Part shown: in pieces, positions 1 through 64,000 of the stretch
How positions within the stretch are numbered: position 1 is the first letter of the stretch
Layout of the letters: the number at the start of each line of letters is the position of its first letter
From: Olivibacter sp. SDN3
GTDB taxonomy: Bacteria; Bacteroidota; Bacteroidia; Sphingobacteriales; Sphingobacteriaceae
Reading direction: 5' to 3'
DNA: 64,000 nucleotides
Assembly: GCF_014334135.1 (NCBI RefSeq)
Contig: NZ_CP060497.1
Span: 992,001 to 1,056,000, forward strand
The notes under the pieces: model-generated
What the model saw: only the letters and a program-made list of their open reading frames with translations
Told to the model about the DNA's origin: nothing
Databases searched by the model: none
Made by a program: the position numbers and the translations under genes

Positions 1-1282
1 TATAGAGATGCTGTAGTTTCAGTTCGTTCGTTATACGTGGACTGACTGTTGTCCGAAGTGTTGCCAAAAAGCTGTTATCTACATTGTAGTCATTTCCATA
101 GGATTCATATAGATTAATGGATGTATTGTCGGCCAAACCCAGTTTATTGCGATCGCTGGTAAAGTTGTTACGTACGGTGAGGAGATTTTTATCGTTTATC
201 TGCCAATCGATCCGGCCAAAGACCGCGTCGGAGCCGCGCCTTTTATCGAACGAGCCGTATTGTGCCCCACTCCCCAATCCGTACTGTCGACGTCCGATGT
301 CGACAAATTCATCCAGAGTTGCCCGCGTAATATTAAACCTGCTTTCATCTAAAGGAGACTGCACGTCAGCGATAATTAGTGGGCGGGCATCCCGTTGATG
401 ATCCCACGCTACAAAAAAATGCAATTTGTCTTTTACAATTGGTCCGCCCAAGGTAAATCCGTATTGATACGTTGAGAAATCATTTTCTCTTCTATTTCCC
501 CGGATATCATACGGGCTTGACAACCAATCCGCTCTTGCGTAATTCCAGGCGCTCCCAGTCAGCGTATTTGTTCCGGATTTTGTTACCGCACTAACGGTAC
601 CTCCCCCTGCACGACCAAAAGTGACGTCGTATTGATTGGTGACCACCTTAAACTCTCTTACCGCTTCTATCGATATGGAGTAGGGTGCACCACTTCTACT
701 GGTCGTTGGTCCTGCTGAAGTAGGATTTTTTGCGGTCATACCATCGATGGTGAAATTCGTGGATGACCCCAGCTGACCTGCTAAGTTCCCTCCGACGGTA
801 AGCGGAGAAAGTTCCATTAGAGAGGTAAAGTTTCGCCCATTTACGGGAAGTCTAACCATATCCCTTGAATTAACAGCTGTTGCTGCACCAATATTTTCCC
901 GCCGGTTTATTAACGTATTCGCGTTGATTTCTACTGCTTCCAAGTCTTGCGAGGTGGTAGTCATTTGAATGTTAACGCGCACCACGTCTCCTTGATTTAA
1001 CATATAGCCGTTTTGCGTCTGTTCGCCATATCCAATAAATGCACTTTTTACGGTGTATGGACCACCTAAGGGAAGCTCACGAAAGGTGAAATCACCGTTC
1101 GTATTTGTTGTTGTTCGAGTAGTAAATCCGGTAGATTCGTTGCGGATTTCGATTGACGCGCCAGCGATAGCGTTCTTCTGGTCATCTGTGATTTTTCCAG
1201 TAATGGATGCCTCTGTTGTTTGGGTGTAGGCAGGTAAAACCGATATAAAAATAAGGGCTAATAATAGTAAGGAATGTTTCAT
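1..1282 (-). CDS. Oar-like TonB-dependent outer-membrane receptor, N-terminal part (gene continues beyond left edge)
   Basis: The minus strand is open from an ATG at 1282 to the window edge (427 codons). Residues 1-21 form a signal peptide. Residues 25-110 are a carboxypeptidase-regulatory-like beta domain (starting SITGKITDDQKNAIAGA). A plug follows, with TFGRAGGGTVSAVTKSGTN and a barrel start at GGPIVKDKLHFFVAWDH, which is typical of Oar-type adhesion/transport receptors rather than SusC. No SusD partner is visible here. The C-terminal barrel lies outside the window. The substrate cannot be told. Confidence 0.85.
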   Translation of the reverse strand, partial: MKHSLLLLALIFISVLPAYTQTTEASITGKITDDQKNAIAGASIEIRNESTGFTTRTTTNTNGDFTFRELPLGGPYTVKSAFIGYGEQTQNGYMLNQGDVVRVNIQMTTTSQDLEAVEINANTLINRRENIGAATAVNSRDMVRLPVNGRNFTSLMELSPLTVGGNLAGQLGSSTNFTIDGMTAKNPTSAGPTTSRSGAPYSISIEAVREFKVVTNQYDVTFGRAGGGTVSAVTKSGTNTLTGSAWNYARADWLSSPYDIRGNRRENDFSTYQYGFTLGGPIVKDKLHFFVAWDHQRDARPLIIADVQSPLDESRFNITRATLDEFVDIGRRQYGLGSGAQYGSFDKRRGSDAVFGRIDWQINDKNLLTVRNNFTSDRNKLGLADNTSINLYESYGNDYNVDNSFLATLRTTVSPRITNELKLQHLY

Positions 1283-1399
1283 TTAAAATCGCTTTTAATG
1301 GCGATAAAAATAAACAGCCTTGATTAAGCGTACCTTTAATTAGTGTTAAGAATAAAAAATATTATTGATTAGGCCTCAATCTTCACCGTTACGGGCATA

Positions 1400-3655
1400 C
1401 TACCAGCCCGGAGGTTCTACTCCCAATAAATGCTTGACAAAGTAATCCCGTCGTTTATGCTCACCGAAATCTCCTCCGGAAGAATGCCCCATCCCTGGCA
1501 CCATCAAAAAATCAAAATTCTTATCCGCTTTGATCAGGGCGTCCACCACCTGTAATGTAGAAGAAGGATCTACATTATCATCCAGTTCACCGACAATCAA
1601 CATCAGTTTTCCTTTCAGCTTATGGGCGTTGACCACATTGGACGATTCCGCGTAATGTGGACCGATGGGGTATCCCATCCATTGCTCGTTCCACCACATC
1701 TTATCCATACGGTTATCATGGCATCCGCAGGAAGACACCGCTACCTTATAAAATTCCGGATGAAATAATACTGCGCCAGCAGCACTTTGTCCGCCCGCAG
1801 AAGTGCCAAAAATACCAACACGATCTATATCCATGTAAGGATATCGTTGAGCAGCAGCCTTCATCCAAGCGATACGGTCCGGAAAACCGGCATCTTTCAA
1901 ATTTTTCCAACAAACATCATGGAATGCTTTGGAACGGTTGGAGGTACCCATACCATCCATTTGTACCACTATGAAACCCAGTTCGGCCAGTTCCTGCGCA
2001 CCAGAAGGCACAAGTGTCTGAAAAGATTTGGGCACGAAAGAACTGTGTGGGCCGGCATAAATATATTCAATGATCGGGTATCGCTTGTTGGCGTCAAAGT
2101 TGGAAGGTCTTATAATAATGCCCCAAATATCGGTTTTGCCATCCCTTCCCTTTGCAGTAAACACTTCTGGCATCTTCCATCCGGCGGCCCGCAGAGGTTG
2201 TATATCTGCCTTTTCCAATTCCATCAGGACTTCGCCATTTTCGGTATTTCTCACCACCGTCACTGGCGCCTGATCTACCCGTGAATATTGATCGACAAAC
2301 AAATGGTAATCGTCTGAAAAATTTGCCTCATGATGTGCATTTTCAGTGGTTAAAGGTTTTAGATCACTTCCATCAAAATTGATCCGATAATAGTGTATAA
2401 GGTAAGGATCCTGTTCAGCTTCACGACCGCTTGCCGCAAAAATCAGTTGCCTTCGCTGTTCGTCCACATGAACGACTTTCCTGACTACCCATGGCCCGTT
2501 CGTGATCTGATTTTTCACTCTTCCGGTCATACCATCGTAAAGGTATAAATGGTTCCATCCATCGCGTTCAGATGCCCAGATGATTTCCTGGCCATCGGTG
2601 ACATCATATCGATACTTCTTCCCACTATAATCGATAAATGTATCATTTTGTTCCTCGATCAGCACCTTAGCGCTACCTGTTACAGCATTCATCTCGATGA
2701 TCCTGTAAATCTGATGCCCCCTTTGGTTATACTCGATGGTAAATGCGCGGCTATCTTCGCGCCAAGCAGGGAATGTCAAATTATACTGATTAGCAATCCA
2801 TTCAGCAGGTATGGTAAAAGACTTTTCTTCATCTATCAAAAAGAGCACAGGACTACGTTGCGGCAAGGCATCACCTGGCTTCAGATAATCCCGTGTCTGT
2901 AGTTTCGGCTGTAGCTGATCTTCGGGTGATGATTCAATCAAATAGAGTTTATGACCTTTATTATCGCGAACCTTGGCCGCCACCAGTTTTTTACCATCAG
3001 GCGACCAGCTCACCGAGCTATCATAGTATTCTCCTTCAGAACCGTCAAAGCTGAGCTGTATCTCTTTTTCCTTTTGGTCTATCCGCTGGACATAAACGTT
3101 GTAGTTTTTAATATAGGCTACCCACTGGCTATCGGGCGAACATGTTTTTTTACCTTGGTCGTTCTCATCTCTTCTTCCCCAATAACTATTACGCCTTGCC
3201 AAACGCTCGGTTAATTTTATATTTTCGGCTAAATTCCCATTTGTCAGGTTGTAAGTCCATCCTTTATTGCATGCGGCAAATGTAAGGTCTCCTTGGTCAG
3301 TAATACTAATCTCCGTCAATGGCAAATCTGCTGCGTCTAGGGTATTACCCGTAATATCCATCAATTGCCGAGCAAGGAGCCGTTGATCAAAAGCAGGTCT
3401 TTTTTCTTTCTTCAGTATATCAGCCAACATGAAATTCTTACCTTCAGCGGTGGTGACGCTATAAAAAAGTTGTTGCTTATGTTTTAACCAACCAGTATTA
3501 CCGGTTACGTGCAAGGCTTTCCCTTTAAGCGTTTTTTGCATACTATTGGCCCGATCGTAATCGGCCTGTGTCCCCTGTGCCCATAAGCTAGATTTTCCAC
3601 AGAAAAGTATGACCAAAAGAAAAATGAATCCTTCCCAGATGAATAATTTACGCAT
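1400..3655 (-). CDS. S9 family dipeptidyl peptidase (DPP IV-like prolyl oligopeptidase)
   Basis: A 751-residue serine peptidase with a signal peptide (cleavage near residue 26), an N-terminal beta-propeller (DPPIV_N, about 100-480) and a C-terminal alpha/beta hydrolase. The triad is readable as Ser619 in GTSAGG, Asp693 in GELDDNVDP and His724 in PGMGHS. It would release N-terminal dipeptides from oligopeptides in the periplasm. Its ATG lies inside the end of the upstream permease gene (8-nt overlap), which suggests translational coupling. It is the last gene of a three-gene peptide-use operon. The family is clear; Xaa-Pro specificity is inferred from similarity. Confidence 0.9.
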   Translation of the reverse strand: MRKLFIWEGFIFLLVILFCGKSSLWAQGTQADYDRANSMQKTLKGKALHVTGNTGWLKHKQQLFYSVTTAEGKNFMLADILKKEKRPAFDQRLLARQLMDITGNTLDAADLPLTEISITDQGDLTFAACNKGWTYNLTNGNLAENIKLTERLARRNSYWGRRDENDQGKKTCSPDSQWVAYIKNYNVYVQRIDQKEKEIQLSFDGSEGEYYDSSVSWSPDGKKLVAAKVRDNKGHKLYLIESSPEDQLQPKLQTRDYLKPGDALPQRSPVLFLIDEEKSFTIPAEWIANQYNLTFPAWREDSRAFTIEYNQRGHQIYRIIEMNAVTGSAKVLIEEQNDTFIDYSGKKYRYDVTDGQEIIWASERDGWNHLYLYDGMTGRVKNQITNGPWVVRKVVHVDEQRRQLIFAASGREAEQDPYLIHYYRINFDGSDLKPLTTENAHHEANFSDDYHLFVDQYSRVDQAPVTVVRNTENGEVLMELEKADIQPLRAAGWKMPEVFTAKGRDGKTDIWGIIIRPSNFDANKRYPIIEYIYAGPHSSFVPKSFQTLVPSGAQELAELGFIVVQMDGMGTSNRSKAFHDVCWKNLKDAGFPDRIAWMKAAAQRYPYMDIDRVGIFGTSAGGQSAAGAVLFHPEFYKVAVSSCGCHDNRMDKMWWNEQWMGYPIGPHYAESSNVVNAHKLKGKLMLIVGELDDNVDPSSTLQVVDALIKADKNFDFLMVPGMGHSSGGDFGEHKRRDYFVKHLLGVEPPGW

Positions 3656-5123
3656 CTTTTGTTTTCTTTTTCGCGATAAAATAATAGACCGGAATACCCA
3701 TCAATGTAATGATGAGCCCTGGCCATGTATATTGTGGCTTATAAATAATCAACAGGATACAAAAGCTAATACCCATAAGGATGTAGATAATGGGTAATAC
3801 TGGATAGCCTAAAGCTTTATAGGGCCGTGGATGGTTAGGTTTTGTTCTCCTAAGTATAAAAATTCCTGCAATCGTAAGCATATAAAAGAGCACCACGACA
3901 AAGGATATCATATCCAACAGATCCCCGTAACGTCCACTCAGGCACCATAAGGCCGCCAAAACAGCCTGTAGCCAGAGCGCTACTTCTGGCACGGCATGTT
4001 TGTTGAGCGTTCCTACTTTCTGAAAGAAAACGCCCTCCTTAGCCATGGAATAATACACCCGTGCTCCAGCCATGATTAAACCATTATTACAACCGAAAGT
4101 AGATACCATGATCGTTGAAGCAATGATTACAGTACCTGCACTGCCAAAAATAACCTGGGAAGCAGTAACGGCCACACGATCCTTGTCGGACGCGGCTATT
4201 TCGGGCAGAGTAAGCACCCCTGTATACATGATATTGGTTATCATGTATAACAGCGTTACCAAGAGCGTACCTAAGGCCAAACTCAGTCCGACATTGCGTT
4301 GTGGGTTTTTGACTTCTCCTGCAATGAAAGCCACGTTATGCCAGGAGTCGCTACTAAAGATCGACCCTACCATAGCGGCAGCGATCGCCCCAAAAGCGGC
4401 CATCGTAGTGTAAGCTTCGATACTACCATCTGCATTTAAGCGTTGCAGACTCCATGTATTACCGCTCAACCAGTTGGTATTCCAAACATCTGCTTGCAGC
4501 GCCCATAAGCCAAAAACGATCAATAAGGTGAGTGATAAGATTTTTGCTAATGTAATAGTGGTTTGTACCCATTTACCGCTGTTAATTCCCCGTGTATTAA
4601 TATAAGTTAGCAAACAGATCACGCTTATACTTAACAATTGAGCGGGAGAGATACCGAGCACACCCAGATCAAGCAGAACCAGATCTTCACTGAACATAGG
4701 TATGAGGTAAGCGGTAAATTTTGCGAAGGCCACTCCCACCGCAGCAATCGTAGCCGTTTGGATTACCGTAAAAAAACTCCAGCCATAAAGAAAGCTGATC
4801 AGTGGGTTATAAGCTTCTTTTAAATAGATATACTGTCCACCGGCTTTTGGAAACATAGCGCTCAATTCACCATAGCTGAGAGCCGCTGTTAAGGTCATAA
4901 AGCCTGTAATGAACCATACGAACAGTAACCAACCGGCACTACCTGTTTGCCGGGTAATATCTGCACTGACAATAAAAATACCCGATCCAATCATACTGCC
5001 GGCCACCAACATGGTAGCATCAATTAAACGGAGTGAAGGTTTAAACGACACCTCTGTTTTTACTGATGACTGCCGGATAGGTTTTGGTGTCATATTTACA
5101 GTCTCTTTATCATTTAAAATCAT
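3648..5123 (-). CDS. APC superfamily amino-acid permease
   Basis: A 491-residue, very hydrophobic protein with about 12 membrane segments. The first carries the APC signature GSMIGSGIFIVSADI and the second the motif ELSAMFPKAGGQYIYL. It resembles LAT/serine-threonine exchanger-like permeases of the inner membrane. The first ATG at 5123 is used here and overlaps the DUF885 gene by 14 nt; an in-frame ATG at 5093 (MTPKPIRQSS) is an alternative start. Lying between two exported peptidases, it most likely imports the amino acids or exchanges products they release. Substrate unknown. Confidence 0.88.
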   Translation of the reverse strand: MILNDKETVNMTPKPIRQSSVKTEVSFKPSLRLIDATMLVAGSMIGSGIFIVSADITRQTGSAGWLLFVWFITGFMTLTAALSYGELSAMFPKAGGQYIYLKEAYNPLISFLYGWSFFTVIQTATIAAVGVAFAKFTAYLIPMFSEDLVLLDLGVLGISPAQLLSISVICLLTYINTRGINSGKWVQTTITLAKILSLTLLIVFGLWALQADVWNTNWLSGNTWSLQRLNADGSIEAYTTMAAFGAIAAAMVGSIFSSDSWHNVAFIAGEVKNPQRNVGLSLALGTLLVTLLYMITNIMYTGVLTLPEIAASDKDRVAVTASQVIFGSAGTVIIASTIMVSTFGCNNGLIMAGARVYYSMAKEGVFFQKVGTLNKHAVPEVALWLQAVLAALWCLSGRYGDLLDMISFVVVLFYMLTIAGIFILRRTKPNHPRPYKALGYPVLPIIYILMGISFCILLIIYKPQYTWPGLIITLMGIPVYYFIAKKKTKDA

Positions 5124-6900
5124 AGAACTTCCAGCTGGTTTTGAAGTCTTTGCTTAATTCTTGATTGGCCAATATCGCTCGCATCAGTTCAATAGGCAGT
5201 TGATTTTCTCGCATAAAAGCATCATGGAACTCTTTTATTGACATCTTGCCATTATCCACCAATTCGCGTTTCAATCCCATAATCTGTATGCCGCCTAATA
5301 GATAAGCTGCTTGATAGAGCGGCGGATAATTTCCTTGAAAAGACCTTCTCACTTCTCCTTCGGCATTTGCCCTTTCAAAACCTACCCGATCAACCAAAAA
5401 ATCGATACATTCCTGAGGGCTCCATTTTCCCAGGTGATAGTTAAGCGAAAAAATAATTCTCGCGCAGCGGTGCATCCGCCAAAATAACATACCGATACGC
5501 TCTTCAGGTGTTTTAGCAAACCCATGCTCATACAACAGTAACTCCCAATAAAGTGACCATCCTTCGGTATAAAAAGGTGTTCTGAATTCGCTCCTGTACG
5601 GTTTATAACGACTGTTCATGAAGTATTGCAAATGATGCCCTGGAATCAATTCATGCTGTACCGTTCCACGGGAAAAATAGGGATTGTTCCCGCGCATGCT
5701 CATCATTTTATCTTCATAGGTCATATCCTGTGTAGGGTAAGAAATGCTGATTTCCCTACCTCCGGTGAAAAAGGGATTGACCAACTGCCTTTCGGGAGTC
5801 ATCATGATCATTCCCCAAGTTTCATCAGCTAATTCCGGCCAAGTAATCCAATCGCGCTCGGTAATAAATGATTTGGCATCGTTGTAGAGTTTGATGATCA
5901 ACTCCGGTTGTTTCCCCGGCTCCACATAACTGTTTTTCACCTGTTCCTGCGCCTGTTTCCAATCCTTACCAAACCCCATTTCCGCTGAAGCCTTTAAAAG
6001 TTCATTATCACACCAGGCGAACTCTTGATTAGCCAAGGCTATAAGTTCCTGAGGTGTATAGGGGATAAATTCCCTTCGCAACTGCTTATTCAACTCGTCC
6101 CCACCTATAGGGTTTCCTTTGATTCCGCTATCATCAGCCTTCTGACCAGTTCTGATTTCTCCTTTTTCAACGATCTTTTTAGCGTACTGCCCTAGCAAGG
6201 AGTCGACCTTATGGTAAGTTATCGGCACCCACCAGGAAAATAGCGGGTCATATTCATTGTAGAAATCGTATACGTTTTTCAGCCTCGCCTGTAAAGCCAA
6301 TATCGATTCCTGCGCAAAAGAGGCCTGCTTCATATCGATTTTCGGTCCTTCATTTATTGCTTCCAGCTGCTGTTTTATCACCGTGGCGACCTTATTAAGC
6401 TGAGTAGCCACTTGCTCACCATCCAAGGTGCTTCCGCGCAACCTACGGGCTTCCAGCCCATAAATGGCATCCGAAAAGGGTATGTAAGAAACGATTTCCT
6501 GATAGTTGGTTTCTTCTTCTGCGAGCTGTTCCAATGACTTTTCCACCTGATTTTTCAACAAAATATAATCAACTTGTCCGTTGACACGCAATTGGTCAAA
6601 TGAGAACTGATCTATTTCTTTCAGATAGGCTTGGTTTACCTCCTCTAAACGTTGACGCTGAAAAGGGCTGTTTAAAATCGTTTGGTAAGAAAATCTATTG
6701 GCAGCTCGTGGCGAATAGAAATCTTTTAATGTCCGGACATCTTGATAATAACGAATAACGTGTTCCGTCATTTCACTGCTGTGCTGATATAACTCTTGGC
6801 TCTGCTGTTGTGCACAAAGAGGGGATATGCCAATAAAAATGAAAAGAATAAAAAATGCTTTGAATACGGATGGTAAGGACATAAAACTCGAACTGATCAT
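5110..6900 (-). CDS. DUF885 family exported metallopeptidase-like protein
   Basis: A 596-residue DUF885 protein. The signal peptide ends near Ala30 (GISPLCA, then QQQS). The family's metal-binding motif is present as HELIPGHH (His416, Glu417, His422), with a downstream Glu-rich helix (FYTEGWSLYWELLLYE) that probably supplies further ligands. Family members are thought to be zinc-dependent carboxypeptidase-like enzymes, mostly uncharacterised. It is the first gene of the operon with the permease and the S9 peptidase, and lies about 95 nt downstream of a strong promoter with a palindromic site. Family assignment is firm; exact activity is inferred. Confidence 0.85.
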   Translation of the reverse strand: MISSSFMSLPSVFKAFFILFIFIGISPLCAQQQSQELYQHSSEMTEHVIRYYQDVRTLKDFYSPRAANRFSYQTILNSPFQRQRLEEVNQAYLKEIDQFSFDQLRVNGQVDYILLKNQVEKSLEQLAEEETNYQEIVSYIPFSDAIYGLEARRLRGSTLDGEQVATQLNKVATVIKQQLEAINEGPKIDMKQASFAQESILALQARLKNVYDFYNEYDPLFSWWVPITYHKVDSLLGQYAKKIVEKGEIRTGQKADDSGIKGNPIGGDELNKQLRREFIPYTPQELIALANQEFAWCDNELLKASAEMGFGKDWKQAQEQVKNSYVEPGKQPELIIKLYNDAKSFITERDWITWPELADETWGMIMMTPERQLVNPFFTGGREISISYPTQDMTYEDKMMSMRGNNPYFSRGTVQHELIPGHHLQYFMNSRYKPYRSEFRTPFYTEGWSLYWELLLYEHGFAKTPEERIGMLFWRMHRCARIIFSLNYHLGKWSPQECIDFLVDRVGFERANAEGEVRRSFQGNYPPLYQAAYLLGGIQIMGLKRELVDNGKMSIKEFHDAFMRENQLPIELMRAILANQELSKDFKTSWKFYDFK

Positions 6901-6980
6901 TTCTTTATGTTAATTTTTCACTTATTGTATAGTTGTGCTGCATAGCACGACAGCCCTATCTTAAGCTTAAAGGAGGTTTA

Positions 6981-7031
6981 ATTTGTTATTAGCTAATAAC
7001 AAATATAAGGGCTGCGGAAATAGAAAGTCAA
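6981..7031 (-). promoter_or_regulatory. Promoter and 24-bp palindromic operator of the peptidase operon
   Basis: On the minus strand TTG (7031-7029), 21 nt, then TATATTTG (7007-7000) matches the Bacteroidetes sigma promoter. A perfect 24-bp palindrome (half ATTTGTTATTAG, 6981-6992; other half 6993-7004) overlaps the -7 box and the expected transcription start, the position expected of a repressor operator. The cognate regulator is not identified. The rest of 6901-7193 holds no gene I can see. Confidence 0.7.
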
Positions 7032-7120
7032 TCAGATATTAACCAGTTATTACCTTATTTTAAAAACTTTTTGTCTTATCGAGCACCCAAGGAAGGACGG
7101 GCAAATTCAAGCTAAGCCCC

Positions 7121-7163
7121 CTTTTGAAGCTTTTTAAAGTTTGAGCATAAAAACCTTCAAAAG
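7121..7163 (-). terminator. Possible stem-loop terminator after the arabinan operon
   Basis: CTTTTGAAG (7121-7129) and CTTCAAAAG (7155-7163) form a perfect 9-bp inverted repeat with a 25-nt loop, just downstream of the GH43 stop. No clear T-run follows on the minus strand, so this is a weak terminator call. Confidence 0.4.
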
Positions 7164-7193
7164 AGAGGGTAAAGTATTGGAAAACCGGGGAAG

Positions 7194-8168
7194 TTATTCT
7201 TGACTAATACCCTCAGAGCTCATGATTATCCTTTTGATGGTTCCGTCATCATTATAGTGCAAACGATCGATGCACACCGATCGCCGAAAACTTCCTCCTT
7301 CTGTATTAATCGCACCATTGTGATAAATGAAATAATCTTTCCCTTTAAAATGGATAATAGATTGATGGTTGGTATTGGAGTTTCCGGCTACTTCATTCAA
7401 TATTCCTCTGAATTCCCAGGGACCATGGATGCTTTTACTCATGGCATAAACTATTTTTTCAGGAAATTCACTTGCGTAAGAAAGATAATACCAATCGTTT
7501 CGCTTATGGATCCATGGGGCCTCTGTGAACTTGGGCACATCAACAGTGTTAATAGGGCCATCCAGTTCTATCATATTTTCTTTTAGTTTTACATAATAGC
7601 ATGCAGTATTCCCCCAAAAGAGATAAGCCTGCCCATCATCGTCGATCCAAACGGTAGGGTCTATATCATCCCAGGATATTTCGGTTGCTTTGGTCATCGC
7701 ATTAGTGATCAATGCTGTTCCCTTTGCGTCTTTAAATGGGCCGATTGGACTATCGGCTACAGCTACTCCTATCGCCTTACCACCAGCATGGTGTTCTGTA
7801 GAAACATACCAATAAAACTTACCATCTCGTTCAATAACCTGCGAAGCCCACGCATCTCCTTTAGACCAGCTAAAATTTTTTATGCTCAGCGGCACGGGAT
7901 GTTCCGTCCATGTTTTCATGTCTGTAGATGAGAACACGAGCCATTCATGCATTTCATAAAAGTGTTTTTCTTTTGGCGCTTCGTCATGTCCGGCATACAG
8001 ATAAACGGTGTTATTATGTACCAAAGCCGCGGGATCAGCAGTATATTTATGCGTAATAACAGGATTGCCGGCGCTGGTAAATACCGTATCCAGCAAAGTC
8101 GCCCCGCTCCGATTACTATGCAGTAGCACCATCGTCAGAGTCGAAGCCATTAATAGCTGTTTTTTCAT
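7194..8168 (-). CDS. Glycoside hydrolase family 43 enzyme (arabinofuranosidase/arabinanase type)
   Basis: A 324-residue protein with a signal peptide (MKKQLLMASTL..., cleavage near residue 23) and a five-bladed propeller. The three GH43 acidic residues are readable: Asp45 in YTADPA (base), Asp170 in DDIDPTVW (pKa modulator) and Glu216 in FTEAPW (acid). It is the last gene of the minus-strand arabinan locus, 20 bp after the epimerase gene. Expected role: removal of alpha-L-arabinofuranosyl units from arabinan or arabino-oligosaccharides in the periplasm or at the surface. Xylosidase activity cannot be excluded from sequence alone. Confidence 0.85.
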   Translation of the reverse strand: MKKQLLMASTLTMVLLHSNRSGATLLDTVFTSAGNPVITHKYTADPAALVHNNTVYLYAGHDEAPKEKHFYEMHEWLVFSSTDMKTWTEHPVPLSIKNFSWSKGDAWASQVIERDGKFYWYVSTEHHAGGKAIGVAVADSPIGPFKDAKGTALITNAMTKATEISWDDIDPTVWIDDDGQAYLFWGNTACYYVKLKENMIELDGPINTVDVPKFTEAPWIHKRNDWYYLSYASEFPEKIVYAMSKSIHGPWEFRGILNEVAGNSNTNHQSIIHFKGKDYFIYHNGAINTEGGSFRRSVCIDRLHYNDDGTIKRIIMSSEGISQE

Positions 8169-8188
8169 CAGGTTGTATTTTTTTGAAG

Positions 8189-9334
8189 TTACTTTGAAGC
8201 GAATTTATAAACGGTTTTTGTTTTATAAGTATCTCCTGGTTTTAACACTGTTGAAGGAAAATTGGGCTGATTTGGAGCATCAGGAAAATGTTGTGTTTCC
8301 AAGCAAAACGCGGCGCGATGTCCATAGTCGTTGCCATTTTTACCATTATGTTTACCCCCTTCCATAAAATTACCACTGTAAAATTGCACTCCAGGCTCTT
8401 CGGTAAATACCTCCATCTGGATACCTGTTTTTGGGCTGTACACTTCTGCTATTTTCTGTAGCCCCTCTTGTTTAGACAACACAAAATTGTGATCATACCC
8501 CTTACCTCTTTTTAGCTGAACGTCATTGGCATCGATACGAACACCTATTGGTGTAGGTTTTCTAAAATCAAAGGGCGTGTTAGCTACTCCCATTAAGTCT
8601 CCGGTAGGAATTAATGTTTCATCTACCGGTGTTATTTTATCGGCGTAAATAGCCAATTCATGGTCGAGTATAGTACTATCGCCTTCACCACTTAAATTAA
8701 AATAAGCGTGATTTGTCAAATTGATAACGGTTTTTTTATCTGTGGTGGCTTCGTAAGCTATGGTAAGTGCATTATCGTCATCCAAGGTATAGGTGACTGT
8801 AATATTCAGGTTTCCTGGATAGCCTGCTTCTCCATCAGGCGATTGATAAGTTAATTTTAAGTTTCTATTGTCTACTTGTTCCGCTTCCCAAACCTTATCA
8901 TAAATACCATTTTCGCCTCCATGAAGGGAGTTTTCGCCATCGTTCTGTTCCAGTTGATAAGTTTCTCCATCTAAGGTGAACTTGCCTTTGGCTATGCGGT
9001 TTCCATAGCGCCCTACAATGGAGCCGTAAAACGATCCTTTATTTTCTTTATATGCCTGTCCGCTATCGTAACCCAAAATCACGTCAGTTGGATTGCCGTC
9101 CTTATCTGGTACGTGGATACTCACAAGACTTGCACCGTAATTGGTGATCTTTACTGTTGTATTTTTACCATTTGTCAATGTATATAATTGAACATCCTTA
9201 CCATCTATAGTGGTGTTAAAAGCGTTCTCTTCCGTCTCAGCGGCTGTTTCTTCCCTTTGACTCTCTTGGTTTCTTGGATTACAACCCATATGCAAAATGG
9301 TTGCTGCAACGCCTATAATAAATGTTTTTTTCAT
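8189..9334 (-). CDS. galM: Aldose 1-epimerase (mutarotase), lipoprotein
   Basis: A 381-residue galactose mutarotase-like protein. The N-terminus has a lipobox with Cys18 (HMGC), so it is probably a lipid-anchored envelope protein. Family motifs: GENSLHGG (His138), NLTNHAYFNLSG (His209) and TEEPGVQFYSGN with the likely catalytic Glu at 312-313. It interconverts alpha and beta anomers. In this locus it probably handles L-arabinose freed by the neighbouring GH51 and GH43 enzymes before uptake. Same strand as its neighbours, with 20- and 35-bp gaps, so one operon. Confidence 0.9.
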   Translation of the reverse strand: MKKTFIIGVAATILHMGCNPRNQESQREETAAETEENAFNTTIDGKDVQLYTLTNGKNTTVKITNYGASLVSIHVPDKDGNPTDVILGYDSGQAYKENKGSFYGSIVGRYGNRIAKGKFTLDGETYQLEQNDGENSLHGGENGIYDKVWEAEQVDNRNLKLTYQSPDGEAGYPGNLNITVTYTLDDDNALTIAYEATTDKKTVINLTNHAYFNLSGEGDSTILDHELAIYADKITPVDETLIPTGDLMGVANTPFDFRKPTPIGVRIDANDVQLKRGKGYDHNFVLSKQEGLQKIAEVYSPKTGIQMEVFTEEPGVQFYSGNFMEGGKHNGKNGNDYGHRAAFCLETQHFPDAPNQPNFPSTVLKPGDTYKTKTVYKFASK

Positions 9335-9369
9335 TGGAATACGTTTATATTTTTTCTAAAGTACAAGAA

Positions 9370-10383
9370 TTAATTGATTTGTTTTGTGATTATCGGCCAT
9401 TGCTGCTCATCCCATTCGATTGTTTCAATTCTTAACTTTGATCGGCCGTCATCTTCCGCATCGTAAGCATGAAAAATCAGGTAATCTATTCCATCAAAAG
9501 TAGCCACTGCATTGTGACCTACTCCGTGCCAGTGCTGATCTCCCTCCAACAATACGGTACCTCCGCCCTTCTCAAGTGACAAGCTATCGCGATCGAAATA
9601 AGGCCCTTTTAATTGTTTTGAACGGCCTATAATCATTTTATAGGTACTTTCGCTTCCTTTGCAACAATAGTCGATAGAAGCGAAAAGATAATAGTAGTTA
9701 CCTTTCTTAAATATAAAAGGCGCTTCGATAGCATTTCCACCGGCATCTGCTGGATTGTTATCGACAGCAGGAGGATTGGGATCCATTGGATTCGTTTTGC
9801 GACTAGCGATAGTTGGGATATGTTCTAGGTCTTCGTCGACTGTTAAGCCATCTTTCGCGAGTCTCACTAACTTAATACCATCCCAAAAGGATCCAAAGGC
9901 CATGTAAGGCGTTCCATTTTCATCCAAGATAATATTTGGGTCAATGGCATTCCAATTGGTTTTCCCCGGAATAGATTGAATGACTTTTCCATGGTCGGTC
10001 CACTTAAAATGTGGGTCTGATACGTTAAGAGTTGGATTGGTAGCCACTCCTATGCAAGAGGTATTTTTGCCGAAGGCGGAGATGGAATAATACAGGTAGT
10101 AACGACCATCGAAGTAGCTAATATCGGGAGCCCAGATATGCCCTTTAAAGGTAGGCACTTCTTTTTTTGCCCATAGCGGCACTTGCTCAAAAACAGGTTT
10201 TTCCTCTTTCCAATGCTTCCTATCTGTGGAAGATTTAACCGATATCCCATTGCCTGTCGAGAAGAGGTAATAGCGACCACCCTGCCGAATCATTACCGGA
10301 TCATGCACCCTCGGTAAAACCTGTGCATATCCTGAAAATCTGCAACAAACACTTAAGAAAATCCACAGGACGTACTTTCCCAT
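9370..10383 (-). CDS. GH43 arabinan endo-1,5-alpha-L-arabinosidase-like enzyme
   Basis: A 337-residue exported protein (signal peptide to about residue 20). Catalytic residues: Asp28 in RVHDPVM, Asp148 in NAIDPNI and Glu220 in AIEAPFI. The motifs GHIWAPDISYFDGRYYLYYS and SIDYCCKGSESTYKM are characteristic of AbnA-type endo-arabinanases. It would cleave the alpha-1,5-linked arabinan backbone. It lies 5 bp downstream of the larger GH51 gene, so translation is probably coupled. Endo mode is inferred from motif resemblance. Confidence 0.87.
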   Translation of the reverse strand: MGKYVLWIFLSVCCRFSGYAQVLPRVHDPVMIRQGGRYYLFSTGNGISVKSSTDRKHWKEEKPVFEQVPLWAKKEVPTFKGHIWAPDISYFDGRYYLYYSISAFGKNTSCIGVATNPTLNVSDPHFKWTDHGKVIQSIPGKTNWNAIDPNIILDENGTPYMAFGSFWDGIKLVRLAKDGLTVDEDLEHIPTIASRKTNPMDPNPPAVDNNPADAGGNAIEAPFIFKKGNYYYLFASIDYCCKGSESTYKMIIGRSKQLKGPYFDRDSLSLEKGGGTVLLEGDQHWHGVGHNAVATFDGIDYLIFHAYDAEDDGRSKLRIETIEWDEQQWPIITKQIN

Positions 10384-10388
10384 ATCCC

Positions 10389-12365
10389 CTAATTGATAGC
10401 CACTTTGTAGATATAGAAAGCATAGGGGTCGATGTTGGCAAACAATTTTTTCCCTTTAATCGCAATACTCGATTCTTTAGGGGCTACCTTATCGGGTTGA
10501 TCAATAGTATTGACATCATCCAACAGGTCTGCTTTTAAAAGTATTTGATCCACCTGTTTGGCCAGTTTACCCTTCAACTTTATATTAAGTTCGGCATTCA
10601 TAGCCTGATCACTATGATTAACAACTTTTATGATCAGCTGTTTTGCCGACTGGTCGACTACAGCCGAGGCGTATATGCCGTTTTGGCCCGTTGGAATTTC
10701 GCCATCCACCTTTATCGGCACCACATCTGTACCTTTATTTGTCGCATATAATTTTTGAACATGATAGTTTGGTGTTCCATACGCTTTTAGATTATCCACC
10801 CAAATCAGGTCGGGTGTCCATTGCCATCCATCCACATGTGCGAAAAGGGGCGCATATGAGGCCATACTGACCACATCCGCATTGCGCTCCAAACCGGTGA
10901 GAAAAGCAGCTTCTGCAATGGCTGCCCGCCAACTATTCTTGTTACCTTCTCCAGCCGTTCTATCGGTATGCGCGGCGTATTCTCCAGCAAATATTTTTGG
11001 CCCTTGGCGATCGTAGTCATCATATCGGGCAGCGTTTTCAAGGAACCATTCCGGGCTCTGGTAGTAATGTTCGTCAATGATATCTATGCCCATTTTACGA
11101 AGAGCTGTATCCAAGTATTCAAAGCGTTCACCATCAGGCCCGGTTCCAGAGCTTGCTACAATGTTGATTTCCGGGTATCGATCGTTCAGGGTTTTCTTGA
11201 AGGCCTCCAAACGTTCGACATATTGCGGTCCCCAATTTTCGTTTCCGATACCAATCATTTTGAGCTCGAAAGGTTCGGGATGCCCCATTTCCGCCCGCAA
11301 TTTACCCCATTTTGTTTGTACATCTCCATTGGCAAATTCAATGAGATCTAAGGCATCTTGCACATATTCGTCCAGATCGTCTAAAGGAACGAGTTCTGCT
11401 GTGTTGAACTGACAAGCCATTCCACAGTTAAGGATGGGCAAGGGTTCCGCGCCAATATCTTCCGACAGTTGGAAGTATTCAAAGAATCCCAAACCAAAGG
11501 TTTGGTAGTAATCTGGGGTTAAACGATGTTGAAACTCGGTATTCCATCGGTTGATAATGAGCTGGCGATCTTCGATCGGGCCTACCGTTTTTTTCCATTG
11601 ATACCTAGTAGAAAGCTCATGACCTTCAACAATACATCCGCCTGGAAAGCGGATAAAACCCGGTTTCATATCGGCCAAGAGCTGTACCATATCGGCACGA
11701 AGTCCGCCAGATCTTTTTTTCCACGTATCTTCCGGAAAAAGGGAGATCATATCGAGATCAAGCTGGCCTTCGCCATCAAACCACACGTTAAGCTTCGCTT
11801 TCGGTTCAGTTTCCGTCGCCTGAAAACTAATCTGCTGTTTATGCCATTGACCATCGGCTTGTTCCGGTTCCATTTGTCCTTCTCCGATAACCTGACCTAG
11901 GCTATCAATCAGCTGTACATGAAGCCGTATGCCTTGTTGCTCCTGCCTGTAAAGTACACTGAAGTCGTAGCGGAGGTTTTGCTTAATCCCCATCCCTCTG
12001 AATCCTTCGTTACGGAGACCTAGGTTTTCTTTTCCTTCTTCATGTTTTTTTATTCGGAGAAAACGGGGGTTCTGCTCATTCCCTGGCCGGTTAAGTACCA
12101 GTAGGGACCCTTCGGGAATATCTTTGCCGAGTTTCTCCCATCCCATAAGAGGCTGCGCAAATTCAAATGATCTATTTTTAATCAGCTCAGCATAAATACC
12201 ACCATCTGCTCCAAGATTAATATCTTCAAAAAAAACACCCCACATGTTCGGGGAAACTTTTGCCATGGGTTGATCGACATCAACCGTGAATGTTTTTTTT
12301 GTTTGTGCCTCTAGGTTTAACAACCATGTAACTAAACCTACAGCTATTATACACTTGCGTATCAT
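10389..12365 (-). CDS. Alpha-L-arabinofuranosidase, GH51 (long form with inserted carbohydrate-binding-like domain)
   Basis: A 658-residue exported GH51 enzyme (signal peptide to about residue 20). A beta-sandwich, CBM4/9-like segment (about 65-215) interrupts the N-terminus. The TIM barrel has acid/base Glu376 in GIGNENWG and nucleophile Glu462 in IFAGEYAAH, and a C-terminal beta domain follows. It removes arabinofuranosyl side chains or terminal residues from arabinan or arabinoxylan. It differs from the second GH51 (12407-13948) in length and architecture, so the two probably act on different linkages. Confidence 0.92.
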   Translation of the reverse strand: MIRKCIIAVGLVTWLLNLEAQTKKTFTVDVDQPMAKVSPNMWGVFFEDINLGADGGIYAELIKNRSFEFAQPLMGWEKLGKDIPEGSLLVLNRPGNEQNPRFLRIKKHEEGKENLGLRNEGFRGMGIKQNLRYDFSVLYRQEQQGIRLHVQLIDSLGQVIGEGQMEPEQADGQWHKQQISFQATETEPKAKLNVWFDGEGQLDLDMISLFPEDTWKKRSGGLRADMVQLLADMKPGFIRFPGGCIVEGHELSTRYQWKKTVGPIEDRQLIINRWNTEFQHRLTPDYYQTFGLGFFEYFQLSEDIGAEPLPILNCGMACQFNTAELVPLDDLDEYVQDALDLIEFANGDVQTKWGKLRAEMGHPEPFELKMIGIGNENWGPQYVERLEAFKKTLNDRYPEINIVASSGTGPDGERFEYLDTALRKMGIDIIDEHYYQSPEWFLENAARYDDYDRQGPKIFAGEYAAHTDRTAGEGNKNSWRAAIAEAAFLTGLERNADVVSMASYAPLFAHVDGWQWTPDLIWVDNLKAYGTPNYHVQKLYATNKGTDVVPIKVDGEIPTGQNGIYASAVVDQSAKQLIIKVVNHSDQAMNAELNIKLKGKLAKQVDQILLKADLLDDVNTIDQPDKVAPKESSIAIKGKKLFANIDPYAFYIYKVAIN

Positions 12366-12406
12366 ACGTTCTAAACTTTGTGAAAGAATTATTAGGTGTC
12401 CATCTA

Positions 12407-13948
12407 CTAGTTCAACTCCAAAACCACTACTGAAAAGGGAGGTAGTTTTAAGCTGATGTTATCTCGCTGCAACTTTGTTCCATTGAATGCTACAGGCTGA
12501 ATATGATTGGGATTATCAAAGGAGTTAAAATCTCTTAATTCATCTGATGTTAGTAGACGACCCTGCACATTTTCATATTTCTTATCGCCTATATTTATCG
12601 CTACTTCCTGGTCATTTTTAGGATCTATGTTGACAAGAGAAATATGCGTTTTTCCATTTTGCGCAACAGATGCCGAAGCAGAGACTGCCGGTATCGTTTC
12701 GCCATTGAACGTAAAGTCATTGCTCTTCAACTGCAATGGAATACGTATTGCTTCCTGATGTACCTTGTACATCTCCATCACATGATAAGTAGGGGTAACA
12801 AGCATTTTATCGCCCTCAGTGAGAATCACAGCTTGCAGTACATTTACGGTCTGCGCCAGATTGGCCATCTTCACGCGTTCCGCATGATTATTGAAAATAT
12901 TCAATGTCATCCCTGCAATCATCGCATCACGCATGGTATTTTGCTGATAGAGAAAACCTGGGTTTGTGCCCGGTTCAACTTCATACCAACCGCCCCATTC
13001 ATCCACCACCAAGTCTATTTTTTTCTCTGGATCATGTTTGTCCATAATTGCGGCGTGTTTCTCCACTAATTCATTCATAAACCAAGCAGATTTCATCGTT
13101 TTGAAATACTGCTCATCGGTATACATAGTAGAAGGCCCTTTCTTTTCCCAGTTAATAACGGCATAGTGATGCAAAGCAACTCCTTTCATCAGATTCGCTG
13201 GAATTTTCTTCATCAGGGTTTCCGTCCAATTATAATCGGCGCTGTTCGCCCCAGATGCAATGCGATAAATTCCCACACCATTATCCGCCATAAAGGTGGC
13301 ATATTTACGATAAATATCTGCATAATAATCTGGTGTCATATTGCCGCCACAACCCCATGCTTCATTTCCTACTCCCCAAAACTTCACTTTCCACGGGTCT
13401 TCTCTTCCGTTCTCACGACGAAGATCAGACATCGGGCTTTTACCCTCAAAATTAACATATTGTACCCAGTCTGCAAGTTCCTGTACTTCTCCACTGCCCA
13501 CATTACCTGCCAAATAAGGTTCAGTTTCCAACAACTCGCACATATTTAGAAAGTCATGTGTCCCAAAGCTATTATTTTCCGTAACTCCACCCCACCAAGT
13601 GTTGACGATGCTTGGTCTGTTACCTTTTGGACCTATACCGTCTTTCCAGTGGTAGGTGTCGGCAAAACAACCTCCTGGCCATCGAAGATTAGGTATATTC
13701 AATTTTTTGAGTGCTTCGATAACGTCATTCCGCACACCACCAGTATGTGGTACAGTAGTATTATCTTCTCCTACATAAAACCCATCATAAATACATCTGC
13801 CGAGGTGTTCTGCGAAATGGCCATATATATGTTTATTAATTTTAACTTGGCCTGTGTCGGCCATCAATTTGATTTCGTTTTGTGCTTTTACACAATAATA
13901 AGTCCCTATTAATAATAGAAAAGCTGCAATAATTGATCTGGTTTTCAT
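12407..13948 (-). CDS. Alpha-L-arabinofuranosidase, GH51 (short form)
   Basis: A 513-residue GH51 enzyme with an N-terminal signal peptide ending at VKA-QNE (about residue 22). Acid/base Glu196 lies in WGVGNEAWGCGG and nucleophile Glu317 in LVVDEWGGWYE; the start HIYGHFAEHLGRCIYDG is typical of AbfA-type enzymes. It is the first gene after susD, and an operator-like dyad plus a promoter-like -7 box in the 101-bp gap indicates that the enzyme genes can also be transcribed separately from susCD. Confidence 0.93.
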   Translation of the reverse strand: MKTRSIIAAFLLLIGTYYCVKAQNEIKLMADTGQVKINKHIYGHFAEHLGRCIYDGFYVGEDNTTVPHTGGVRNDVIEALKKLNIPNLRWPGGCFADTYHWKDGIGPKGNRPSIVNTWWGGVTENNSFGTHDFLNMCELLETEPYLAGNVGSGEVQELADWVQYVNFEGKSPMSDLRRENGREDPWKVKFWGVGNEAWGCGGNMTPDYYADIYRKYATFMADNGVGIYRIASGANSADYNWTETLMKKIPANLMKGVALHHYAVINWEKKGPSTMYTDEQYFKTMKSAWFMNELVEKHAAIMDKHDPEKKIDLVVDEWGGWYEVEPGTNPGFLYQQNTMRDAMIAGMTLNIFNNHAERVKMANLAQTVNVLQAVILTEGDKMLVTPTYHVMEMYKVHQEAIRIPLQLKSNDFTFNGETIPAVSASASVAQNGKTHISLVNIDPKNDQEVAINIGDKKYENVQGRLLTSDELRDFNSFDNPNHIQPVAFNGTKLQRDNISLKLPPFSVVVLELN

Positions 13949-13995
13949 TAAAATAATCGTTGGTGTTTATTCGTAAATTGGTTACAATTCAAGGC

Positions 13996-14036
13996 TAAAG
14001 ATATCAAAATAATTAATAAATGTATAAACAACATTT
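13996..14036 (-). promoter_or_regulatory. Candidate AraR operator and promoter before the GH51-GH43 genes
   Basis: AAATGT (14018-14023), 7 nt, ACATTT (14031-14036) is a perfect dyad with the same half sites and spacing as the one before susC. On the minus strand TATCTTTA (14003-13996) follows, a near match to the TAnnTTTG -7 box; the -33 element is weak. The placement suggests a regulated internal promoter. Confidence 0.6.
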
Positions 14037-14049
14037 AAAAATCCGTTGA

Positions 14050-15615
14050 CTAATTCGCGGGGTTAGGCAATAGATTCCGGTTCACGTCCAGTTCTGTTTG
14101 TGGTATGGGCAAGTATTCTTTGCCTGGTGTCCAAGAATCAAATTCATTATCTCTTTCCCGTAATAAAGCTAACTTCTCCGGATTATACAACCATCCCCAT
14201 CGGACAATATCATGTATACGTACACCTTCAACGGCTAATTCAAGATAACGTTCATCTGCAAGCTGATCACGCATCTCCGCTTGTGTTAGATTAGGTCTGG
14301 TAGTAGCTAAATCGGGTAAATCGGCCCTATCTCGCACCTCTTGTATACAACGATAAACTTCGGGTGTTGGCCCTGCCAGCTCATTCAAGGCTTCGGCATA
14401 CATCAATAAAACATCCGCATATCTTAATATACGATAATTAATGCCCGAATTTTCAATCCCATTATTTTCGTTAGTGTATCCTGGGATACCGTCATGCGTA
14501 TATTTTCTGGGGTAGATGTTGTCCCTTGGGTTACGCCACGGCTGTCCATAGGCCGTTTCAGATATTCCCTCCTCATAAGAAGCAATCGTTTCTAAAAGCC
14601 TCGGATCCAAGGCGTCGTCTATAGTGGTTTCTTCTTTAAATTTATTGTACAAGCCCCTGGAAGGTAAAAAATCCGAATAGCCAAACCCTTCCATTGCATA
14701 GGTATGTCCGATCGAAGAGACCTGTTTCCAATTCGCATTGGGTTCGCCACCGTAGTTCATTTCCGCACCACCCACTTGTTCGGGATCGGCGAACTGTACT
14801 TCAAATAAAGATTCTACATTATTTTCATTAGTGGGTTTGAAGTTATCCCGATAGTTATCTACCAAGCTATAGACATTCAATTCCGGGCCATTCACCAATA
14901 GGCTAAATTCATCTGCCGCCGCCTGCCATTGCTGTCTATATAGGAGTGCCCGGCCCAACATACCGACGGCTGCACCTTTCGTTGCACGTCCTACCTGTCC
15001 GGCATCAGGACCACTAACCTGCGAATAATTCACCGGCAACAGTTCTTTAGCCTGCCGAAAATCCGCAAATATTTGTTCCCATAACGCTTCTTCTGTTGCT
15101 GTACCGGGATAATAATCTTCTTCACTTTCCGGCGAGGTTATTATTACTGGTACTATTTTAAAATTATTAGCCAATGTAAAATAAGCTAAGCCTCTCAAAA
15201 AATACGCTTGACCTAGCAAACGACTTTTATGCGCCTCATCCATTTCGATAGCCGGCACATGGTCCAACACTTGATTTGCTCGCCAAATTAATTGATGCCA
15301 CGCAGACCATAACCATTGCACAGGGCCTGAAGTAGAAGGAACAGTAAAATTTGCCACTTGAACCAGATCCGGCCAAGGACTGTCTCCCCGAAAATCGTCT
15401 CCACGACCATCGGTAAGTGCTGGGGTCATACGCATAAAGGTCCCATCAATGATCAGGCTGTTATAAATGCTAATGACACCTGCCGCCGCATCTGCTTCGG
15501 TCTGCCAGTAATTTTCATTTGTAGGTGTATTAGGATTTTCGAGATCTAATTTTCTTTCGCATCCAAGTACACAAAATAATCCCATTAACAACATATAATA
15601 TTTTCTAGTATCCAT
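14050..15615 (-). CDS. SusD/RagB-family surface glycan-binding lipoprotein
   Basis: A 521-residue SusD-like protein. The lipobox ends at Cys19 (CVLGC). Family features: NENYWQTEADAAAGV near the start, the TPR-like helical core (LLGQAYFLRGLAYFTLANNF) and the C-terminal SusD motif RILRYADVLLMYAEALNEL. It caps the SusC channel and captures oligosaccharide at the cell surface. It starts 33 bp after the susC stop. In this locus the ligand is probably arabinan or arabino-oligosaccharide (inferred from the GH51/GH43 neighbours). Confidence 0.92.
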   Translation of the reverse strand: MDTRKYYMLLMGLFCVLGCERKLDLENPNTPTNENYWQTEADAAAGVISIYNSLIIDGTFMRMTPALTDGRGDDFRGDSPWPDLVQVANFTVPSTSGPVQWLWSAWHQLIWRANQVLDHVPAIEMDEAHKSRLLGQAYFLRGLAYFTLANNFKIVPVIITSPESEEDYYPGTATEEALWEQIFADFRQAKELLPVNYSQVSGPDAGQVGRATKGAAVGMLGRALLYRQQWQAAADEFSLLVNGPELNVYSLVDNYRDNFKPTNENNVESLFEVQFADPEQVGGAEMNYGGEPNANWKQVSSIGHTYAMEGFGYSDFLPSRGLYNKFKEETTIDDALDPRLLETIASYEEGISETAYGQPWRNPRDNIYPRKYTHDGIPGYTNENNGIENSGINYRILRYADVLLMYAEALNELAGPTPEVYRCIQEVRDRADLPDLATTRPNLTQAEMRDQLADERYLELAVEGVRIHDIVRWGWLYNPEKLALLRERDNEFDSWTPGKEYLPIPQTELDVNRNLLPNPAN

Positions 15616-15648
15616 GATTATAAATTATTATTTAAAACATCGAATAAA

Positions 15649-18600
15649 TTAAAAACCTACCTGAACACCTAGCATAAGTGTCCTTGGCTTAGGGAATGAG
15701 CCGAAATCAAAACCTGGATTAAATACCCCGGAAGTAAAGTCAGGATTGAAGCTTTTATAAGACTGGAAAGTATATAAGTTCTGTGCAGTGATGTATAGTC
15801 TAGCCCTACTGATTCCTTTAATAAAAGCCTCTTTAAAAGTATAGCCAAGCGCTAAGGTATTGATTCTCAAAAAAGAACCATCTTGCAACCATCCTTCCCT
15901 ATCCGAATCGCGCGAATTGATATTAGGATCGTTCGCGATTAAACGTGGAATATTCGTATTGGTATTTTCAGGTGTCCATCTATTCAGGATATCTTCATGG
16001 CGATTGATATAATCGGTACTCAGCATCAGGTCCCGGTACATCCTGCTATTAATCAGAAACCCTGAACTTCCAGAAGTGAAAACGGTGAAATCAAACTGTT
16101 TATAGCTGGCGCTAAAATTTAAACCATAGTTTAAACTCGGAATAGCACTTCCAAGATAAGTCCGGTCATCCGCATTAATCACACCATCCCCATTTAGGTC
16201 CTTAAAACGAATGTCTCCCGGAGCTGTACCGGAGCTCTGAAAAGCATGTTGATCAACCTCTTCTTGTGATTGGAAGATACCATCATATGCCCAGCCAAAA
16301 TGCTGTCCGATTTCTCCACCCACCTCAGTTCTAGATCCAGTACCATAGATAGGTTCGTTGCTTCCTCCTAAGGACAATACCTTGTTTTTCACGGTGGTGA
16401 TATTTGCTGAGACATCAAATGTAAATTCCCCTTGACTTTTGTGATAGGTAGTGGTCACTTCCAACCCGCTATTTCTCAAACTACCTGCATTAACCAGTGG
16501 ACTAGTATTTATAGATCCGGTGGAAGCAGGTATAGGAACGCCTACCAATAAATCTGTTGTTTTGCTATTATAATATTCCGCAGATAAATCAAATTTTCCA
16601 TTTAGAAGTGAAACGTCTATACCAATATTGGTTGTAGCCTTCGTCTCCCATTTTATATCACTAGACACTAAATTTGTCTGTATTCCACCAATTATAGGCT
16701 GTCCATTGAAACTATATAATATATTGTTATTGATATAAGCTGCGTATAAGTAGTCATCTATATTTTGATTACCCAAGGTTCCATAACTTGCCCGAAGCTT
16801 TACATCGGAGAATACATGCTCCGGTAATTTCAAAAAATCTTCATTACTTAATCGCCAAGCCAGTGCTACGGAAGGGAAATAACCATATCTGTTCTGTGGA
16901 GCAAACCTAGAGGAACCATCTCTTCTTAAGGTTGCTGTCAATAAATACCTATCATCATACCCATAATTCAGCCTACCTAAATACGAGGACAAGGCATTTC
17001 TAAATTCATTACCGGAAGCGGTTTTATTAGACCCGTTATCCAATACCGGGAAATACGGTTGAGGAAAACTCTCCGAATGGCCATTCCTTTCTACAATCCC
17101 ACCCTCCTGATACATTTGACCTACCAGTAGATTGACGTCATGTTTGCCAAACACCTTTTTATAAGTTAATGTATTTTCAACCAATCCAGTGCTTAGAATT
17201 CTTCCGCCATCATCTAATCTGGAAATCGCCTGCTGGAAAAAATACCCCAACCTAAATGCAGGTTGAAAAGAATAATCGCGTGTAGTTGTACGATCCCAAC
17301 TTAAATTTAGCTTATACGACAGATTGTGTCCATTTCTATTAATTAACTCCAGCTCACCATAAGCATTCGCAAATATGCGATCGACGTCAATATAGTTTTT
17401 CATCATACTGTTCACACCAATCGCGTTCAGGGAAATCACATTATGGATTTCGGCTTCCGTCCCGCCAAAACCACCTTCATTGCTGGGATCATATATCTGC
17501 TGGGTAGGTACCGCTTCTACTAAATCAATCACCAAAGGAGGACGGTTCCCTGTCAATACATCTGGTCGGTAGGTCAGTGTATTTTCTTTAGAATGTGTAT
17601 AGTAAAATGATTGCCCGACTTTAAAAATTGGGACCATTTCCAACAAAAGTTCCGTTATTCCCAAAATAATCAAAAGACATATTATAGGTTGTATTGTTTC
17701 CGCCGCCCGAAAAGTTAAGGTTATGATTTTGACGGTTACCTGTTTTTATTCCTTCTTTTTGCCAATCAGTATCTACGTTGTCGATGAATGAAGAGGAGTT
17801 TGGGTCATTTCCGGGTATGAGTGACTGGCCGGCATTAGATCGCACCTCATTCACTATCATTTGATACCGCTCCCGATCCAATACCGGGATGCGTTGCCAA
17901 ACCTTATCTATACCATAATAGCCATTGTATTCAATACGTAAAGGCGTATTGAGTTGACCTTGTTTTGTTGTAATAATAATAACACCATTAGCCGCTCGTG
18001 ATCCGTAAATCGCACCTGCCGACGCATCTTTTAGCACCTGCATAGATTCAATATCATTAGGATTGAAATCACGAGGACTTGTTCCCACAGGTACGCCGTC
18101 TATGACATAAAGCGGTTGCGCATCACCAAATGTACTTAAGCCTCTAATGCGTACATTCGGAGCAGCTCCAGGATGCCCATCGCTTGTTACAGACACACCC
18201 GCAGATCGCCCTTGCAGCAATTGAGACATATCATTCGTAGAGAATTTCTTACTTTCTCCAACATCTACTACCGATACAGAACCCGTGATATCTGACTTTC
18301 GCTGTGCGCCATAACCGACCACCACCACCTCTTCCAAGGCCCTATTATCCGCCTTTAATACAACATCGAAAGAGGTACGGCCATCCAGCGGAATTTCTGT
18401 TGTCTCATATCCTATAGAGGTAAACACCAATATAGCATTTAAATCAGTTAAATTTAATAAAAACACTCCCTTTTCATCCGTGCTCGTTCCCAATGTCGTT
18501 CCTTTTACCTGAACGTTTACGCCAGATATGGATTCCCCCAGCTCATCTTTAATTATTCCTTTTATATCAATGCTTTTCTCCTGGGCCTGAATAAGATGCA

Positions 18601-18667
18601 TACTAAGAAAAAAGAGGAAACACGCACTCCATATTCGTCTAAACAGAAAATATCTTTTGTTTTGCAT
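15649..18667 (-). pseudogene. SusC-like TonB-dependent transporter, interrupted by a frameshift
   Basis: Two overlapping minus-strand frames make one SusC. The N-terminal frame (18667-17621) has the signal peptide, carboxypeptidase-like domain (IKGIIKDELGESISGVNVQVKGTTLGTSTDEKG), the box EEVVVVGYGAQRKSDITGSV and the plug (SVQ-like QVLKDASAGAIYGSRAANGVIIITTKQG). The C-terminal frame (to 15649) holds the barrel and ends LGVQVGF. The break lies at an A-run, 17623-17627 (T-run on the coding strand); removing one base gives about 1005 codons. Even then the joint (GNGPNFKVGQSFYY) seems to lack the usual 15-20 residues, so a small deletion is also possible. Either a real inactivation or a sequencing error. 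Confidence 0.8.
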
Positions 18668-18705
18668 AATTGGTTATTATTGGTTAATAGCTTAAATTGG
18701 TTAGG

Positions 18706-18755
18706 CTAAGATACAAGCTTTTTATTAAATGTCAATAAAACATTTAATAAAAAGC
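18706..18755 (-). promoter_or_regulatory. susC promoter with overlapping 15-bp AraR-type dyad
   Basis: Minus strand: TTG (18735-18733), exactly 19 nt, TATCTTAG (18713-18706), one mismatch to the Bacteroidetes consensus. A perfect inverted repeat, GCTTTTTATTAAATG (18717-18731) and its complement (18741-18755) with a 9-nt centre, covers the -33 box and spacer. The core AAATGT-N7-ACATTT recurs at 14018 and, imperfectly, at 19790. A bound repressor would block this promoter. Confidence 0.72.
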
Positions 18756-18782
18756 GTCAAAAATACGCTTATTTATCACTTA

Positions 18783-18796
18783 ATCGTTTAAACGAT
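18783..18796. promoter_or_regulatory. 14-bp perfect palindrome ATCGTTTAAACGAT
   Basis: The palindrome lies in the 378-bp divergent region between susC and araR, upstream of the susC promoter. Its form (CGTTTAAACG core) resembles operators of LacI/GalR-family regulators, but no such regulator is encoded in the window. The rest of 18800-18965 shows nothing I can name. Confidence 0.4.
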
Positions 18797-18967
18797 CTGC
18801 ATTTCTTTGTTACATTCTTTATTTTTTAATGATTATGAACCGTTTTCCGCTGAAGCATTTGGACAGGTTTTTGACGATAATTATTGCATATTATCTTAAT
18901 TATGCCAATAATAGGTGCAGTTTTAGAACTAAAAGGCATTTTTTTAAAAAATTGCTTATATATTGGC

Positions 18968-18999
18968 TTGATTTTATTTTATAATTGTCTATACTTTAG
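18968..18999 (+). promoter_or_regulatory. Promoter of araR
   Basis: TTG (18968-18970), 21 nt, TACTTTAG (18992-18999): one mismatch to TAnnTTTG. It would start transcription about 40 nt before the araR ATG. Confidence 0.5.
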
Positions 19000-19045
19000 A
19001 AAAGTATTTTAATTGCAAAATTTATTAAGACATTACCACTAAATT

Positions 19046-19738
19046 ATGACAAAATATTCAAAACAGACCCGAATTCTAGCAGCGGTAGATTGTATCATAT
19101 TTGGCTTTGATGGAGAAAGTCTGAAACTATTACTTATACAAAGAGGGTTTGAACCTGAAAAAGACAAATGGAGTTTAATGGGTGGATTTGTACAACCAAA
19201 CGAACGCCCAGAAGATTCAGCGGCCCGAGTTCTAAAGCAATTGACGGGATTGGAAAATGTATACATGGAGCAAATGGAAGTTTTTGGTGAACCAAACCGC
19301 GATCCAATCGAAAGAACCTTAAGCATCACCTATTTTGCGTTGATTGATATACGCAAGTACAAAGATCAATTGAGCAAAGAGTACCGTGCAGAGTGGGTAC
19401 CACTTAAAGAGATTCCAAAACTAATTTTTGACCATAATAATATGGTGGAACATGCAAAGAAAAAGTTAAGGTACAAGGCTGCGCTACACCCTATATTATT
19501 TGAGCTTTTACCTGAAAAATTTACCATTCCGCAAATATTAATCTTATATGAAGGAGTATACGATATCATCCTGGATAAGAGAAATTTCAGCAGAAAATTA
19601 CTTTCAACTGGACTGTTAATTAGGCAAAAGGATAAAGACAAGGAAAATTCGAAGAAAGGCGCATTCTATTACAAGTTGAACAAGGAAACGTATAAAGACA
19701 AGATTGGCTCTTTCCTGAACTTCATCCCCAGACCATAG
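19046..19738 (+). CDS. araR: Nudix-derived transcriptional regulator of L-arabinose use (AraR type)
   Basis: A 230-residue protein with a Nudix fold (about 8-145) and a C-terminal winged helix (about 150-225). The Nudix box at 47-69 keeps G47-x5-E53 and R61, but the catalytic glutamates of REUxEExGU are replaced (V62, Q65, L66). It is therefore a sugar sensor, not a hydrolase. This is the architecture of the NrtR-related AraR known from Bacteroides thetaiotaomicron. It is transcribed away from the arabinan locus and precedes araBDA; three similar dyads in the region are its likely operators. Effector L-arabinose is inferred from the family. Confidence 0.85.
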   Translation: MTKYSKQTRILAAVDCIIFGFDGESLKLLLIQRGFEPEKDKWSLMGGFVQPNERPEDSAARVLKQLTGLENVYMEQMEVFGEPNRDPIERTLSITYFALIDIRKYKDQLSKEYRAEWVPLKEIPKLIFDHNNMVEHAKKKLRYKAALHPILFELLPEKFTIPQILILYEGVYDIILDKRNFSRKLLSTGLLIRQKDKDKENSKKGAFYYKLNKETYKDKIGSFLNFIPRP

Positions 19739-19786
19739 AAAAAATTTATAACGATATTTTTTCAATAATATTTTTTTATCTAAAAA

Positions 19787-19811
19787 ATTAAATGTTACTT
19801 TGACACTAATA
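19787..19811 (+). promoter_or_regulatory. Candidate AraR operator before araB
   Basis: ATTAAATGT (19787-19795), 7 nt, ACACTAATA. The left half equals that of the susC dyad and the spacing is the same; the right half departs at two positions. The centre contains TTACTTTGAC, which resembles a -7 box, so the site probably covers the araBDA promoter. It lies about 80 nt before the araB ATG. Confidence 0.55.
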
Positions 19812-19888
19812 ATATAGACTGACCATTTATAAGCCATTAATAAAAAAGCAGGCTGTTGTCAAAATTATGTATAATCAAAAGTGTCACA

Positions 19889-21598
19889 ATGAAGCATTCA
19901 TATGTTATAGGAGTAGATTACGGAACTGATTCAGTGCGCTCAGTGCTAGTAGATACCAGTAACGGTAAGGAGTTATCGTCCGCTATTCACCGTTATTCGC
20001 GATGGAAGAAAGGCTTATATTGCAACCCATCCGAAAATCGGTTTAGGCAACATCCATTGGATTATATTGAAGGGCTGGAACAAACCATTAAGGAATGTTT
20101 ACTTGCTCTACCAGCAGCCCAACGTGCTTCAGTAAAAGCCATATCTGTTGATACGACTGGATCTACGCCCGTAGCAGTGGATAAAAAAGGTACACCGCTA
20201 GCTATGCTATCCGATTTTCGGGAGAATCCCAACGCCATGTTTATATTGTGGAAAGACCATACAGCAGTGTTAGAGGCGGCAACAATTAATCAACATGCCA
20301 CTAAATTTGACATCAACTATCTGCAATACGTGGGTGGCGTTTACTCATCTGAATGGTTTTGGGCAAAACTTCTTCATATTCTACGATCAGATGAAAAGGT
20401 GCGTTCGGCGATATATACCTGGGTGGAGCACTGTGATTGGATACCTTTTCTTTTAACGGGAGGAAATGATGCCGGCCATATCAAACGGGGTGTGTGTTCT
20501 GCCGGACATAAGTCTTTATGGTCTGAAGCTTTTGAAGGCTATCCTCCAAACGATTTCTTTAGCAGCTTAGATCCTTTATTAGAAGGGTTTACTGATACGC
20601 TTTCCCGGGAAACCTACACCGCAGACAAATCTGCGGGGCACCTTTCTACAGAATGGGCCGACCGGTTCGGACTATCAACAGACGTAATCGTGGGAATAGG
20701 TGCTTTTGATGCTCATATGGGCGCAGTTGGCGGACAAATCGAACCTTATTATCTCAGCAAGGTAATGGGGACATCAACTTGCGATATGCTGGTTGCGCCT
20801 GCAGAAGAAGTTAGTGGTAACCTGGTACGGGGCATATGTGGACAAGTGAATGGTTCAGTCATTCCTGGAATGATCGGGATGGAGGCTGGACAATCTGCAT
20901 TTGGCGATGCTTATGCGTGGTATAAAAACCTTCTTCTATGGCCCCTCAAACACTTCAACGATCTAGACGATAATACGCGGGCTGTTTTAGATCAAGCCGT
21001 TATGGACGAGATAGAAGCTCAGCTCATACCTGCACTCAGCAATAAGGCAGCACAAATCCCACCAGATGAAAAACAGGAATTTGCAATCGACTGGTTAAAC
21101 GGTAGGCGTACACCAGACGCCAATCAATCGCTCAAAGGAGCACTCCTTGGATTAGATCTAGGTACTGATGCTGTACAACTATTCCGGGCAATAGCAGAAG
21201 CTACTTGTTTTGGCGCAAAAAATATTGTGAACAGATTTAATGAGCAAGGTGTTCAGGTAAAGGGGCTCATCGGTTTGGGAGGTGTAGCCAGAAAGTCCCC
21301 ATTTATTATGCAAATGATGGCAGATGTGATGAATATGCCTATAAAGATACATCGATCAGAACAAACTTGTGCCATAGGGGCGGCCATGTTCGCCGCTACG
21401 GTAGCCGGTGTCTACCCAACAGTTGAGAAGGCTATGCGAGCGATGGGACAAGGATTTGACGTCACTTATCTCCCTGATCAAAAACGAAATGCTATCTATG
21501 AAAACCGTTACAAAAGATACTTGCAGACCGGGGCTTTCATTGAAAGCACTATGACGTCGAAAAACAGCTTTATTCCGGAAGCAGCCATAGATTTATAA
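19889..21598 (+). CDS. araB: Ribulokinase
   Basis: A 569-residue FGGY-family kinase that phosphorylates L-ribulose to L-ribulose-5-phosphate. The N-terminal ATPase motif is YVIGVDYGTDSVRSVLVD, with DTTGSTP, GAFDAHMGAVGG and the C-terminal GLIGLGGVARKSPFIMQMMAD. The length fits E. coli AraB (566). A TTG at 19856 would extend the frame by 11 residues, but the ATG at 19889 puts the phosphate-binding loop at the usual distance from the start. Followed 12 bp later by araD. Confidence 0.93.
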   Translation: MKHSYVIGVDYGTDSVRSVLVDTSNGKELSSAIHRYSRWKKGLYCNPSENRFRQHPLDYIEGLEQTIKECLLALPAAQRASVKAISVDTTGSTPVAVDKKGTPLAMLSDFRENPNAMFILWKDHTAVLEAATINQHATKFDINYLQYVGGVYSSEWFWAKLLHILRSDEKVRSAIYTWVEHCDWIPFLLTGGNDAGHIKRGVCSAGHKSLWSEAFEGYPPNDFFSSLDPLLEGFTDTLSRETYTADKSAGHLSTEWADRFGLSTDVIVGIGAFDAHMGAVGGQIEPYYLSKVMGTSTCDMLVAPAEEVSGNLVRGICGQVNGSVIPGMIGMEAGQSAFGDAYAWYKNLLLWPLKHFNDLDDNTRAVLDQAVMDEIEAQLIPALSNKAAQIPPDEKQEFAIDWLNGRRTPDANQSLKGALLGLDLGTDAVQLFRAIAEATCFGAKNIVNRFNEQGVQVKGLIGLGGVARKSPFIMQMMADVMNMPIKIHRSEQTCAIGAAMFAATVAGVYPTVEKAMRAMGQGFDVTYLPDQKRNAIYENRYKRYLQTGAFIESTMTSKNSFIPEAAIDL

Positions 21599-21610
21599 AC
21601 TGATTGAAAC

Positions 21611-22309
21611 ATGAACAATTATAAAGATCTAAAACAGGAAGCATATGAAAGCAATATGCAGTTACCTAAACTAGGATTGGTACTCTTTACCTTTGGGAAT
21701 GTAAGTGTTGCCAATCGAACGGCAAAAGTTTTTGCTATTAAACCTAGTGGTGTTCCCTACGAAGATCTTCAGCCAGAAGATATGGTTGTCGTAGATTTCA
21801 ACGGCAATATTGTTGAAGGAGATTTACGGCCATCATCAGATACAAAAACACATGCCGTTTTATACAAACATTGGAAAGACATTGGGGGTATTGTACACAC
21901 ACATTCCACTTATGCCACCGCATGGGCTCAAAGTCAGCGTGATATACCGATTTATGGCACTACCCACGCTGACCATCTTACCACAGACATCCCCTGCGCT
22001 CCCCCTATGGCAGACGAAATGATTGCTGGCAATTATGAATATGAAACCGGTTTTCAGATTCTAAATCATTTTAACGAAAAACGGTTAGACTATAAGGAGG
22101 TAGAAATGATTTTAGTGGGTAATCATGCTCCTTTTACCTGGGGAACAACGGGAAAAAAAGCAGTGTACAATAGCGCTGTATTAGAATCCGTAGCGCAGAT
22201 GGCTTTATTGACAGAACAGATCAATCAGCAAGTTCCTCGATTGAAAAATGCGCTGATAAAAAAACATTACGAAAGAAAACACGGGCCAGATTCGTATTAC
22301 GGCCAATAA
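21611..22309 (+). CDS. araD: L-ribulose-5-phosphate 4-epimerase
   Basis: A 232-residue class II aldolase-fold enzyme that makes D-xylulose-5-phosphate, the link to the pentose phosphate pathway. Zinc ligands are readable as His96 and His98 (VHTHSTYATAWAQ) and His172 (VGNHAPFTWG), each one off from E. coli AraD numbering (95, 97, 171). The substrate loop GNVSVANRT and the segment GTTHADHL are also present. Second gene of the araBDA-symporter operon. Confidence 0.94.
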   Translation: MNNYKDLKQEAYESNMQLPKLGLVLFTFGNVSVANRTAKVFAIKPSGVPYEDLQPEDMVVVDFNGNIVEGDLRPSSDTKTHAVLYKHWKDIGGIVHTHSTYATAWAQSQRDIPIYGTTHADHLTTDIPCAPPMADEMIAGNYEYETGFQILNHFNEKRLDYKEVEMILVGNHAPFTWGTTGKKAVYNSAVLESVAQMALLTEQINQQVPRLKNALIKKHYERKHGPDSYYGQ

Positions 22310-22389
22310 GGAACAGTTATTCTAAAAATGTTGATTAATAAACATAATGCACAAGGCGTAAACGATTACGAAAATTACCATTAATAAAC

Positions 22390-23889
22390 ATGCTTACATT
22401 AAAAAATTTTGAAGTTTGGTTCATCACCGGCAGTCAGGATCTCTACGGCCCGGAAACGCTTGCCCAAGCAGCAACCCATGCGCAGGAGATTGCACAATAT
22501 TTAAGTGATCACTCCACAATTCCTGTAAAGGTTGTTTACAAGCCCATTGTAAAGAATTCGGAAGAAATTTTTGACACGATCTCACAGGCCAATACGTCGC
22601 GGGAATGTATCGGCCTCATTACTTGGATGCATACATTTTCTCCTGCGAAAATGTGGATAAGGGGGCTAGACGTGTTAAAGAAGCCTCTACTTCATCTTCA
22701 CACGCAATTTAACCGAGATATTCCCTGGGATGCCATTGATATGGACTTCATGAACCTGAACCAGAGCGCACATGGTGATCGGGAGTTTGGTTTCATTGTT
22801 TCCCGTATGCGCATCAATCGAAAAGTGGTTACCGGTTTTTGGCAAGACGAAGAAGTTATAAACAAAATAAATATTTGGACGCGTGCGGCAGCAGCCTGGA
22901 ACGACTGGCAAGGAGCCAAATTTGTGCGTTTCGGAGATAATATGCGTAATGTCGCTGTTACAGACGGCGATAAAGTAGCAGCGGAAATGAAATTTGGCTT
23001 TTCTGTTAATACCTATGCGATCGGTGATCTAGTAGCTGCGATTAATAAGGTGACAGACGATCAGGTCAACAGCTTGGTCACACAGTATGAGCAGTGTTAT
23101 CTTTTGGCAGAAAATGTACAGAAGGGCGGAGCGCTTCGGCAACATGTAATCGATGCGGCCAGAATTGAACTGGGATTAAAAACATTTTTAGAAAAGGGTG
23201 GCTTCAAAGGGTTTACAGATTCGTTTGAAGATTTACATGGTATGGTTCAGCTTCCTGGAATTGCTGTTCAACGGTTAATGGAACAAGGCTATGGCTTTGC
23301 AGGTGAAGGTGATTGGAAAACGCCGGCACTGGTTAGGGCCTGTAAAGTAATGGCCTCTGGCCTGAAAGGGGCCAATGCTTTCATGGAAGACTATACCTAT
23401 CATTTTGATCCGGCAAACATGATGGTTTTAGGTTCGCATATGTTAGAAGTAGACGCTTCTTTAGCTAAAGAAAAACCACGTTTGGAAGTCCATCCACTGG
23501 GGATTGGGGGCAAAGCAGACCCCGCGAGATTGGTGTTCAACTCTTCTGGTGGACCAGCATTGAACGCCTCTTTAATTGATATGGGTAACCGATTCAGGCT
23601 GATTGTAAATACAGTAGAAGGTATCGATGTAGAGCAACAGCTCCCGAAACTTCCTGTAGCACGTGTATTCTGGAAGCCGCTACCTGATATGAAAACAGCC
23701 TGTACAGCATGGATATATGCCGGAGGAGCACATCATACGGTCTATAGCCAAAACCTTACTTCGGAATACCTAGAAGACTTCGCTCGCATAGCCGATATAG
23801 AATTCGTAAAAATTGACCACCATACACAGCTCGACCGATTTGAAAACGAATTAAAATGGAGTGAAGTATATTATCAGCTACATCAATAA
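22390..23889 (+). CDS. araA: L-arabinose isomerase
   Basis: A 499-residue enzyme converting L-arabinose to L-ribulose. The manganese and catalytic residues sit as in E. coli AraA: Glu306 (AGEGDWKT), Glu333 (FMEDYTYHF), His350 (GSHMLEVD) and His449 (GGAHHTVYS). The start [24 protein letters not shown] is family typical. An 80-bp gap separates it from araD; a 12-nt direct repeat ATTAATAAACAT occurs in it at 22334 and 22380, the second running into the ATG. A terminator-like hairpin follows. Confidence 0.96.
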
Positions 23890-23892
23890 ATC

Positions 23893-23923
23893 AAGAAGTG
23901 TGCTTTAAGAGCATACTTCTTTT
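23893..23923 (+). terminator. Hairpin with T-run after araA
   Basis: AAGAAGTGTGCT (23893-23904) and AGCATACTTCTT (23910-23921) pair with one G-T mismatch around a 5-nt loop and run into TTTT. It may lower expression of the symporter gene relative to araBDA, or separate the two. Confidence 0.6.
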
Positions 23924-23958
23924 CTGCATTTACATAAACAACCCTTTAGCGTTAACCA

Positions 23959-25656
23959 ATGGAAAAATTTGCACCTGTTGACTACATCATATTTTTCATC
24001 TACTTTGTCGTTGTTGCCGGATATGGCTACTGGATTTATCAAAAAAAACGCTCAACAGTAGCCGATAGTAAAGACTATTTCCTTGCTGAAGGATCTTTAA
24101 CTTGGTGGGCAATTGGGGCGTCGCTCATAGCTTCCAACATCTCCGCCGAACAATTTATAGGCATGAGCGGCAACGGCTTTACTGTCGGTATAGCAGTAGC
24201 TGCCTATGAATGGGTCGCAGCACTGGCATTAATTATTGTCGCCGTGTGGTTTATTCCTGTTTATTTGAAGAACAAGATATTTACCATGCCACAATTCTTA
24301 AATAATCGCTATAACGAAACCACCAGTTTAATCATGGCCGTATTCTGGTTATTCTTATATATTTTTGTAAACCTTACTTCCATTCTTTTTCTAGGCGCAC
24401 TAGCTATCAACAACCTTGCTGGCGGGGGGAGTTTCCATCTTATCGTAATAGCCTTGGCTATATTTGCCATTGTGATTACCTTAGGTGGGATGCGTGTAAT
24501 TGGTTTCACTGATGTTATACAAGTACTCGTTTTAATTATTGGAGGTGTAGCTACCACCTATATCGCGCTCACCTTAGTAAGTGAGCACTTTGGGTTAGGG
24601 AAGAATGTATTGGCAGGTTTTACCCAACTCATGAAAGATTCTCCGGAACATTTCAAGATGATTATTGATAAACCCACCGAAAATTCTACGCAAGAAGAGA
24701 TTAATAAATACCTAATGTTACCTGGTTTAGGAATGTATTTAGCAGGTATCTGGATTGTGAATTTGAATTATTGGGGATGTAATCAGTATATCACCCAACG
24801 TGCTTTAGGGGCAGACCTAAAGACCGCTCGTACCGGAATTTTATTTGCTGGTTTCCTTAAGTTATTTATGCCCGTCATTGTGATGTTACCTGGTATTGCC
24901 GCTTATGTACTGTATAAAAACGGTGCGCTACAAGAAGAGATGGCCCCGGCAGGAAATTTCAATCCAGATAATGCCTATTCGGCCATTTTGGGATTCCTGC
25001 CCGACGGAATGAAAGGGCTTTCACTGGCGGCGCTCACCGCTGCCATTGTCGCATCTCTTGCTGGTAAAGCCAATAGCATTGCCACTATATTTACGATGGA
25101 TATCTACAAGAAATATATGAAAAAAGATGCCTCAGAAGAAAACCTAGTCTCGGTGGGTAAAATAACCGTTATAATAGCTATTGCGGCTTCCATTTTATTT
25201 ACTTGGGATGACATGTTGGGCATCGGTGGAGAAGGTGGATTTACCTTCATTCAAAAATATACCGGTTTTATCAGTCCAGGCGTATTAGCCATGTTTTTGC
25301 TTGGTATGTTCTGGAAGCGAACAACAGGCAGTGCAGCCATCGTTGGGCTTATTCTTGGCTTCGTACTATCCGTATTATTTAATAATTACGCCCCTTCCTG
25401 GTTTGGCAGGGAAACGTGGCTTTACACCGCTTACCCTACTGGACGAGGTGGCTTTGAGATACCTTTCCAGATTTGTATGGGTTTATCTTTTTTATTTACT
25501 GTTATCGCCATGATCGTTATAAGTTTTGCAGGTCCTAAAGTAAATCCAAAAGCGTTTGCTATAGATTCTAAAATGTTCAAGGTAGAACCTTCTGTATTGA
25601 TCATGATTGTCATTACTATTTTATTGGTGAGCGCGCTTTATGTCAGGTTTTGGTAA
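23959..25656 (+). CDS. Sodium/solute symporter (SSS family), probable L-arabinose transporter
   Basis: A 565-residue membrane protein with about 14 helices, of the SGLT-like branch. Markers: SLIASNISAEQFIGMSGNGF (helix 1 sodium-site region), NLNYWGCNQYITQRALGA, and AALTAAIVASLAGKANSIATIFTMDIYKKY. It would import sugar with sodium across the inner membrane. Position after araBDA makes L-arabinose the likely substrate. Its stop codon lies in the first copy of a small direct repeat, TTTTGGTAAAGGCTC (25648-25662) and TTTTGTAAAGGCTC (25675-25688). Confidence 0.88.
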   Translation: MEKFAPVDYIIFFIYFVVVAGYGYWIYQKKRSTVADSKDYFLAEGSLTWWAIGASLIASNISAEQFIGMSGNGFTVGIAVAAYEWVAALALIIVAVWFIPVYLKNKIFTMPQFLNNRYNETTSLIMAVFWLFLYIFVNLTSILFLGALAINNLAGGGSFHLIVIALAIFAIVITLGGMRVIGFTDVIQVLVLIIGGVATTYIALTLVSEHFGLGKNVLAGFTQLMKDSPEHFKMIIDKPTENSTQEEINKYLMLPGLGMYLAGIWIVNLNYWGCNQYITQRALGADLKTARTGILFAGFLKLFMPVIVMLPGIAAYVLYKNGALQEEMAPAGNFNPDNAYSAILGFLPDGMKGLSLAALTAAIVASLAGKANSIATIFTMDIYKKYMKKDASEENLVSVGKITVIIAIAASILFTWDDMLGIGGEGGFTFIQKYTGFISPGVLAMFLLGMFWKRTTGSAAIVGLILGFVLSVLFNNYAPSWFGRETWLYTAYPTGRGGFEIPFQICMGLSFLFTVIAMIVISFAGPKVNPKAFAIDSKMFKVEPSVLIMIVITILLVSALYVRFW

Positions 25657-25730
25657 AGGCTCCTCCGATTACCATTTTGTAAAGGCTCTGCTAATATTTA
25701 TGTAAAAAACATAATTTTATAGAACAAAAA

Positions 25731-25762
25731 TTGCATTAACAAAATTTTATTTTATACATTTG
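25731..25762 (+). promoter_or_regulatory. Strong promoter of the arginine operon
   Basis: TTG (25731-25733), 21 nt, TACATTTG (25755-25762) is a full match to the Bacteroidetes -33/-7 elements. Transcription should start near 25769, about 310 nt before the first structural gene. Just upstream a small dyad TTATGT-N5-ACATAA (25698-25714) could bind a regulator. Confidence 0.75.
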
Positions 25763-25768
25763 CATCTA

Positions 25769-26080
25769 CTATCCATAAAAATGGGTGTTTTAGATGAATA
25801 TATTAAACCTTTATATTGCGAATAATGCTAAGCAGGCCCAAGTTGGGTATGCTCAGGTAATGATTTGTGAAAAGGTTCTTACCAGTAAACTGGTACTAAG
25901 AGTCCGACGACCCATTATGCCCCGGGCATGATTTCGAGGGCATACCCATTTACCTACAAATACAGTAGCGAGTCCGGTTATTGTACTACATCAACAAAGA
26001 ATTAACAAACAGATAATTTAAATCAAACGTTAGAGCAAAATGCGTTATTTTGTTTTGTTCTCTTGGGTCATTTTCATTCA
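25769..26080 (+). promoter_or_regulatory. Long structured leader of the arginine operon (candidate attenuator)
   Basis: Segment A, TGGGTATGCTC (25844-25854), pairs with segment C, GAGGGCATACCCA (25936-25948 region), over about 11 bp with one G-T pair. Segment C can instead pair with segment B, ATGCCC (25917-25922), which overlaps the last Arg codon. ACCAG-TAAA-CTGGT (25881-25894) is a further hairpin. Ribosome position on the leader frame at 25794-25931 would decide which stem forms. No GC-rich terminator is present; an AT-rich hairpin CAAAAT/ATTTTG with Ts (26036-26056) lies just before the acyltransferase ATG. The mechanism (transcription or translation control) is open. Confidence 0.55.
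25794..25931 (+). CDS. Candidate arginine leader peptide (45 codons)
   Basis: An ATG about 25 nt after the predicted transcription start opens a 45-codon frame ending ...RVRRPIMPRA-stop. All four arginine codons (AGA, CGA, CGA, CGG at residues 36, 38, 39, 44) fall in the last ten codons, overlapping RNA segments that can form alternative stems. This is the layout expected of a leader peptide that senses charged tRNA-Arg, placed before an arginine biosynthesis operon. No Shine-Dalgarno is evident, which is usual in this phylum. Translation is not proven. Confidence 0.5.
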   Translation: MNILNLYIANNAKQAQVGYAQVMICEKVLTSKLVLRVRRPIMPRA

Positions 26081-26776
26081 ATGAATACTTCAAATTTTGT
26101 TGTTATTCCTGCCAATGAATCGCATATAGGATATGCTGAGCAGATTTGTAACGAAATGGCAGAGTCTGCCAAAGCGCGAGGGACAGGTATTGCACGTAGA
26201 AAACCTGAATATATTGTCAATAAAATGCTTGAGGGTAAAGCCGTCATAGCACTTCATAAGGATGGCACCTGGGCCGGCTTTTGCTACATTGAAACTTGGA
26301 GTCACGGGGAATACGTGGCTAACTCGGGGCTCATAGTAAATGCTACCTTCAGAAAAGAAGGGCTAGCGAAAGCTATTAAAAAGCGCATATTCGAATTGTC
26401 AAGGGAAAAGTATCCTAAAGCCAAAATATTCGGGCTGACCACCGGTTTTGCCGTTATGAAAATAAATTCTGATCTAGGTTATGAACCCGTTCCCTATTCC
26501 GAATTAACACAGGACGAGGAGTTTTGGAAGGGTTGCCAAAGTTGCGTAAATTACGACATTTTGATGAGTAAAGAACGTAAAAACTGTATGTGCACTGCCA
26601 TGCTGTGGGACCCGGCGGAAAAAGAAAGAGAATTACGCCAAAAAATTGAGCAAAAGGCAAAAGCAAAGGAACGGCTAAAACAAATGCAAAAGAAGCATTC
26701 ACTATTAAAACGCATAGAATTAAGTTTACGGAGACGCAGTAAAATTATAGGATCTTTACTTCTCGCATTCGACTAA
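26081..26776 (+). CDS. GNAT-family acyltransferase, probable N-acylglutamate synthase of arginine synthesis
   Basis: A 231-residue GNAT protein; the acyl-CoA-binding region is around VNATFRKEGLAKAIKKRIFEL (about 86-107). It is unlike ArgA or ArgJ but stands first in an operon that lacks any other enzyme for acylating glutamate, so it is the best candidate for that step (inference). Odd features: a cysteine cluster C152-x2-C155-x13-C169-x-C171 that could bind metal, and a basic, lysine-rich C-terminal helix (about 180-225). The ATG at 26081 is preferred over an in-frame TTG at 26063. Confidence 0.75.
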   Translation: MNTSNFVVIPANESHIGYAEQICNEMAESAKARGTGIARRKPEYIVNKMLEGKAVIALHKDGTWAGFCYIETWSHGEYVANSGLIVNATFRKEGLAKAIKKRIFELSREKYPKAKIFGLTTGFAVMKINSDLGYEPVPYSELTQDEEFWKGCQSCVNYDILMSKERKNCMCTAMLWDPAEKERELRQKIEQKAKAKERLKQMQKKHSLLKRIELSLRRRSKIIGSLLLAFD

Positions 26777-26834
26777 CAATCGTCACATTATGCTAGACAG
26801 GTGCTACCAGCTGGCTCACCAAAAAATAGACAAA

Positions 26835-28022
26835 ATGAATAAAAAAGTAGTATTAGCATTTAGTGGAGGATTAGACACCTCTTTCTGCACGATTTATCTT
26901 GCAAAAGATATGGGACTTGAAGTGCATTCGGTTATCGTTAATACCGGCGGTTTTTCTGATGAGGAGCTGAAACAGATAGAGGTTCGCGCATACGAGTTAG
27001 GTGTTGCCTCTCACGCGACGGTAGACGAAACACAAAATTATTATAACGATAGTATTAAGTACCTCATTTTTGGGAATGTATTAAAAAATGCGACCTATCC
27101 GCTTTCTGTAAGCGCTGAGAGAGTTTGCCAGGCTACGGCCATAGCCAACTACGTTAAAAAGATAGGAGCCTCATATGTAGCACATGGAAGCACTGGTGCA
27201 GGGAATGATCAAGTTAGATTTGACATGATATTTAATATCCTCATCCCAGATGTTGAAATCATCACTCCTATTCGTGATCTAAAGCTGAGCCGTGAATCAG
27301 AGATTGATTACTTACACAACCATGGTGTGAGCTATAATGCTGAAAAAGCAAAATACTCAATCAACAAGGGCATTTGGGGAACCTCCGTTGGCGGAAAGGA
27401 AACATTAACGTCCCATGAAACGCTTCCTGAGGAAGCATGGCCTACACCTGTTACAACTACTGAGAGCAAACGTATAACCTTAACATTTAAGAACGGCGAA
27501 CCTGTAGCCATAGATGGGGATCATCTTGGCCCGGTAAAAGTAATTCAGCAACTACAGGCAATCGCTCAACCTTACGGCATCGGTCGAGATATACATATAG
27601 GAGACACTATAATAGGGATAAAAGGACGTGTGGGATTTGAGGCGGCAGCACCAGTAATCATTATCAAGGCACACCATACGTTAGAAAAACATACCTTAAC
27701 AAAGTGGCAACTGAGCTGGAAAGATCAACTAGCTTCTTTTTACGGTAATTGGATGCATGAGGGACAGTTTCATGACCCTGTGATGCGTGACATTGAAGCC
27801 TTTTTGCAACAGTCGCAGGAAACCGTTAGCGGTGACGTGCAGCTAGAACTTCATCCGTACCGGTTTAATATTATAGGCATCACCTCTGCCCATGACCTGA
27901 TGTCTAACAAATTTGGTAGCTATGGTGAGATGAATAATGCTTGGACAGGAGAGGATGTAAAAGGTTTTTCGAAAATTTTTGGTAACCAAGTGATGATCTG
28001 GCATAAAGTCAATCAGAAATAA
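26835..28022 (+). CDS. argG: Argininosuccinate synthase
   Basis: A 395-residue ATP-pyrophosphatase that joins citrulline and aspartate. The PP-loop is SGGLDTS within VVLAFSGGLDTSFC at the N-terminus, followed by AHGSTGAGNDQVRFD and SINKGIWGTSVGG. The ATG at 26790 would add 15 residues that do not look like the family, so 26835 (MNKKVVLAF) is taken as the start. Second gene of the arginine operon, 58 bp after the acyltransferase. Confidence 0.95.
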   Translation: MNKKVVLAFSGGLDTSFCTIYLAKDMGLEVHSVIVNTGGFSDEELKQIEVRAYELGVASHATVDETQNYYNDSIKYLIFGNVLKNATYPLSVSAERVCQATAIANYVKKIGASYVAHGSTGAGNDQVRFDMIFNILIPDVEIITPIRDLKLSRESEIDYLHNHGVSYNAEKAKYSINKGIWGTSVGGKETLTSHETLPEEAWPTPVTTTESKRITLTFKNGEPVAIDGDHLGPVKVIQQLQAIAQPYGIGRDIHIGDTIIGIKGRVGFEAAAPVIIIKAHHTLEKHTLTKWQLSWKDQLASFYGNWMHEGQFHDPVMRDIEAFLQQSQETVSGDVQLELHPYRFNIIGITSAHDLMSNKFGSYGEMNNAWTGEDVKGFSKIFGNQVMIWHKVNQK

Positions 28023-28142
28023 AATCAACACACTTATGTTGTTAGCCACTGCATCAGTCGCTTAACAGGTGAAAAGACTTAAAAACTATTCCCCTCTCAC
28101 CGACGATCAGCAGCTGACACTGAATTTCTAAACACTAGCAAA

Positions 28143-29114
28143 ATGGATAAAATTAAAGTAGGAGTTATAGGTGGGGCAGGATATACAGGAGGAGAGTTGA
28201 TCAGAATACTGATCAATCATCCAAAGGTAGAGCTGATTTTCGTAAACAGTAACAGCCAAGCAGGTAAACCTGTTTATACCGTTCATGCCGATTTGTTTGG
28301 AGACACTGACTTAATATTCACAGATCAATTAAGTCAGGCAATTGACGTGCTATTTCTTTGTGTGGGGCATGGCGCCGCTAAAAAATTCTTAGACAATAAC
28401 AAAATAGACACTTCTATAAAAATCATAGACCTCAGCCAGGATTTCAGACTAGCTGAGAATGCAGGTGCTTTTGTATACGGGTTACCTGAACTGCAAAAAG
28501 ATAGGATACAAAATGCCCAGCATATTGCCAACCCTGGTTGTTTTGCAACCGCCATCCAGCTGGCACTGTTACCTTTGGCAGCCAAAGGTCTGTTAAAAAA
28601 CGAAATACATATTAATGCCACTACAGGTTCAACAGGAGCGGGTCAAGGCCTTTCACCTACTTCCCATTTTAGTTGGCGAAACAATAACTTGTCAATCTAT
28701 AAAGCTTTTGAACATCAGCATCTGCATGAGATAGGTGAGAGTCTATTAAAACTGCAACCCGACTTCAAGGATAACATCAATTTTCTCCCACAACGAGGTA
28801 ATTTTACCCGAGGGATACTGGCCTCCGCTTATATTTCTTCCGAGCTACAATTGGTAGACGCCTATGAAATCTATAACACCTATTATCAACCACATGCTTT
28901 TACTCATGTAAGCGAGAACAACATTGATTTGAAGCAAGTGGTGAATACAAATAAGGCACTTATTCATTTAGAAAAGCATGGTGATAAATTATTGATTATC
29001 TCTATCATCGATAATCTTTTAAAAGGTGCCAGCGGACAAGCGGTGCAGAATATGAATTTGCTGTTTGGTTTAGATGAAACTTTAGGCCTACGTTTAAAAG
29101 GAACAGCCTTTTAA
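28143..29114 (+). CDS. argC: N-acyl-gamma-glutamyl-phosphate reductase
   Basis: A 323-residue NADPH-dependent reductase. The Rossmann motif GVIGGAGYTGGELIRIL is at the N-terminus and catalytic Cys133 lies in ANPGCFAT. It reduces the acylglutamyl phosphate made by ArgB to the semialdehyde. A 120-bp gap from argG contains only a weak hairpin. A strong terminator-like hairpin follows the gene. Confidence 0.95.
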   Translation: MDKIKVGVIGGAGYTGGELIRILINHPKVELIFVNSNSQAGKPVYTVHADLFGDTDLIFTDQLSQAIDVLFLCVGHGAAKKFLDNNKIDTSIKIIDLSQDFRLAENAGAFVYGLPELQKDRIQNAQHIANPGCFATAIQLALLPLAAKGLLKNEIHINATTGSTGAGQGLSPTSHFSWRNNNLSIYKAFEHQHLHEIGESLLKLQPDFKDNINFLPQRGNFTRGILASAYISSELQLVDAYEIYNTYYQPHAFTHVSENNIDLKQVVNTNKALIHLEKHGDKLLIISIIDNLLKGASGQAVQNMNLLFGLDETLGLRLKGTAF

Positions 29115-29174
29115 GCTATGGAAACAGTCAGTCCGTAAATAGCCTAAGGGCATTTCACCCCGACGCTATAAAAT

Positions 29175-29204
29175 AAAACGGTCGAACACCGTTTTGTGTT
29201 TTTT
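29175..29204 (+). terminator. Intrinsic terminator inside the arginine operon, between argC and argD
   Basis: AAAACGGT (29175-29182), a 5-nt loop, ACCGTTTT (29188-29195), then GTGTTTTTT. It has the form of a good rho-independent terminator and splits the operon into argGC and argDF'B-proC-argEH parts. Confidence 0.75.
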
Positions 29205-29224
29205 AACTTAACTGTAGGAAGGGT

Positions 29225-29289
29225 CGGATGATTAGCCATGATTGCAATAAATAAAAGAGTAAGACAACTGTTGTTATCATCCGGTTTTT
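29225..29289 (+). promoter_or_regulatory. Second terminator-like hairpin directly before argD
   Basis: CGGATGAT (29225-29232) and ATCATCCG (29276-29283) are perfect complements, followed by GTTTTT. The 43-nt loop holds most of a 17-codon frame containing arginine codons. The hairpin ends 19 nt before the argD ATG and could serve as an attenuator. Confidence 0.5.
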
Positions 29290-29291
29290 AG
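29238..29291 (+). CDS. Candidate short leader peptide MIAINKRVRQLLLSSGF before argD
   Basis: ATG at 29238, 17 codons, stop TAG at 29289-29291, 16 nt before argD. It contains AGA-GTA-AGA (Arg-Val-Arg), the same Arg-Val-Arg core as the first leader, and overlaps the 3' arm of the hairpin at 29276-29283. A frame this short can arise by chance; its position and content are the only support. Confidence 0.35.
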   Translation: MIAINKRVRQLLLSSGF

Positions 29292-29307
29292 CTCAAAATC
29301 AATAAAA

Positions 29308-30444
29308 ATGAAACTATTCGACGTATACCCCATAAATCCTATTGAAATTGTACAAGGAAAAGGCTCCTATGTATACGACAAACAAGGAACCGAATATTTA
29401 GATTTATATGGGGGGCATGCGGTTATATCTATTGGTCACAGCCACCCGCACTATATCCAAAGAATAACCGATCAGCTAAATAAGTTAGGCTTTTATTCCA
29501 ATTCTGTTGAAATTCCTCCCCAGGCACAATTGGCAGAATTACTTGGCAAGGTATCTCGCAAAGATGATTTTCAATTATTCATCTGTAACTCAGGCGCTGA
29601 AGCAAATGAAAATGCCCTTAAGCTCGCTTCATTCTATAATAATCGAAAGAGGGTAATTGCCTTTAAAGGTGCTTTCCATGGAAGAACATCATTGGCCGTA
29701 TCGGCAACCGATAATCCCAAAATTATTGCGCCTGTAAACGAGACCGACCATATTACGTTTCTTCCTTGGAATGACGAGGTTGCACTGGAGGCGTTTTTTG
29801 AGAAATACGGATCTGAAATTTCGTCAGTTATTATCGAAGGTATACAAGGAGTTGGTGGTATTAAGGAAGCCAGCGTTTCTTTTCTTCAGAAAATCAGAAA
29901 ATTATGCACCGAATACGACGCGATATTTGTCGCAGATGCTGTGCAATGTGGTTACGGGCGTTCCGGCAAATTTTATTCGCACGATTACGCGGATGTAGAT
30001 GCTGACATCTATAGTATGGCCAAAGGGATGGGCAACGGATTTCCAATTGGAGCTATAGCTATTTCTCCTAAAATAAAACCATGGTTTGGAGAATTAGGCA
30101 CTACTTTTGGCGGAAACCACCTGGCCTGTACGGCGGCTTTAGCCGTATTAGAAACAATTGAAAACAACCAGTTGATAAACAATGCCGCGCAGATAGGCGA
30201 CTATCTTAGCAAAGAGTTAAAAAGATTTGAGAAGGTGAAAGAAGTTCGTGGTAAAGGACTAATGATCGGAATAGATCTACCAGAGGAGTTAAACCAACTA
30301 AAAAAAGACTTACTGTTTAAAGATCATATTTTTACAGGAGAAGCGAAACCAAATGTTATCAGGCTCCTACCGGCGCTTAACTTGCAAAAAAAAGAAGCCG
30401 ACAGGTTTCTGGAAGCTTTTCAGAAAAGGTTAAATTTAGCATAA
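29308..30444 (+). CDS. argD: N-acylornithine aminotransferase
   Basis: A 378-residue class III PLP aminotransferase. The PLP lysine is Lys239 in IYSMAKGMGNGFPIGA; the cofactor pocket motifs CNSGAEANENALK and FVADAVQCGYGRSG are present. It forms N-acylornithine from the semialdehyde and glutamate. The next gene follows after 17 bp. The length fits bacterial ArgD (about 400). Confidence 0.93.
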   Translation: MKLFDVYPINPIEIVQGKGSYVYDKQGTEYLDLYGGHAVISIGHSHPHYIQRITDQLNKLGFYSNSVEIPPQAQLAELLGKVSRKDDFQLFICNSGAEANENALKLASFYNNRKRVIAFKGAFHGRTSLAVSATDNPKIIAPVNETDHITFLPWNDEVALEAFFEKYGSEISSVIIEGIQGVGGIKEASVSFLQKIRKLCTEYDAIFVADAVQCGYGRSGKFYSHDYADVDADIYSMAKGMGNGFPIGAIAISPKIKPWFGELGTTFGGNHLACTAALAVLETIENNQLINNAAQIGDYLSKELKRFEKVKEVRGKGLMIGIDLPEELNQLKKDLLFKDHIFTGEAKPNVIRLLPALNLQKKEADRFLEAFQKRLNLA

Positions 30445-30461
30445 ATTCTAATTGAATAAAG

Positions 30462-31427
30462 ATGAAGCAATTTTTTTCGGTCTCTAATGTAGACAACTTA
30501 TCAGCTATCGTGAAAGAAGCGCTGGAGCAGAAAAAAAACCCATATGCTCTGAGAAATTTAGGCCAAAACAAGATGTTAGGCCTCGTTTTCTTAAACCCTA
30601 GCCTACGCACACGTTTAAGTACTCAAAAGGCTGCCATCAATCTGGGTATGGATGTCATGGTAATGAACATGGATAAAGATGGCTGGGCCTTAGAAACACG
30701 CGACGGTGTAGTAATGGACGGCACAACGGTAGAACATATACGGGAAGCCGCTGCTGTAATGGGAGAATATTGCGACATCTTAGGTATACGTTCTTTTCCA
30801 GGATTAAAAGACAGAGAGGAAGATTATAGTGAGGATTTATTCAACAAGTTTGTCACCTATTGTAATAAACCGGTTGTAAGTTTAGAAAGTGCAACCCGCC
30901 ATCCACTTCAAAGCTTAGCCGACTTAATCACCATTATCGAACACACACCTTCGGGACGAAAACCTAAAGTAGTACTTACGTGGGCTCCTCATGTAAAAGC
31001 ACTGCCCCAGGCTGTGCCAAACTCCTTTGCCGAATGGATGAGCAGAGCTAAAGCGGAAGGCCTCATTGACTTTACTATTACTCACCCTGATGGATATGAA
31101 CTTGATGAAGTTTTTACTTCAGGGGCGACGATCACTTTGAATCAGGAAGAAGCCCTCAGGAACGCAGATTTTGTGTACGTGAAAAATTGGTCGAGTTACA
31201 AAGCCTATGGTAAAGTCTTGGAAACCGGAACCGAGTGGATGCCAGATGCTAAAAAGTTAAGCGTTACAAATAGCGCAAAAGTCATGCACTGCCTCCCTGT
31301 TAGAAGGGATTTAGAGTTAGCTTCTGAATTACTTGATGGACCTAACTCCTTGGTAATTAAAGAAGCAGGCAACAGGGTTTGGGCTGCACAGGTTGTATTG
31401 AAAAGAATGCTTATCAACATGGTTTAG
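30462..31427 (+). CDS. argF': N-acylornithine transcarbamylase (SOTCase/AOTCase family)
   Basis: A 321-residue transcarbamylase resembling N-succinylornithine transcarbamylase of Bacteroides fragilis rather than OTC. The carbamoyl-phosphate loop is NPSLRTRLSTQ (45-55), with ATRHPLQSLADL and MHCLPVRRDLEL. Residue 90, in MDGTTVEHI, is Val; the known discriminating residue at this site is Pro in the succinyl enzyme and Glu in the acetyl enzyme, so the acyl group cannot be assigned. It makes N-acylcitrulline, which ArgE then deacylates. Confidence 0.9.
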   Translation: MKQFFSVSNVDNLSAIVKEALEQKKNPYALRNLGQNKMLGLVFLNPSLRTRLSTQKAAINLGMDVMVMNMDKDGWALETRDGVVMDGTTVEHIREAAAVMGEYCDILGIRSFPGLKDREEDYSEDLFNKFVTYCNKPVVSLESATRHPLQSLADLITIIEHTPSGRKPKVVLTWAPHVKALPQAVPNSFAEWMSRAKAEGLIDFTITHPDGYELDEVFTSGATITLNQEEALRNADFVYVKNWSSYKAYGKVLETGTEWMPDAKKLSVTNSAKVMHCLPVRRDLELASELLDGPNSLVIKEAGNRVWAAQVVLKRMLINMV

Positions 31428-31497
31428 TGAATATTCTTAAAGTTTGTGAAAAAAAGCGATGATAAGCAGGATATCATTTAACGCTTACAAATAGCGC

Positions 31498-32283
31498 ATG
31501 GAAAAACTAAATATCATAAAGATTGGGGGCAACATTGTAGAGGATGAGAGCACCTTGGTAAGGTTTGTAAAAGCTTTTGCTAAATTGCCCGGAAAGAAAA
31601 TTTTAGTACACGGAGGCGGTAAAATTGCCAGTCTGCTCGCCAACAAATTGGGAATTGAAGCTAAAATGGTAATGGGAAGGAGAATTACCGATGAAGAGAC
31701 GTTAAAGGTGGTAACGATGGTATATGCTGGACTCGCCAATAAGACTATTGTATCTCTTTTACAAGCTGTTGGATGTAATGCTATCGGTCTCAGCGGAGCC
31801 GATGCAAACACCATCAAAACGGTAAAAAGACCCGTGAGAGAAATCGACTATGGCTTTGCCGGTGATATGACCACCTCTTCGATTAATACTGAACAAATCA
31901 AAAATTTAATAGAAATTGGTCTTTATCCCGTTTTTTGTGCGATAAGTCATGATGGCTCCGGGCAATTATTAAATACTAATGCAGACACGATTGCCTCTGC
32001 CCTTGCTGTAGGTTTAGCGTCTCATTATAAAACGGCGCTCATCTATTGTTTTGAAAAGAAGGGAGTGCTCCGTGATATAAACGACGACTCGTCAGTGATT
32101 CAGCATATCAATAATTTGAACTATAACGATCTTAAACGATCTGGCATTATTGCTGATGGCATGATTCCTAAATTAGACAATGCTTTTGACGCGCTGTCTG
32201 CAGGAGTGAGCGAAGTCATCATTAAACATGCGGATGATCTGCAAAACACCGATGCTGGAACAACGATCAATCAGCAAGTGTAA
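31498..32283 (+). CDS. argB: N-acylglutamate kinase
   Basis: A 261-residue amino-acid kinase. Motifs: IKIGGNIVEDE and LVHGGGKIASLLANKLG (phosphate and glutamate binding), ending with SGIIADGMIPKLDNAFDAL. The short N-terminus lacks the helix linked to arginine feedback inhibition in hexameric kinases, so this enzyme may be insensitive to arginine (inference). That would fit control at the leader level. Confidence 0.93.
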   Translation: MEKLNIIKIGGNIVEDESTLVRFVKAFAKLPGKKILVHGGGKIASLLANKLGIEAKMVMGRRITDEETLKVVTMVYAGLANKTIVSLLQAVGCNAIGLSGADANTIKTVKRPVREIDYGFAGDMTTSSINTEQIKNLIEIGLYPVFCAISHDGSGQLLNTNADTIASALAVGLASHYKTALIYCFEKKGVLRDINDDSSVIQHINNLNYNDLKRSGIIADGMIPKLDNAFDALSAGVSEVIIKHADDLQNTDAGTTINQQV

Positions 32284-32317
32284 CAAACAGGGATATAGAA
32301 TACCTAACAAACATATT

Positions 32318-33124
32318 ATGCCTAAAATAACAATTATTGGGAGTGGAAATATCGGTTTATCCTTAGCTAGGGGTTTGGTTAACAAACACTACAGCAGTCC
32401 TACTGACATCACCTTAACTCGTAGAAGCCTTAAAAATATACCATCAGAGGTGGTTTCTATGGGCTTCGACGTTTCCGAAGACAATATTTCAGCAATTGCT
32501 GGCGCTGAGATCGTTGTCTTAGCTGTATTACCACAACAACTTGATCAAGTACTAGATCAAATAGCCCCCGTAGTAGTAGCAGAAAGACAGTTGATCGTTT
32601 CAGTTATCTCTGGCGTAAGTTGTATGGATATCCGTAACAAACTTGGTGATACTTCCCAAGTGATCCGTGCAATGCCTAACACTGCTATTGCCATTGGACA
32701 ATCCATGACCTGTATTGCATCTGATAAGGCCAGCGAGCATCATATGGAAGAAGTAACCCGACTATTTGAAACGGTTGGCTCTGTAGTCACCATCAACGAA
32801 GACCTGATGACTTCTGCCACAGCCCTTTGTGCTTGTGGTATTGCTTTTTTCTTGCGCAGTATAAGAGCTGCTTCGCAAGGAGGTGTAGAGATTGGGTTTC
32901 ATGCTCATGATGCGTTAAAAATGGCTATTCAAACGGCCAAAGGTGCAGCCGATCTATTATTACAGATGCAAAGCCATCCAGAAAGTGAAATTGATAAGGT
33001 GACTTCCCCAAAAGGTTGCACCATTGCGGGTTTAAATGAAATGGAGCATTACGGCTTTAGCTCTGCCTTCATTAAGGGGATCAAACTATCTGCCGAACGG
33101 GCCGGAGGGCTATATAAAGATTAG
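32318..33124 (+). CDS. proC: Pyrroline-5-carboxylate reductase
   Basis: A 268-residue NAD(P)-dependent reductase of the last proline step. The nucleotide motif is ITIIGSGNIGLSLARGL; RAMPNTAIAIGQSMT and the C-terminal SPKGCTIAGLNEME are family signatures. The ATG at 32318 (MPKITIIG) is chosen; an upstream ATG at 32228 lies within argB and adds 30 unlike residues. The gene stands within the arginine operon, which links proline and arginine formation from glutamate. Confidence 0.92.
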   Translation: MPKITIIGSGNIGLSLARGLVNKHYSSPTDITLTRRSLKNIPSEVVSMGFDVSEDNISAIAGAEIVVLAVLPQQLDQVLDQIAPVVVAERQLIVSVISGVSCMDIRNKLGDTSQVIRAMPNTAIAIGQSMTCIASDKASEHHMEEVTRLFETVGSVVTINEDLMTSATALCACGIAFFLRSIRAASQGGVEIGFHAHDALKMAIQTAKGAADLLLQMQSHPESEIDKVTSPKGCTIAGLNEMEHYGFSSAFIKGIKLSAERAGGLYKD

Positions 33125-33127
33125 CTT

Positions 33128-34186
33128 ATGCAACACTTATTGGAAGATAGCATATCGTTATTAAAACAGCTCATTAAAACACCTTCTTTCAGTAAGGAAG
33201 AAAAAGAAACAGGTGATTTAATTGCGCATTTTTTTAATGCTAGAAACATTTCTACACATAGAAAGGGAAATAACATATGGGCCTATAACAAATTTTATGA
33301 TCCTGAAAAACCTACAATTTTACTAAATTCACATCATGACACGGTTAAACCCAATACGGGATATGGCAGAGACCCTTTTCTTGCCGAAATTATAGACGGT
33401 AAGCTCTTTGGCTTAGGTAGTAATGATGCTGGGGGAGCTTTGGTTTCCTTAATCGCTACTTTTTTACACTTTTATACGCTGAAACAATTAAAGTACAATA
33501 TATGCATTGCAGCAACTGCAGAGGAAGAAATTTCGGGACGTGGAGGTATAGAACTCATTCTTCCAGCATTAGGTAAGCTTAACTTTGCTATCGTGGGAGA
33601 GCCTACCTTGATGCAATTAGCCATTGCCGAAAGAGGGTTAATGGTACTCGACTGCACTGTTAAAGGGAGGTCTGGTCATGCTGCGAGAAATGAGGGAGAA
33701 AATGCCATTTACAAGGCTATGAAAGATATTGCATGGTTCCGATCTTATCGATTTCTAAAAGAGTCTAATATTTTTGGCCCGATTTCGATGAACGTAACGA
33801 TGATCAATGCTGGATCCCAACACAATGTCATCCCGGCCACTTGCTCATATGTAGTAGACGTCAGGGTAACAGATGCCTATCAAAATCATGAAGTACTAGA
33901 TATTATTCGCGAACACGTAGAAGCTGATGTGCAGCCACGTTCAACACGGCTCTCCCCTTCCTCCATACCGGTGGACCATCCTATTGTAAAGGCTGGGCTT
34001 GCGCTTGGAAGAGCAACATATGGTTCTCCGACGATGAGTGACCAGGCACTATTGAACATACCTTCGCTGAAATTGGGTCCTGGAGACTCTGCAAGATCCC
34101 ACAGTGCTGATGAATTTATTTATATTCGCGAAATTGAAGAAGGCATTAGCATATATATAGACATGCTAACACAGGTTGTAGTGTAA
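33128..34186 (+). CDS. argE: M20 deacylase of arginine synthesis (N-acylcitrulline/ornithine deacylase)
   Basis: A 352-residue M20 metallohydrolase. Metal and catalytic residues: His69 and Asp71 (NSHHDTV), Asp100 (GLGSNDAGG) and the Glu pair at 133-134 (TAEEEISGRGG); a dimerisation domain follows. Because the operon encodes an acylornithine transcarbamylase, the substrate is probably N-acylcitrulline rather than acetylornithine (inference from known Bacteroides and Xanthomonas pathways). It starts 3 bp after proC. Confidence 0.88.
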   Translation: MQHLLEDSISLLKQLIKTPSFSKEEKETGDLIAHFFNARNISTHRKGNNIWAYNKFYDPEKPTILLNSHHDTVKPNTGYGRDPFLAEIIDGKLFGLGSNDAGGALVSLIATFLHFYTLKQLKYNICIAATAEEEISGRGGIELILPALGKLNFAIVGEPTLMQLAIAERGLMVLDCTVKGRSGHAARNEGENAIYKAMKDIAWFRSYRFLKESNIFGPISMNVTMINAGSQHNVIPATCSYVVDVRVTDAYQNHEVLDIIREHVEADVQPRSTRLSPSSIPVDHPIVKAGLALGRATYGSPTMSDQALLNIPSLKLGPGDSARSHSADEFIYIREIEEGISIYIDMLTQVVV

Positions 34187-34243
34187 AATGTAGCACCTCA
34201 GCTTCGGACATTTAAGTTCTCATAACAAAATAATTATACGCAG

Positions 34244-35575
34244 ATGAAACTTTGGCAAAAGGAAACAGCGGTAGAGCAGTCAGTAGAAAAATTCACAGTT
34301 GGTAACGATAGGGATTTAGATTTAGATCTGGCCCCATTTGATGTATTAGGTTCATTGGCCCATACGAAGATGTTGGAGAGCATCGGACTACTCTCAAAAA
34401 AAGAGCTCGGTCTAATCCAAGATGAACTTAAAAATATATACCATGAAATTGAAGCGGGAGATTTCTTAATCGAAGAGCATGTAGAAGACATACACTCTCA
34501 GATCGAACTTCTGCTTACCAAGCGTATTGGTGATGCTGGTAAGAAAATCCACAGTGGGAGATCCAGAAACGATCAAGTATTGGTTGATCTTAAGCTTTTT
34601 TTTAGAAGTGAAATAAGTCAATTGGTTCATGAAACGAAGCGTCTTTTTGAGCTCCTCATTAATCTCAGCAATCAACATAAAGAGGTATTAATGCCCGGTT
34701 ACACACACCTCCAGATTGCCATGCCATCATCTTTTGGTTTGTGGTTTGGTGCTTATGCCGAAAGCCTAGTGGACGACCTGGAAGTAATATTATCTGCGTG
34801 GAAAGTTTGCAATAAGAACCCTTTAGGTTCTGCAGCGGGTTACGGCTCTTCCTTTCCGTTGAACCGTACGTTGACCACGGAGTTGTTGGGATTTGAAACG
34901 TTAAATTATAATGTTGTATATGCGCAAATGGGCCGGGGAAAAACAGAACGTATATTAGCACAGGCAATGAGCGTGCTTGCTGCAACTCTTGCAAAATTGG
35001 CCATGGATGCTTGTCTTTATATGAATCAGAATTTCGGGTTCATTAGTTTTCCTGATAAGTTAACTACAGGATCGAGTATTATGCCTCACAAAAAAAATCC
35101 AGATGTATTTGAACTCATCCGTTCACGTTGTAATAAGATACAGGCTTTACCAAATGAGATTACGCTAATAACGACCAATTTGCCTATGGGCTATCATAGA
35201 GACTTACAGCTTCTCAAGGAAAATTTATTCCCAGCCTTCACTTCTTTAAACGACTGTTTGCAGATGATGCAGCTTATGTTAAGTAATGTCCGAATAAATA
35301 AAAATATACTGAATGATCCAAAGTACGATTACCTATTCAGTGTAGAAGTGGTGAACAACGAAGTATTAAAAGGTGTGCCTTTCCGGGAGGCTTACAAAGC
35401 CATTGGACTAAATATTGAAGCCGGCACCTTCAAACCCCTAAAAGAAGTAAATCATACACATGAAGGCAGTATAGGTAATTTGCAGAACGGGGAAATTACC
35501 AATCAATTTTCAAAAATATTCAATGCATTTGGCTTCACAAAAGTGGATAAAGCACTGAAAGATCTTTTAAGTTAA
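34244..35575 (+). CDS. argH: Argininosuccinate lyase
   Basis: A 443-residue member of the fumarase/aspartase superfamily that releases arginine and fumarate. The signature loop is GSSIMPHKKNPDVFELIR; SGRSRNDQVLVDLKLF and PGYTHLQIAMPSSFG are further motifs. Last gene of the arginine operon. A stem-loop shared with the convergent pyrH follows. Confidence 0.95.
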   Translation: MKLWQKETAVEQSVEKFTVGNDRDLDLDLAPFDVLGSLAHTKMLESIGLLSKKELGLIQDELKNIYHEIEAGDFLIEEHVEDIHSQIELLLTKRIGDAGKKIHSGRSRNDQVLVDLKLFFRSEISQLVHETKRLFELLINLSNQHKEVLMPGYTHLQIAMPSSFGLWFGAYAESLVDDLEVILSAWKVCNKNPLGSAAGYGSSFPLNRTLTTELLGFETLNYNVVYAQMGRGKTERILAQAMSVLAATLAKLAMDACLYMNQNFGFISFPDKLTTGSSIMPHKKNPDVFELIRSRCNKIQALPNEITLITTNLPMGYHRDLQLLKENLFPAFTSLNDCLQMMQLMLSNVRINKNILNDPKYDYLFSVEVVNNEVLKGVPFREAYKAIGLNIEAGTFKPLKEVNHTHEGSIGNLQNGEITNQFSKIFNAFGFTKVDKALKDLLS

Positions 35576-35585
35576 AAGTTTATGG

Positions 35586-35634
35586 GGGCTTAAGGTTTGA
35601 AAGAAAAGTGGTATAACCGCCTTACCTTAAGCCC
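35586..35634. terminator. Stem-loop between convergent argH and pyrH
   Basis: GGGCTTAAGGT (35586-35596) and ACCTTAAGCCC (35624-35634) are perfect 11-bp complements with a 27-nt loop. It probably ends transcription from both sides. Confidence 0.6.
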
Positions 35635-35658
35635 TGATGCTCTTTTGTTATTGATTGA

Positions 35659-36366
35659 TTAATCTTTCACCAAGGTACCTATAGTTTCGCCCTTAGCTAA
35701 ACGGGTCAAGTTCCCTGTTTTGTTCATATCAAAAACAATAATTGGCAATTTATTTTCTTGACAAAGCGTAAAGGCTGTCATATCCATTACGTTCAAGCCT
35801 CTATTGTAAACATCCTGAAAAGTAATTTGATCGAACTTTGTGGCATTGGGATCTTTTTCCGGATCAGCAGTGTATATTCCATCAACTCTGGTACCTTTTA
35901 ATACGACATCTGCATTGATCTCAATAGCTCTTAACGAAGCTGCTGTATCAGTTGTAAAATAAGGATTACCGGTGCCTGCACCAAATATAACGATTCTTCC
36001 CTTTTCTAGATGTCTTACCGCCCTTCTACGAATAAATGGTTCGCAGATTTGTTCCATTTTTATGGCTGTCAGCAAGCGTGTTTTCATACCAGCTTTTTCA
36101 AGTGCATCTTGCAGAGCCATGCTATTGATAACCGTAGCCAACATCCCCATGTAATCAGCCTGCACACGATCCATGCCAGCCTTTTCAGCACTTAACCCTC
36201 TGTAAATGTTCCCCCCGCCTATTACTATAGCAATTTCGACTCCCTGATCATACACTGTTTTTACGTCTTGTGCATATTGGGCCACACGATCAATATCGAT
36301 ACCGTATTGTTTGTTACCCATTAAGGCTTCTCCGCTAAGTTTGAGTAGGATACGTTTGTATTTCAT
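35659..36366 (-). CDS. pyrH: UMP kinase
   Basis: A 235-residue bacterial UMP kinase (amino-acid kinase fold). Motifs: [13 protein letters not shown] at the N-terminus, [10 protein letters not shown], and [20 protein letters not shown]. It phosphorylates UMP to UDP in pyrimidine nucleotide synthesis. It stands alone, convergent with argH; its 5' region carries a palindromic repeat and a perfect -7 box about 160 nt upstream. Confidence 0.96.
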
Positions 36367-36396
36367 CTGTTTATTTTTTTTTCTTTCAATTATCAG

Positions 36397-36438
36397 CTGC
36401 CTGCGGTAGGCAGGCTTGTCTACTGCAGGCAGGTAGAC
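36397..36438. repeat. GC-rich REP-like palindromic repeat
   Basis: Nested inverted repeats: CTGCCTGCGGTAGGCAGG (36397-36414) and GTCTAC (36418-36423) with GTAGAC (36433-36438) around TGCAGGCAG. The GC content is far above the AT-rich surroundings. Similar CTGCCTGC/GCAGGCAG elements occur as dispersed intergenic repeats in Bacteroidetes genomes (recalled, not searched). It lies in the presumed 5' UTR of pyrH. Confidence 0.65.
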
Positions 36439-36526
36439 TCATGTCGTGTCCTTTATTGAATTGCGGACTTCAAAGATTATACTTCCGTTAGAATTTGTTA
36501 TCTAGTAATAAGCAGTATCTGCGCGC

Positions 36527-36534
36527 CAAAGATA
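36527..36534 (-). promoter_or_regulatory. -7 box of a pyrH promoter
   Basis: TATCTTTG on the minus strand fully matches TAnnTTTG; the -33 element is only T-rich. Transcription from here would give a leader of about 150 nt that includes the palindromic repeat. The rest of 36367-36729 shows no gene. Confidence 0.45.
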
Positions 36535-36729
36535 TTAAAATTTCATAAAAAACTTTCACCCTTCATCCAATCGCCTTTGTAACAAAAAATTCACACCGGC
36601 ATAAACGGCTATTTTAACCTCCAAATATAAATTCACTCAAAAAAATTACTTTTATTTTGAATAAACCACAAAAAAATAAAACAATTTGATAATGAACGTC
36701 TTATTATTACTGATCAAACGACATTATAG

Positions 36730-38115
36730 ATGACACTAAAAAGCGAAGCCTCAAATTCCTTCAACCCCCATCAAGCTCCCGAAAAGAATGCCCCCGCCCC
36801 AAAACTAAAAATGATTGATGCTGTTGCTGTCATCATAGGTATCGTAGTAGGCGCAGGTATTTTTAGAACACCATCCATTATTGCTGCAAACACCCAAGAC
36901 ACCTATTTTTTTTTAGGATCATGGCTTCTCGGTGGGATTATATCATTAATAGGCGCTCTATGTTACGCAGAACTTACCACCACGTTTCCAAATGCTGGCG
37001 GGGATTATTATTTTCTTCGAAGGGCCTTTGGTCAGCGTTTATCATTTCTATTTGCTTGGGCAAGAATGAGTATTATTCAAACAGGTTCAATCGCTTTATT
37101 AGCCTATATTGTAGGCGATTATACAGCTCAAATTTACGATATAGGTCCATATTCCTCAGCAATATATGCATCGATTGTAGTAATTTCGTTAACTGCTATA
37201 AACATTATCGGCATTAATTTTGGGACCTCCACACAAAAATTGCTGACATTAATAGAAGTTGTAGGCATCCTGATGATTGTTTTTTCTGGGTTATTCTTTT
37301 CATCTCCAGCCACTCCCTCATCGATACAAGAAACGACAGCCAGCGCTTCTACCCCATCGTTTGGGCTTGCATTGGTTTTTGTGCTTCTAACCTTCGGTGG
37401 ATGGAATGAGGCCGCTTATATCTCTGCAGAATTACAATCTGGCAGAAAAAAAATGGCAGGAATACTTATTTGGAGTATTGTTAGCATTACTATAATTTAC
37501 CTTCTCATTAATCTGGCTTATCTAAAAATTCTGGGATTGGAGGGCATCGCGTCAACAGATGCCGTTGGCGCACAGTTGATGCGTAGTATTTACGGTGAAT
37601 ACGGTGCCGTGCTGATCAGTATACTGGTCGTTATAGCGGCTCTTACTTCAGCGAACGCCACCATATTTACCGGAGCGCGCACCAATTATGCGTTAGGACG
37701 CGACTTTAACTTTTTCAAAGCGCTAGGTCGATGGAATCAAAAAACTTCGTCGCCCATTAATGCATTATTGATCCAAGCACTCATATCGCTGGCTTTGATC
37801 GGCTTAGGCTTATTTACAAGAAGTGGCTTTGAAACGATCATAGACTATACGGCTCCTGTGTTTTGGTTTTTCTTCCTCTTGGTTGGGATAGCCCTTTTTA
37901 TTCTCCGAATAAAAGAACCTCATGTTAAAAGACCTTTCCGTGTTCCATTATATCCCATAACACCTATCATCTTTTGTACGACAAGTACCTATCTCTTATA
38001 TTCCAGTTTAGCCTATACGGGCATCGGGGCATTTGTAGGTGTGATCGTGTTAATTATAGGAGGGATACTTTTACTAACGATGCCCTTGATAAAAAAAGGT
38101 AACAATATTGTGTAA
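36730..38115 (+). CDS. APC superfamily amino-acid permease
   Basis: A 461-residue protein with about 12 membrane segments. Helix 1 carries GIVVGAGIFRTPSIIA and the next region AELTTTFPNAGGDYYFLRRAFGQ, the APC hallmarks. Helix 6 region: FGGWNEAAYISAELQSGRKKMAG. It resembles LAT-like/basic amino-acid permeases. Substrate unknown. It is related to, but clearly different from, the permease at 3648-5123. It starts a plus-strand run, with the methyltransferase gene 82 bp on. Confidence 0.87.
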   Translation: MTLKSEASNSFNPHQAPEKNAPAPKLKMIDAVAVIIGIVVGAGIFRTPSIIAANTQDTYFFLGSWLLGGIISLIGALCYAELTTTFPNAGGDYYFLRRAFGQRLSFLFAWARMSIIQTGSIALLAYIVGDYTAQIYDIGPYSSAIYASIVVISLTAINIIGINFGTSTQKLLTLIEVVGILMIVFSGLFFSSPATPSSIQETTASASTPSFGLALVFVLLTFGGWNEAAYISAELQSGRKKMAGILIWSIVSITIIYLLINLAYLKILGLEGIASTDAVGAQLMRSIYGEYGAVLISILVVIAALTSANATIFTGARTNYALGRDFNFFKALGRWNQKTSSPINALLIQALISLALIGLGLFTRSGFETIIDYTAPVFWFFFLLVGIALFILRIKEPHVKRPFRVPLYPITPIIFCTTSTYLLYSSLAYTGIGAFVGVIVLIIGGILLLTMPLIKKGNNIV

Positions 38116-38197
38116 TAACCTAGTATTCAAATAATAAGATATACGCATTGTTTAACAAGAAAAACTAACCACAAATTATTTATTAAAATTAATTACT

Positions 38198-38776
38198 ATG
38201 AATCAAACATATTCAACAAATAGACGGATAAAATTGAGCATGCCTCGATTTTTATTGAGTAGTATTTTAATGTTATTGGGAAGCTTTGGCGCTTTTGCTC
38301 AAAGCTCTTACGAAACCCTGGATGTGCCCTATGTTCCAACAAAGCCGGCAGTGGTTGAAGCCATGTTGAATATGGCAAAAGTTAATAAAAACGACGTCAT
38401 TTACGATTTAGGATGTGGTGATGGGCGTATCGTCATTACGGCAGCAAAGAAATATGGCGCTACTGGCGTTGGTGTAGATATAGATCCACAACGAATCGAA
38501 GAAGCAAATGCCAATCTTAAAAAAGAAGGGCTAACCGATAAAGTGAAATTTATTGAAAGTGATTTATTCAAAGTAGATTTTAGTAATGCTTCTGTTGTAA
38601 CGCTCTACCTTCTTCCAGATGTAAACCTACGATTACGTTCAAAATTACTGGAAACTCTAAAACCCGGCACGCGAATCGTTTCACATGCATTTGACATGGG
38701 AGACTGGAAACCTGAGAAACAGATTAACGTAGAGGGTTCTACTATATATTTCTGGACTGTTCCAGAGAAAAAATAA
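38198..38776 (+). CDS. Exported class I SAM-dependent methyltransferase-like protein
   Basis: A 192-residue protein: a signal-peptide-like start (hydrophobic 17-34, ending GAFAQSS) followed by a Rossmann methyltransferase with motif I DLGCGDGR (70-77), acidic motif II VGVDIDPQ and motif IV VVTLYLLPD. An ATG at 38240 (MPRFLLSS) gives a more typical signal peptide and may be the true start. SAM is cytoplasmic, so an exported methyltransferase is odd; the leader may instead anchor it to the membrane with a cytoplasmic domain. Target unknown. Confidence 0.75.
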   Translation: MNQTYSTNRRIKLSMPRFLLSSILMLLGSFGAFAQSSYETLDVPYVPTKPAVVEAMLNMAKVNKNDVIYDLGCGDGRIVITAAKKYGATGVGVDIDPQRIEEANANLKKEGLTDKVKFIESDLFKVDFSNASVVTLYLLPDVNLRLRSKLLETLKPGTRIVSHAFDMGDWKPEKQINVEGSTIYFWTVPEKK

Positions 38777-38793
38777 AATTTAAATATCTTTAA

Positions 38794-38826
38794 TTGACAT
38801 ACACTGGTACCATAACACTAAATTTG
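38794..38826 (+). promoter_or_regulatory. Promoter of hemW, very close to the start codon
   Basis: TTG (38794-38796), 22 nt, TAAATTTG (38819-38826), a full -7 match. Only 4 nt lie between the box and the hemW ATG (38831), so a transcript from it would be leaderless or nearly so. Confidence 0.5.
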
Positions 38827-38830
38827 CGTT

Positions 38831-39961
38831 ATGGCCGGTGTATATTTTCATATCCCATTTTGTAAACAGGCATGTCACTACTGTGATTTCCACTTTAGCA
38901 CGGCTCTCAAATATAAAAGTGACCTGCTAAAAGCTATGCTTCGTGAAATATCGTTACAGTCGACTTACCTAGGAAGGCAAAAGATTGAAACGTTATATTT
39001 TGGAGGCGGGACCCCTTCTTTACTAAGCGAAAATGAAATTAACCTTCTTATTGATACTGTTGCTAAATATTATACGATTGACGTGCATGCAGAAATCACG
39101 GTGGAGGCTAATCCAGACGATTTAAGCACCAAAAAGTTAGCTTCATTAAGAAATACACCGGTTAATAGGTTAAGTATTGGGATACAATCCTTTTTTGATG
39201 AAGATTTAAAATGGATGAATCGTGCTCATAATGCTTTTGAAGCCAAAAGAGCTATCAAAAAAACACAAGATGCAGGTTTCGACAATATAACTGCTGATCT
39301 TATTTATGGTTATCCCTTGTTAGACGACACGAAATGGTTGGCTAATATTCACTGTTTAGTTGAACAAGGCATTCCACATATTTCTGCTTATAGTATGACG
39401 GTAGAGCCTCGCACGGCGCTCGATCACTTCGTGAAAGTAGGTAAGCAACGGCCAATGGATGAAGATCAAAGTGCCCAGCAGTTTATGCAGCTTATTAAAA
39501 CCTTAGAATTTGCGGGATACGAGCATTATGAAATTTCAAACTTTTCGTTCCCTAATCAATATTCGCAGCACAATACAAACTATTGGCAATCGATTCCCTA
39601 TTTAGGTATTGGGCCATCTGCTCATTCTTTTAATGGATCTACACGACAGTGGAATATTAATAATAACGCCCGTTATATGGCATCATTGTCTACCAACGAG
39701 GTCCCAGCAGAGATCGAAGTATTAACAACAGTGAATAGAATAAACGAATATTTGATGACCTCCTTACGAACAATTTGGGGAGTTGACCTCTTATTTCTGG
39801 AAAGTACTTTTGGCAAGGAGTATGTAGAAAAAATTATATATACCGCACAGCCATTTGAGAGACGTGGACAACTCATAAAAAGGGAAAACCATTTAACGCT
39901 TACCGTAACAGGTAAACTTATAGCAGATTTAATTGCTTCGGAACTTTTCATAGACCATTAA
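38831..39961 (+). CDS. hemW: Radical SAM heme chaperone HemW
   Basis: A 376-residue radical SAM protein of the HemN-like family. The 4Fe-4S cysteines are Cys11, Cys15 and Cys18 (FCKQACHYCDF); YFGGGTPSLL, RLSIGIQSF and HNTNYWQSIPYLGIGPSAHSF are family motifs. The lack of the extra N-terminal region of HemN supports HemW, a heme-delivery protein, over a coproporphyrinogen dehydrogenase. Confidence 0.9.
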   Translation: MAGVYFHIPFCKQACHYCDFHFSTALKYKSDLLKAMLREISLQSTYLGRQKIETLYFGGGTPSLLSENEINLLIDTVAKYYTIDVHAEITVEANPDDLSTKKLASLRNTPVNRLSIGIQSFFDEDLKWMNRAHNAFEAKRAIKKTQDAGFDNITADLIYGYPLLDDTKWLANIHCLVEQGIPHISAYSMTVEPRTALDHFVKVGKQRPMDEDQSAQQFMQLIKTLEFAGYEHYEISNFSFPNQYSQHNTNYWQSIPYLGIGPSAHSFNGSTRQWNINNNARYMASLSTNEVPAEIEVLTTVNRINEYLMTSLRTIWGVDLLFLESTFGKEYVEKIIYTAQPFERRGQLIKRENHLTLTVTGKLIADLIASELFIDH

Positions 39962-39996
39962 ATCTCTCAAGCGTATATTAAAACAAAACGGTATCC

Positions 39997-40824
39997 ATGA
40001 AACGAAAAAAAGAAAGAAAAATAACTCCACCTATCAATACCCAAGTGATATGGATAGTTGGTGCTTCTTCCGGCATTGGGGCGGCACTAGCTAAACATTA
40101 TAGTTCATTGGGGGCAAGACTTATTTTATCTGCCCGTTCGAGAGACGGCTTATACCATGTAAAGACAACATGTAAGGCTAATCCAATGAATATCCATGTT
40201 CTGCCCTTAGACCTCGAAAAAAACGATACATTAGTAGAAAAAACACAGGAAGCTTTGCGCATTTTTGGTCGGATTGATACCGTCATACATACTGCCGGTA
40301 TCACCCAAAGGGCATTAGCTGTGGAAACGGATATCACCGTTGCAAAAAAAATTATGACTGTAAATTACTGGGGACCTGTGACAATTACACAAGCGTTATT
40401 ACCTAGCATGCTCTCACAAGGCCGTGGTCATATTATCGTTATCAGCAGTTTAATGGGAAAAATCGGCACGCAACTCAGATCATCGTATGCAGCATCGAAA
40501 CATGCCCTACATGGTTATTTTGAATCCTTAAGACCTGAGATATATGCAAGTAACATCCATATCAGTATGGTTTGCCCGGGATTTGTTAATACCTCACTCG
40601 GAGAAAAAGCGCTAAAGGGGAATGGAGAGCTCTACCTAAAAAAGGACGATGTACATCGCAACGCCATGAGTGTAGAAGAATTTGTAAAAAAGTTAAGCCC
40701 GCATTTAGCCAAACAAAAAGAAGAGATATTTATTGCTGGACCTGAAATCAAAGTAATATGGGCTAGCAAATTTCTCCCTGGAAAATTCTTTAGAAAAAAA
40801 ATCAGGGAATCAAAAGTTATTTAA
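39997..40824 (+). CDS. Short-chain dehydrogenase/reductase
   Basis: A 275-residue classical SDR. The cofactor motif is GASSGIG (22-28) and the catalytic residues are Ser151, Tyr164 and Lys168 (SSYAASKHAL). It resembles the DHRS7-like group, whose substrates are lipids or steroids in eukaryotes; the bacterial substrate is unknown. The basic N-terminus (MKRKKERK) might contact membranes. It lies 35 bp after hemW on the same strand. Confidence 0.85.
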   Translation: MKRKKERKITPPINTQVIWIVGASSGIGAALAKHYSSLGARLILSARSRDGLYHVKTTCKANPMNIHVLPLDLEKNDTLVEKTQEALRIFGRIDTVIHTAGITQRALAVETDITVAKKIMTVNYWGPVTITQALLPSMLSQGRGHIIVISSLMGKIGTQLRSSYAASKHALHGYFESLRPEIYASNIHISMVCPGFVNTSLGEKALKGNGELYLKKDDVHRNAMSVEEFVKKLSPHLAKQKEEIFIAGPEIKVIWASKFLPGKFFRKKIRESKVI

Positions 40825-40918
40825 CTGTTCACCCCATTGCACTACTTTGTATTTGCTGCTTTTCATCTATAAGGCAAGCTGGCAACAGTAGATCAGGGGC
40901 CGGTAAAATACATGTTAT

Positions 40919-42148
40919 CTAAGTTTCCAGATAATCCATAATTCGTTGCGTTGCTCCTGCTTGTTGTTGCACGTAGCCATATGCTCGATCGCCAGTTTCT
41001 TTGCGTACTTCATCTGATTGTAGATTTTCAAATATAGCCACTAACTCCTGAAGATGATGTACGCTGAAAGCTGCTTTTGCTTTTATAAGATCCTTTGCTT
41101 CTTGAAATTTATGATATTCAGGGCCAAATATTATTGGAATGCCGTAGGTAGCAGCTTCAAGAACATTATGTATGCCTACACCGAACCCTCCCCCTACATA
41201 TGCAATATCTGCGTAGCTATATAAATAGGACAACATACCGATATTATCTATGATTAAAACTGAAGGGTTCTTTTCATTTTGATTAACATTACCGTTAAGC
41301 ACGGAGAAAAGTACGCTATCCTTAAATCGGTTATCAATTTCACGCAGGTGTGTTGGCGTAACCAAATGGGGAGCGATGATTAGTTTCCACTCTGGATAAA
41401 CCTGTCTAAGGGACATAATTAACTCTTCATCAGGAAGCCAGGTGCTTCCTGCCACGAGCACACGATGATCTCCCACAAATTTAGACACTACCTCGATATT
41501 TCTATTTTGTTTAGAGAGGTTAGACACCCTATCAAAACGTGTATCTCCAGAAAGTGAAATCGATCTAATTCCTATACTTTGTAACAAAGAGGCGCTTTCC
41601 TGATTTTGCACAAAAAAATGCGTTACAAATTTTAAGGTAGACCTAAAGAAACCACCATACCATCTAAAGAACACCTGATTTTTTCTAAAAATTCCTGAGA
41701 CTAGATACAAAGGGATATGACGTTTATGCAGCACCTTGAAATAATTATGCCAAAATTCATATTTAACAAAAAAAACCATCTCAGGGTTAATCAGATCAAT
41801 GAACTTTTTGGCGTTTCCCGGCGTATCATTGGGCAGATAAAAAACATGATCTGCCTTCGCATAGTTAGCCCTGACCTCATAACCAGAAGGTGAAAAAAAA
41901 GTGACCAAAATTAACTTCTTCGGATATCGTACCCTATAGGCTTCCAAAACCGTACGTCCCTGCTCAAATTCGCCCAAAGAAGCAAAATGAAACCAAGTAT
42001 GTGGTTTCGAGCGATCAACTTGTTGTTCAATCAGCTGCAAAAGTCCTTTGCGGCCTTTCCTCCATTTGCGTATTCTACGATTAAAGGGGGCAACAGCGAT
42101 AACAAAAATTTGCCCTAAAAAAATTCCAAGATTATAAAGGATCCACAT
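40919..42148 (-). CDS. waaA: 3-deoxy-D-manno-octulosonic acid (Kdo) transferase
   Basis: A 409-residue GT30 enzyme that adds Kdo to lipid A. The N-terminus has a membrane anchor (YNLGIFLGQIFVIAVAPF). Family motifs: WFHFASLGEFEQGRTVLEAYR, LVTFFSPSGYE, VAGSTWLPDEE and YVGGGFGVGIHNVLEAATYGIPIIFGPEYHKF. It lies at the inner face of the inner membrane. Divergent from the nucleotide-sugar genes that start at 42279. Confidence 0.93.
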   Translation of the reverse strand: MWILYNLGIFLGQIFVIAVAPFNRRIRKWRKGRKGLLQLIEQQVDRSKPHTWFHFASLGEFEQGRTVLEAYRVRYPKKLILVTFFSPSGYEVRANYAKADHVFYLPNDTPGNAKKFIDLINPEMVFFVKYEFWHNYFKVLHKRHIPLYLVSGIFRKNQVFFRWYGGFFRSTLKFVTHFFVQNQESASLLQSIGIRSISLSGDTRFDRVSNLSKQNRNIEVVSKFVGDHRVLVAGSTWLPDEELIMSLRQVYPEWKLIIAPHLVTPTHLREIDNRFKDSVLFSVLNGNVNQNEKNPSVLIIDNIGMLSYLYSYADIAYVGGGFGVGIHNVLEAATYGIPIIFGPEYHKFQEAKDLIKAKAAFSVHHLQELVAIFENLQSDEVRKETGDRAYGYVQQQAGATQRIMDYLET

Positions 42149-42177
42149 AAGGTAGGATTAATAATGTTTGCAAAAGT

Positions 42178-42198
42178 ATTACTTCTTTGTGAAGTAAT
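42178..42198. repeat. Inverted repeat in the waaA-UXS divergent region
   Basis: ATTACTTC (42178-42185) and GAAGTAAT (42191-42198), spacer TTTGT. On the minus strand TACTTTTG, a -7-like box for waaA, overlaps its edge, so it may be an operator. Confidence 0.35.
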
Positions 42199-42278
42199 TG
42201 TTTATGATTAGAAACGGCAATTATATTCAATTTGTTTATCTTCGCCAAAGATAATTCTAAACAATTTACATAGCGCCT

Positions 42279-43262
42279 ATGTCTAGAAAGCGTATACTCA
42301 TTACCGGTGCAGCAGGTTTCTTAGGTTCACATCTGTCTGATAGGTTTATTAGAGAAGATTTCCACGTTATTGGCATGGATAATCTCATCACAGGGGATTT
42401 GCGAAATATAGAACATCTCTTTAAACTTAAAAATTTCGAATTTTATAACCATGACGTTTCAACGTTCGTTCACGTGCCGGGAGAACTGGATTTCATCTTA
42501 CATTTTGCTTCTCCCGCAAGTCCAATTGATTACTTAAGAATTCCGATTCAAACCTTAAAGGTCGGTTCATTGGGAACACACAATCTATTAGGGTTAGCAA
42601 GGGCTAAAAAATCTCGCATCTTAGTTGCTTCCACATCGGAAGTCTACGGCGATCCTTCTGTTAGTCCGCAATCCGAGGAATATTGGGGAAATGTAAACCC
42701 TGTTGGCCCTAGAGGTGTTTATGATGAAGCAAAACGCTTTCAGGAAGCTATTACCATGGCCTATCACACCTTTCATGGATTGGATACAAGGATTGTACGT
42801 ATTTTTAATACTTATGGCCCTAGAATGCGATTAAATGATGGGAGAGTACTTCCTGCGTTTATAGGTCAAGCTTTAAGAGGGGAAGACTTAACTGTTTTTG
42901 GCGATGGTAGTCAGACACGTTCATTCTGCTATGTAGATGATCAAGTAGAAGGTATTTATCGTTTATTGATGAGTGACTATACGCAGCCTGTAAACATAGG
43001 AAATCCAGACGAAATTACCATTAAACAATTTGGTGAAGAGATTATAAAACTGACAGGAACAAGACAGAAACTTGTTTATAAGGCGCTTCCAGTAGATGAC
43101 CCTAAGCAACGCAGACCAGACATCACCAGAGCCAGGGAAATACTGGGCTGGCAACCTCAGGTAGACCGGGTTGAAGGCCTTAAAATAACTTACGAATACT
43201 TCAAATCACTACCGGAGCAAGAAATAAAACACAAAGACTTTAAATATTACAATAAGCATTAA
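42279..43262 (+). CDS. UDP-glucuronate decarboxylase (UDP-xylose synthase)
   Basis: A 327-residue extended SDR. The NAD motif is [12 protein letters not shown]; catalytic Tyr148-x3-Lys152 is in [11 protein letters not shown] and TSEVYGDP precedes it. The motifs [14 protein letters not shown] and [16 protein letters not shown] are typical of UXS enzymes that turn UDP-glucuronate into UDP-xylose. It begins a run of sugar-nucleotide genes for envelope polysaccharide. galE follows 5 bp later. Confidence 0.88.
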
Positions 43263-43267
43263 ATAAG

Positions 43268-44299
43268 ATGAGCAAAATACTTGTTACAGGAGGTACGGGA
43301 TATATTGGGTCCCACACTGTAGTTGAACTTCAGGAGGCAGGTTATACACCAGTAATTATCGATGATCTTTCCAATTCAAACAAAGGAGTACTTACACAGA
43401 TTGAAGCAATTACCGGCACCATACCTGAGTTTTATGAATTTGACCTTTGCGATGAACAAAAAGTAGTTTCTTTTGTCGAAAACAATCCGGATATTACCGG
43501 TCTAATACATTTTGCAGCCAGTAAAGCTGTGGGCGAATCGGTAGAAGAGCCGTTAAAATATTATAGAAATAATTTTTTCTCGTTGATCAACCTATTAAAT
43601 GCATTTAAGAATAGGAACATTAATTTTGTATTTTCTTCCAGCTGCACCGTTTATGGTCAGCCTACTAAACTGCCGGTAACGGAAAGTGCTCCCGTGCAGA
43701 AAGCTGAATCGCCATATGGAAACACAAAGCAGGTAGCAGAAGAGATATTAAGCGATACCGCCAACGCTTTTAAAAATTACCAGATAATTGCATTGCGTTA
43801 CTTCAACCCTGTAGGCGCACACAAAAGTGCCATGATAGGCGAACTCCCCATTGGAGTACCACAAAACCTCGTTCCATTCATCACACAGACAGCTATTGGA
43901 AAGCGAGCAAAAATCACCGTTTTCGGAGACGACTACGATACGCCCGATGGTTCCGCCGTTAGAGATTATATACATGTGGTAGATTTGGCGAAAGCACATG
44001 TGGCAGCGATTAAAAGGATGGAGGAGAAAAAATCCAAAGCCAATTATGAAGTATTCAATATCGGAACAGGTAACGGTTTTTCAGTACTGGAAATTATCAA
44101 AGCTTTCGAAACATCTACGGGAGTTAAATTAAACTATGAGATAGGTCCACGTCGTGCTGGAGATATAGAGAAAGTATGGGGGGATGTCTCCAAATCTGCC
44201 AGTGAACTTGGCTGGAAAGCAACCTTAGATCTAGAAGAAATGATGCGCTCCGCTTGGGCTTGGGAGGTATATCTCAAAGAAAAGAATCCTTTTATCTAA
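43268..44299 (+). CDS. galE: UDP-glucose 4-epimerase
   Basis: A 343-residue GalE. NAD motif TGGTGYIGSHT at 7-17; Tyr150-x3-Lys154 in SPYGNTKQ with SSSCTVYG; ALRYFNPVGAHKSAMIGE is the GalE substrate signature. It interconverts UDP-glucose and UDP-galactose for surface glycans. Tightly linked to the UDP-xylose synthase gene. Confidence 0.94.
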   Translation: MSKILVTGGTGYIGSHTVVELQEAGYTPVIIDDLSNSNKGVLTQIEAITGTIPEFYEFDLCDEQKVVSFVENNPDITGLIHFAASKAVGESVEEPLKYYRNNFFSLINLLNAFKNRNINFVFSSSCTVYGQPTKLPVTESAPVQKAESPYGNTKQVAEEILSDTANAFKNYQIIALRYFNPVGAHKSAMIGELPIGVPQNLVPFITQTAIGKRAKITVFGDDYDTPDGSAVRDYIHVVDLAKAHVAAIKRMEEKKSKANYEVFNIGTGNGFSVLEIIKAFETSTGVKLNYEIGPRRAGDIEKVWGDVSKSASELGWKATLDLEEMMRSAWAWEVYLKEKNPFI

Positions 44300-44565
44300 A
44301 GTGGCAAAAATTAGCGTGCACGAGTGAGACCTAGGGTTGGTTGTAAAGTCTTATCTTAATCATTGCAATAGACAAGCTTTATTTTCGTTTAAATTTTTGA
44401 ATTGTATAATATATACTTTTCTGTCTGTTTTTAGACATTAATGGCATGAGAGAAATTAAAAATTCAAGGATGACAATTTATTTATCTTCTTACCAATTTC
44501 ATTTCTAATGAACCGAGCTTGCGAGCTCATTGATACGACAGAAAACAACGAATAAAAATAAACAG
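44300..44565. other. Intergenic stretch between galE and rfbB, nothing recognised
   Basis: 266 bp of AT-rich sequence. A small palindrome-like GAGCTTGCGAGCTC lies near 44515-44528. I see no gene, terminator with T-run, or consensus promoter. Confidence 0.5.
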
Positions 44566-45621
44566 ATGAAAATAATTATTACCGGTGGCGCCGGCTTTAT
44601 AGGTTCCCATGTTGTTCGGCGCTTTGTAAGAAACTATGCCTCGTACCAGATCATCAATCTGGATAAACTGACCTATGCCGGTAACCTCGCCAATTTAAAA
44701 GACATAGAAAACGAAGCTAACTACCGCTTTATCAAAGGCGATATTACTGATGCGCTCTTTATTGACGCGCTTTTTACAGAAGAAAGGCCTGATGCTGTTA
44801 TACATCTTGCCGCCGAATCGCATGTTGACCGTTCCATCAGCAGTCCGCTGGAGTTTGTGATGACCAATATAGTGGGTACGGTAAATCTGCTGAATGCGGC
44901 AAAGAAGTATTGGACGGGAGAGCAGCGGCATAACCGCTTTTACCACGTTAGTACAGACGAAGTATACGGTGCACTGGAAGAGACGGGAGTGTTTACAGAG
45001 GAAACAAAATATGACCCGCATTCTCCCTATTCAGCGTCAAAAGCAGGTTCGGACCATTTTGTCCGTGCTTACCATGACACCTACGGACTGAACACGGTCA
45101 TCTCCAACTGTTCGAACAATTACGGATCGCATCACTTCCCTGAAAAGTTGATACCATTAGCTATACATAATATCCAGAACAATAAACCAGTACCAGTGTA
45201 TGGTAAAGGGGAGAATGTACGCGACTGGCTATGGGTAGAAGACCACGCAAGAGCAATTGATATGATCTTCCACCAGGCCAAAGCTGGTGACACCTACAAC
45301 ATAGGTGGGCACAATGAATGGAAAAACATAGACTTGATCAAGCTTTTGTGCGCTATTATGGATAGAAAACTTAACCGTCAGAAAGGTTCTTCTGCCAAAC
45401 TTATCACTTTTGTCAAAGATCGTGCTGGCCATGATTTACGTTATGCGATCGATTCCAGCAAACTACAAAAGGAGTTAGGATGGGTCCCAAGCCTGCAGTT
45501 TGAAGAAGGACTTGAAAAAACCGTTGACTGGTACCTCGCCAACGAAGAGTGGTTAACGACCGTAACCTCCGGTGCTTATCAAGATTATTATTACAAACAA
45601 TATGGAAAAACCGAAAAATAA
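44566..45621 (+). CDS. rfbB: dTDP-glucose 4,6-dehydratase
   Basis: A 351-residue extended SDR. Motifs: ITGGAGFIGSHV at the N-terminus, HLAAESHVDRSI, HVSTDEVYGAL (catalytic Thr130-Asp131-Glu132) and Tyr155-x3-Lys159 (SPYSASKAGSD). It makes dTDP-4-keto-6-deoxyglucose for deoxysugars such as rhamnose. The ATG at 44566 is used; an upstream ATG at 44530 adds 12 atypical residues. The rest of the rhamnose genes (rfbACD) are not in the window. Confidence 0.95.
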   Translation: MKIIITGGAGFIGSHVVRRFVRNYASYQIINLDKLTYAGNLANLKDIENEANYRFIKGDITDALFIDALFTEERPDAVIHLAAESHVDRSISSPLEFVMTNIVGTVNLLNAAKKYWTGEQRHNRFYHVSTDEVYGALEETGVFTEETKYDPHSPYSASKAGSDHFVRAYHDTYGLNTVISNCSNNYGSHHFPEKLIPLAIHNIQNNKPVPVYGKGENVRDWLWVEDHARAIDMIFHQAKAGDTYNIGGHNEWKNIDLIKLLCAIMDRKLNRQKGSSAKLITFVKDRAGHDLRYAIDSSKLQKELGWVPSLQFEEGLEKTVDWYLANEEWLTTVTSGAYQDYYYKQYGKTEK

Positions 45622-46610
45622 TGTCTTACAAGCTGTATAACCCTTTCCAGAACTTTACTTTCGACAACAAAGCCTGTTTTCTCAGCGGAAACCGTTTATC
45701 ATCTAGCGAAGAGTCTATTCAAGTTTTTCCTACTTGGTTAATGCGTAGCTTTGGTTTAGAAGACAAACCCTTTAAATTGCTGGATGAAAGTATAAGCACC
45801 TATAAAAAGCTACAACTGCCTTGCGCTATCGATACTGCACAGCATATAGACAGGCTTGAGGAACAAATAAAAAAGGCATTCCTAGTGGGTTATGAGGAAG
45901 TCAAGAAACTGGATAGGCTCTTACTCTTTCAATGGATCGGGAAGCTTATTTACGGTATTGTATTCAATGAAATACAAATAGGTATTCGCCAGCAGATGAT
46001 AAGTGGAGAATCCATGAACTTTTCGCAGGTTTTAGCCAAAAAGTTCACCAATCTCCACTACATGTTACAGTCGCTCATTTACGCCGTTGAGTTTGAGGGG
46101 AATCTACCTTTCAGCATTAACGTGTTTGAAGTTGACAATCCAGCAGACACCTTCAGTTATCGTGATGAGATAAATACACTGGTCTTCTCATTGAGAATGA
46201 AAGACTTTGGCATTGTAGCATGTTTACAGGATAACGGTGCTAATGATCGCTATAACCACGAAACGTTAAACAAGGTAAATGGGAACAAATTACATCCTAT
46301 TCAATTTGAAGAAATTTGCGGAAGGTATTTCTATTCAGCGTATCTATTTAACAGATTACCGGAGTATACCATACTTCCGACAGAACAAATTATTTTTATT
46401 GAACCCATGCCGTTGATGGGAATGGACATACGTCCAATTTTTGATAATTTCCAAGCAAAAACCTACGGACAGGTCCTGGAAAATTTCTGGAAACCATGGG
46501 GCTTTACGCTATTCGAAATCATTAAAGACCCCGAAAATCCAATGACCTTCTTAACGGATCAAGGAGGCAAATTCCTTTGTTCAGAAGAAATTGAGCTTTC
46601 TAAAAGTTAG
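45621..46610 (+). CDS. Conserved protein of unknown function
   Basis: A 329-residue protein that I do not recognise. Its ATG overlaps the rfbB stop by one base (TAATG), so translation is likely coupled. An ATG at 45549 lies within rfbB and is not preferred. The N-terminus YNPFQNFTFDNKACFLSGN has a CxLSG shape like a half zinc knuckle, but no second CxxC is found. There is no signal peptide and no clear membrane span, so probably cytoplasmic. Aromatic-rich, mixed alpha/beta composition. It is not obviously a sugar enzyme. Confidence 0.7.
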   Translation: MSYKLYNPFQNFTFDNKACFLSGNRLSSSEESIQVFPTWLMRSFGLEDKPFKLLDESISTYKKLQLPCAIDTAQHIDRLEEQIKKAFLVGYEEVKKLDRLLLFQWIGKLIYGIVFNEIQIGIRQQMISGESMNFSQVLAKKFTNLHYMLQSLIYAVEFEGNLPFSINVFEVDNPADTFSYRDEINTLVFSLRMKDFGIVACLQDNGANDRYNHETLNKVNGNKLHPIQFEEICGRYFYSAYLFNRLPEYTILPTEQIIFIEPMPLMGMDIRPIFDNFQAKTYGQVLENFWKPWGFTLFEIIKDPENPMTFLTDQGGKFLCSEEIELSKS

Positions 46611-46642
46611 TATTAAAGCGTTCGTAAGAACTTCGTATTTTT

Positions 46643-47281
46643 TTAAGCAATCAACTGCTGAATTGCGCTGAAAAAATGTCCCATAACCTGTGGGTACAAA
46701 ATAATGGTAATAACAATTCCTACAAGCGCACCATAGAAATGAGCGTCATGGTTAATGCTATCTCTTGCCGCTTTCGCTGCCCAAACGCAATATAGAAGAA
46801 AAAGAGGACCAAAAATTACTGCGGGAATTGGGATAGGGATAAAAAACAGAAAAATAGAAGTGGTAGGCTGAAAAAGGATAAAGCTAAATAGTATTGCGCA
46901 AATAGCTCCTGAAGCACCTAAACTATGGTAATTGTAGTTGTCTTTTTGCTTAACAACGGTTGTAATATCACTGAGTATCAAACTTACAATATATATCAAA
47001 GCAAATTGCGTATGCCCCCAACTGCTTACAGATGCCAAAATCCTTTCCAATTGAAAACCAAAAAAGAAAAAGGTAAGCATATTAAATAACAGATGCCCCC
47101 AATCTCTATGAATAAGACCACTGGTAAGCAATGTATAAATTCGTTGACCTCTGCTGACACTATAGGGGTGCAACATAAATTTCCCAAAAACCTCATGGTT
47201 TGAGAAGGCATATATGCTGGTAATTATCGTAAAAATAAAGAATAAACTTGCAACAGGCGTTTGCGTTATGTAGGCTTCCAT
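46643..47281 (-). CDS. Rhomboid-family intramembrane serine protease
   Basis: A 212-residue protein with about six membrane helices. Catalytic Ser124 in LGASGAI and His181 in HFYGALVG; the helix 2 motif HRDWGHLLFNM supplies His63 and Asn67 for the oxyanion site. It would cut membrane proteins within or near the bilayer. The gene converges with the unknown gene at 45621-46610. Confidence 0.88.
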   Translation of the reverse strand: MEAYITQTPVASLFFIFTIITSIYAFSNHEVFGKFMLHPYSVSRGQRIYTLLTSGLIHRDWGHLLFNMLTFFFFGFQLERILASVSSWGHTQFALIYIVSLILSDITTVVKQKDNYNYHSLGASGAICAILFSFILFQPTTSIFLFFIPIPIPAVIFGPLFLLYCVWAAKAARDSINHDAHFYGALVGIVITIILYPQVMGHFFSAIQQLIA

Positions 47282-47327
47282 CGAGTAAACTTAAATGTGC
47301 GTGAAAATACCAAAAAAATAGCACTTT

Positions 47328-48398
47328 TTAGAACAAGTCAAGCTGTTTTCCACGTAAAGGCGTAAATAAATCTGTTCTCAATTCCTTTAGCCTATTATCT
47401 CCCATGAATCGGGTTGCAGCCAATTTAAACAATTGGTGAATGCTCTCGGCCAACTTCCCTTCGCCTTTTATTCGTCTTCCAAACAGGCTATCATTGAGTT
47501 TACCTCCATGACAGGAAGCAATTCCATGCAATACTTTCTCTGCCCTATCCGGATAGGCCTTATAGATCCAATCTTTAAAAATTTCTCCAATCGCCCCGTT
47601 GAGTCGTACTAACGTGAAAGAAGCCGCTTGAGCACCATGCTCCGCTGCCTTTTCAATTAAAGATGGCATTTCATCGCTGTTTAATCCCGGAATAATCGGT
47701 GCACACATCAGCATAACGGGGATACCTGCCTCGCTTAATCGCTCAATAACCCTCATTCTCCCCATAGCTGTTACGGTTCTCGGTTCCATTTTCTGGCGTA
47801 AATCCTCATTTAAGGAATTAATCGTAATTGCCACGTGTATCAACTGTAATTTAGCTAGCTGTTTTAGAATATCAATATCCCGCAATATCAAACTGTTTTT
47901 ACTAATAATAGACACAGGATGCCTGTACTTTAAAAAAACCTTCAAAAGCGATTGCGTTAACCCAAGCTTTCGCTCTAATGGTTGATAGCAATCTGTGTTA
48001 CCAGAAAGCATAATTGTTAAAGGCTCGTAATGCTTATTGTTAAACTCCCGCTCAAGCAATTCTGCACAATCTCTCTTTATAATGATCTTGCGTTCAAAAT
48101 CAAGTCCTGCACTGTAACCCCAATACTCGTGTGCATTCCGGGCATAACAATAGATACACCCGTGTTCGCATCCCTGGTAGGGATTAATAGATTGCAGGTG
48201 ACGTAGGTCTGGGCTATCCGTTTTGCTGATAATATGTTTTGGATGCGTCTCTATAACTTGTGTGTCACTATTTTCCAAAAATGCTTCATCCAACCCTTCT
48301 ATATGTTCGCAAACGTACTTATTCTTAAAGAATTTGTTGTGTGTATTAATCTGAGCTCCCCGCCCCTTGAAATACGCTTCATTTTGTACGGAATCCAT
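47328..48398 (-). CDS. Radical SAM protein of the PA0069/SplB-like group
   Basis: A 356-residue protein with 4Fe-4S cysteines Cys77, Cys81 and Cys84 (GCEHGCIYCYARNAHEYWG). MLSGNTDCYQPLERKLGLT and APIIPGLNSDEMPSLIEKA are typical of the PA0069 family, distant relatives of spore photoproduct lyase. The reaction is unknown. It lies 46 bp upstream of the rhomboid gene on the same strand. Confidence 0.85.
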   Translation of the reverse strand: MDSVQNEAYFKGRGAQINTHNKFFKNKYVCEHIEGLDEAFLENSDTQVIETHPKHIISKTDSPDLRHLQSINPYQGCEHGCIYCYARNAHEYWGYSAGLDFERKIIIKRDCAELLEREFNNKHYEPLTIMLSGNTDCYQPLERKLGLTQSLLKVFLKYRHPVSIISKNSLILRDIDILKQLAKLQLIHVAITINSLNEDLRQKMEPRTVTAMGRMRVIERLSEAGIPVMLMCAPIIPGLNSDEMPSLIEKAAEHGAQAASFTLVRLNGAIGEIFKDWIYKAYPDRAEKVLHGIASCHGGKLNDSLFGRRIKGEGKLAESIHQLFKLAATRFMGDNRLKELRTDLFTPLRGKQLDLF

Positions 48399-48528
48399 AC
48401 AGCAAATATACTAATATATTTAGTAAATAAAACTATTTATATTAGCATGTAGATTAGCAATATTTACATCAAAATAGGTGGTTGGTATTGAAAAAGCTTT
48501 TTTTGCGTTACTTTTTCCCGCTGGCTAA

Positions 48529-49179
48529 CTACTCATCATAAATACCATCATCCATTAGCAGCAGGTATAATTGTTTCGGTCCATGCGCTCCTAAGACAAG
48601 AGTCTTTTCTATATCAGCCGTTCTGCTAGGTCCCGTTATTGTACTAATCATTGACGGTAAACTATCCGCGTATTTCTCACGCACAATATTAAATCCATCT
48701 TTCAAGTCCATTACCACTTGGGAAGTATAGGCGATTACAATATGTACATGGGGATATATGCTCATCCGACGCCCCGAAGCATTCCCGTTGGTTACAAGAA
48801 TACTTCCTGTTCTAGCGATTAATGCTTCGCAAGCAGTAATACCAATTTGGGCATTGATAAAATCTGCATCCGATTTGAAATAAGGAAACTCATAACGATC
48901 CAATAGCTCCTGCATAGATTTTTCCCACGCGTAGATTCTCCTAGCATGTTCCTTTTCCACTATTGCCAACAAATTCTCGATCAATTGGATTTCATCGTCA
49001 CAAAACACAAAATTCCCAGCAACAGTTGTAAAATTCTTAGCAAAAAGTACTTCAAGTGTTTCCTCTGTCTCTTTGTACAAAGGTAATTCCTCCAAGTTGG
49101 GATAGGGATTATCCCGTTTCGTCAAAAGCGCTTTTCTAATTTTTTTGAGCATCCTTTCTTTGGCCGTCGCTTCCTCCAT
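48529..49179 (-). CDS. LUD-domain protein (LutC-like)
   Basis: A 216-residue protein with the LUD fold: motifs TACEALIARTGSILVTNG and STITGPSRTADIEKTLVLGAHGPKQLYLLLMDD. LutC takes part in lactate oxidation in other bacteria, but lutA and lutB are not adjacent here. In Bacteroidetes this gene is often found beside ftsH (recalled), as here, so a different role is possible. Confidence 0.82.
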   Translation of the reverse strand: MEEATAKERMLKKIRKALLTKRDNPYPNLEELPLYKETEETLEVLFAKNFTTVAGNFVFCDDEIQLIENLLAIVEKEHARRIYAWEKSMQELLDRYEFPYFKSDADFINAQIGITACEALIARTGSILVTNGNASGRRMSIYPHVHIVIAYTSQVVMDLKDGFNIVREKYADSLPSMISTITGPSRTADIEKTLVLGAHGPKQLYLLLMDDGIYDE

Positions 49180-49318
49180 ATTAAATCCTTAATTATTAAA
49201 AACTGCAATTTAACAGTATTTTGTTGAAAATGGTCAATCCCTATAATCTATTTTTACTTCTTCAACATCAAGCACACGTTAACAAGACCTTTATAAAAGA
49301 ACACGACGCTGTAATAAA

Positions 49319-49348
49319 AAAGCATTACTTTTTAAAAAGTAATGCTTT
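49319..49348. terminator. 30-bp perfect palindrome, probable terminator of ftsH
   Basis: Half AAAGCATTACTTTTT (49319-49333) and its exact complement (49334-49348). It lies just after the ftsH stop, and its arms end in T-runs on both strands, so it can act in either direction. Confidence 0.65.
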
Positions 49349-49399
49349 CGAGTTCTTCTGGAACCAATTTTTTACTAAACAAATATGTCTATACAATTC

Positions 49400-51511
49400 T
49401 TAAGACACACTTTTATCTTCAGAGCTTTGATTCTTTTCAAATGTTCCTGAGTTATCCCCTACACCATCGTGGACTAGACCTTCCGCCGCCTTCCGTTGAT
49501 CAGAGGAACCTTCATCTCCATTAACGAATTCATCATACGTTGTACGATGATCAAAAGGACGTTTACCCAAAATCTCCTCTAAGTCGGATTGGAAAAGTAT
49601 CTCTCTCTCCAGTAATTTCTCGGCAAGCGCCTTAAGCCCCTCAGCCTTGTCGGTTAGCAATTGTTTTGTTTTTTCGTAAACTTCACCGATCAAATTACGG
49701 ACCTCTTGATCAATAAGTTCAGCAGTTTTCTCTGAATATGGCTTTTGGAATTGAGACTCCTGGCTGTCGTTAAAGGAAACATTTCCCACTTTGGCGTTCA
49801 TACCATAAATCCCCACCATCGCGTATGCTAGTTTAGTGATCCTTTCAAGGTCATTTTGTGCTCCCGTAGAAATTTTTCCGAAGGTCAAATCCTCAGCAAC
49901 ACGCCCCCCCATTGTCATGCACATGCCGTCTATCAACTGTTCGGTAGTATAGAGAAATTGCTCTTTGGGTAAATACTGTGCGTACCCCAAGGCAGCTACC
50001 CCTCTTGGTACTATAGAAACCTTTACTAATGGGTCGGCATGCTCCAAAAACCATCCCGCAATAGCGTGACCGGCTTCGTGATAGGCAACGATACGTTTTT
50101 CTTCCGGAGATATGATTTTATTTTTCTTCTCAAGCCCACCAATAACCCTATCTATGGCATCTTGAAAGTCCTGCATATCTACAGCTTCTTTATTTCTCCT
50201 TGCGGCAATTAGGGCGGCTTCATTACATACGTTGGCGATTTCTGCACCAGCGAAACCAGGTGTTTGCGCAGACAACTTTTTAGCTTCTACATCAGCCGCC
50301 AACTTTATTGGTTTAAGGTGGACCTTAAATATCTGCTCACGTCCTACAAGGTCTGGTTTATCGATAGATATCTGCCTATCAAACCTTCCCGGTCTTAGCA
50401 GTGCCGAATCCAGCACATCAGGTCGGTTGGTTGCCGCTAAAATTATAATACCTGAATCCGTACCAAAACCATCCATTTCCACTAGAAGCTGATTGAGTGT
50501 ATTTTCACGCTCATCATTTCCACCAACAATATTATTCTTTCCACGAGCCCTGCCTATGGCATCAATTTCATCTATAAAAATAATACATGGCGCCTTATCT
50601 TTCGCTTGTTTAAATAAGTCTCTTACACGTGAAGCGCCAACACCTACAAACATCTCGACAAAATCGGAACCGGAAAGCGAGAAAAAAGGTACTTGAGCTT
50701 CACCTGCTACAGCCTTTGCCAATAACGTTTTACCGGTACCCGGCGATCCTACCAACAACGCGCCTTTGGGGATTTTCCCCCCAAGATTAGTATACTTCTT
50801 AGGATTTCGCAGAAAATCAACAATTTCCATCACTTCCTGCTTTGCTTCTTCAAGACCGGCAACATCGTTAAATGTTATATTTACCTGTGATTCCTTATCA
50901 AAAAGCTGAGCTTTTGATTTTCCTATATTAAAAATTTGGCCTCCAGCTCCGCCAGCACCCCCTCCCATTCTGCGCATAATAAATACCCAAAACAGTATGA
51001 CTAGCCCTAAAGGTAGAATAATGGACAACAGCCAGCCGGTCCAGGGGCTATTACGTTCTTGAAGTGTGACATTAATTTTTTCATTTTCAGCTAACCCTTC
51101 TTGTGCAGCATTTAATTTTCGTTCAAGTGCATCAAAAGAACCATCTTGAAAAAAATATTGTGGCCCTGCATCTCCCGAAGATAAATTTAAGCTATTACTC
51201 TTCGGTTGAACATCCTTGTATTTGTCTTCTTTGAGCCTGTCTTTCTTGATATATACTTCAACACCAATTAACTCATTTCTCTTATACGCTACCAACTTCT
51301 CTACATCACCTGCTTTAAGCATCTTATTCTCAAACTGCTGATAGGTGATTTCTTTTGCATTCTCTCCTGTAAATACATACTGTAATGCTATAAAGCCCAA
51401 TATCATCGCTACCCAAAGCCACATAATGTTAAACTTTGGGGGCTTTGGGGCTATCTTTTTCCCCGGAATTTTCTTCATTTTCCCAGGTTGATTTGACATA
51501 TTTTCTTTCAT
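49400..51511 (-). CDS. ftsH: ATP-dependent zinc metalloprotease FtsH
   Basis: A 703-residue AAA+ membrane protease. Two membrane helices (about 29-46 and 160-179) flank a periplasmic domain. Walker A GSPGTGKT (255-262), Walker B IFIDEID (Asp314, Glu315), the second region of homology ([20 protein letters not shown]) and the zinc site HEAGH (His478, Glu479, His482) are all present. It degrades membrane and regulatory proteins. The start used (51511) gives a few extra residues before MSNQPGK. It follows rsfS by 40 bp. Confidence 0.96.
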
Positions 51512-51551
51512 AAATTGTTTTTGCTGTTTGTTTTATTCTGCGGAGAACCCG

Positions 51552-51926
51552 TTACGCACTTTGAAAATACTTTAATTCTGCATCGCCCCACAGATCTTCA
51601 ATTGCATAGAATTGCCTTTTATCTGTTTTAAAGATATGCACCACCACATCTATATAATCGAGTAAAATCCACTCGCCGTGATCCAAACCTTCCTTTCTCC
51701 ATGGATCTTGTTTCAATGTTTTATAAACTTCCTCCTCTACACTTTTTGCAATTGCTCTTACCTGAGTTGTTGATTCCGCATGACATACCACAAAATAATC
51801 AGACACAGAACTATAAACATTTTGCAGGTCTAATCTAACTATTTCATTACCTTTTTTCTCCTGAATACCATGTATAATAACTTCTGAGAGATAGGTAGAT
51901 TCTTTAACCTTTTTATTTTTTACCAT
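51552..51926 (-). CDS. rsfS: Ribosomal silencing factor RsfS
   Basis: A 124-residue RsfS/Iojap protein that binds ribosomal protein L14 and prevents subunit joining during starvation. Motifs: VSDYFVVCHAESTTQVRAIA and WILLDYIDVVVHIF. Co-transcribed with ftsH. Divergent from birA with very little space between, so its promoter probably lies within the 5' part of birA. Confidence 0.92.
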   Translation of the reverse strand: MVKNKKVKESTYLSEVIIHGIQEKKGNEIVRLDLQNVYSSVSDYFVVCHAESTTQVRAIAKSVEEEVYKTLKQDPWRKEGLDHGEWILLDYIDVVVHIFKTDKRQFYAIEDLWGDAELKYFQSA

Positions 51927-51935
51927 TAAAAATTA

Positions 51936-51943
51936 TAATTTTG
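51936..51943 (+). promoter_or_regulatory. -7 box of birA that decides its start codon
   Basis: TAATTTTG fully matches TAnnTTTG. It overlaps the most upstream TTG (51941), which therefore cannot be the start if this promoter is used. The -33 region is only T-rich. Confidence 0.4.
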
Positions 51944-51973
51944 AACAGTTTTTCATCTAATGTCAATAAGACT

Positions 51974-52741
51974 TTGCAAAGTAACACTTTTTTAGGACTT
52001 ATTGTTGGAGAAAATGTGATTACTCTTCAACGCGTAAATTCAACAAATGATTACCTGAAATCTAAACTGTCAAATTCTACGCCATACCAAGAAGGAACTG
52101 TAATAATGGCAGTTGAACAATATGCAGGTAAGGGTCAGGCGGGCAACACTTGGGTAAGTGAGGCAGGCCAAAATCTTACCCTTAGCATATTATTGAATCC
52201 CACTTTTCTACTCCCCAAGGAGCAGTTCAGGCTTAATATAGCAATTAGTTTAGCCATTATAGAGTGTATTAAGCCAATATTGGGAGAATCTGTACGAATC
52301 AAATGGCCCAACGATATTTACGTCAACAATAAAAAGATCGGTGGCATTTTAATTGAAAACATTATCCGCGGTAGCAAGTGGAAGCATGCCATCATTGGCA
52401 TTGCACTAAATGTCAACCAGACATCTTTTGGCATCCAAAAAACAAAAGCGTGTTCACTAAAAAAATTATTGAACAAAGATTTTGATCTACACAAGTTATT
52501 AAAGCTTTTATGCGCCGCAGTTAGCAAGCAATATCATGTTCTTAAAAAAGGAGGTCACCTCTTACAGCGGGAGCTGTATAAACAATGTTTGTTTCGCTTT
52601 AACACACCTAGCTCATTTTTAATAGATGGCGTACAAGTAATCGGTACGATAACAGATGTAGACGATCAGGGTAAGCTTATTATTGATTTTGACGGCCATC
52701 TAACCAAGTTCTGCATAAAAGAAATTAGTTTTGTAATATGA
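51974..52741 (+). CDS. birA: Biotin-[acetyl-CoA-carboxylase] ligase
   Basis: A 255-residue biotin protein ligase without the DNA-binding domain of E. coli BirA. Motifs: VNSTNDYLK, the biotinoyl-AMP loop GKGQAGNTW, IKWPNDIYVNNKKIGGILIE and a small C-terminal SH3-like domain. No ATG precedes the conserved part. TTG at 51974 (TTG-CAA-AGT-AAC, then TFLGLIVG) fits both homologue starts as I recall them and the -7 box at 51936; TTG at 51941 is the alternative. Confidence 0.85.
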   Translation: MQSNTFLGLIVGENVITLQRVNSTNDYLKSKLSNSTPYQEGTVIMAVEQYAGKGQAGNTWVSEAGQNLTLSILLNPTFLLPKEQFRLNIAISLAIIECIKPILGESVRIKWPNDIYVNNKKIGGILIENIIRGSKWKHAIIGIALNVNQTSFGIQKTKACSLKKLLNKDFDLHKLLKLLCAAVSKQYHVLKKGGHLLQRELYKQCLFRFNTPSSFLIDGVQVIGTITDVDDQGKLIIDFDGHLTKFCIKEISFVI

Positions 52742-52794
52742 TAGCAGCAATTGTATCTTTGCGGCTAACCGAATTGCTGGATATAACCAGCAAT
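52731..52794 (+). promoter_or_regulatory. Promoter and 5' hairpin of the DsbD alpha-domain gene
   Basis: TTG (52731-52733), 20 nt, TATCTTTG (52754-52761), a full match. The transcript would begin just before a perfect hairpin ATTGCTGG (52773-52780)-ATATAA-CCAGCAAT (52787-52794), which may protect the 5' end. Confidence 0.6.
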
Positions 52795-52866
52795 CTGCGT
52801 AACATATTCACACATTTTAAACCATTTTAGACGAAACTGTCTAAAGATTAATTAATCCAAAATGCT

Positions 52867-53313
52867 ATGAAAAAATTAAGTGTATTGGTAGCATACATAT
52901 TACTAACACTAACCGTATCTGCTCAGATCAAGACTCCAGTAAAATGGTCATATGCAGCAAAAAAGCTAAATGATCAGGAAGCTGTCGTATTAATTAAAGC
53001 TACCATTGAAAAGGGATGGCATATTTATTCACAGCACATAGAACCGGGAGGGCCTGTGCCTACAAGTTTTTCATTCACCTCATCTGGAGACTACGCCACA
53101 GATGGAGAAACTTCTGAACCTAAAGGGATCAATCATTTTGAGAAAGTTTTTGACATGGATGTCATATACTTTGAGAATGAAGTTGTCTTTCAGCAAAAAC
53201 TAAAGCTGAACAAACCCGCTACAACTGTTAAAGGTACTGTTGAGTTTATGGTATGTAATGATAAAGAATGCCTACCTCCCGATGAAGTTAGTTTCAATAT
53301 ACCGATTAAATAG
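52867..53313 (+). CDS. Separate DsbD alpha (N-terminal) domain protein, exported
   Basis: A 148-residue protein with a signal peptide (to about residue 19, VSAQ) and an immunoglobulin-like DsbD-alpha domain. The motif EFMVCNDKECLPPDEVSF has two cysteines about five residues apart, matching the redox pair of this domain. It would carry reducing equivalents in the periplasm. The membrane and thioredoxin parts are encoded by the next gene; a terminator lies between them. Confidence 0.88.
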   Translation: MKKLSVLVAYILLTLTVSAQIKTPVKWSYAAKKLNDQEAVVLIKATIEKGWHIYSQHIEPGGPVPTSFSFTSSGDYATDGETSEPKGINHFEKVFDMDVIYFENEVVFQQKLKLNKPATTVKGTVEFMVCNDKECLPPDEVSFNIPIK

Positions 53314-53315
53314 AG

Positions 53316-53350
53316 AAAAAGGCATCTGTTATGTAACCGATGCCTTTTTT
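53316..53350 (+). terminator. Intrinsic terminator after the DsbD alpha-domain gene
   Basis: AAAAAGGCATC (53316-53326), 12-nt loop, GATGCCTTTTTT (53339-53350). A good rho-independent form that separates two functionally linked genes. Confidence 0.8.
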
Positions 53351-53462
53351 AACAAAAACCCATCTAATAGCCTAACTTACTATACTTTATTTACATTAAT
53401 GCGACTGATCAATCGCCTTTCAGTCGATAATAATTACTAATTTCACGCCTTAAATAAAAACG

Positions 53463-55130
53463 ATGTATAAGATTTTTTTTATAGCCGTCTTAACGTGTAT
53501 ATTAAGCACCTTAGCATTGAGTGCATTTAGCTTTACTTTGCAGGCAGACACTATATCTTTTGACGACATTGAATTTACTGACATCCAAGAAGATACCATA
53601 GTAGAGGATGAGCCTGCCGTCCAGCAACAAGGCAATTCAAAACTGCACTCTTCCGAAATTCAACAAACAGAAAAAGATGAACTGTCGCTTTGGCAAACTT
53701 TTATCAATGGCCTGCTATTTGGTTTCGCGGCGATTTTGATGCCCTGTATTTTCCCGATGCTTCCTCTAACGGTTAGTTTTTTCACAAAAAGAGCCGGAAG
53801 TAGAGCAAAAGCGATTGGCCAGGCTATTATATATGGATTGTCTATTATCGTAATATATGTTGGACTGGGCATGTTAGTGACTATATTTTTTGGTTCGGAT
53901 GCCCTCAATGCACTTTCTACTAATGGCATTTTTAATTTTTTCTTTTTCTTGCTTCTAGTGGTGTTCGCCGCATCATTTTTGGGCGCTTTTGAAATAACAT
54001 TGCCTAGCTCATTTGTAAACAAAATTGATGCTAAATCTGATCAGGGCGGTCTGGTTGGCATCTTCTTTATGGCTTTTAGCCTAGCACTGGTTTCGTTCTC
54101 TTGTACAGGACCACTAATTGGAACACTTTTAGTTGACGCTGCCTCTAAAGGAGATCGCTTAGGTCCGGCAGTAGGGATGTTCGGTTTTTCATTGGCTCTG
54201 GCCATTCCTTTTGCCCTATTTGCGTTATTCCCGTCCTTACTCAAGTCGTTACCAAAATCTGGCGGATGGTTGAATAGTGTAAAAGTTATTTTGGGTTTTC
54301 TCGAGCTAGCCTTTGCCTTAAAATTTCTATCGAATGTTGATTTAGCCTATCACTGGAATTGGCTAGACCGTGAAGTATTTCTTGCTATATGGATTGCTAT
54401 TTTCACCCTGATGAGTCTTTATTTACTTGGAATCATCAGGTTTGCCCACGATAGCGAAATCAAGTATCTTTCTGTCCCGAGAACATTTTTTGCGATCATC
54501 GTTTTTTCTTTTGTTGTTTACCTGATTCCTGGCATGTGGGGAGCTCCGCTTAAATCTGTGAGCGCCTTTTTACCTCCCAGCGCAACGCAGGATTTTGACC
54601 TTAGTGCAAGTGTTTCCGTACCCGCATCATCACCTAATAATGCTGATATTAAAAAGAAATATGCGGAAATCTTCCACGACCGAGGTACGCCAAAGGGGTT
54701 CGACCCATTTTATGATTACGATCAAGCTTTAGAAGTAGCTAAACAAATAAATAAGCCCGTGCTAATTGATTTTACCGGTTGGAACTGCGTGAACTGTCGA
54801 AAAATGGAAGCGAACGTATGGACAGAACCTAAAGTTAAGGAATTACTCAACAACGAATTTGTAATGGCTGAGTTATTCGTAGATGATAAGACCGCTCTTC
54901 CACAAGAGGATCAATATGTTTCTACCTATAGCAATAAAAAGATCAATTCGATTGGTAAAAAATGGAGCGACTTTCAGGCAGCTAAATTCAACAGTAATTC
55001 GCAGCCCTTATACGTAATCGTTGATGGCGATGGCAGTGTTCTAGTTCCTCCTCAGGGTGCAAATTATGATCCTGAAAACTATATCACATTTTTAGAAAGT
55101 GGTATAGCAGCTTATAAAAATCGACAATAG
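53463..55130 (+). CDS. DsbD-like thiol:disulfide interchange protein (membrane and thioredoxin domains)
   Basis: A 555-residue inner-membrane protein: signal or anchor, about eight helices with the redox cysteines Cys95 (LMPCIFP) and Cys214 (SFSCTGP), then a C-terminal thioredoxin domain with Cys442-Val-Asn-Cys445 (TGWNCVNCRKM). It moves electrons from cytoplasmic thioredoxin to the periplasm. The alpha domain of classical DsbD is replaced by an acidic linker (about 30-70) and supplied by the upstream gene. Confidence 0.9.
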   Translation: MYKIFFIAVLTCILSTLALSAFSFTLQADTISFDDIEFTDIQEDTIVEDEPAVQQQGNSKLHSSEIQQTEKDELSLWQTFINGLLFGFAAILMPCIFPMLPLTVSFFTKRAGSRAKAIGQAIIYGLSIIVIYVGLGMLVTIFFGSDALNALSTNGIFNFFFFLLLVVFAASFLGAFEITLPSSFVNKIDAKSDQGGLVGIFFMAFSLALVSFSCTGPLIGTLLVDAASKGDRLGPAVGMFGFSLALAIPFALFALFPSLLKSLPKSGGWLNSVKVILGFLELAFALKFLSNVDLAYHWNWLDREVFLAIWIAIFTLMSLYLLGIIRFAHDSEIKYLSVPRTFFAIIVFSFVVYLIPGMWGAPLKSVSAFLPPSATQDFDLSASVSVPASSPNNADIKKKYAEIFHDRGTPKGFDPFYDYDQALEVAKQINKPVLIDFTGWNCVNCRKMEANVWTEPKVKELLNNEFVMAELFVDDKTALPQEDQYVSTYSNKKINSIGKKWSDFQAAKFNSNSQPLYVIVDGDGSVLVPPQGANYDPENYITFLESGIAAYKNRQ

Positions 55131-55168
55131 CTTTTACTTATTATTTATTAAGAATTTATATTTACCAC

Positions 55169-56143
55169 ATGAGCACAATAAAAAATATAGCCGTATTTAC
55201 TTCAGGAGGAGATTCTCCAGGCATGAATGCCGCAATCAGAGCCGTTGTAAGAACAGCGCTACATTATAATTTAAATGTTTTTGGAATACAGCGTGGCTAT
55301 GACGGTATGGTAAACGGAGATATCTTTCCGATGGATGCCAAGTCGGTTGCTAATATCATTCAACGTGGCGGAACCGTTTTAAAAACGGCTCGCAGCAAAG
55401 AATTTATGACTCCAGAGGGGAGACAAAAAGCATACGAGCAATTAAGAGAATTCAACATTAATGGCTTGGTCGCTATTGGTGGTGATGGCACTTTTACGGG
55501 CGCTGCTAAGTTTATTCAGGAACATGATATTCCGGTAATGGGTTTACCAGGTACAATTGACAATGATCTTGCCGGCACAGACTTTACCATTGGTTATGAT
55601 ACGGCGATTAATACCGTTATAAATGCAGTAGATAAAATTAGAGACACGGCAGAATCACACGATCGCTTATTCATTGTGGAGGTTATGGGACGTGATTCAG
55701 GCTTAATCGCTTTGAGAAGTGGGATTGGCACCGGAGCAGAAGCCATTCTCATACCGGAAAGTGCTACTGATTCAAGTGCTTTATTGGACAAACTAGCCCA
55801 CGGGAGAAAAAACAAATCTTCAAAAATTGTATTAGTTGCGGAAGGTGATGAAGAAGGGGGCGCATTTACTATTGCAGAAATGGTAAAAGACAAATTCCCA
55901 AATTATGATACTCGGGTATCAATATTGGGACATATTCAGCGAGGGGGCAGTCCAACCTGTATGGACAGAGTATTAGCAAGTCGGCTTGGAGTAGCGGCAG
56001 TAGAAGCGTTGCTGGAAGGCCGTAAGGGCGAGATGGTAGGACTTATCAATGGAACAGTTGCTTTTACCTCATTCGATAAAGCTATTAAGCATATCGACTC
56101 CCTTACCCCAAGTTTATTAAAAATAGTAAACATACTATCTTAA
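55169..56143 (+). CDS. pfkA: ATP-dependent 6-phosphofructokinase
   Basis: A 324-residue PfkA. Motifs: FTSGGDSPGMNAAIRAVVR, IGGDGTFTGA (Gly at the ATP/PPi-deciding site), PGTIDNDLAGTD with the catalytic Asp, and EVMGRDSGLIAL. The GGDGT motif points to ATP use. Commits fructose-6-phosphate to glycolysis. It follows the dsbD-like gene by 38 bp. Confidence 0.95.
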   Translation: MSTIKNIAVFTSGGDSPGMNAAIRAVVRTALHYNLNVFGIQRGYDGMVNGDIFPMDAKSVANIIQRGGTVLKTARSKEFMTPEGRQKAYEQLREFNINGLVAIGGDGTFTGAAKFIQEHDIPVMGLPGTIDNDLAGTDFTIGYDTAINTVINAVDKIRDTAESHDRLFIVEVMGRDSGLIALRSGIGTGAEAILIPESATDSSALLDKLAHGRKNKSSKIVLVAEGDEEGGAFTIAEMVKDKFPNYDTRVSILGHIQRGGSPTCMDRVLASRLGVAAVEALLEGRKGEMVGLINGTVAFTSFDKAIKHIDSLTPSLLKIVNILS

Positions 56144-56157
56144 TATAGAAGGAAACG

Positions 56158-56192
56158 AAAGGGGGCTTAGTTAGTTCATGTGGCCCCCTTTT
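56158..56192. terminator. Terminator after pfkA
   Basis: AAAGGGGGC (56158-56166) and GCCCCCTTTT (56183-56192) form a GC-rich stem with a 16-nt loop and T-run. It lies between convergent pfkA and msrA. The remaining 200 bp to msrA show nothing clear. Confidence 0.78.
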
Positions 56193-56399
56193 AATATTAA
56201 ATAAGTTTTTTATACTAGTTTTAAATCGTTTAGTCTCGCCTTGGTATCCTTTCCCGTATAATTTGCGGCGGTAAGCTTTTAATTTTCGGGTCTGTCCTTC
56301 AAAAACGTATATTTAAGTATAATGCATCGCCTTAGTAAAATTTTGCTAACAACCATCGGTATAACTATTATTTTACTATACAGTCCTTAATCAGAAACG

Positions 56400-57059
56400 C
56401 TAATTTTTCAGTTTTGCTTTAAAAACTTTCTTAAACTTCTCCATTTTTGGTGCTATTACAAACTGGCAGTATCCTTGATCAGGATTAAGTCTATAATAAT
56501 TTTGATGATAGTCTTCTGCTATATAAAACGGACCATATGGTTTAACAGCTGTTACTATGGGCTTGGCATAAACTTTTTCTTCATTTAGGCGTTTTATATA
56601 AAAGTCTATTTTATCTTTCTGTTCCTGATTGTGATAAAAAATAGCCGACCGATACTGTGTTCCGATGTCATTCCCTTGCCTATTCAATTGTGTTGGATCA
56701 TGTGCCACAAAAAAAGCTTCAAGAAGTTCGTCATAAGTAATCTTTTCTGGATTATACAAGATATTGACAGCCTCGGCATGTCCCGTGTTCCCACCGGTTA
56801 CCTGCTTATAGGTTGGGTTTTTCAAATGACCTCCTGTATATCCGGAAATTACTGTATCTACCCCCTCAAGCTCTTGAAATTGTGCTTCTACACACCAAAA
56901 ACAACCAGCCGCGAAAGTAGCTGTATCACCCCGTTGACTTCCCGATCCTGGTAAAACCTGCCGCTCCGAATGGACAGATGGTTTTTCATTACGCCCATTA
57001 GCGCATGCAAGGCATGCAATAATAACGACAGACCATAGGATTAAAGTTTTGCCTTGCAT
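56400..57059 (-). CDS. msrA: Peptide-methionine (S)-S-oxide reductase, probable lipoprotein
   Basis: A 219-residue MsrA. The active site is GCFWC with Cys53 (nucleophile) and Cys56. GYTGGHLKNPTYKQV and the segment YHQNYYRLNPDQGYC are family motifs. The N-terminal hydrophobic stretch ends at cysteines (Cys16 or Cys19), so the protein is probably exported and lipid-anchored. It repairs oxidised methionine in envelope proteins. Confidence 0.92.
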   Translation of the reverse strand: MQGKTLILWSVVIIACLACANGRNEKPSVHSERQVLPGSGSQRGDTATFAAGCFWCVEAQFQELEGVDTVISGYTGGHLKNPTYKQVTGGNTGHAEAVNILYNPEKITYDELLEAFFVAHDPTQLNRQGNDIGTQYRSAIFYHNQEQKDKIDFYIKRLNEEKVYAKPIVTAVKPYGPFYIAEDYHQNYYRLNPDQGYCQFVIAPKMEKFKKVFKAKLKN

Positions 57060-57100
57060 GATTTTACAATCTAAATAAATTTATACCACAAAAAACACAT

Positions 57101-58099
57101 CTAATCTATTCGAATAACAATTTTACCAAATTGATCGGCGTTATCCATTTTTCTGATAGCCTCTTCTGCATGGGCCAACGGATGGATGGAATCGATTAAG
57201 GGCTTTATCTGATGTTTATTTACAAATGTCATCATTTGATTAAAGTCTTTTGGAGAGCCCATAGTACTTCCCAATATACTTAACTGTTTCCAAAAAATCT
57301 TCCTTGCATTGAGCTCCGGCAAGTCTCCAGAGGCAGTTCCTCCGAAAAACACAATTCTTCCTCCAGGCTTCGCTAAATCTATATGGTGGGCAAAGCCTGT
57401 GCCTAAAGAGCTGTCAATAATTACATCAAACCCTCCGTCGGGCTTTATTTTTTCTGGCCAATTTTTGTCCGTATACAATACACCCGCTTTTGCTCCAACA
57501 TCTATCGCCTTTTTTATTTTTTGCCTTTTTCCAGAAGTTACGTAAACCTCTGCATCGGCGTGTATTGCCCATTGCAAAACAAAAGTGGCAACACCACCTC
57601 CCACGCCTGTTATTAAGATCTTTTCGCCTTTCTGTAAATTTGCCTTAGAAAAAACAGCTCGCCAAGCCGTTAAGCCCGCTAAGGGAAAAGCTGCCGCCTC
57701 CTCTACAGTCAAATGTGCCGGGACAGGATAAAGGTTCTGCACTGGTATTTTAACATATTCAGCGAAAGTTCCGTTTTGTGGAAGCCCCAAAATATTGAAA
57801 TCGGTTCCCTGAACAGCCTCATTATCGCCCCAATTGATAGCAGGATTAATCATCACCTCTTTTCCTATCCACTCCCCTTCAGATTCGCTCCCTACCTCTT
57901 CCACATCGCCCGCACCATCCGAACCTAAAATTATCGGAAACCTTAAACCTGCGTACTGCCCTTTCTGTATCCAAAAATCTCTTCGGTTTAATGCCGCGGC
58001 CTTTATTCTAACCAATGCTTCATTTGCTTTTAACTGTGGTTTATCCACATATTTTACTGTTAATGGTAAATTAATTCCATCTAACACAATCGCTTTCAT
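57101..58099 (-). CDS. Zinc-independent MDR-family oxidoreductase (quinone reductase-like)
   Basis: A 332-residue medium-chain dehydrogenase/reductase. The GroES-like N-terminal domain has ALNRRDFWIQKGQY and GSDGAGDVEEVG; the nucleotide motif is ITGVGGGVATFVLQWA. The structural-zinc cysteines of alcohol dehydrogenases are absent, so a quinone or enone reductase is likely. Substrate unknown. msrA lies 41 bp downstream on the same strand, hinting at a shared oxidative-stress role. Confidence 0.85.
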   Translation of the reverse strand: MKAIVLDGINLPLTVKYVDKPQLKANEALVRIKAAALNRRDFWIQKGQYAGLRFPIILGSDGAGDVEEVGSESEGEWIGKEVMINPAINWGDNEAVQGTDFNILGLPQNGTFAEYVKIPVQNLYPVPAHLTVEEAAAFPLAGLTAWRAVFSKANLQKGEKILITGVGGGVATFVLQWAIHADAEVYVTSGKRQKIKKAIDVGAKAGVLYTDKNWPEKIKPDGGFDVIIDSSLGTGFAHHIDLAKPGGRIVFFGGTASGDLPELNARKIFWKQLSILGSTMGSPKDFNQMMTFVNKHQIKPLIDSIHPLAHAEEAIRKMDNADQFGKIVIRID

Positions 58100-58280
58100 C
58101 TGTAAATAATTTTTTGTAAATATTCATCTTAAAAGCACTCATGAACCGCTCTGCGGCTTTTAATCCATCGGCATAGGCCTCCTACCATTTTCAAAATTTA
58201 TATCCCAAAATGTGACAAATGAAATATACAAATGGACGGTCCTTAGCGCTATTTTTGCACTCATCAAAGAGCATGATATA

Positions 58281-58316
58281 AAAACGGCAGTGTTAGCCAA
58301 CGCAAACACTGCCTTT
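58281..58316 (-). terminator. Terminator after sodA
   Basis: GGCAGTGTT (58286-58294) and AACACTGCC (58305-58313) pair perfectly; on the minus strand the stem runs into GTTTT. Confidence 0.7.
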
Positions 58317-58345
58317 AATAAATCTTTTAAATGGTTGTGAGAGGC

Positions 58346-58957
58346 CTATTTTTTTGCTTCAGCATAGCGCTCACCGACTGATTTCCAGCATATAACGTTG
58401 AAAATCTCTTCTAAATAAGATGGGCGCTTATTTTGATATTTCAAATAATAAGCATGCTCCCAAACATCTATCCCAAGAATAGGTGTACCTTTAATTTCAG
58501 CAATATCCATTAAGGGGCTATCTTGGTTAGGTGTTGAAGTTACTTGCAATTTTCCTGCACTATCAACAACTAGCCAAGCCCATCCGGACCCGAAACGGGT
58601 AGCACCGGCTTCTTGTAATTTCTTTTTCAGTTCTCCAAACGAGCCGAATGTCTCATCAATAGCTGAAGCAAGGGCTCCACTTGGTGTTGTTTCCGCGTCA
58701 GGGGACAAAATAGTCCAAAATAATGAATGGTTATAATGCCCTCCTCCATTGTTACGTACCGCTGCTGGATACTTTGAGATATTTTTTATGATATCTTCAA
58801 TAGAAAGCGATTCAGCATCTGTACCAGAAACCGCATCATTTAATTTATCCACATATGTCTGATGGTGTTTGCCATGATGGATTTCCATTGTTTCTTTGTC
58901 GATATGAGGTTCTAATGCATCTGATGCGTAAGGTAACGCAGGAAGTGAAAATGCCAT
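58346..58957 (-). CDS. sodA: Superoxide dismutase (Mn/Fe family)
   Basis: A 203-residue SOD without signal peptide. Metal ligands: His27, His77 ([10 protein letters not shown]), Asp164 and His168 (DVWEHAYY). GGGHYNH and NQDSPL suit the Mn type better than Fe, though cambialistic enzymes occur in this phylum. Removes superoxide in the cytoplasm. A symmetric AT-rich dyad overlaps its promoter. Confidence 0.95.
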
Positions 58958-58985
58958 AATTTTATGTTTTTTTATTTTCTGATTT

Positions 58986-59004
58986 GTTATATTACAAATA
59001 TAAC
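58986..59004 (-). promoter_or_regulatory. sodA -7 box within a dyad
   Basis: TATATTTG (59002-58995, minus strand) fully matches TAnnTTTG. It is embedded in the perfect dyad GTTATATT (58986-58993)-ACA-AATATAAC (58997-59004), a likely operator. The -33 box is weak. Confidence 0.5.
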
Positions 59005-59085
59005 GATATAGTTCTTTAAATTGTTCTTTACAATTTCAGTTTTTATTGGGAGATGAAATACGAATGACATTCCCTTAACAAGTAC

Positions 59086-59568
59086 TTACCTTTTTAATTC
59101 AAAAAATTTTCTCATTAAAGAACTACATGCTGTATCTAGAACACCTTTGATAATGGTAGTTTTAGGATGTATGATATTTTCGGAAATGGACGTGTAGCCT
59201 CTTTTATCATCTTTTGCGCCAAAAACAATCCGTTGTACCTGCGCCCAATACGACGCACCGGCACACATTACACAAGGCTCAACAGTGACATATAATGTAC
59301 AATCTTTCAGATACTTTCCACCAATATAGTTAGCTGCCGCCGTAAGCGCTTGCATTTCTGCATGGGCCGTTACATCATTTAAAGTTTCCGTAAGGTTATG
59401 TCCCCTTGCAATAATATTTCCGCCATGAACAACTATAGCTCCTATAGGAATTTCATCGGCATCAAAAGCTTTTTGCGCTTCTTTTAACGCTTCTTTCATA
59501 AAAAACTCATCTGATATCGTATCAGCGGTATCTTCAAAATTAATGTACTTCATATTTTTTATTAACAT
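59086..59568 (-). CDS. tadA: tRNA-specific adenosine deaminase / nucleoside deaminase
   Basis: A 160-residue zinc deaminase. Zinc and catalytic residues: His69 and Glu71 (AHAEMQ), Cys99 and Cys102 (PCVMCAGA). TadA converts A34 of tRNA-Arg(ACG) to inosine; the RIVFGAKDDKRG segment supports TadA over a guanine deaminase. The ATG at 59553 (MKYINFEDT) is an equally good start. It lies 26 bp after csaA. Confidence 0.85.
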   Translation of the reverse strand: MLIKNMKYINFEDTADTISDEFFMKEALKEAQKAFDADEIPIGAIVVHGGNIIARGHNLTETLNDVTAHAEMQALTAAANYIGGKYLKDCTLYVTVEPCVMCAGASYWAQVQRIVFGAKDDKRGYTSISENIIHPKTTIIKGVLDTACSSLMRKFFELKR

Positions 59569-59594
59569 GTATTTGGCATGCCCGGAATACCTAA

Positions 59595-59936
59595 TTATAT
59601 CAACTTTGCCCCATTGGGAACAGTGCTAGCAACTGTACTCAAAACAATATCTCCATGCTCGTCAGCAAATCCTGTAACTAGACATTCGGAAAAAAAATTA
59701 GCTATTTGTTTTTTTGGAAAATTGACTATTCCTATAATTTGCTTTCCAACGAGATCCTCTTTCGTATAATGCCTAGTAATCTGCGCGCTACTTTTAAGCA
59801 CGCCAATTGCCGGGCCAAAATCTATACTTAGTTTATAAGCTGGTTTACGTGCTTCAGGAAAATCCTGCACTTCTAATATCGTACCGACACGAAGGTCTAC
59901 TTTTTCAAAATCGTTCCAGTTTATCTCTTGTTGCAT
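59595..59936 (-). CDS. csaA: CsaA-like tRNA-binding OB-fold protein
   Basis: A 113-residue protein made of one EMAP/Myf tRNA-binding domain: EKVDLRVGTILEV at the start and VNFPKKQIANFFSECLVTG near the end. CsaA has been described as an export-related chaperone in Bacillus; a tRNA-binding role is possible too. Immediately upstream of tadA. Confidence 0.9.
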   Translation of the reverse strand: MQQEINWNDFEKVDLRVGTILEVQDFPEARKPAYKLSIDFGPAIGVLKSSAQITRHYTKEDLVGKQIIGIVNFPKKQIANFFSECLVTGFADEHGDIVLSTVASTVPNGAKLI

Positions 59937-59963
59937 GAGCTAAAACTAGTAAAAACTTAGGGA

Positions 59964-59985
59964 AAATACACTTTTTTACAAGTGT
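59964..59985 (-). terminator. Possible terminator after the MacB-like permease
   Basis: ACACTT (59968-59973) and AAGTGT (59980-59985) pair; on the minus strand ATTTT follows. A short, weak stem. Confidence 0.4.
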
Positions 59986-60092
59986 TAGTTTTTTGTTCAA
60001 GCTATTCTCGCCGGTATTTGAACTAAATGCAAAAGGCATGTGCCATCTGCCAAAAAAGCAAGCATGAAATTATTTTATAAAGGAAGTATTAT

Positions 60093-61358
60093 CTATTCAT
60101 AGCGGAGCGCTTCTATCGGATCCAATCTAGAAGCTTTTGAGGCCGGGTAAAAACCAGAAAGTATTCCCACTAAAATACATACCGTTATTCCCAAAACCAT
60201 CCATAGCCAAGGTATTATGAAGCTCGTCCCCAACGCCATTGCTACCAAGTTACCTATTAGAATACCAAGAAAAATCCCCCCAAGTCCCCCGATAAGACAT
60301 ATAACAATGGCTTCTGTTAAAAACTGGATCCGTATTACGCTTGGTGTTGCTCCAATCGCTTTGCGAACGCCTATTTCACGGGTACGTTCAGTAACCGATA
60401 CCAACATAATATTCATTAAACCAATGGAAGCGCCGATCAATGTAATAATCCCAATGACAAATGCTCCCAACGCCACATAGGTCAAACTGCTTACTAATAT
60501 TTGCGCCACAGCATCACTCTTTGTAATCTCAAAGTTGTTTTCCTGCGTTACGCCTAAAGACCTAATTTTCCGAAACAATGCGGTTGCTTCGCCTATAGCC
60601 GATTCGATATGCTGTGCGTTGCTACTCATCACCGTAATGGTATAAGATGGCGTTTCTCCCTGGACCACTGCTCTTGCCCTATAAAGAGGGATAATACATG
60701 TTCTATCTGCACCCATACCCGCGCTTGACCCTTTGTCTTCCAGCACACCAATAATTAAATACCGAGCGTCTCCAATAGTTAGCATTTTATCTATTGGATC
60801 TCTTCCATTTTTGAAAAGACGTTTTTTTATTTCACTTCCTATAATTACGACGTTAGCTCCCGTCTCCAGCTCTCTCTGGGTGAAGTTCCTCCCGCTTTCC
60901 AGCTTATATCCTCCGGTTTGCAAATAATCGTCATCACCTCCCAAAACGGAAATATTAGGATTCGACTGTTCACTACCGTATTTAACTACTGCATAATTAG
61001 ACGCATATGCACTGATAGATACTGTAGCGGGATAGTCAAATCTTTCCCTGAAGGCCATAGCCTCACGATAAGTTATTTTCTGGAATACTTTAGGTCTGGT
61101 ACCACCACCCCCTATCTGCACATTGATGCCCCTGTTACGAATATTGAATGAGTTCGCTCCCATTGCTGAAAAAGAATCAGTCAAGGAATTCTGTATGGCG
61201 TCAATAGATGTTAAAATGCCCACTAGCGCCGTAATGCCTATCGCTATAATAAGTGCTGTTAAGAATGTTCGAAGCTTGTTACTGGAAATAGATTCTAATG
61301 AGAGTCTTATATTCTCCCGATAAGGCATTTTTACCGACATAGCAATCTCTGTTTGCAT
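60093..61358 (-). CDS. MacB-type ABC transporter permease
   Basis: A 421-residue protein with one N-terminal membrane helix, a periplasmic MacB-PCD domain (about 55-270) and three C-terminal helices. The FtsX/MacB motif [16 protein letters not shown] and the end [20 protein letters not shown] are characteristic. Such permeases couple ATP hydrolysis to periplasmic motion, for export of lipoproteins, peptides or drugs. No ATPase or membrane-fusion gene is adjacent. It lies 43 bp after the phosphoesterase gene. The ATG at 61340 ([13 protein letters not shown]) is a possible alternative start. Confidence 0.88.
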
Positions 61359-61401
61359 TAAGACAACTGCAGAAAAGCTTTGTTACAAGAAGAATTTCTT
61401 T

Positions 61402-62673
61402 TTATGTGTGTTCAACAGGATCGTTCCCCGCTATAAGTTCAAAAATAGTGATTTCCGGAAGGATACCTACCCGTCCGGGATACCCCAAGAAACCATAACC
61501 TACATTCACATATAACTTTTGCTGGTTCTCTTGATACAGGCCCGCCCATTCTTTATAAACGTATTCCGCTGGGCTCCATTGATAATGCTCTCCCCGCACA
61601 CCAAATTGCATGCCATGTGTATGTCCTGCAAACATTACGTCAATATCCCTATTGTTCTCCAGTATCTGAGCTCTCCAATGTGATGGATCATGCGACAACA
61701 AAAGCTTAACAGGCAGATCTTCTGTCCCTTCTTTCGCCAGATCTATTCGACCATACTTTGGAAATCTGCCCGTTCCCCAGTTCTCTACACCTAAAACACC
61801 TATTTGCTCATTATCAACCTGAAGTTTTCGATGCTCGTTCAACAGCAATTCCCAGCCCATTAATCCATGTATTTCTTTTATCTGCTGCAGATTTTTACGC
61901 TTTTTTGGACTATCTTCTTTCCCATAAAAATAGTCTCCATAATCGTGATTACCCAATGTGGAAAAAACCCCCAACGGAGCGCTAACTTTCGAAAAAAGAT
62001 CCTGATAGTTTCGCATTTCCTCGGCTTTATTATTCACGAGATCACCCGTAAAAAAAACAACTTCAGGTTTTTCTGCCAAAAGCATGTCTATTCCCCCCAA
62101 TACCGCCTTTTTATTATAAAAGCTGCCAGAGTGAATATCTGATAATTGCCCGATTTTTATACCATGAAAGGCTTTCGGTAAGTTAGGTAGATACAGCTTT
62201 TGCCTTCTCACTTGATAATCGTAACCACCTACCGCAATTCCCCAACTTAGCGTTGCAAAGGGTACCGATGCTACAACAATTCCGGCACGCGTTATAAATT
62301 GCGATCTGCTAATAGTATTAGCGTCAAGCTCCTGCTGACGAACCTCCTTGCCCGGTTTCTTTATTACGCTTATAACTCTTCTACGGACCCAAACACTCCC
62401 CCTCCTAATTTCATCTATCAGCAATACAAGGACATAGACAGCCTTACTGGTGAAAGTAAGAAAAAATGCAACCAATATAACCGATCGTAACATTAACGGT
62501 ATATTCAAAAGAATGCTAGCAATAACGCCAAAAAACAAGGCTATATTGTAGGTCCACCACAACGATTTGAACAGCTTGCTCTTAACCCATTTTATGCTGC
62601 TTTTCTGTAGCGCATAATAAATATAAAAATCTATTAAAAGGAGTATAAAAACATTTAATAGAATAAGTCTCAT
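61402..62673 (-). CDS. Membrane-bound calcineurin-like metallophosphoesterase
   Basis: A 423-residue protein with about four N-terminal membrane helices (1-115) and then a metallophosphoesterase domain: GQLSDIHSG, FFTGDLVNN, TLGNHDYGD and MFAGHTHGMQFG give the metal ligands. It resembles the YkuE/YaeI group. The catalytic domain follows a further hydrophobic stretch (about 125-150), so it probably faces the periplasm. Substrate unknown. It lies 30 bp after hemH. Confidence 0.88.
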   Translation of the reverse strand: MRLILLNVFILLLIDFYIYYALQKSSIKWVKSKLFKSLWWTYNIALFFGVIASILLNIPLMLRSVILVAFFLTFTSKAVYVLVLLIDEIRRGSVWVRRRVISVIKKPGKEVRQQELDANTISRSQFITRAGIVVASVPFATLSWGIAVGGYDYQVRRQKLYLPNLPKAFHGIKIGQLSDIHSGSFYNKKAVLGGIDMLLAEKPEVVFFTGDLVNNKAEEMRNYQDLFSKVSAPLGVFSTLGNHDYGDYFYGKEDSPKKRKNLQQIKEIHGLMGWELLLNEHRKLQVDNEQIGVLGVENWGTGRFPKYGRIDLAKEGTEDLPVKLLLSHDPSHWRAQILENNRDIDVMFAGHTHGMQFGVRGEHYQWSPAEYVYKEWAGLYQENQQKLYVNVGYGFLGYPGRVGILPEITIFELIAGNDPVEHT

Positions 62674-62703
62674 AACACAAAAAAGAAATTACTTTCCCTC
62701 ATT

Positions 62704-63768
62704 TTATGGATATACTGCCTGCTTAGTTTGAGGATGTACAGTGGCATCATAAGCATATACCATTTGTTTAAGGGCTTCGATCCATTTAGGGTGATCATTT
62801 AGACTTGGAACAAGCTCTACATGCTCTCCACCCAACTTTTTAAATTCTTCGCCGTATTCAACAGTAACTTCATACAACGTTTCCAAGCAATCTGCGACAA
62901 ATGCCGGACATAAAACCAACAGTCTCTTTGTATTTTTTTTTGCCAAATCTTCTAGGACGTCACTGGTATAAGGTTGAATCCAAGGTTCTTTTCCAAGTCT
63001 TGACTGAAAACAAACGGTAAACTTTCCTTGATCCAAATTGAGCTTTGCAGCTATAAGTCTCGCTGTTTCATAACACTGTGCTACGTAACAAAATTTATTG
63101 GCTGAATTTATTTCGTATTTACATGTAGAAGCTTCACAACGGTGTTCACCAGAATTATTTATTTCTTTCATCTGCCTTTCAGGGAGGCCGTGGAAGCTAA
63201 AAAGCACGTGATCAAAAGAGGCTGGAGTTTTGCTTTCAGCATTTTCCGCAAAAGCCGCTATCATGAGATCATTATCATAGAATTGATTAACGATAGAAAT
63301 TCGTGGAAAGGTATGCCATTTTCGCATCAAGCCCATTGTTTTTTCAATGACAGAGCCAGTACTTGCGGATGCATACTGCGGAAACAGCGGAATAACTATA
63401 ATACTGTCCACCATAGCTGCCCTAAGTCTTTCCAAGGCATCCTCAATGGATGGTTTTTGATAGCGCATGGCCAGTTCTACCTGGTAATCATCTCCCAACT
63501 CTTCCTTTAACAAAGCTGTTTGTATCTCACTGATGTGTAAAAGAGGTGACCCAGTATCGGAATCCCAGATCTCACTATAAAGTTTAGCTGTCTTTGGACT
63601 ACGGAAGGGCACTATAGCTCCACGCACAAGCAAATTACGCTGAATAACCCCAACGTCAATCACCCTACCATCCATAAGAAACTCATCTAGATACCTTCTA
63701 ACATCCGAAACTTTCGGACTATCAGGAGTTCCTAAATTAATCAGCAATACGCCTTTTTTAGTTTTCAT
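62704..63768 (-). CDS. hemH: Ferrochelatase
   Basis: A 354-residue ferrochelatase that inserts iron into the porphyrin. Motifs: VLLINLGTPDSPKVSDVRRYL, IPLFPQYASASTGSV, the metal-site LFSFHGLPERQ (catalytic His) and SRLGKEPWIQPYT. A C-terminal 'CPAFVADCLETLYE' segment is usual for the family. With hemW elsewhere in the window it belongs to heme supply. Confidence 0.96.
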   Translation of the reverse strand: MKTKKGVLLINLGTPDSPKVSDVRRYLDEFLMDGRVIDVGVIQRNLLVRGAIVPFRSPKTAKLYSEIWDSDTGSPLLHISEIQTALLKEELGDDYQVELAMRYQKPSIEDALERLRAAMVDSIIVIPLFPQYASASTGSVIEKTMGLMRKWHTFPRISIVNQFYDNDLMIAAFAENAESKTPASFDHVLFSFHGLPERQMKEINNSGEHRCEASTCKYEINSANKFCYVAQCYETARLIAAKLNLDQGKFTVCFQSRLGKEPWIQPYTSDVLEDLAKKNTKRLLVLCPAFVADCLETLYEVTVEYGEEFKKLGGEHVELVPSLNDHPKWIEALKQMVYAYDATVHPQTKQAVYP

Positions 63769-63842
63769 TAATAACCAAATCTTTTAAAAATGTTCGATAC
63801 GCCGCATTCCACATATGTTTATAAAAAAAGCCATATCTCCTG

Positions 63843-63850
63843 CAAAGATA
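63843..63850 (-). promoter_or_regulatory. -7 box of a hemH promoter
   Basis: TATCTTTG on the minus strand, a full match; the -33 element is not clear. It lies about 75 nt before the hemH ATG, so hemH, the phosphoesterase and the permease may form one transcript. Confidence 0.5.
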
Positions 63851-63922
63851 AGCAATTGTACGTTGACTGATTTGAATCTTTAATAATGTGAGGTTTACAT
63901 GATACAACAACCTACTTCTTAT

Positions 63923-64000
63923 TCAGAACATTTCCAATGCGTCTTTCACTGCTTGCATCAACCACATAGGAGTGGACGTTGCCCCACAGATGCCAACCGT
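63923..64000 (-). CDS. ispH: 4-hydroxy-3-methylbut-2-enyl diphosphate reductase, last 25 codons (gene continues beyond right edge)
   Basis: The minus-strand frame at the edge reads TVGICGATSTPMWLMQAVKD and five more residues to a TGA at 63925-63923. GATSTPMWLM is the C-terminal signature of IspH (LytB), the last enzyme of the MEP isoprenoid route. Only the end is visible. Confidence 0.78.
   Translation of the reverse strand, partial: TVGICGATSTPMWLMQAVKDALEMF

Follow-up and report, generated by a model that had tools for sequence, protein, structure and literature searches.

A probable arginine-sensing leader peptide upstream of the arginine operon of Olivibacter sp. SDN3 and its relatives

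Directly upstream of an arginine biosynthesis operon in Olivibacter sp. SDN3 lies a short reading frame whose last codons are rich in arginine, and comparison with its relatives leads us to think it fairly probable that this frame encodes an arginine-sensing leader peptide. The leader would control, in cis, an operon with the gene order GNAT-argG-argC-argD-carbamoyltransferase-argB-proC-argE, and a ribosome stalled within it would open the start of the GNAT gene. Our window (the whole stretch of 64,000 nucleotides that was analysed, in which all positions below are counted) comes from a genome of 6.12 Mb in one contig. An original prediction, made from the letters of this window alone, had placed an arginine-sensing leader here, and that proposal is now strongly supported by a frame and Arg codons that are kept in relatives and by a hairpin with compensatory changes at the leader stop. 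Its suggestion that control might be translational also fits the clade of the window, where a helix that we call P3 reaches the GNAT start. The elements at the two ends of the region, and the codons of most interest, are these:

25731 to 25762, + strand: promoter, Bacteroidetes-type (TTG at 25731-25733, a gap of 21 nt, TACATTTG at 25755-25762)
25794 to 25931, + strand: leader peptide gene, 45 codons, with ATG at 25794 and stop at 25929-25931, ending ...LRVRRPIMPRA* (MNILNLYIANNAKQAQVGYAQVMICEKVLTSKLVLRVRRPIMPRA)
25905 to 25910, + strand: CGA-CGA, the proposed sensing codons, partly inside the 5' arm of P3
26081 to 26776, + strand: GNAT gene, first in the operon

Promoters of Bacteroidetes have the consensus TTG-N19-21-TANNTTTG, and we take the TTG and TACATTTG of the window to be a promoter of this type. 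The promoter that had been claimed before the leader is indeed in place, and the claimed leader of about 300 nt corresponds to about 310 nt between promoter and operon. Of the 168 loci studied (duplicates counted), 82 have TANNTTTG no more than 110 nt 5' of the leader ATG, compared with 6.3% of base-shuffled nearby segments. Genes for an L-arabinose isomerase and a sodium:solute symporter occupy 22390-25656, directly 5' of the leader region. For the GNAT gene we prefer the ATG at 26081, which is common to aligned relatives, over the TTG at 26063. 'GNAT' itself is the label of the original prediction, this first gene of the operon having matched no Pfam or NCBIfam model; its top named-record match, among the best 80 of 526 confirmed candidates, is from Olivibacter sitiensis at 88% identity. 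A second, diverged GNAT copy (47-55% identical) is present elsewhere in a number of genomes (G004, G023, G076, G079, G085, G104, G110, G116, G123, G128, G132, G142, G158 and G167), and some of these second copies hold stop codons. Within the operon, argG, argC, argB and proC score above NCBIfam cut-offs, and the argD-, acetylornithine carbamoyltransferase- and argE/dapE-like genes match below them, the carbamoyltransferase being nearest to the N-acetylornithine type; the proC frame as listed overlaps the 3' end of argB by 56 nt (32228-32283).

The leader peptide contains four Arg in total, all within its last ten codons, exactly as had been claimed, and the question is how far this arrangement is kept in other genomes. 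Relatives were collected by searching for GNAT in named contigs (the best 80 of 526 confirmed candidates being used), in 60 genomes including the window's own, of which 39 gave a match, and in 151 genomes of the family, again including its own, of which 129 matched and 92 of these 129 had their upstream DNA examined. The 92 together with the 80 named loci make 172 upstream regions, 148 of them distinct over the last 200 nt. A leader frame lies 50-200 nt before the GNAT start in 171 of the 172 regions (147 of the 148 distinct ones), by patterns that were built after looking, the sole region without one being that of a Flavobacterium MAG (L098). A count that uses no pattern gives much the same picture: the number of Arg among the last 12 codons of the best upstream frame is four for 136 of the 172 regions, three for 11, two for 24 and none for one (114, 9, 24 and one of the distinct regions), and four Arg are reached by 0.8% of 1720 dinucleotide shuffles, the loci being kin, so that counts across them are not independent. 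Both the frame and its Arg codons, the conservation of which the original prediction had offered as its check, are therefore kept. In its own genome the leader-end pattern has one match and a control pattern none, and a second copy of the leader end was not found by the exact pattern.

The leader frame also looks translated, to judge from alignments in which residues stay fixed while synonymous codons vary. For example, in 26 distinct leaders of the type ending RRRxxxPR, the three consecutive Arg and the Arg before the last position are invariant and the codons vary in two of these four, the third Arg being written CGG, AGG, CGA or AGA and the last CGG, AGG or AGA; in the same leaders Pro stands at position -3 in 23 of 26, with all four Pro codons in use. 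In 17 distinct leaders that end in TPRI, Thr, Pro and Arg each appear with several codons; the first Arg of these loci is CGG in 17 of 17 and the second varies synonymously. The shifted leader type of a large genus, g14 (L031, L149-L166), ends in SRQNFTPRI* or similar. The pair CGACGA itself is present in 26 of 26 distinct RRRxxxPR-type leaders and in all 42 loci of the alignment (A1) described below, and it is missing in some types, L019 having CGA-CGG and the TPRI type CGG-CAA. We considered that CGA might have been favoured as a rare codon and rejected this reason, since CGA makes up 13.2% of the Arg codons in window frames of more than 300 amino acids and so is not rare. Some leaders (L023, L030, L014 and L018) end in FPRR*, and a small, perfectly paired hairpin (GACGC-TGAT-GCGTC, for example) holds their stop codon in its loop; those of L167 and L168 have an FPRR*-like end too.

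Around and beyond the leader stop, the RNA of the window is predicted to form several structures, and none of 200 shuffles folds as well as this leader RNA (z -2.98). The structural elements are as follows:

25916 to 25922, + strand: 5' arm of hairpin P1, from the end of the Ile codon through Met and Pro, pairing with 25938-25944
25938 to 25944, + strand: 3' arm of P1, directly beyond the leader stop codon
25923 to 25927, + strand: P1-loop strand of K, a proposed kissing interaction (CGGGC, in the Arg-Ala codons)
25961 to 25985, + strand: hairpin P2, 25961-25967 with 25979-25985, its loop at 25972-25976 being the K partner
26032 to 26061, + strand: A/T-rich hairpin, about 26032-26042 with 26051-26061, in predicted folds of the window's genus

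These were followed in A1, an alignment of 42 loci from the window's genus, strain A37T11, Parapedobacter and Sphingobacterium, from which two identical rows were removed and Albibacterium L058 omitted. In P1, two-sided changes occur at alignment pairs 21-50, 22-49, 24-47 and 27-44, and of particular interest are columns 24 and 27, where silent changes in the leader codons (Leu CTG/CTA, Pro CCC/CCT) are matched by changes past the stop. Pair 30-98 of K is split between A-U (23 of the 42 loci) and G-C (19), and on the GNAT tree each of its sides has changed three times, with three joint changes of the pair; in the window, the Ala codon GCA disrupts one K pair that is found in most relatives. 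In P2, both sides change in all six pairs counted, and there are two registers, one per sub-clade. Taken together, P1, K and P2 pair in 89.1% of the cells of A1 as against 79.3% when shuffled and 33-47% when slid, with a covariation score of 0.369 as against 0.205 (0 of 500 shuffles) and at most 0.132 when slid; the number of pairs with two-sided change, a weak measure, is 11 versus 8.9 in shuffles and is reached by 50 of 500. Across 89 loci, which cover all types, the arms of P1 score 15.7 when native and 11.8 when swapped between species. In nearly all RRRxxxPR (Mucilaginibacter) and Myroides-type loci, with the exception of L084, native P1 arms are no better than swapped ones; by eye, GGGTTT in these loci may pair with AACCC further 3'. 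As for known RNA families, the window gave no Rfam match at gathering score and three matches far below it at E up to 10, and the candidate families (riboswitch, T-box) were set aside accordingly.

The original prediction had drawn its switch between two mutually exclusive pairings, 25917-25922 with 25938-25943 and 25844-25854 with 25938-25948. Both can be found in the window, and the former, which lies within P1, is compensated, whereas the latter is not kept in relatives. Indeed, the 25844-25854 helix has 11 pairs in the window, a number reached by 0 of 50 shuffles, and the partner strand is absent in sister species, where 56, 26 and 34% of shuffles do as well as the best alternative helix (L003, L004 and L005, respectively). 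As a conserved switch we have rejected it, the best such helix having a mean of 14.1 versus 13.6 in shuffles over 54 loci of the clade, and it could have a species-specific role. The conserved alternative is instead, as far as the aligned sequences indicate, a pairing of the Arg-codon strand with the GNAT initiation region, P3:

25909 to 25914, + strand: 5' arm of P3, GACCCA, from the second Arg codon to the Ile codon
26064 to 26069, + strand: 3' arm of P3, TGGGTC, 12-17 nt 5' of the GNAT ATG

At the heart of this helix is a GGTC that complements the GACC of CGACGACC in the Arg-codon strand. It is the commonest 4-mer in the last 26 nt before the GNAT ATG. Of the 54 distinct loci in the window's clade, 52 have it there, against none of the 93 remaining leader loci, and it appears in 3.9% of base shuffles of those 26 nt; this control strengthens the case for P3 in the clade, and with 0 of 93 we have dropped P3 as a candidate outside it. 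The two clade loci that do not have GGTC are L004 and L006, the leader of the latter being identical to that of L032. The core of P3 pairs in 40-42 of the 42 loci of A1, in a register set by GGTC, which means that this figure is not independent of the GGTC count. More telling is the pair adjoining the core, which is C-G in 16, T-A in 19, T-G in 3 and unpaired in 4 of the 42, that is, paired in 38 as against 29.5 in shuffles (0 of 5000). This is the one compensated column of P3, the outer columns a9, a3 and a2 being no better than shuffles, and the length of the helix varies from six pairs in the window, L003 and L005 to four in L004 and none in L032. Among 22 further loci, 11 duplicate A1, and in the other 11 a best-helix search without shuffle control found P1 in 11, P3 in 10 and K in 8. 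A consistent P3 was not found in the RRRxxxPR clade, in which CGA-CGA is invariant all the same, so that P3 is not the sole cause of these codons. Isolated helices of other sequence lie near the start in L106 (8 pairs at -20), L088 (6 at -14) and L089 (5 at -15).

Folding models are consistent with a role for this strand. In these models, all computed with loop-loop pairing left out, forcing segments of 8 nt open lowered the cost of opening the GNAT start by 2.98, 2.67 and 2.39 kcal/mol for segments at stop-29, -25 and -21. The effective segments span stop-29 to stop-14 and contain CGACGACC; other segments lower the cost by at most 1.05 kcal/mol, and one that holds just the first two bases of CGACGACC changes it by -0.26 kcal/mol. 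Once the RNA that would lie under a ribosome stalled at the first CGA is removed, the modelled opening energy for this start is lower at 39 of the 42 loci, equal at one and higher at two, with a fall of the mean from 10.05 to 6.66 and a small rise in the mean unpaired probability of the start from 0.40 to 0.45.

What the compared sequences show is the kept frame, the compensation in P1, P2 and K, and a P3 complementarity confined to a narrow register; stalling, and the direction that control would take, we infer as follows. When arginyl-tRNA is scarce, the leader ribosome would stall at CGA-CGA (25905-25910), and in the window's clade it would then cover 25909-25914, leaving 26064-26069 unpaired, the GNAT start open and the operon expressed. 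When arginine is sufficient, the ribosome would instead reach the leader stop and depart, after which P1 would be expected to close around the stop codon with its loop kissing that of P2, and the Arg-codon strand would sequester the GNAT initiation region. Since a ribosome stalled at CGA-CGA would free the GNAT start, control in the window's clade is most likely exerted at translation rather than via Rho.

The most serious rival is transcription attenuation in all members, in which the leader would govern a terminator, whether intrinsic or dependent on Rho, with P1, P2, K and P3 as terminator or antiterminator parts. We consider this unlikely, and the evidence differs between types of leader. 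A strict rule, set after seeing a looser scan and asking for a hairpin that ends 5-45 nt before the start, finds terminator-like hairpins in 15 of 23 Pedobacter-type loci (RRPxMPR[VTFA]), ending 9-39 nt before the GNAT ATG, when shuffles give about 1-2% overall and about 1% in the comparison for this type; it also finds them in 4 of 11 LRRRP-type and 1 of 12 'other' loci, in 0 of 28 RRRxxxPR and 0 of 19 TPRI loci, and in just two of the 53 distinct loci from the clade of the window. In the window itself neither the strict nor the looser rule marks a terminator-like site on the + strand before GNAT, in keeping with the original statement that a GC-rich terminator is missing, and P3 sits at a translation start, which again speaks against a terminator. 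However, the looser scan, run over the whole stretch from leader to start, marks 30 of 94 loci where 9.8 are expected, and in the window's clade 14 of 43 where shuffle rates predict about 5.5, several of these being P2 followed by a T-rich tail; this weakens the case against terminators, and a transcriptional component may exist in this clade. Rho, moreover, is reported to act on an Arg-codon leader in Salmonella speF (PMC6386406). As a side observation, L021, L070, L080, L082, L097 and L187 share one hairpin, AGACTAAAAACGTAGTCT, which has a T-run and ends 38-39 nt 5' of the GNAT start; in L021 and L070 it is followed by a second G+C hairpin with a T-run.

Two further readings deserve mention, and we rate both well below transcription attenuation. 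TnaC and SpeFL are arrest peptides that act at the stop codon, and by analogy the Pro-x-x-Pro-Arg-Ala end of our leader might be an arrest sequence through which free arginine is sensed there. The Pro-Arg before the last residue is indeed kept by synonymous codons where P1 is not found (Pro in 23 of 26, Arg in 26 of 26), yet the last residue varies, leaders of other families end in plain Arg runs, and arrest at the stop would put the ribosome over P1 and a large part of the 5' arm of P3, so opening GNAT under arginine excess, which would be the wrong sense for a biosynthetic operon; we think this very unlikely. Less credible still, to the point of being almost dismissible, is that the region is structured RNA only, a riboswitch or protein site in which the frame is incidental: strong RNA conservation in the window's clade is what one would expect of it, but synonymous substitution under fixed residues is not, nor is the presence of Arg-rich leader frames in clades with different downstream structures, and Rfam offers no match at gathering score. 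An arginine-sensing leader that acts on the GNAT start remains our preferred reading for the window.

The output device may differ by clade. The wider proposal, about which we are evenly divided, is that one family has one arginine leader and two switches, namely start-closing sensor codons with a kissing-loop core in Olivibacter, Parapedobacter and Sphingobacterium and intrinsic terminators in the Pedobacter type, and that across the phylum arginine leaders are found where ArgR is missing. The ArgR family (PF01316) has no match in 60 genomes, the window's own and 59 relatives, and matches 9 of 14 control genomes. Among 99 genomes of the phylum, ArgR is found in 42, GNAT in 39, both in 2 and neither in 20, a distribution that follows clades and so is not independent; in the two with both (G201 and G222) the ArgR matches are weak, at best 33 and 27 bits. 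Beyond the family, an upstream frame with at least three Arg in its last 12 codons is present at 22 of 34 GNAT loci, as against 8.7% of shuffles, with ends such as RFPRRR*, LRRRRPMRRR* and RRFRRRPSGRV*, these frames being chosen by Arg count alone, so that single cases may be chance. With at most two Arg at the other 12 of the 34, the leader is not a universal feature beyond the family, and the starts of these outside loci were assigned by script, at least that of L121 looking wrong. We think that all this offers a testable route for the control of arginine synthesis in Bacteroidota without ArgR, and the family is a natural series in which a peptide sensor appears to be kept and its output device swapped, start-site sequestration for terminator or the reverse.

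How does such a leader compare with what is known? In the trp and his attenuators of enterobacteria, cognate codons are clustered in a short leader gene before a biosynthetic operon, and the same is true here, with the differences that no terminator was found in the window, that the sensor codons complement the start region and that there are two hairpins with complementary loops. In translational attenuation of the ermC type, a ribosome stalled in the leader gene frees a sequestered start region, much as we propose, although here the signal would be aminoacyl-tRNA supply rather than an antibiotic, and a single long-range helix would take the place of ermC's four alternating segments. According to a paper of 2010, the only leader peptides demonstrated before its own Firmicutes case, apart from ermC, were in Proteobacteria and Actinobacteria (PMC2965389), and for Actinobacteria no conserved arginine RNA element was reported, T-boxes being named for arginine elsewhere (PMC1262725). 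Within the same phylum as our window, clues for leader-peptide attenuation before amino-acid operons have been described in Flavobacterium psychrophilum, a likeness to our case, with no arginine leader named in the portion of that report available to us (PMC9723704). The available portions of PMC8632094 and PMC4833913 likewise contain no arginine leader in Bacteroidota, nor did the literature searched, a scope outside which most subscription papers fall.

The nearest precedent in the literature found is orf34 of Salmonella, in which two Arg codons sense arginine for speF (PMC6386406, here and below from the part available). There, as here, two consecutive Arg codons lie in a leader peptide, with pausing at low arginine, a hairpin directly past the leader stop and a downstream ribosome-binding site that is closed at high arginine. 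Unlike our operon, orf34 controls an ornithine decarboxylase, in gammaproteobacteria, and acts via Rho and RNase G, and its peptide has an HIRRT core that sits at codons 12-13, well away from the stop; inspection of our leader sequences by eye did not reveal this core of SpeFL/ORF34 (DUF2618). In addition, the Arg codons of orf34 are not presented, in that part of the report, as a sequestering strand of the kind that we propose for P3, and sensor codons that double as the strand closing the start would, if true, make for an unusually economical switch.
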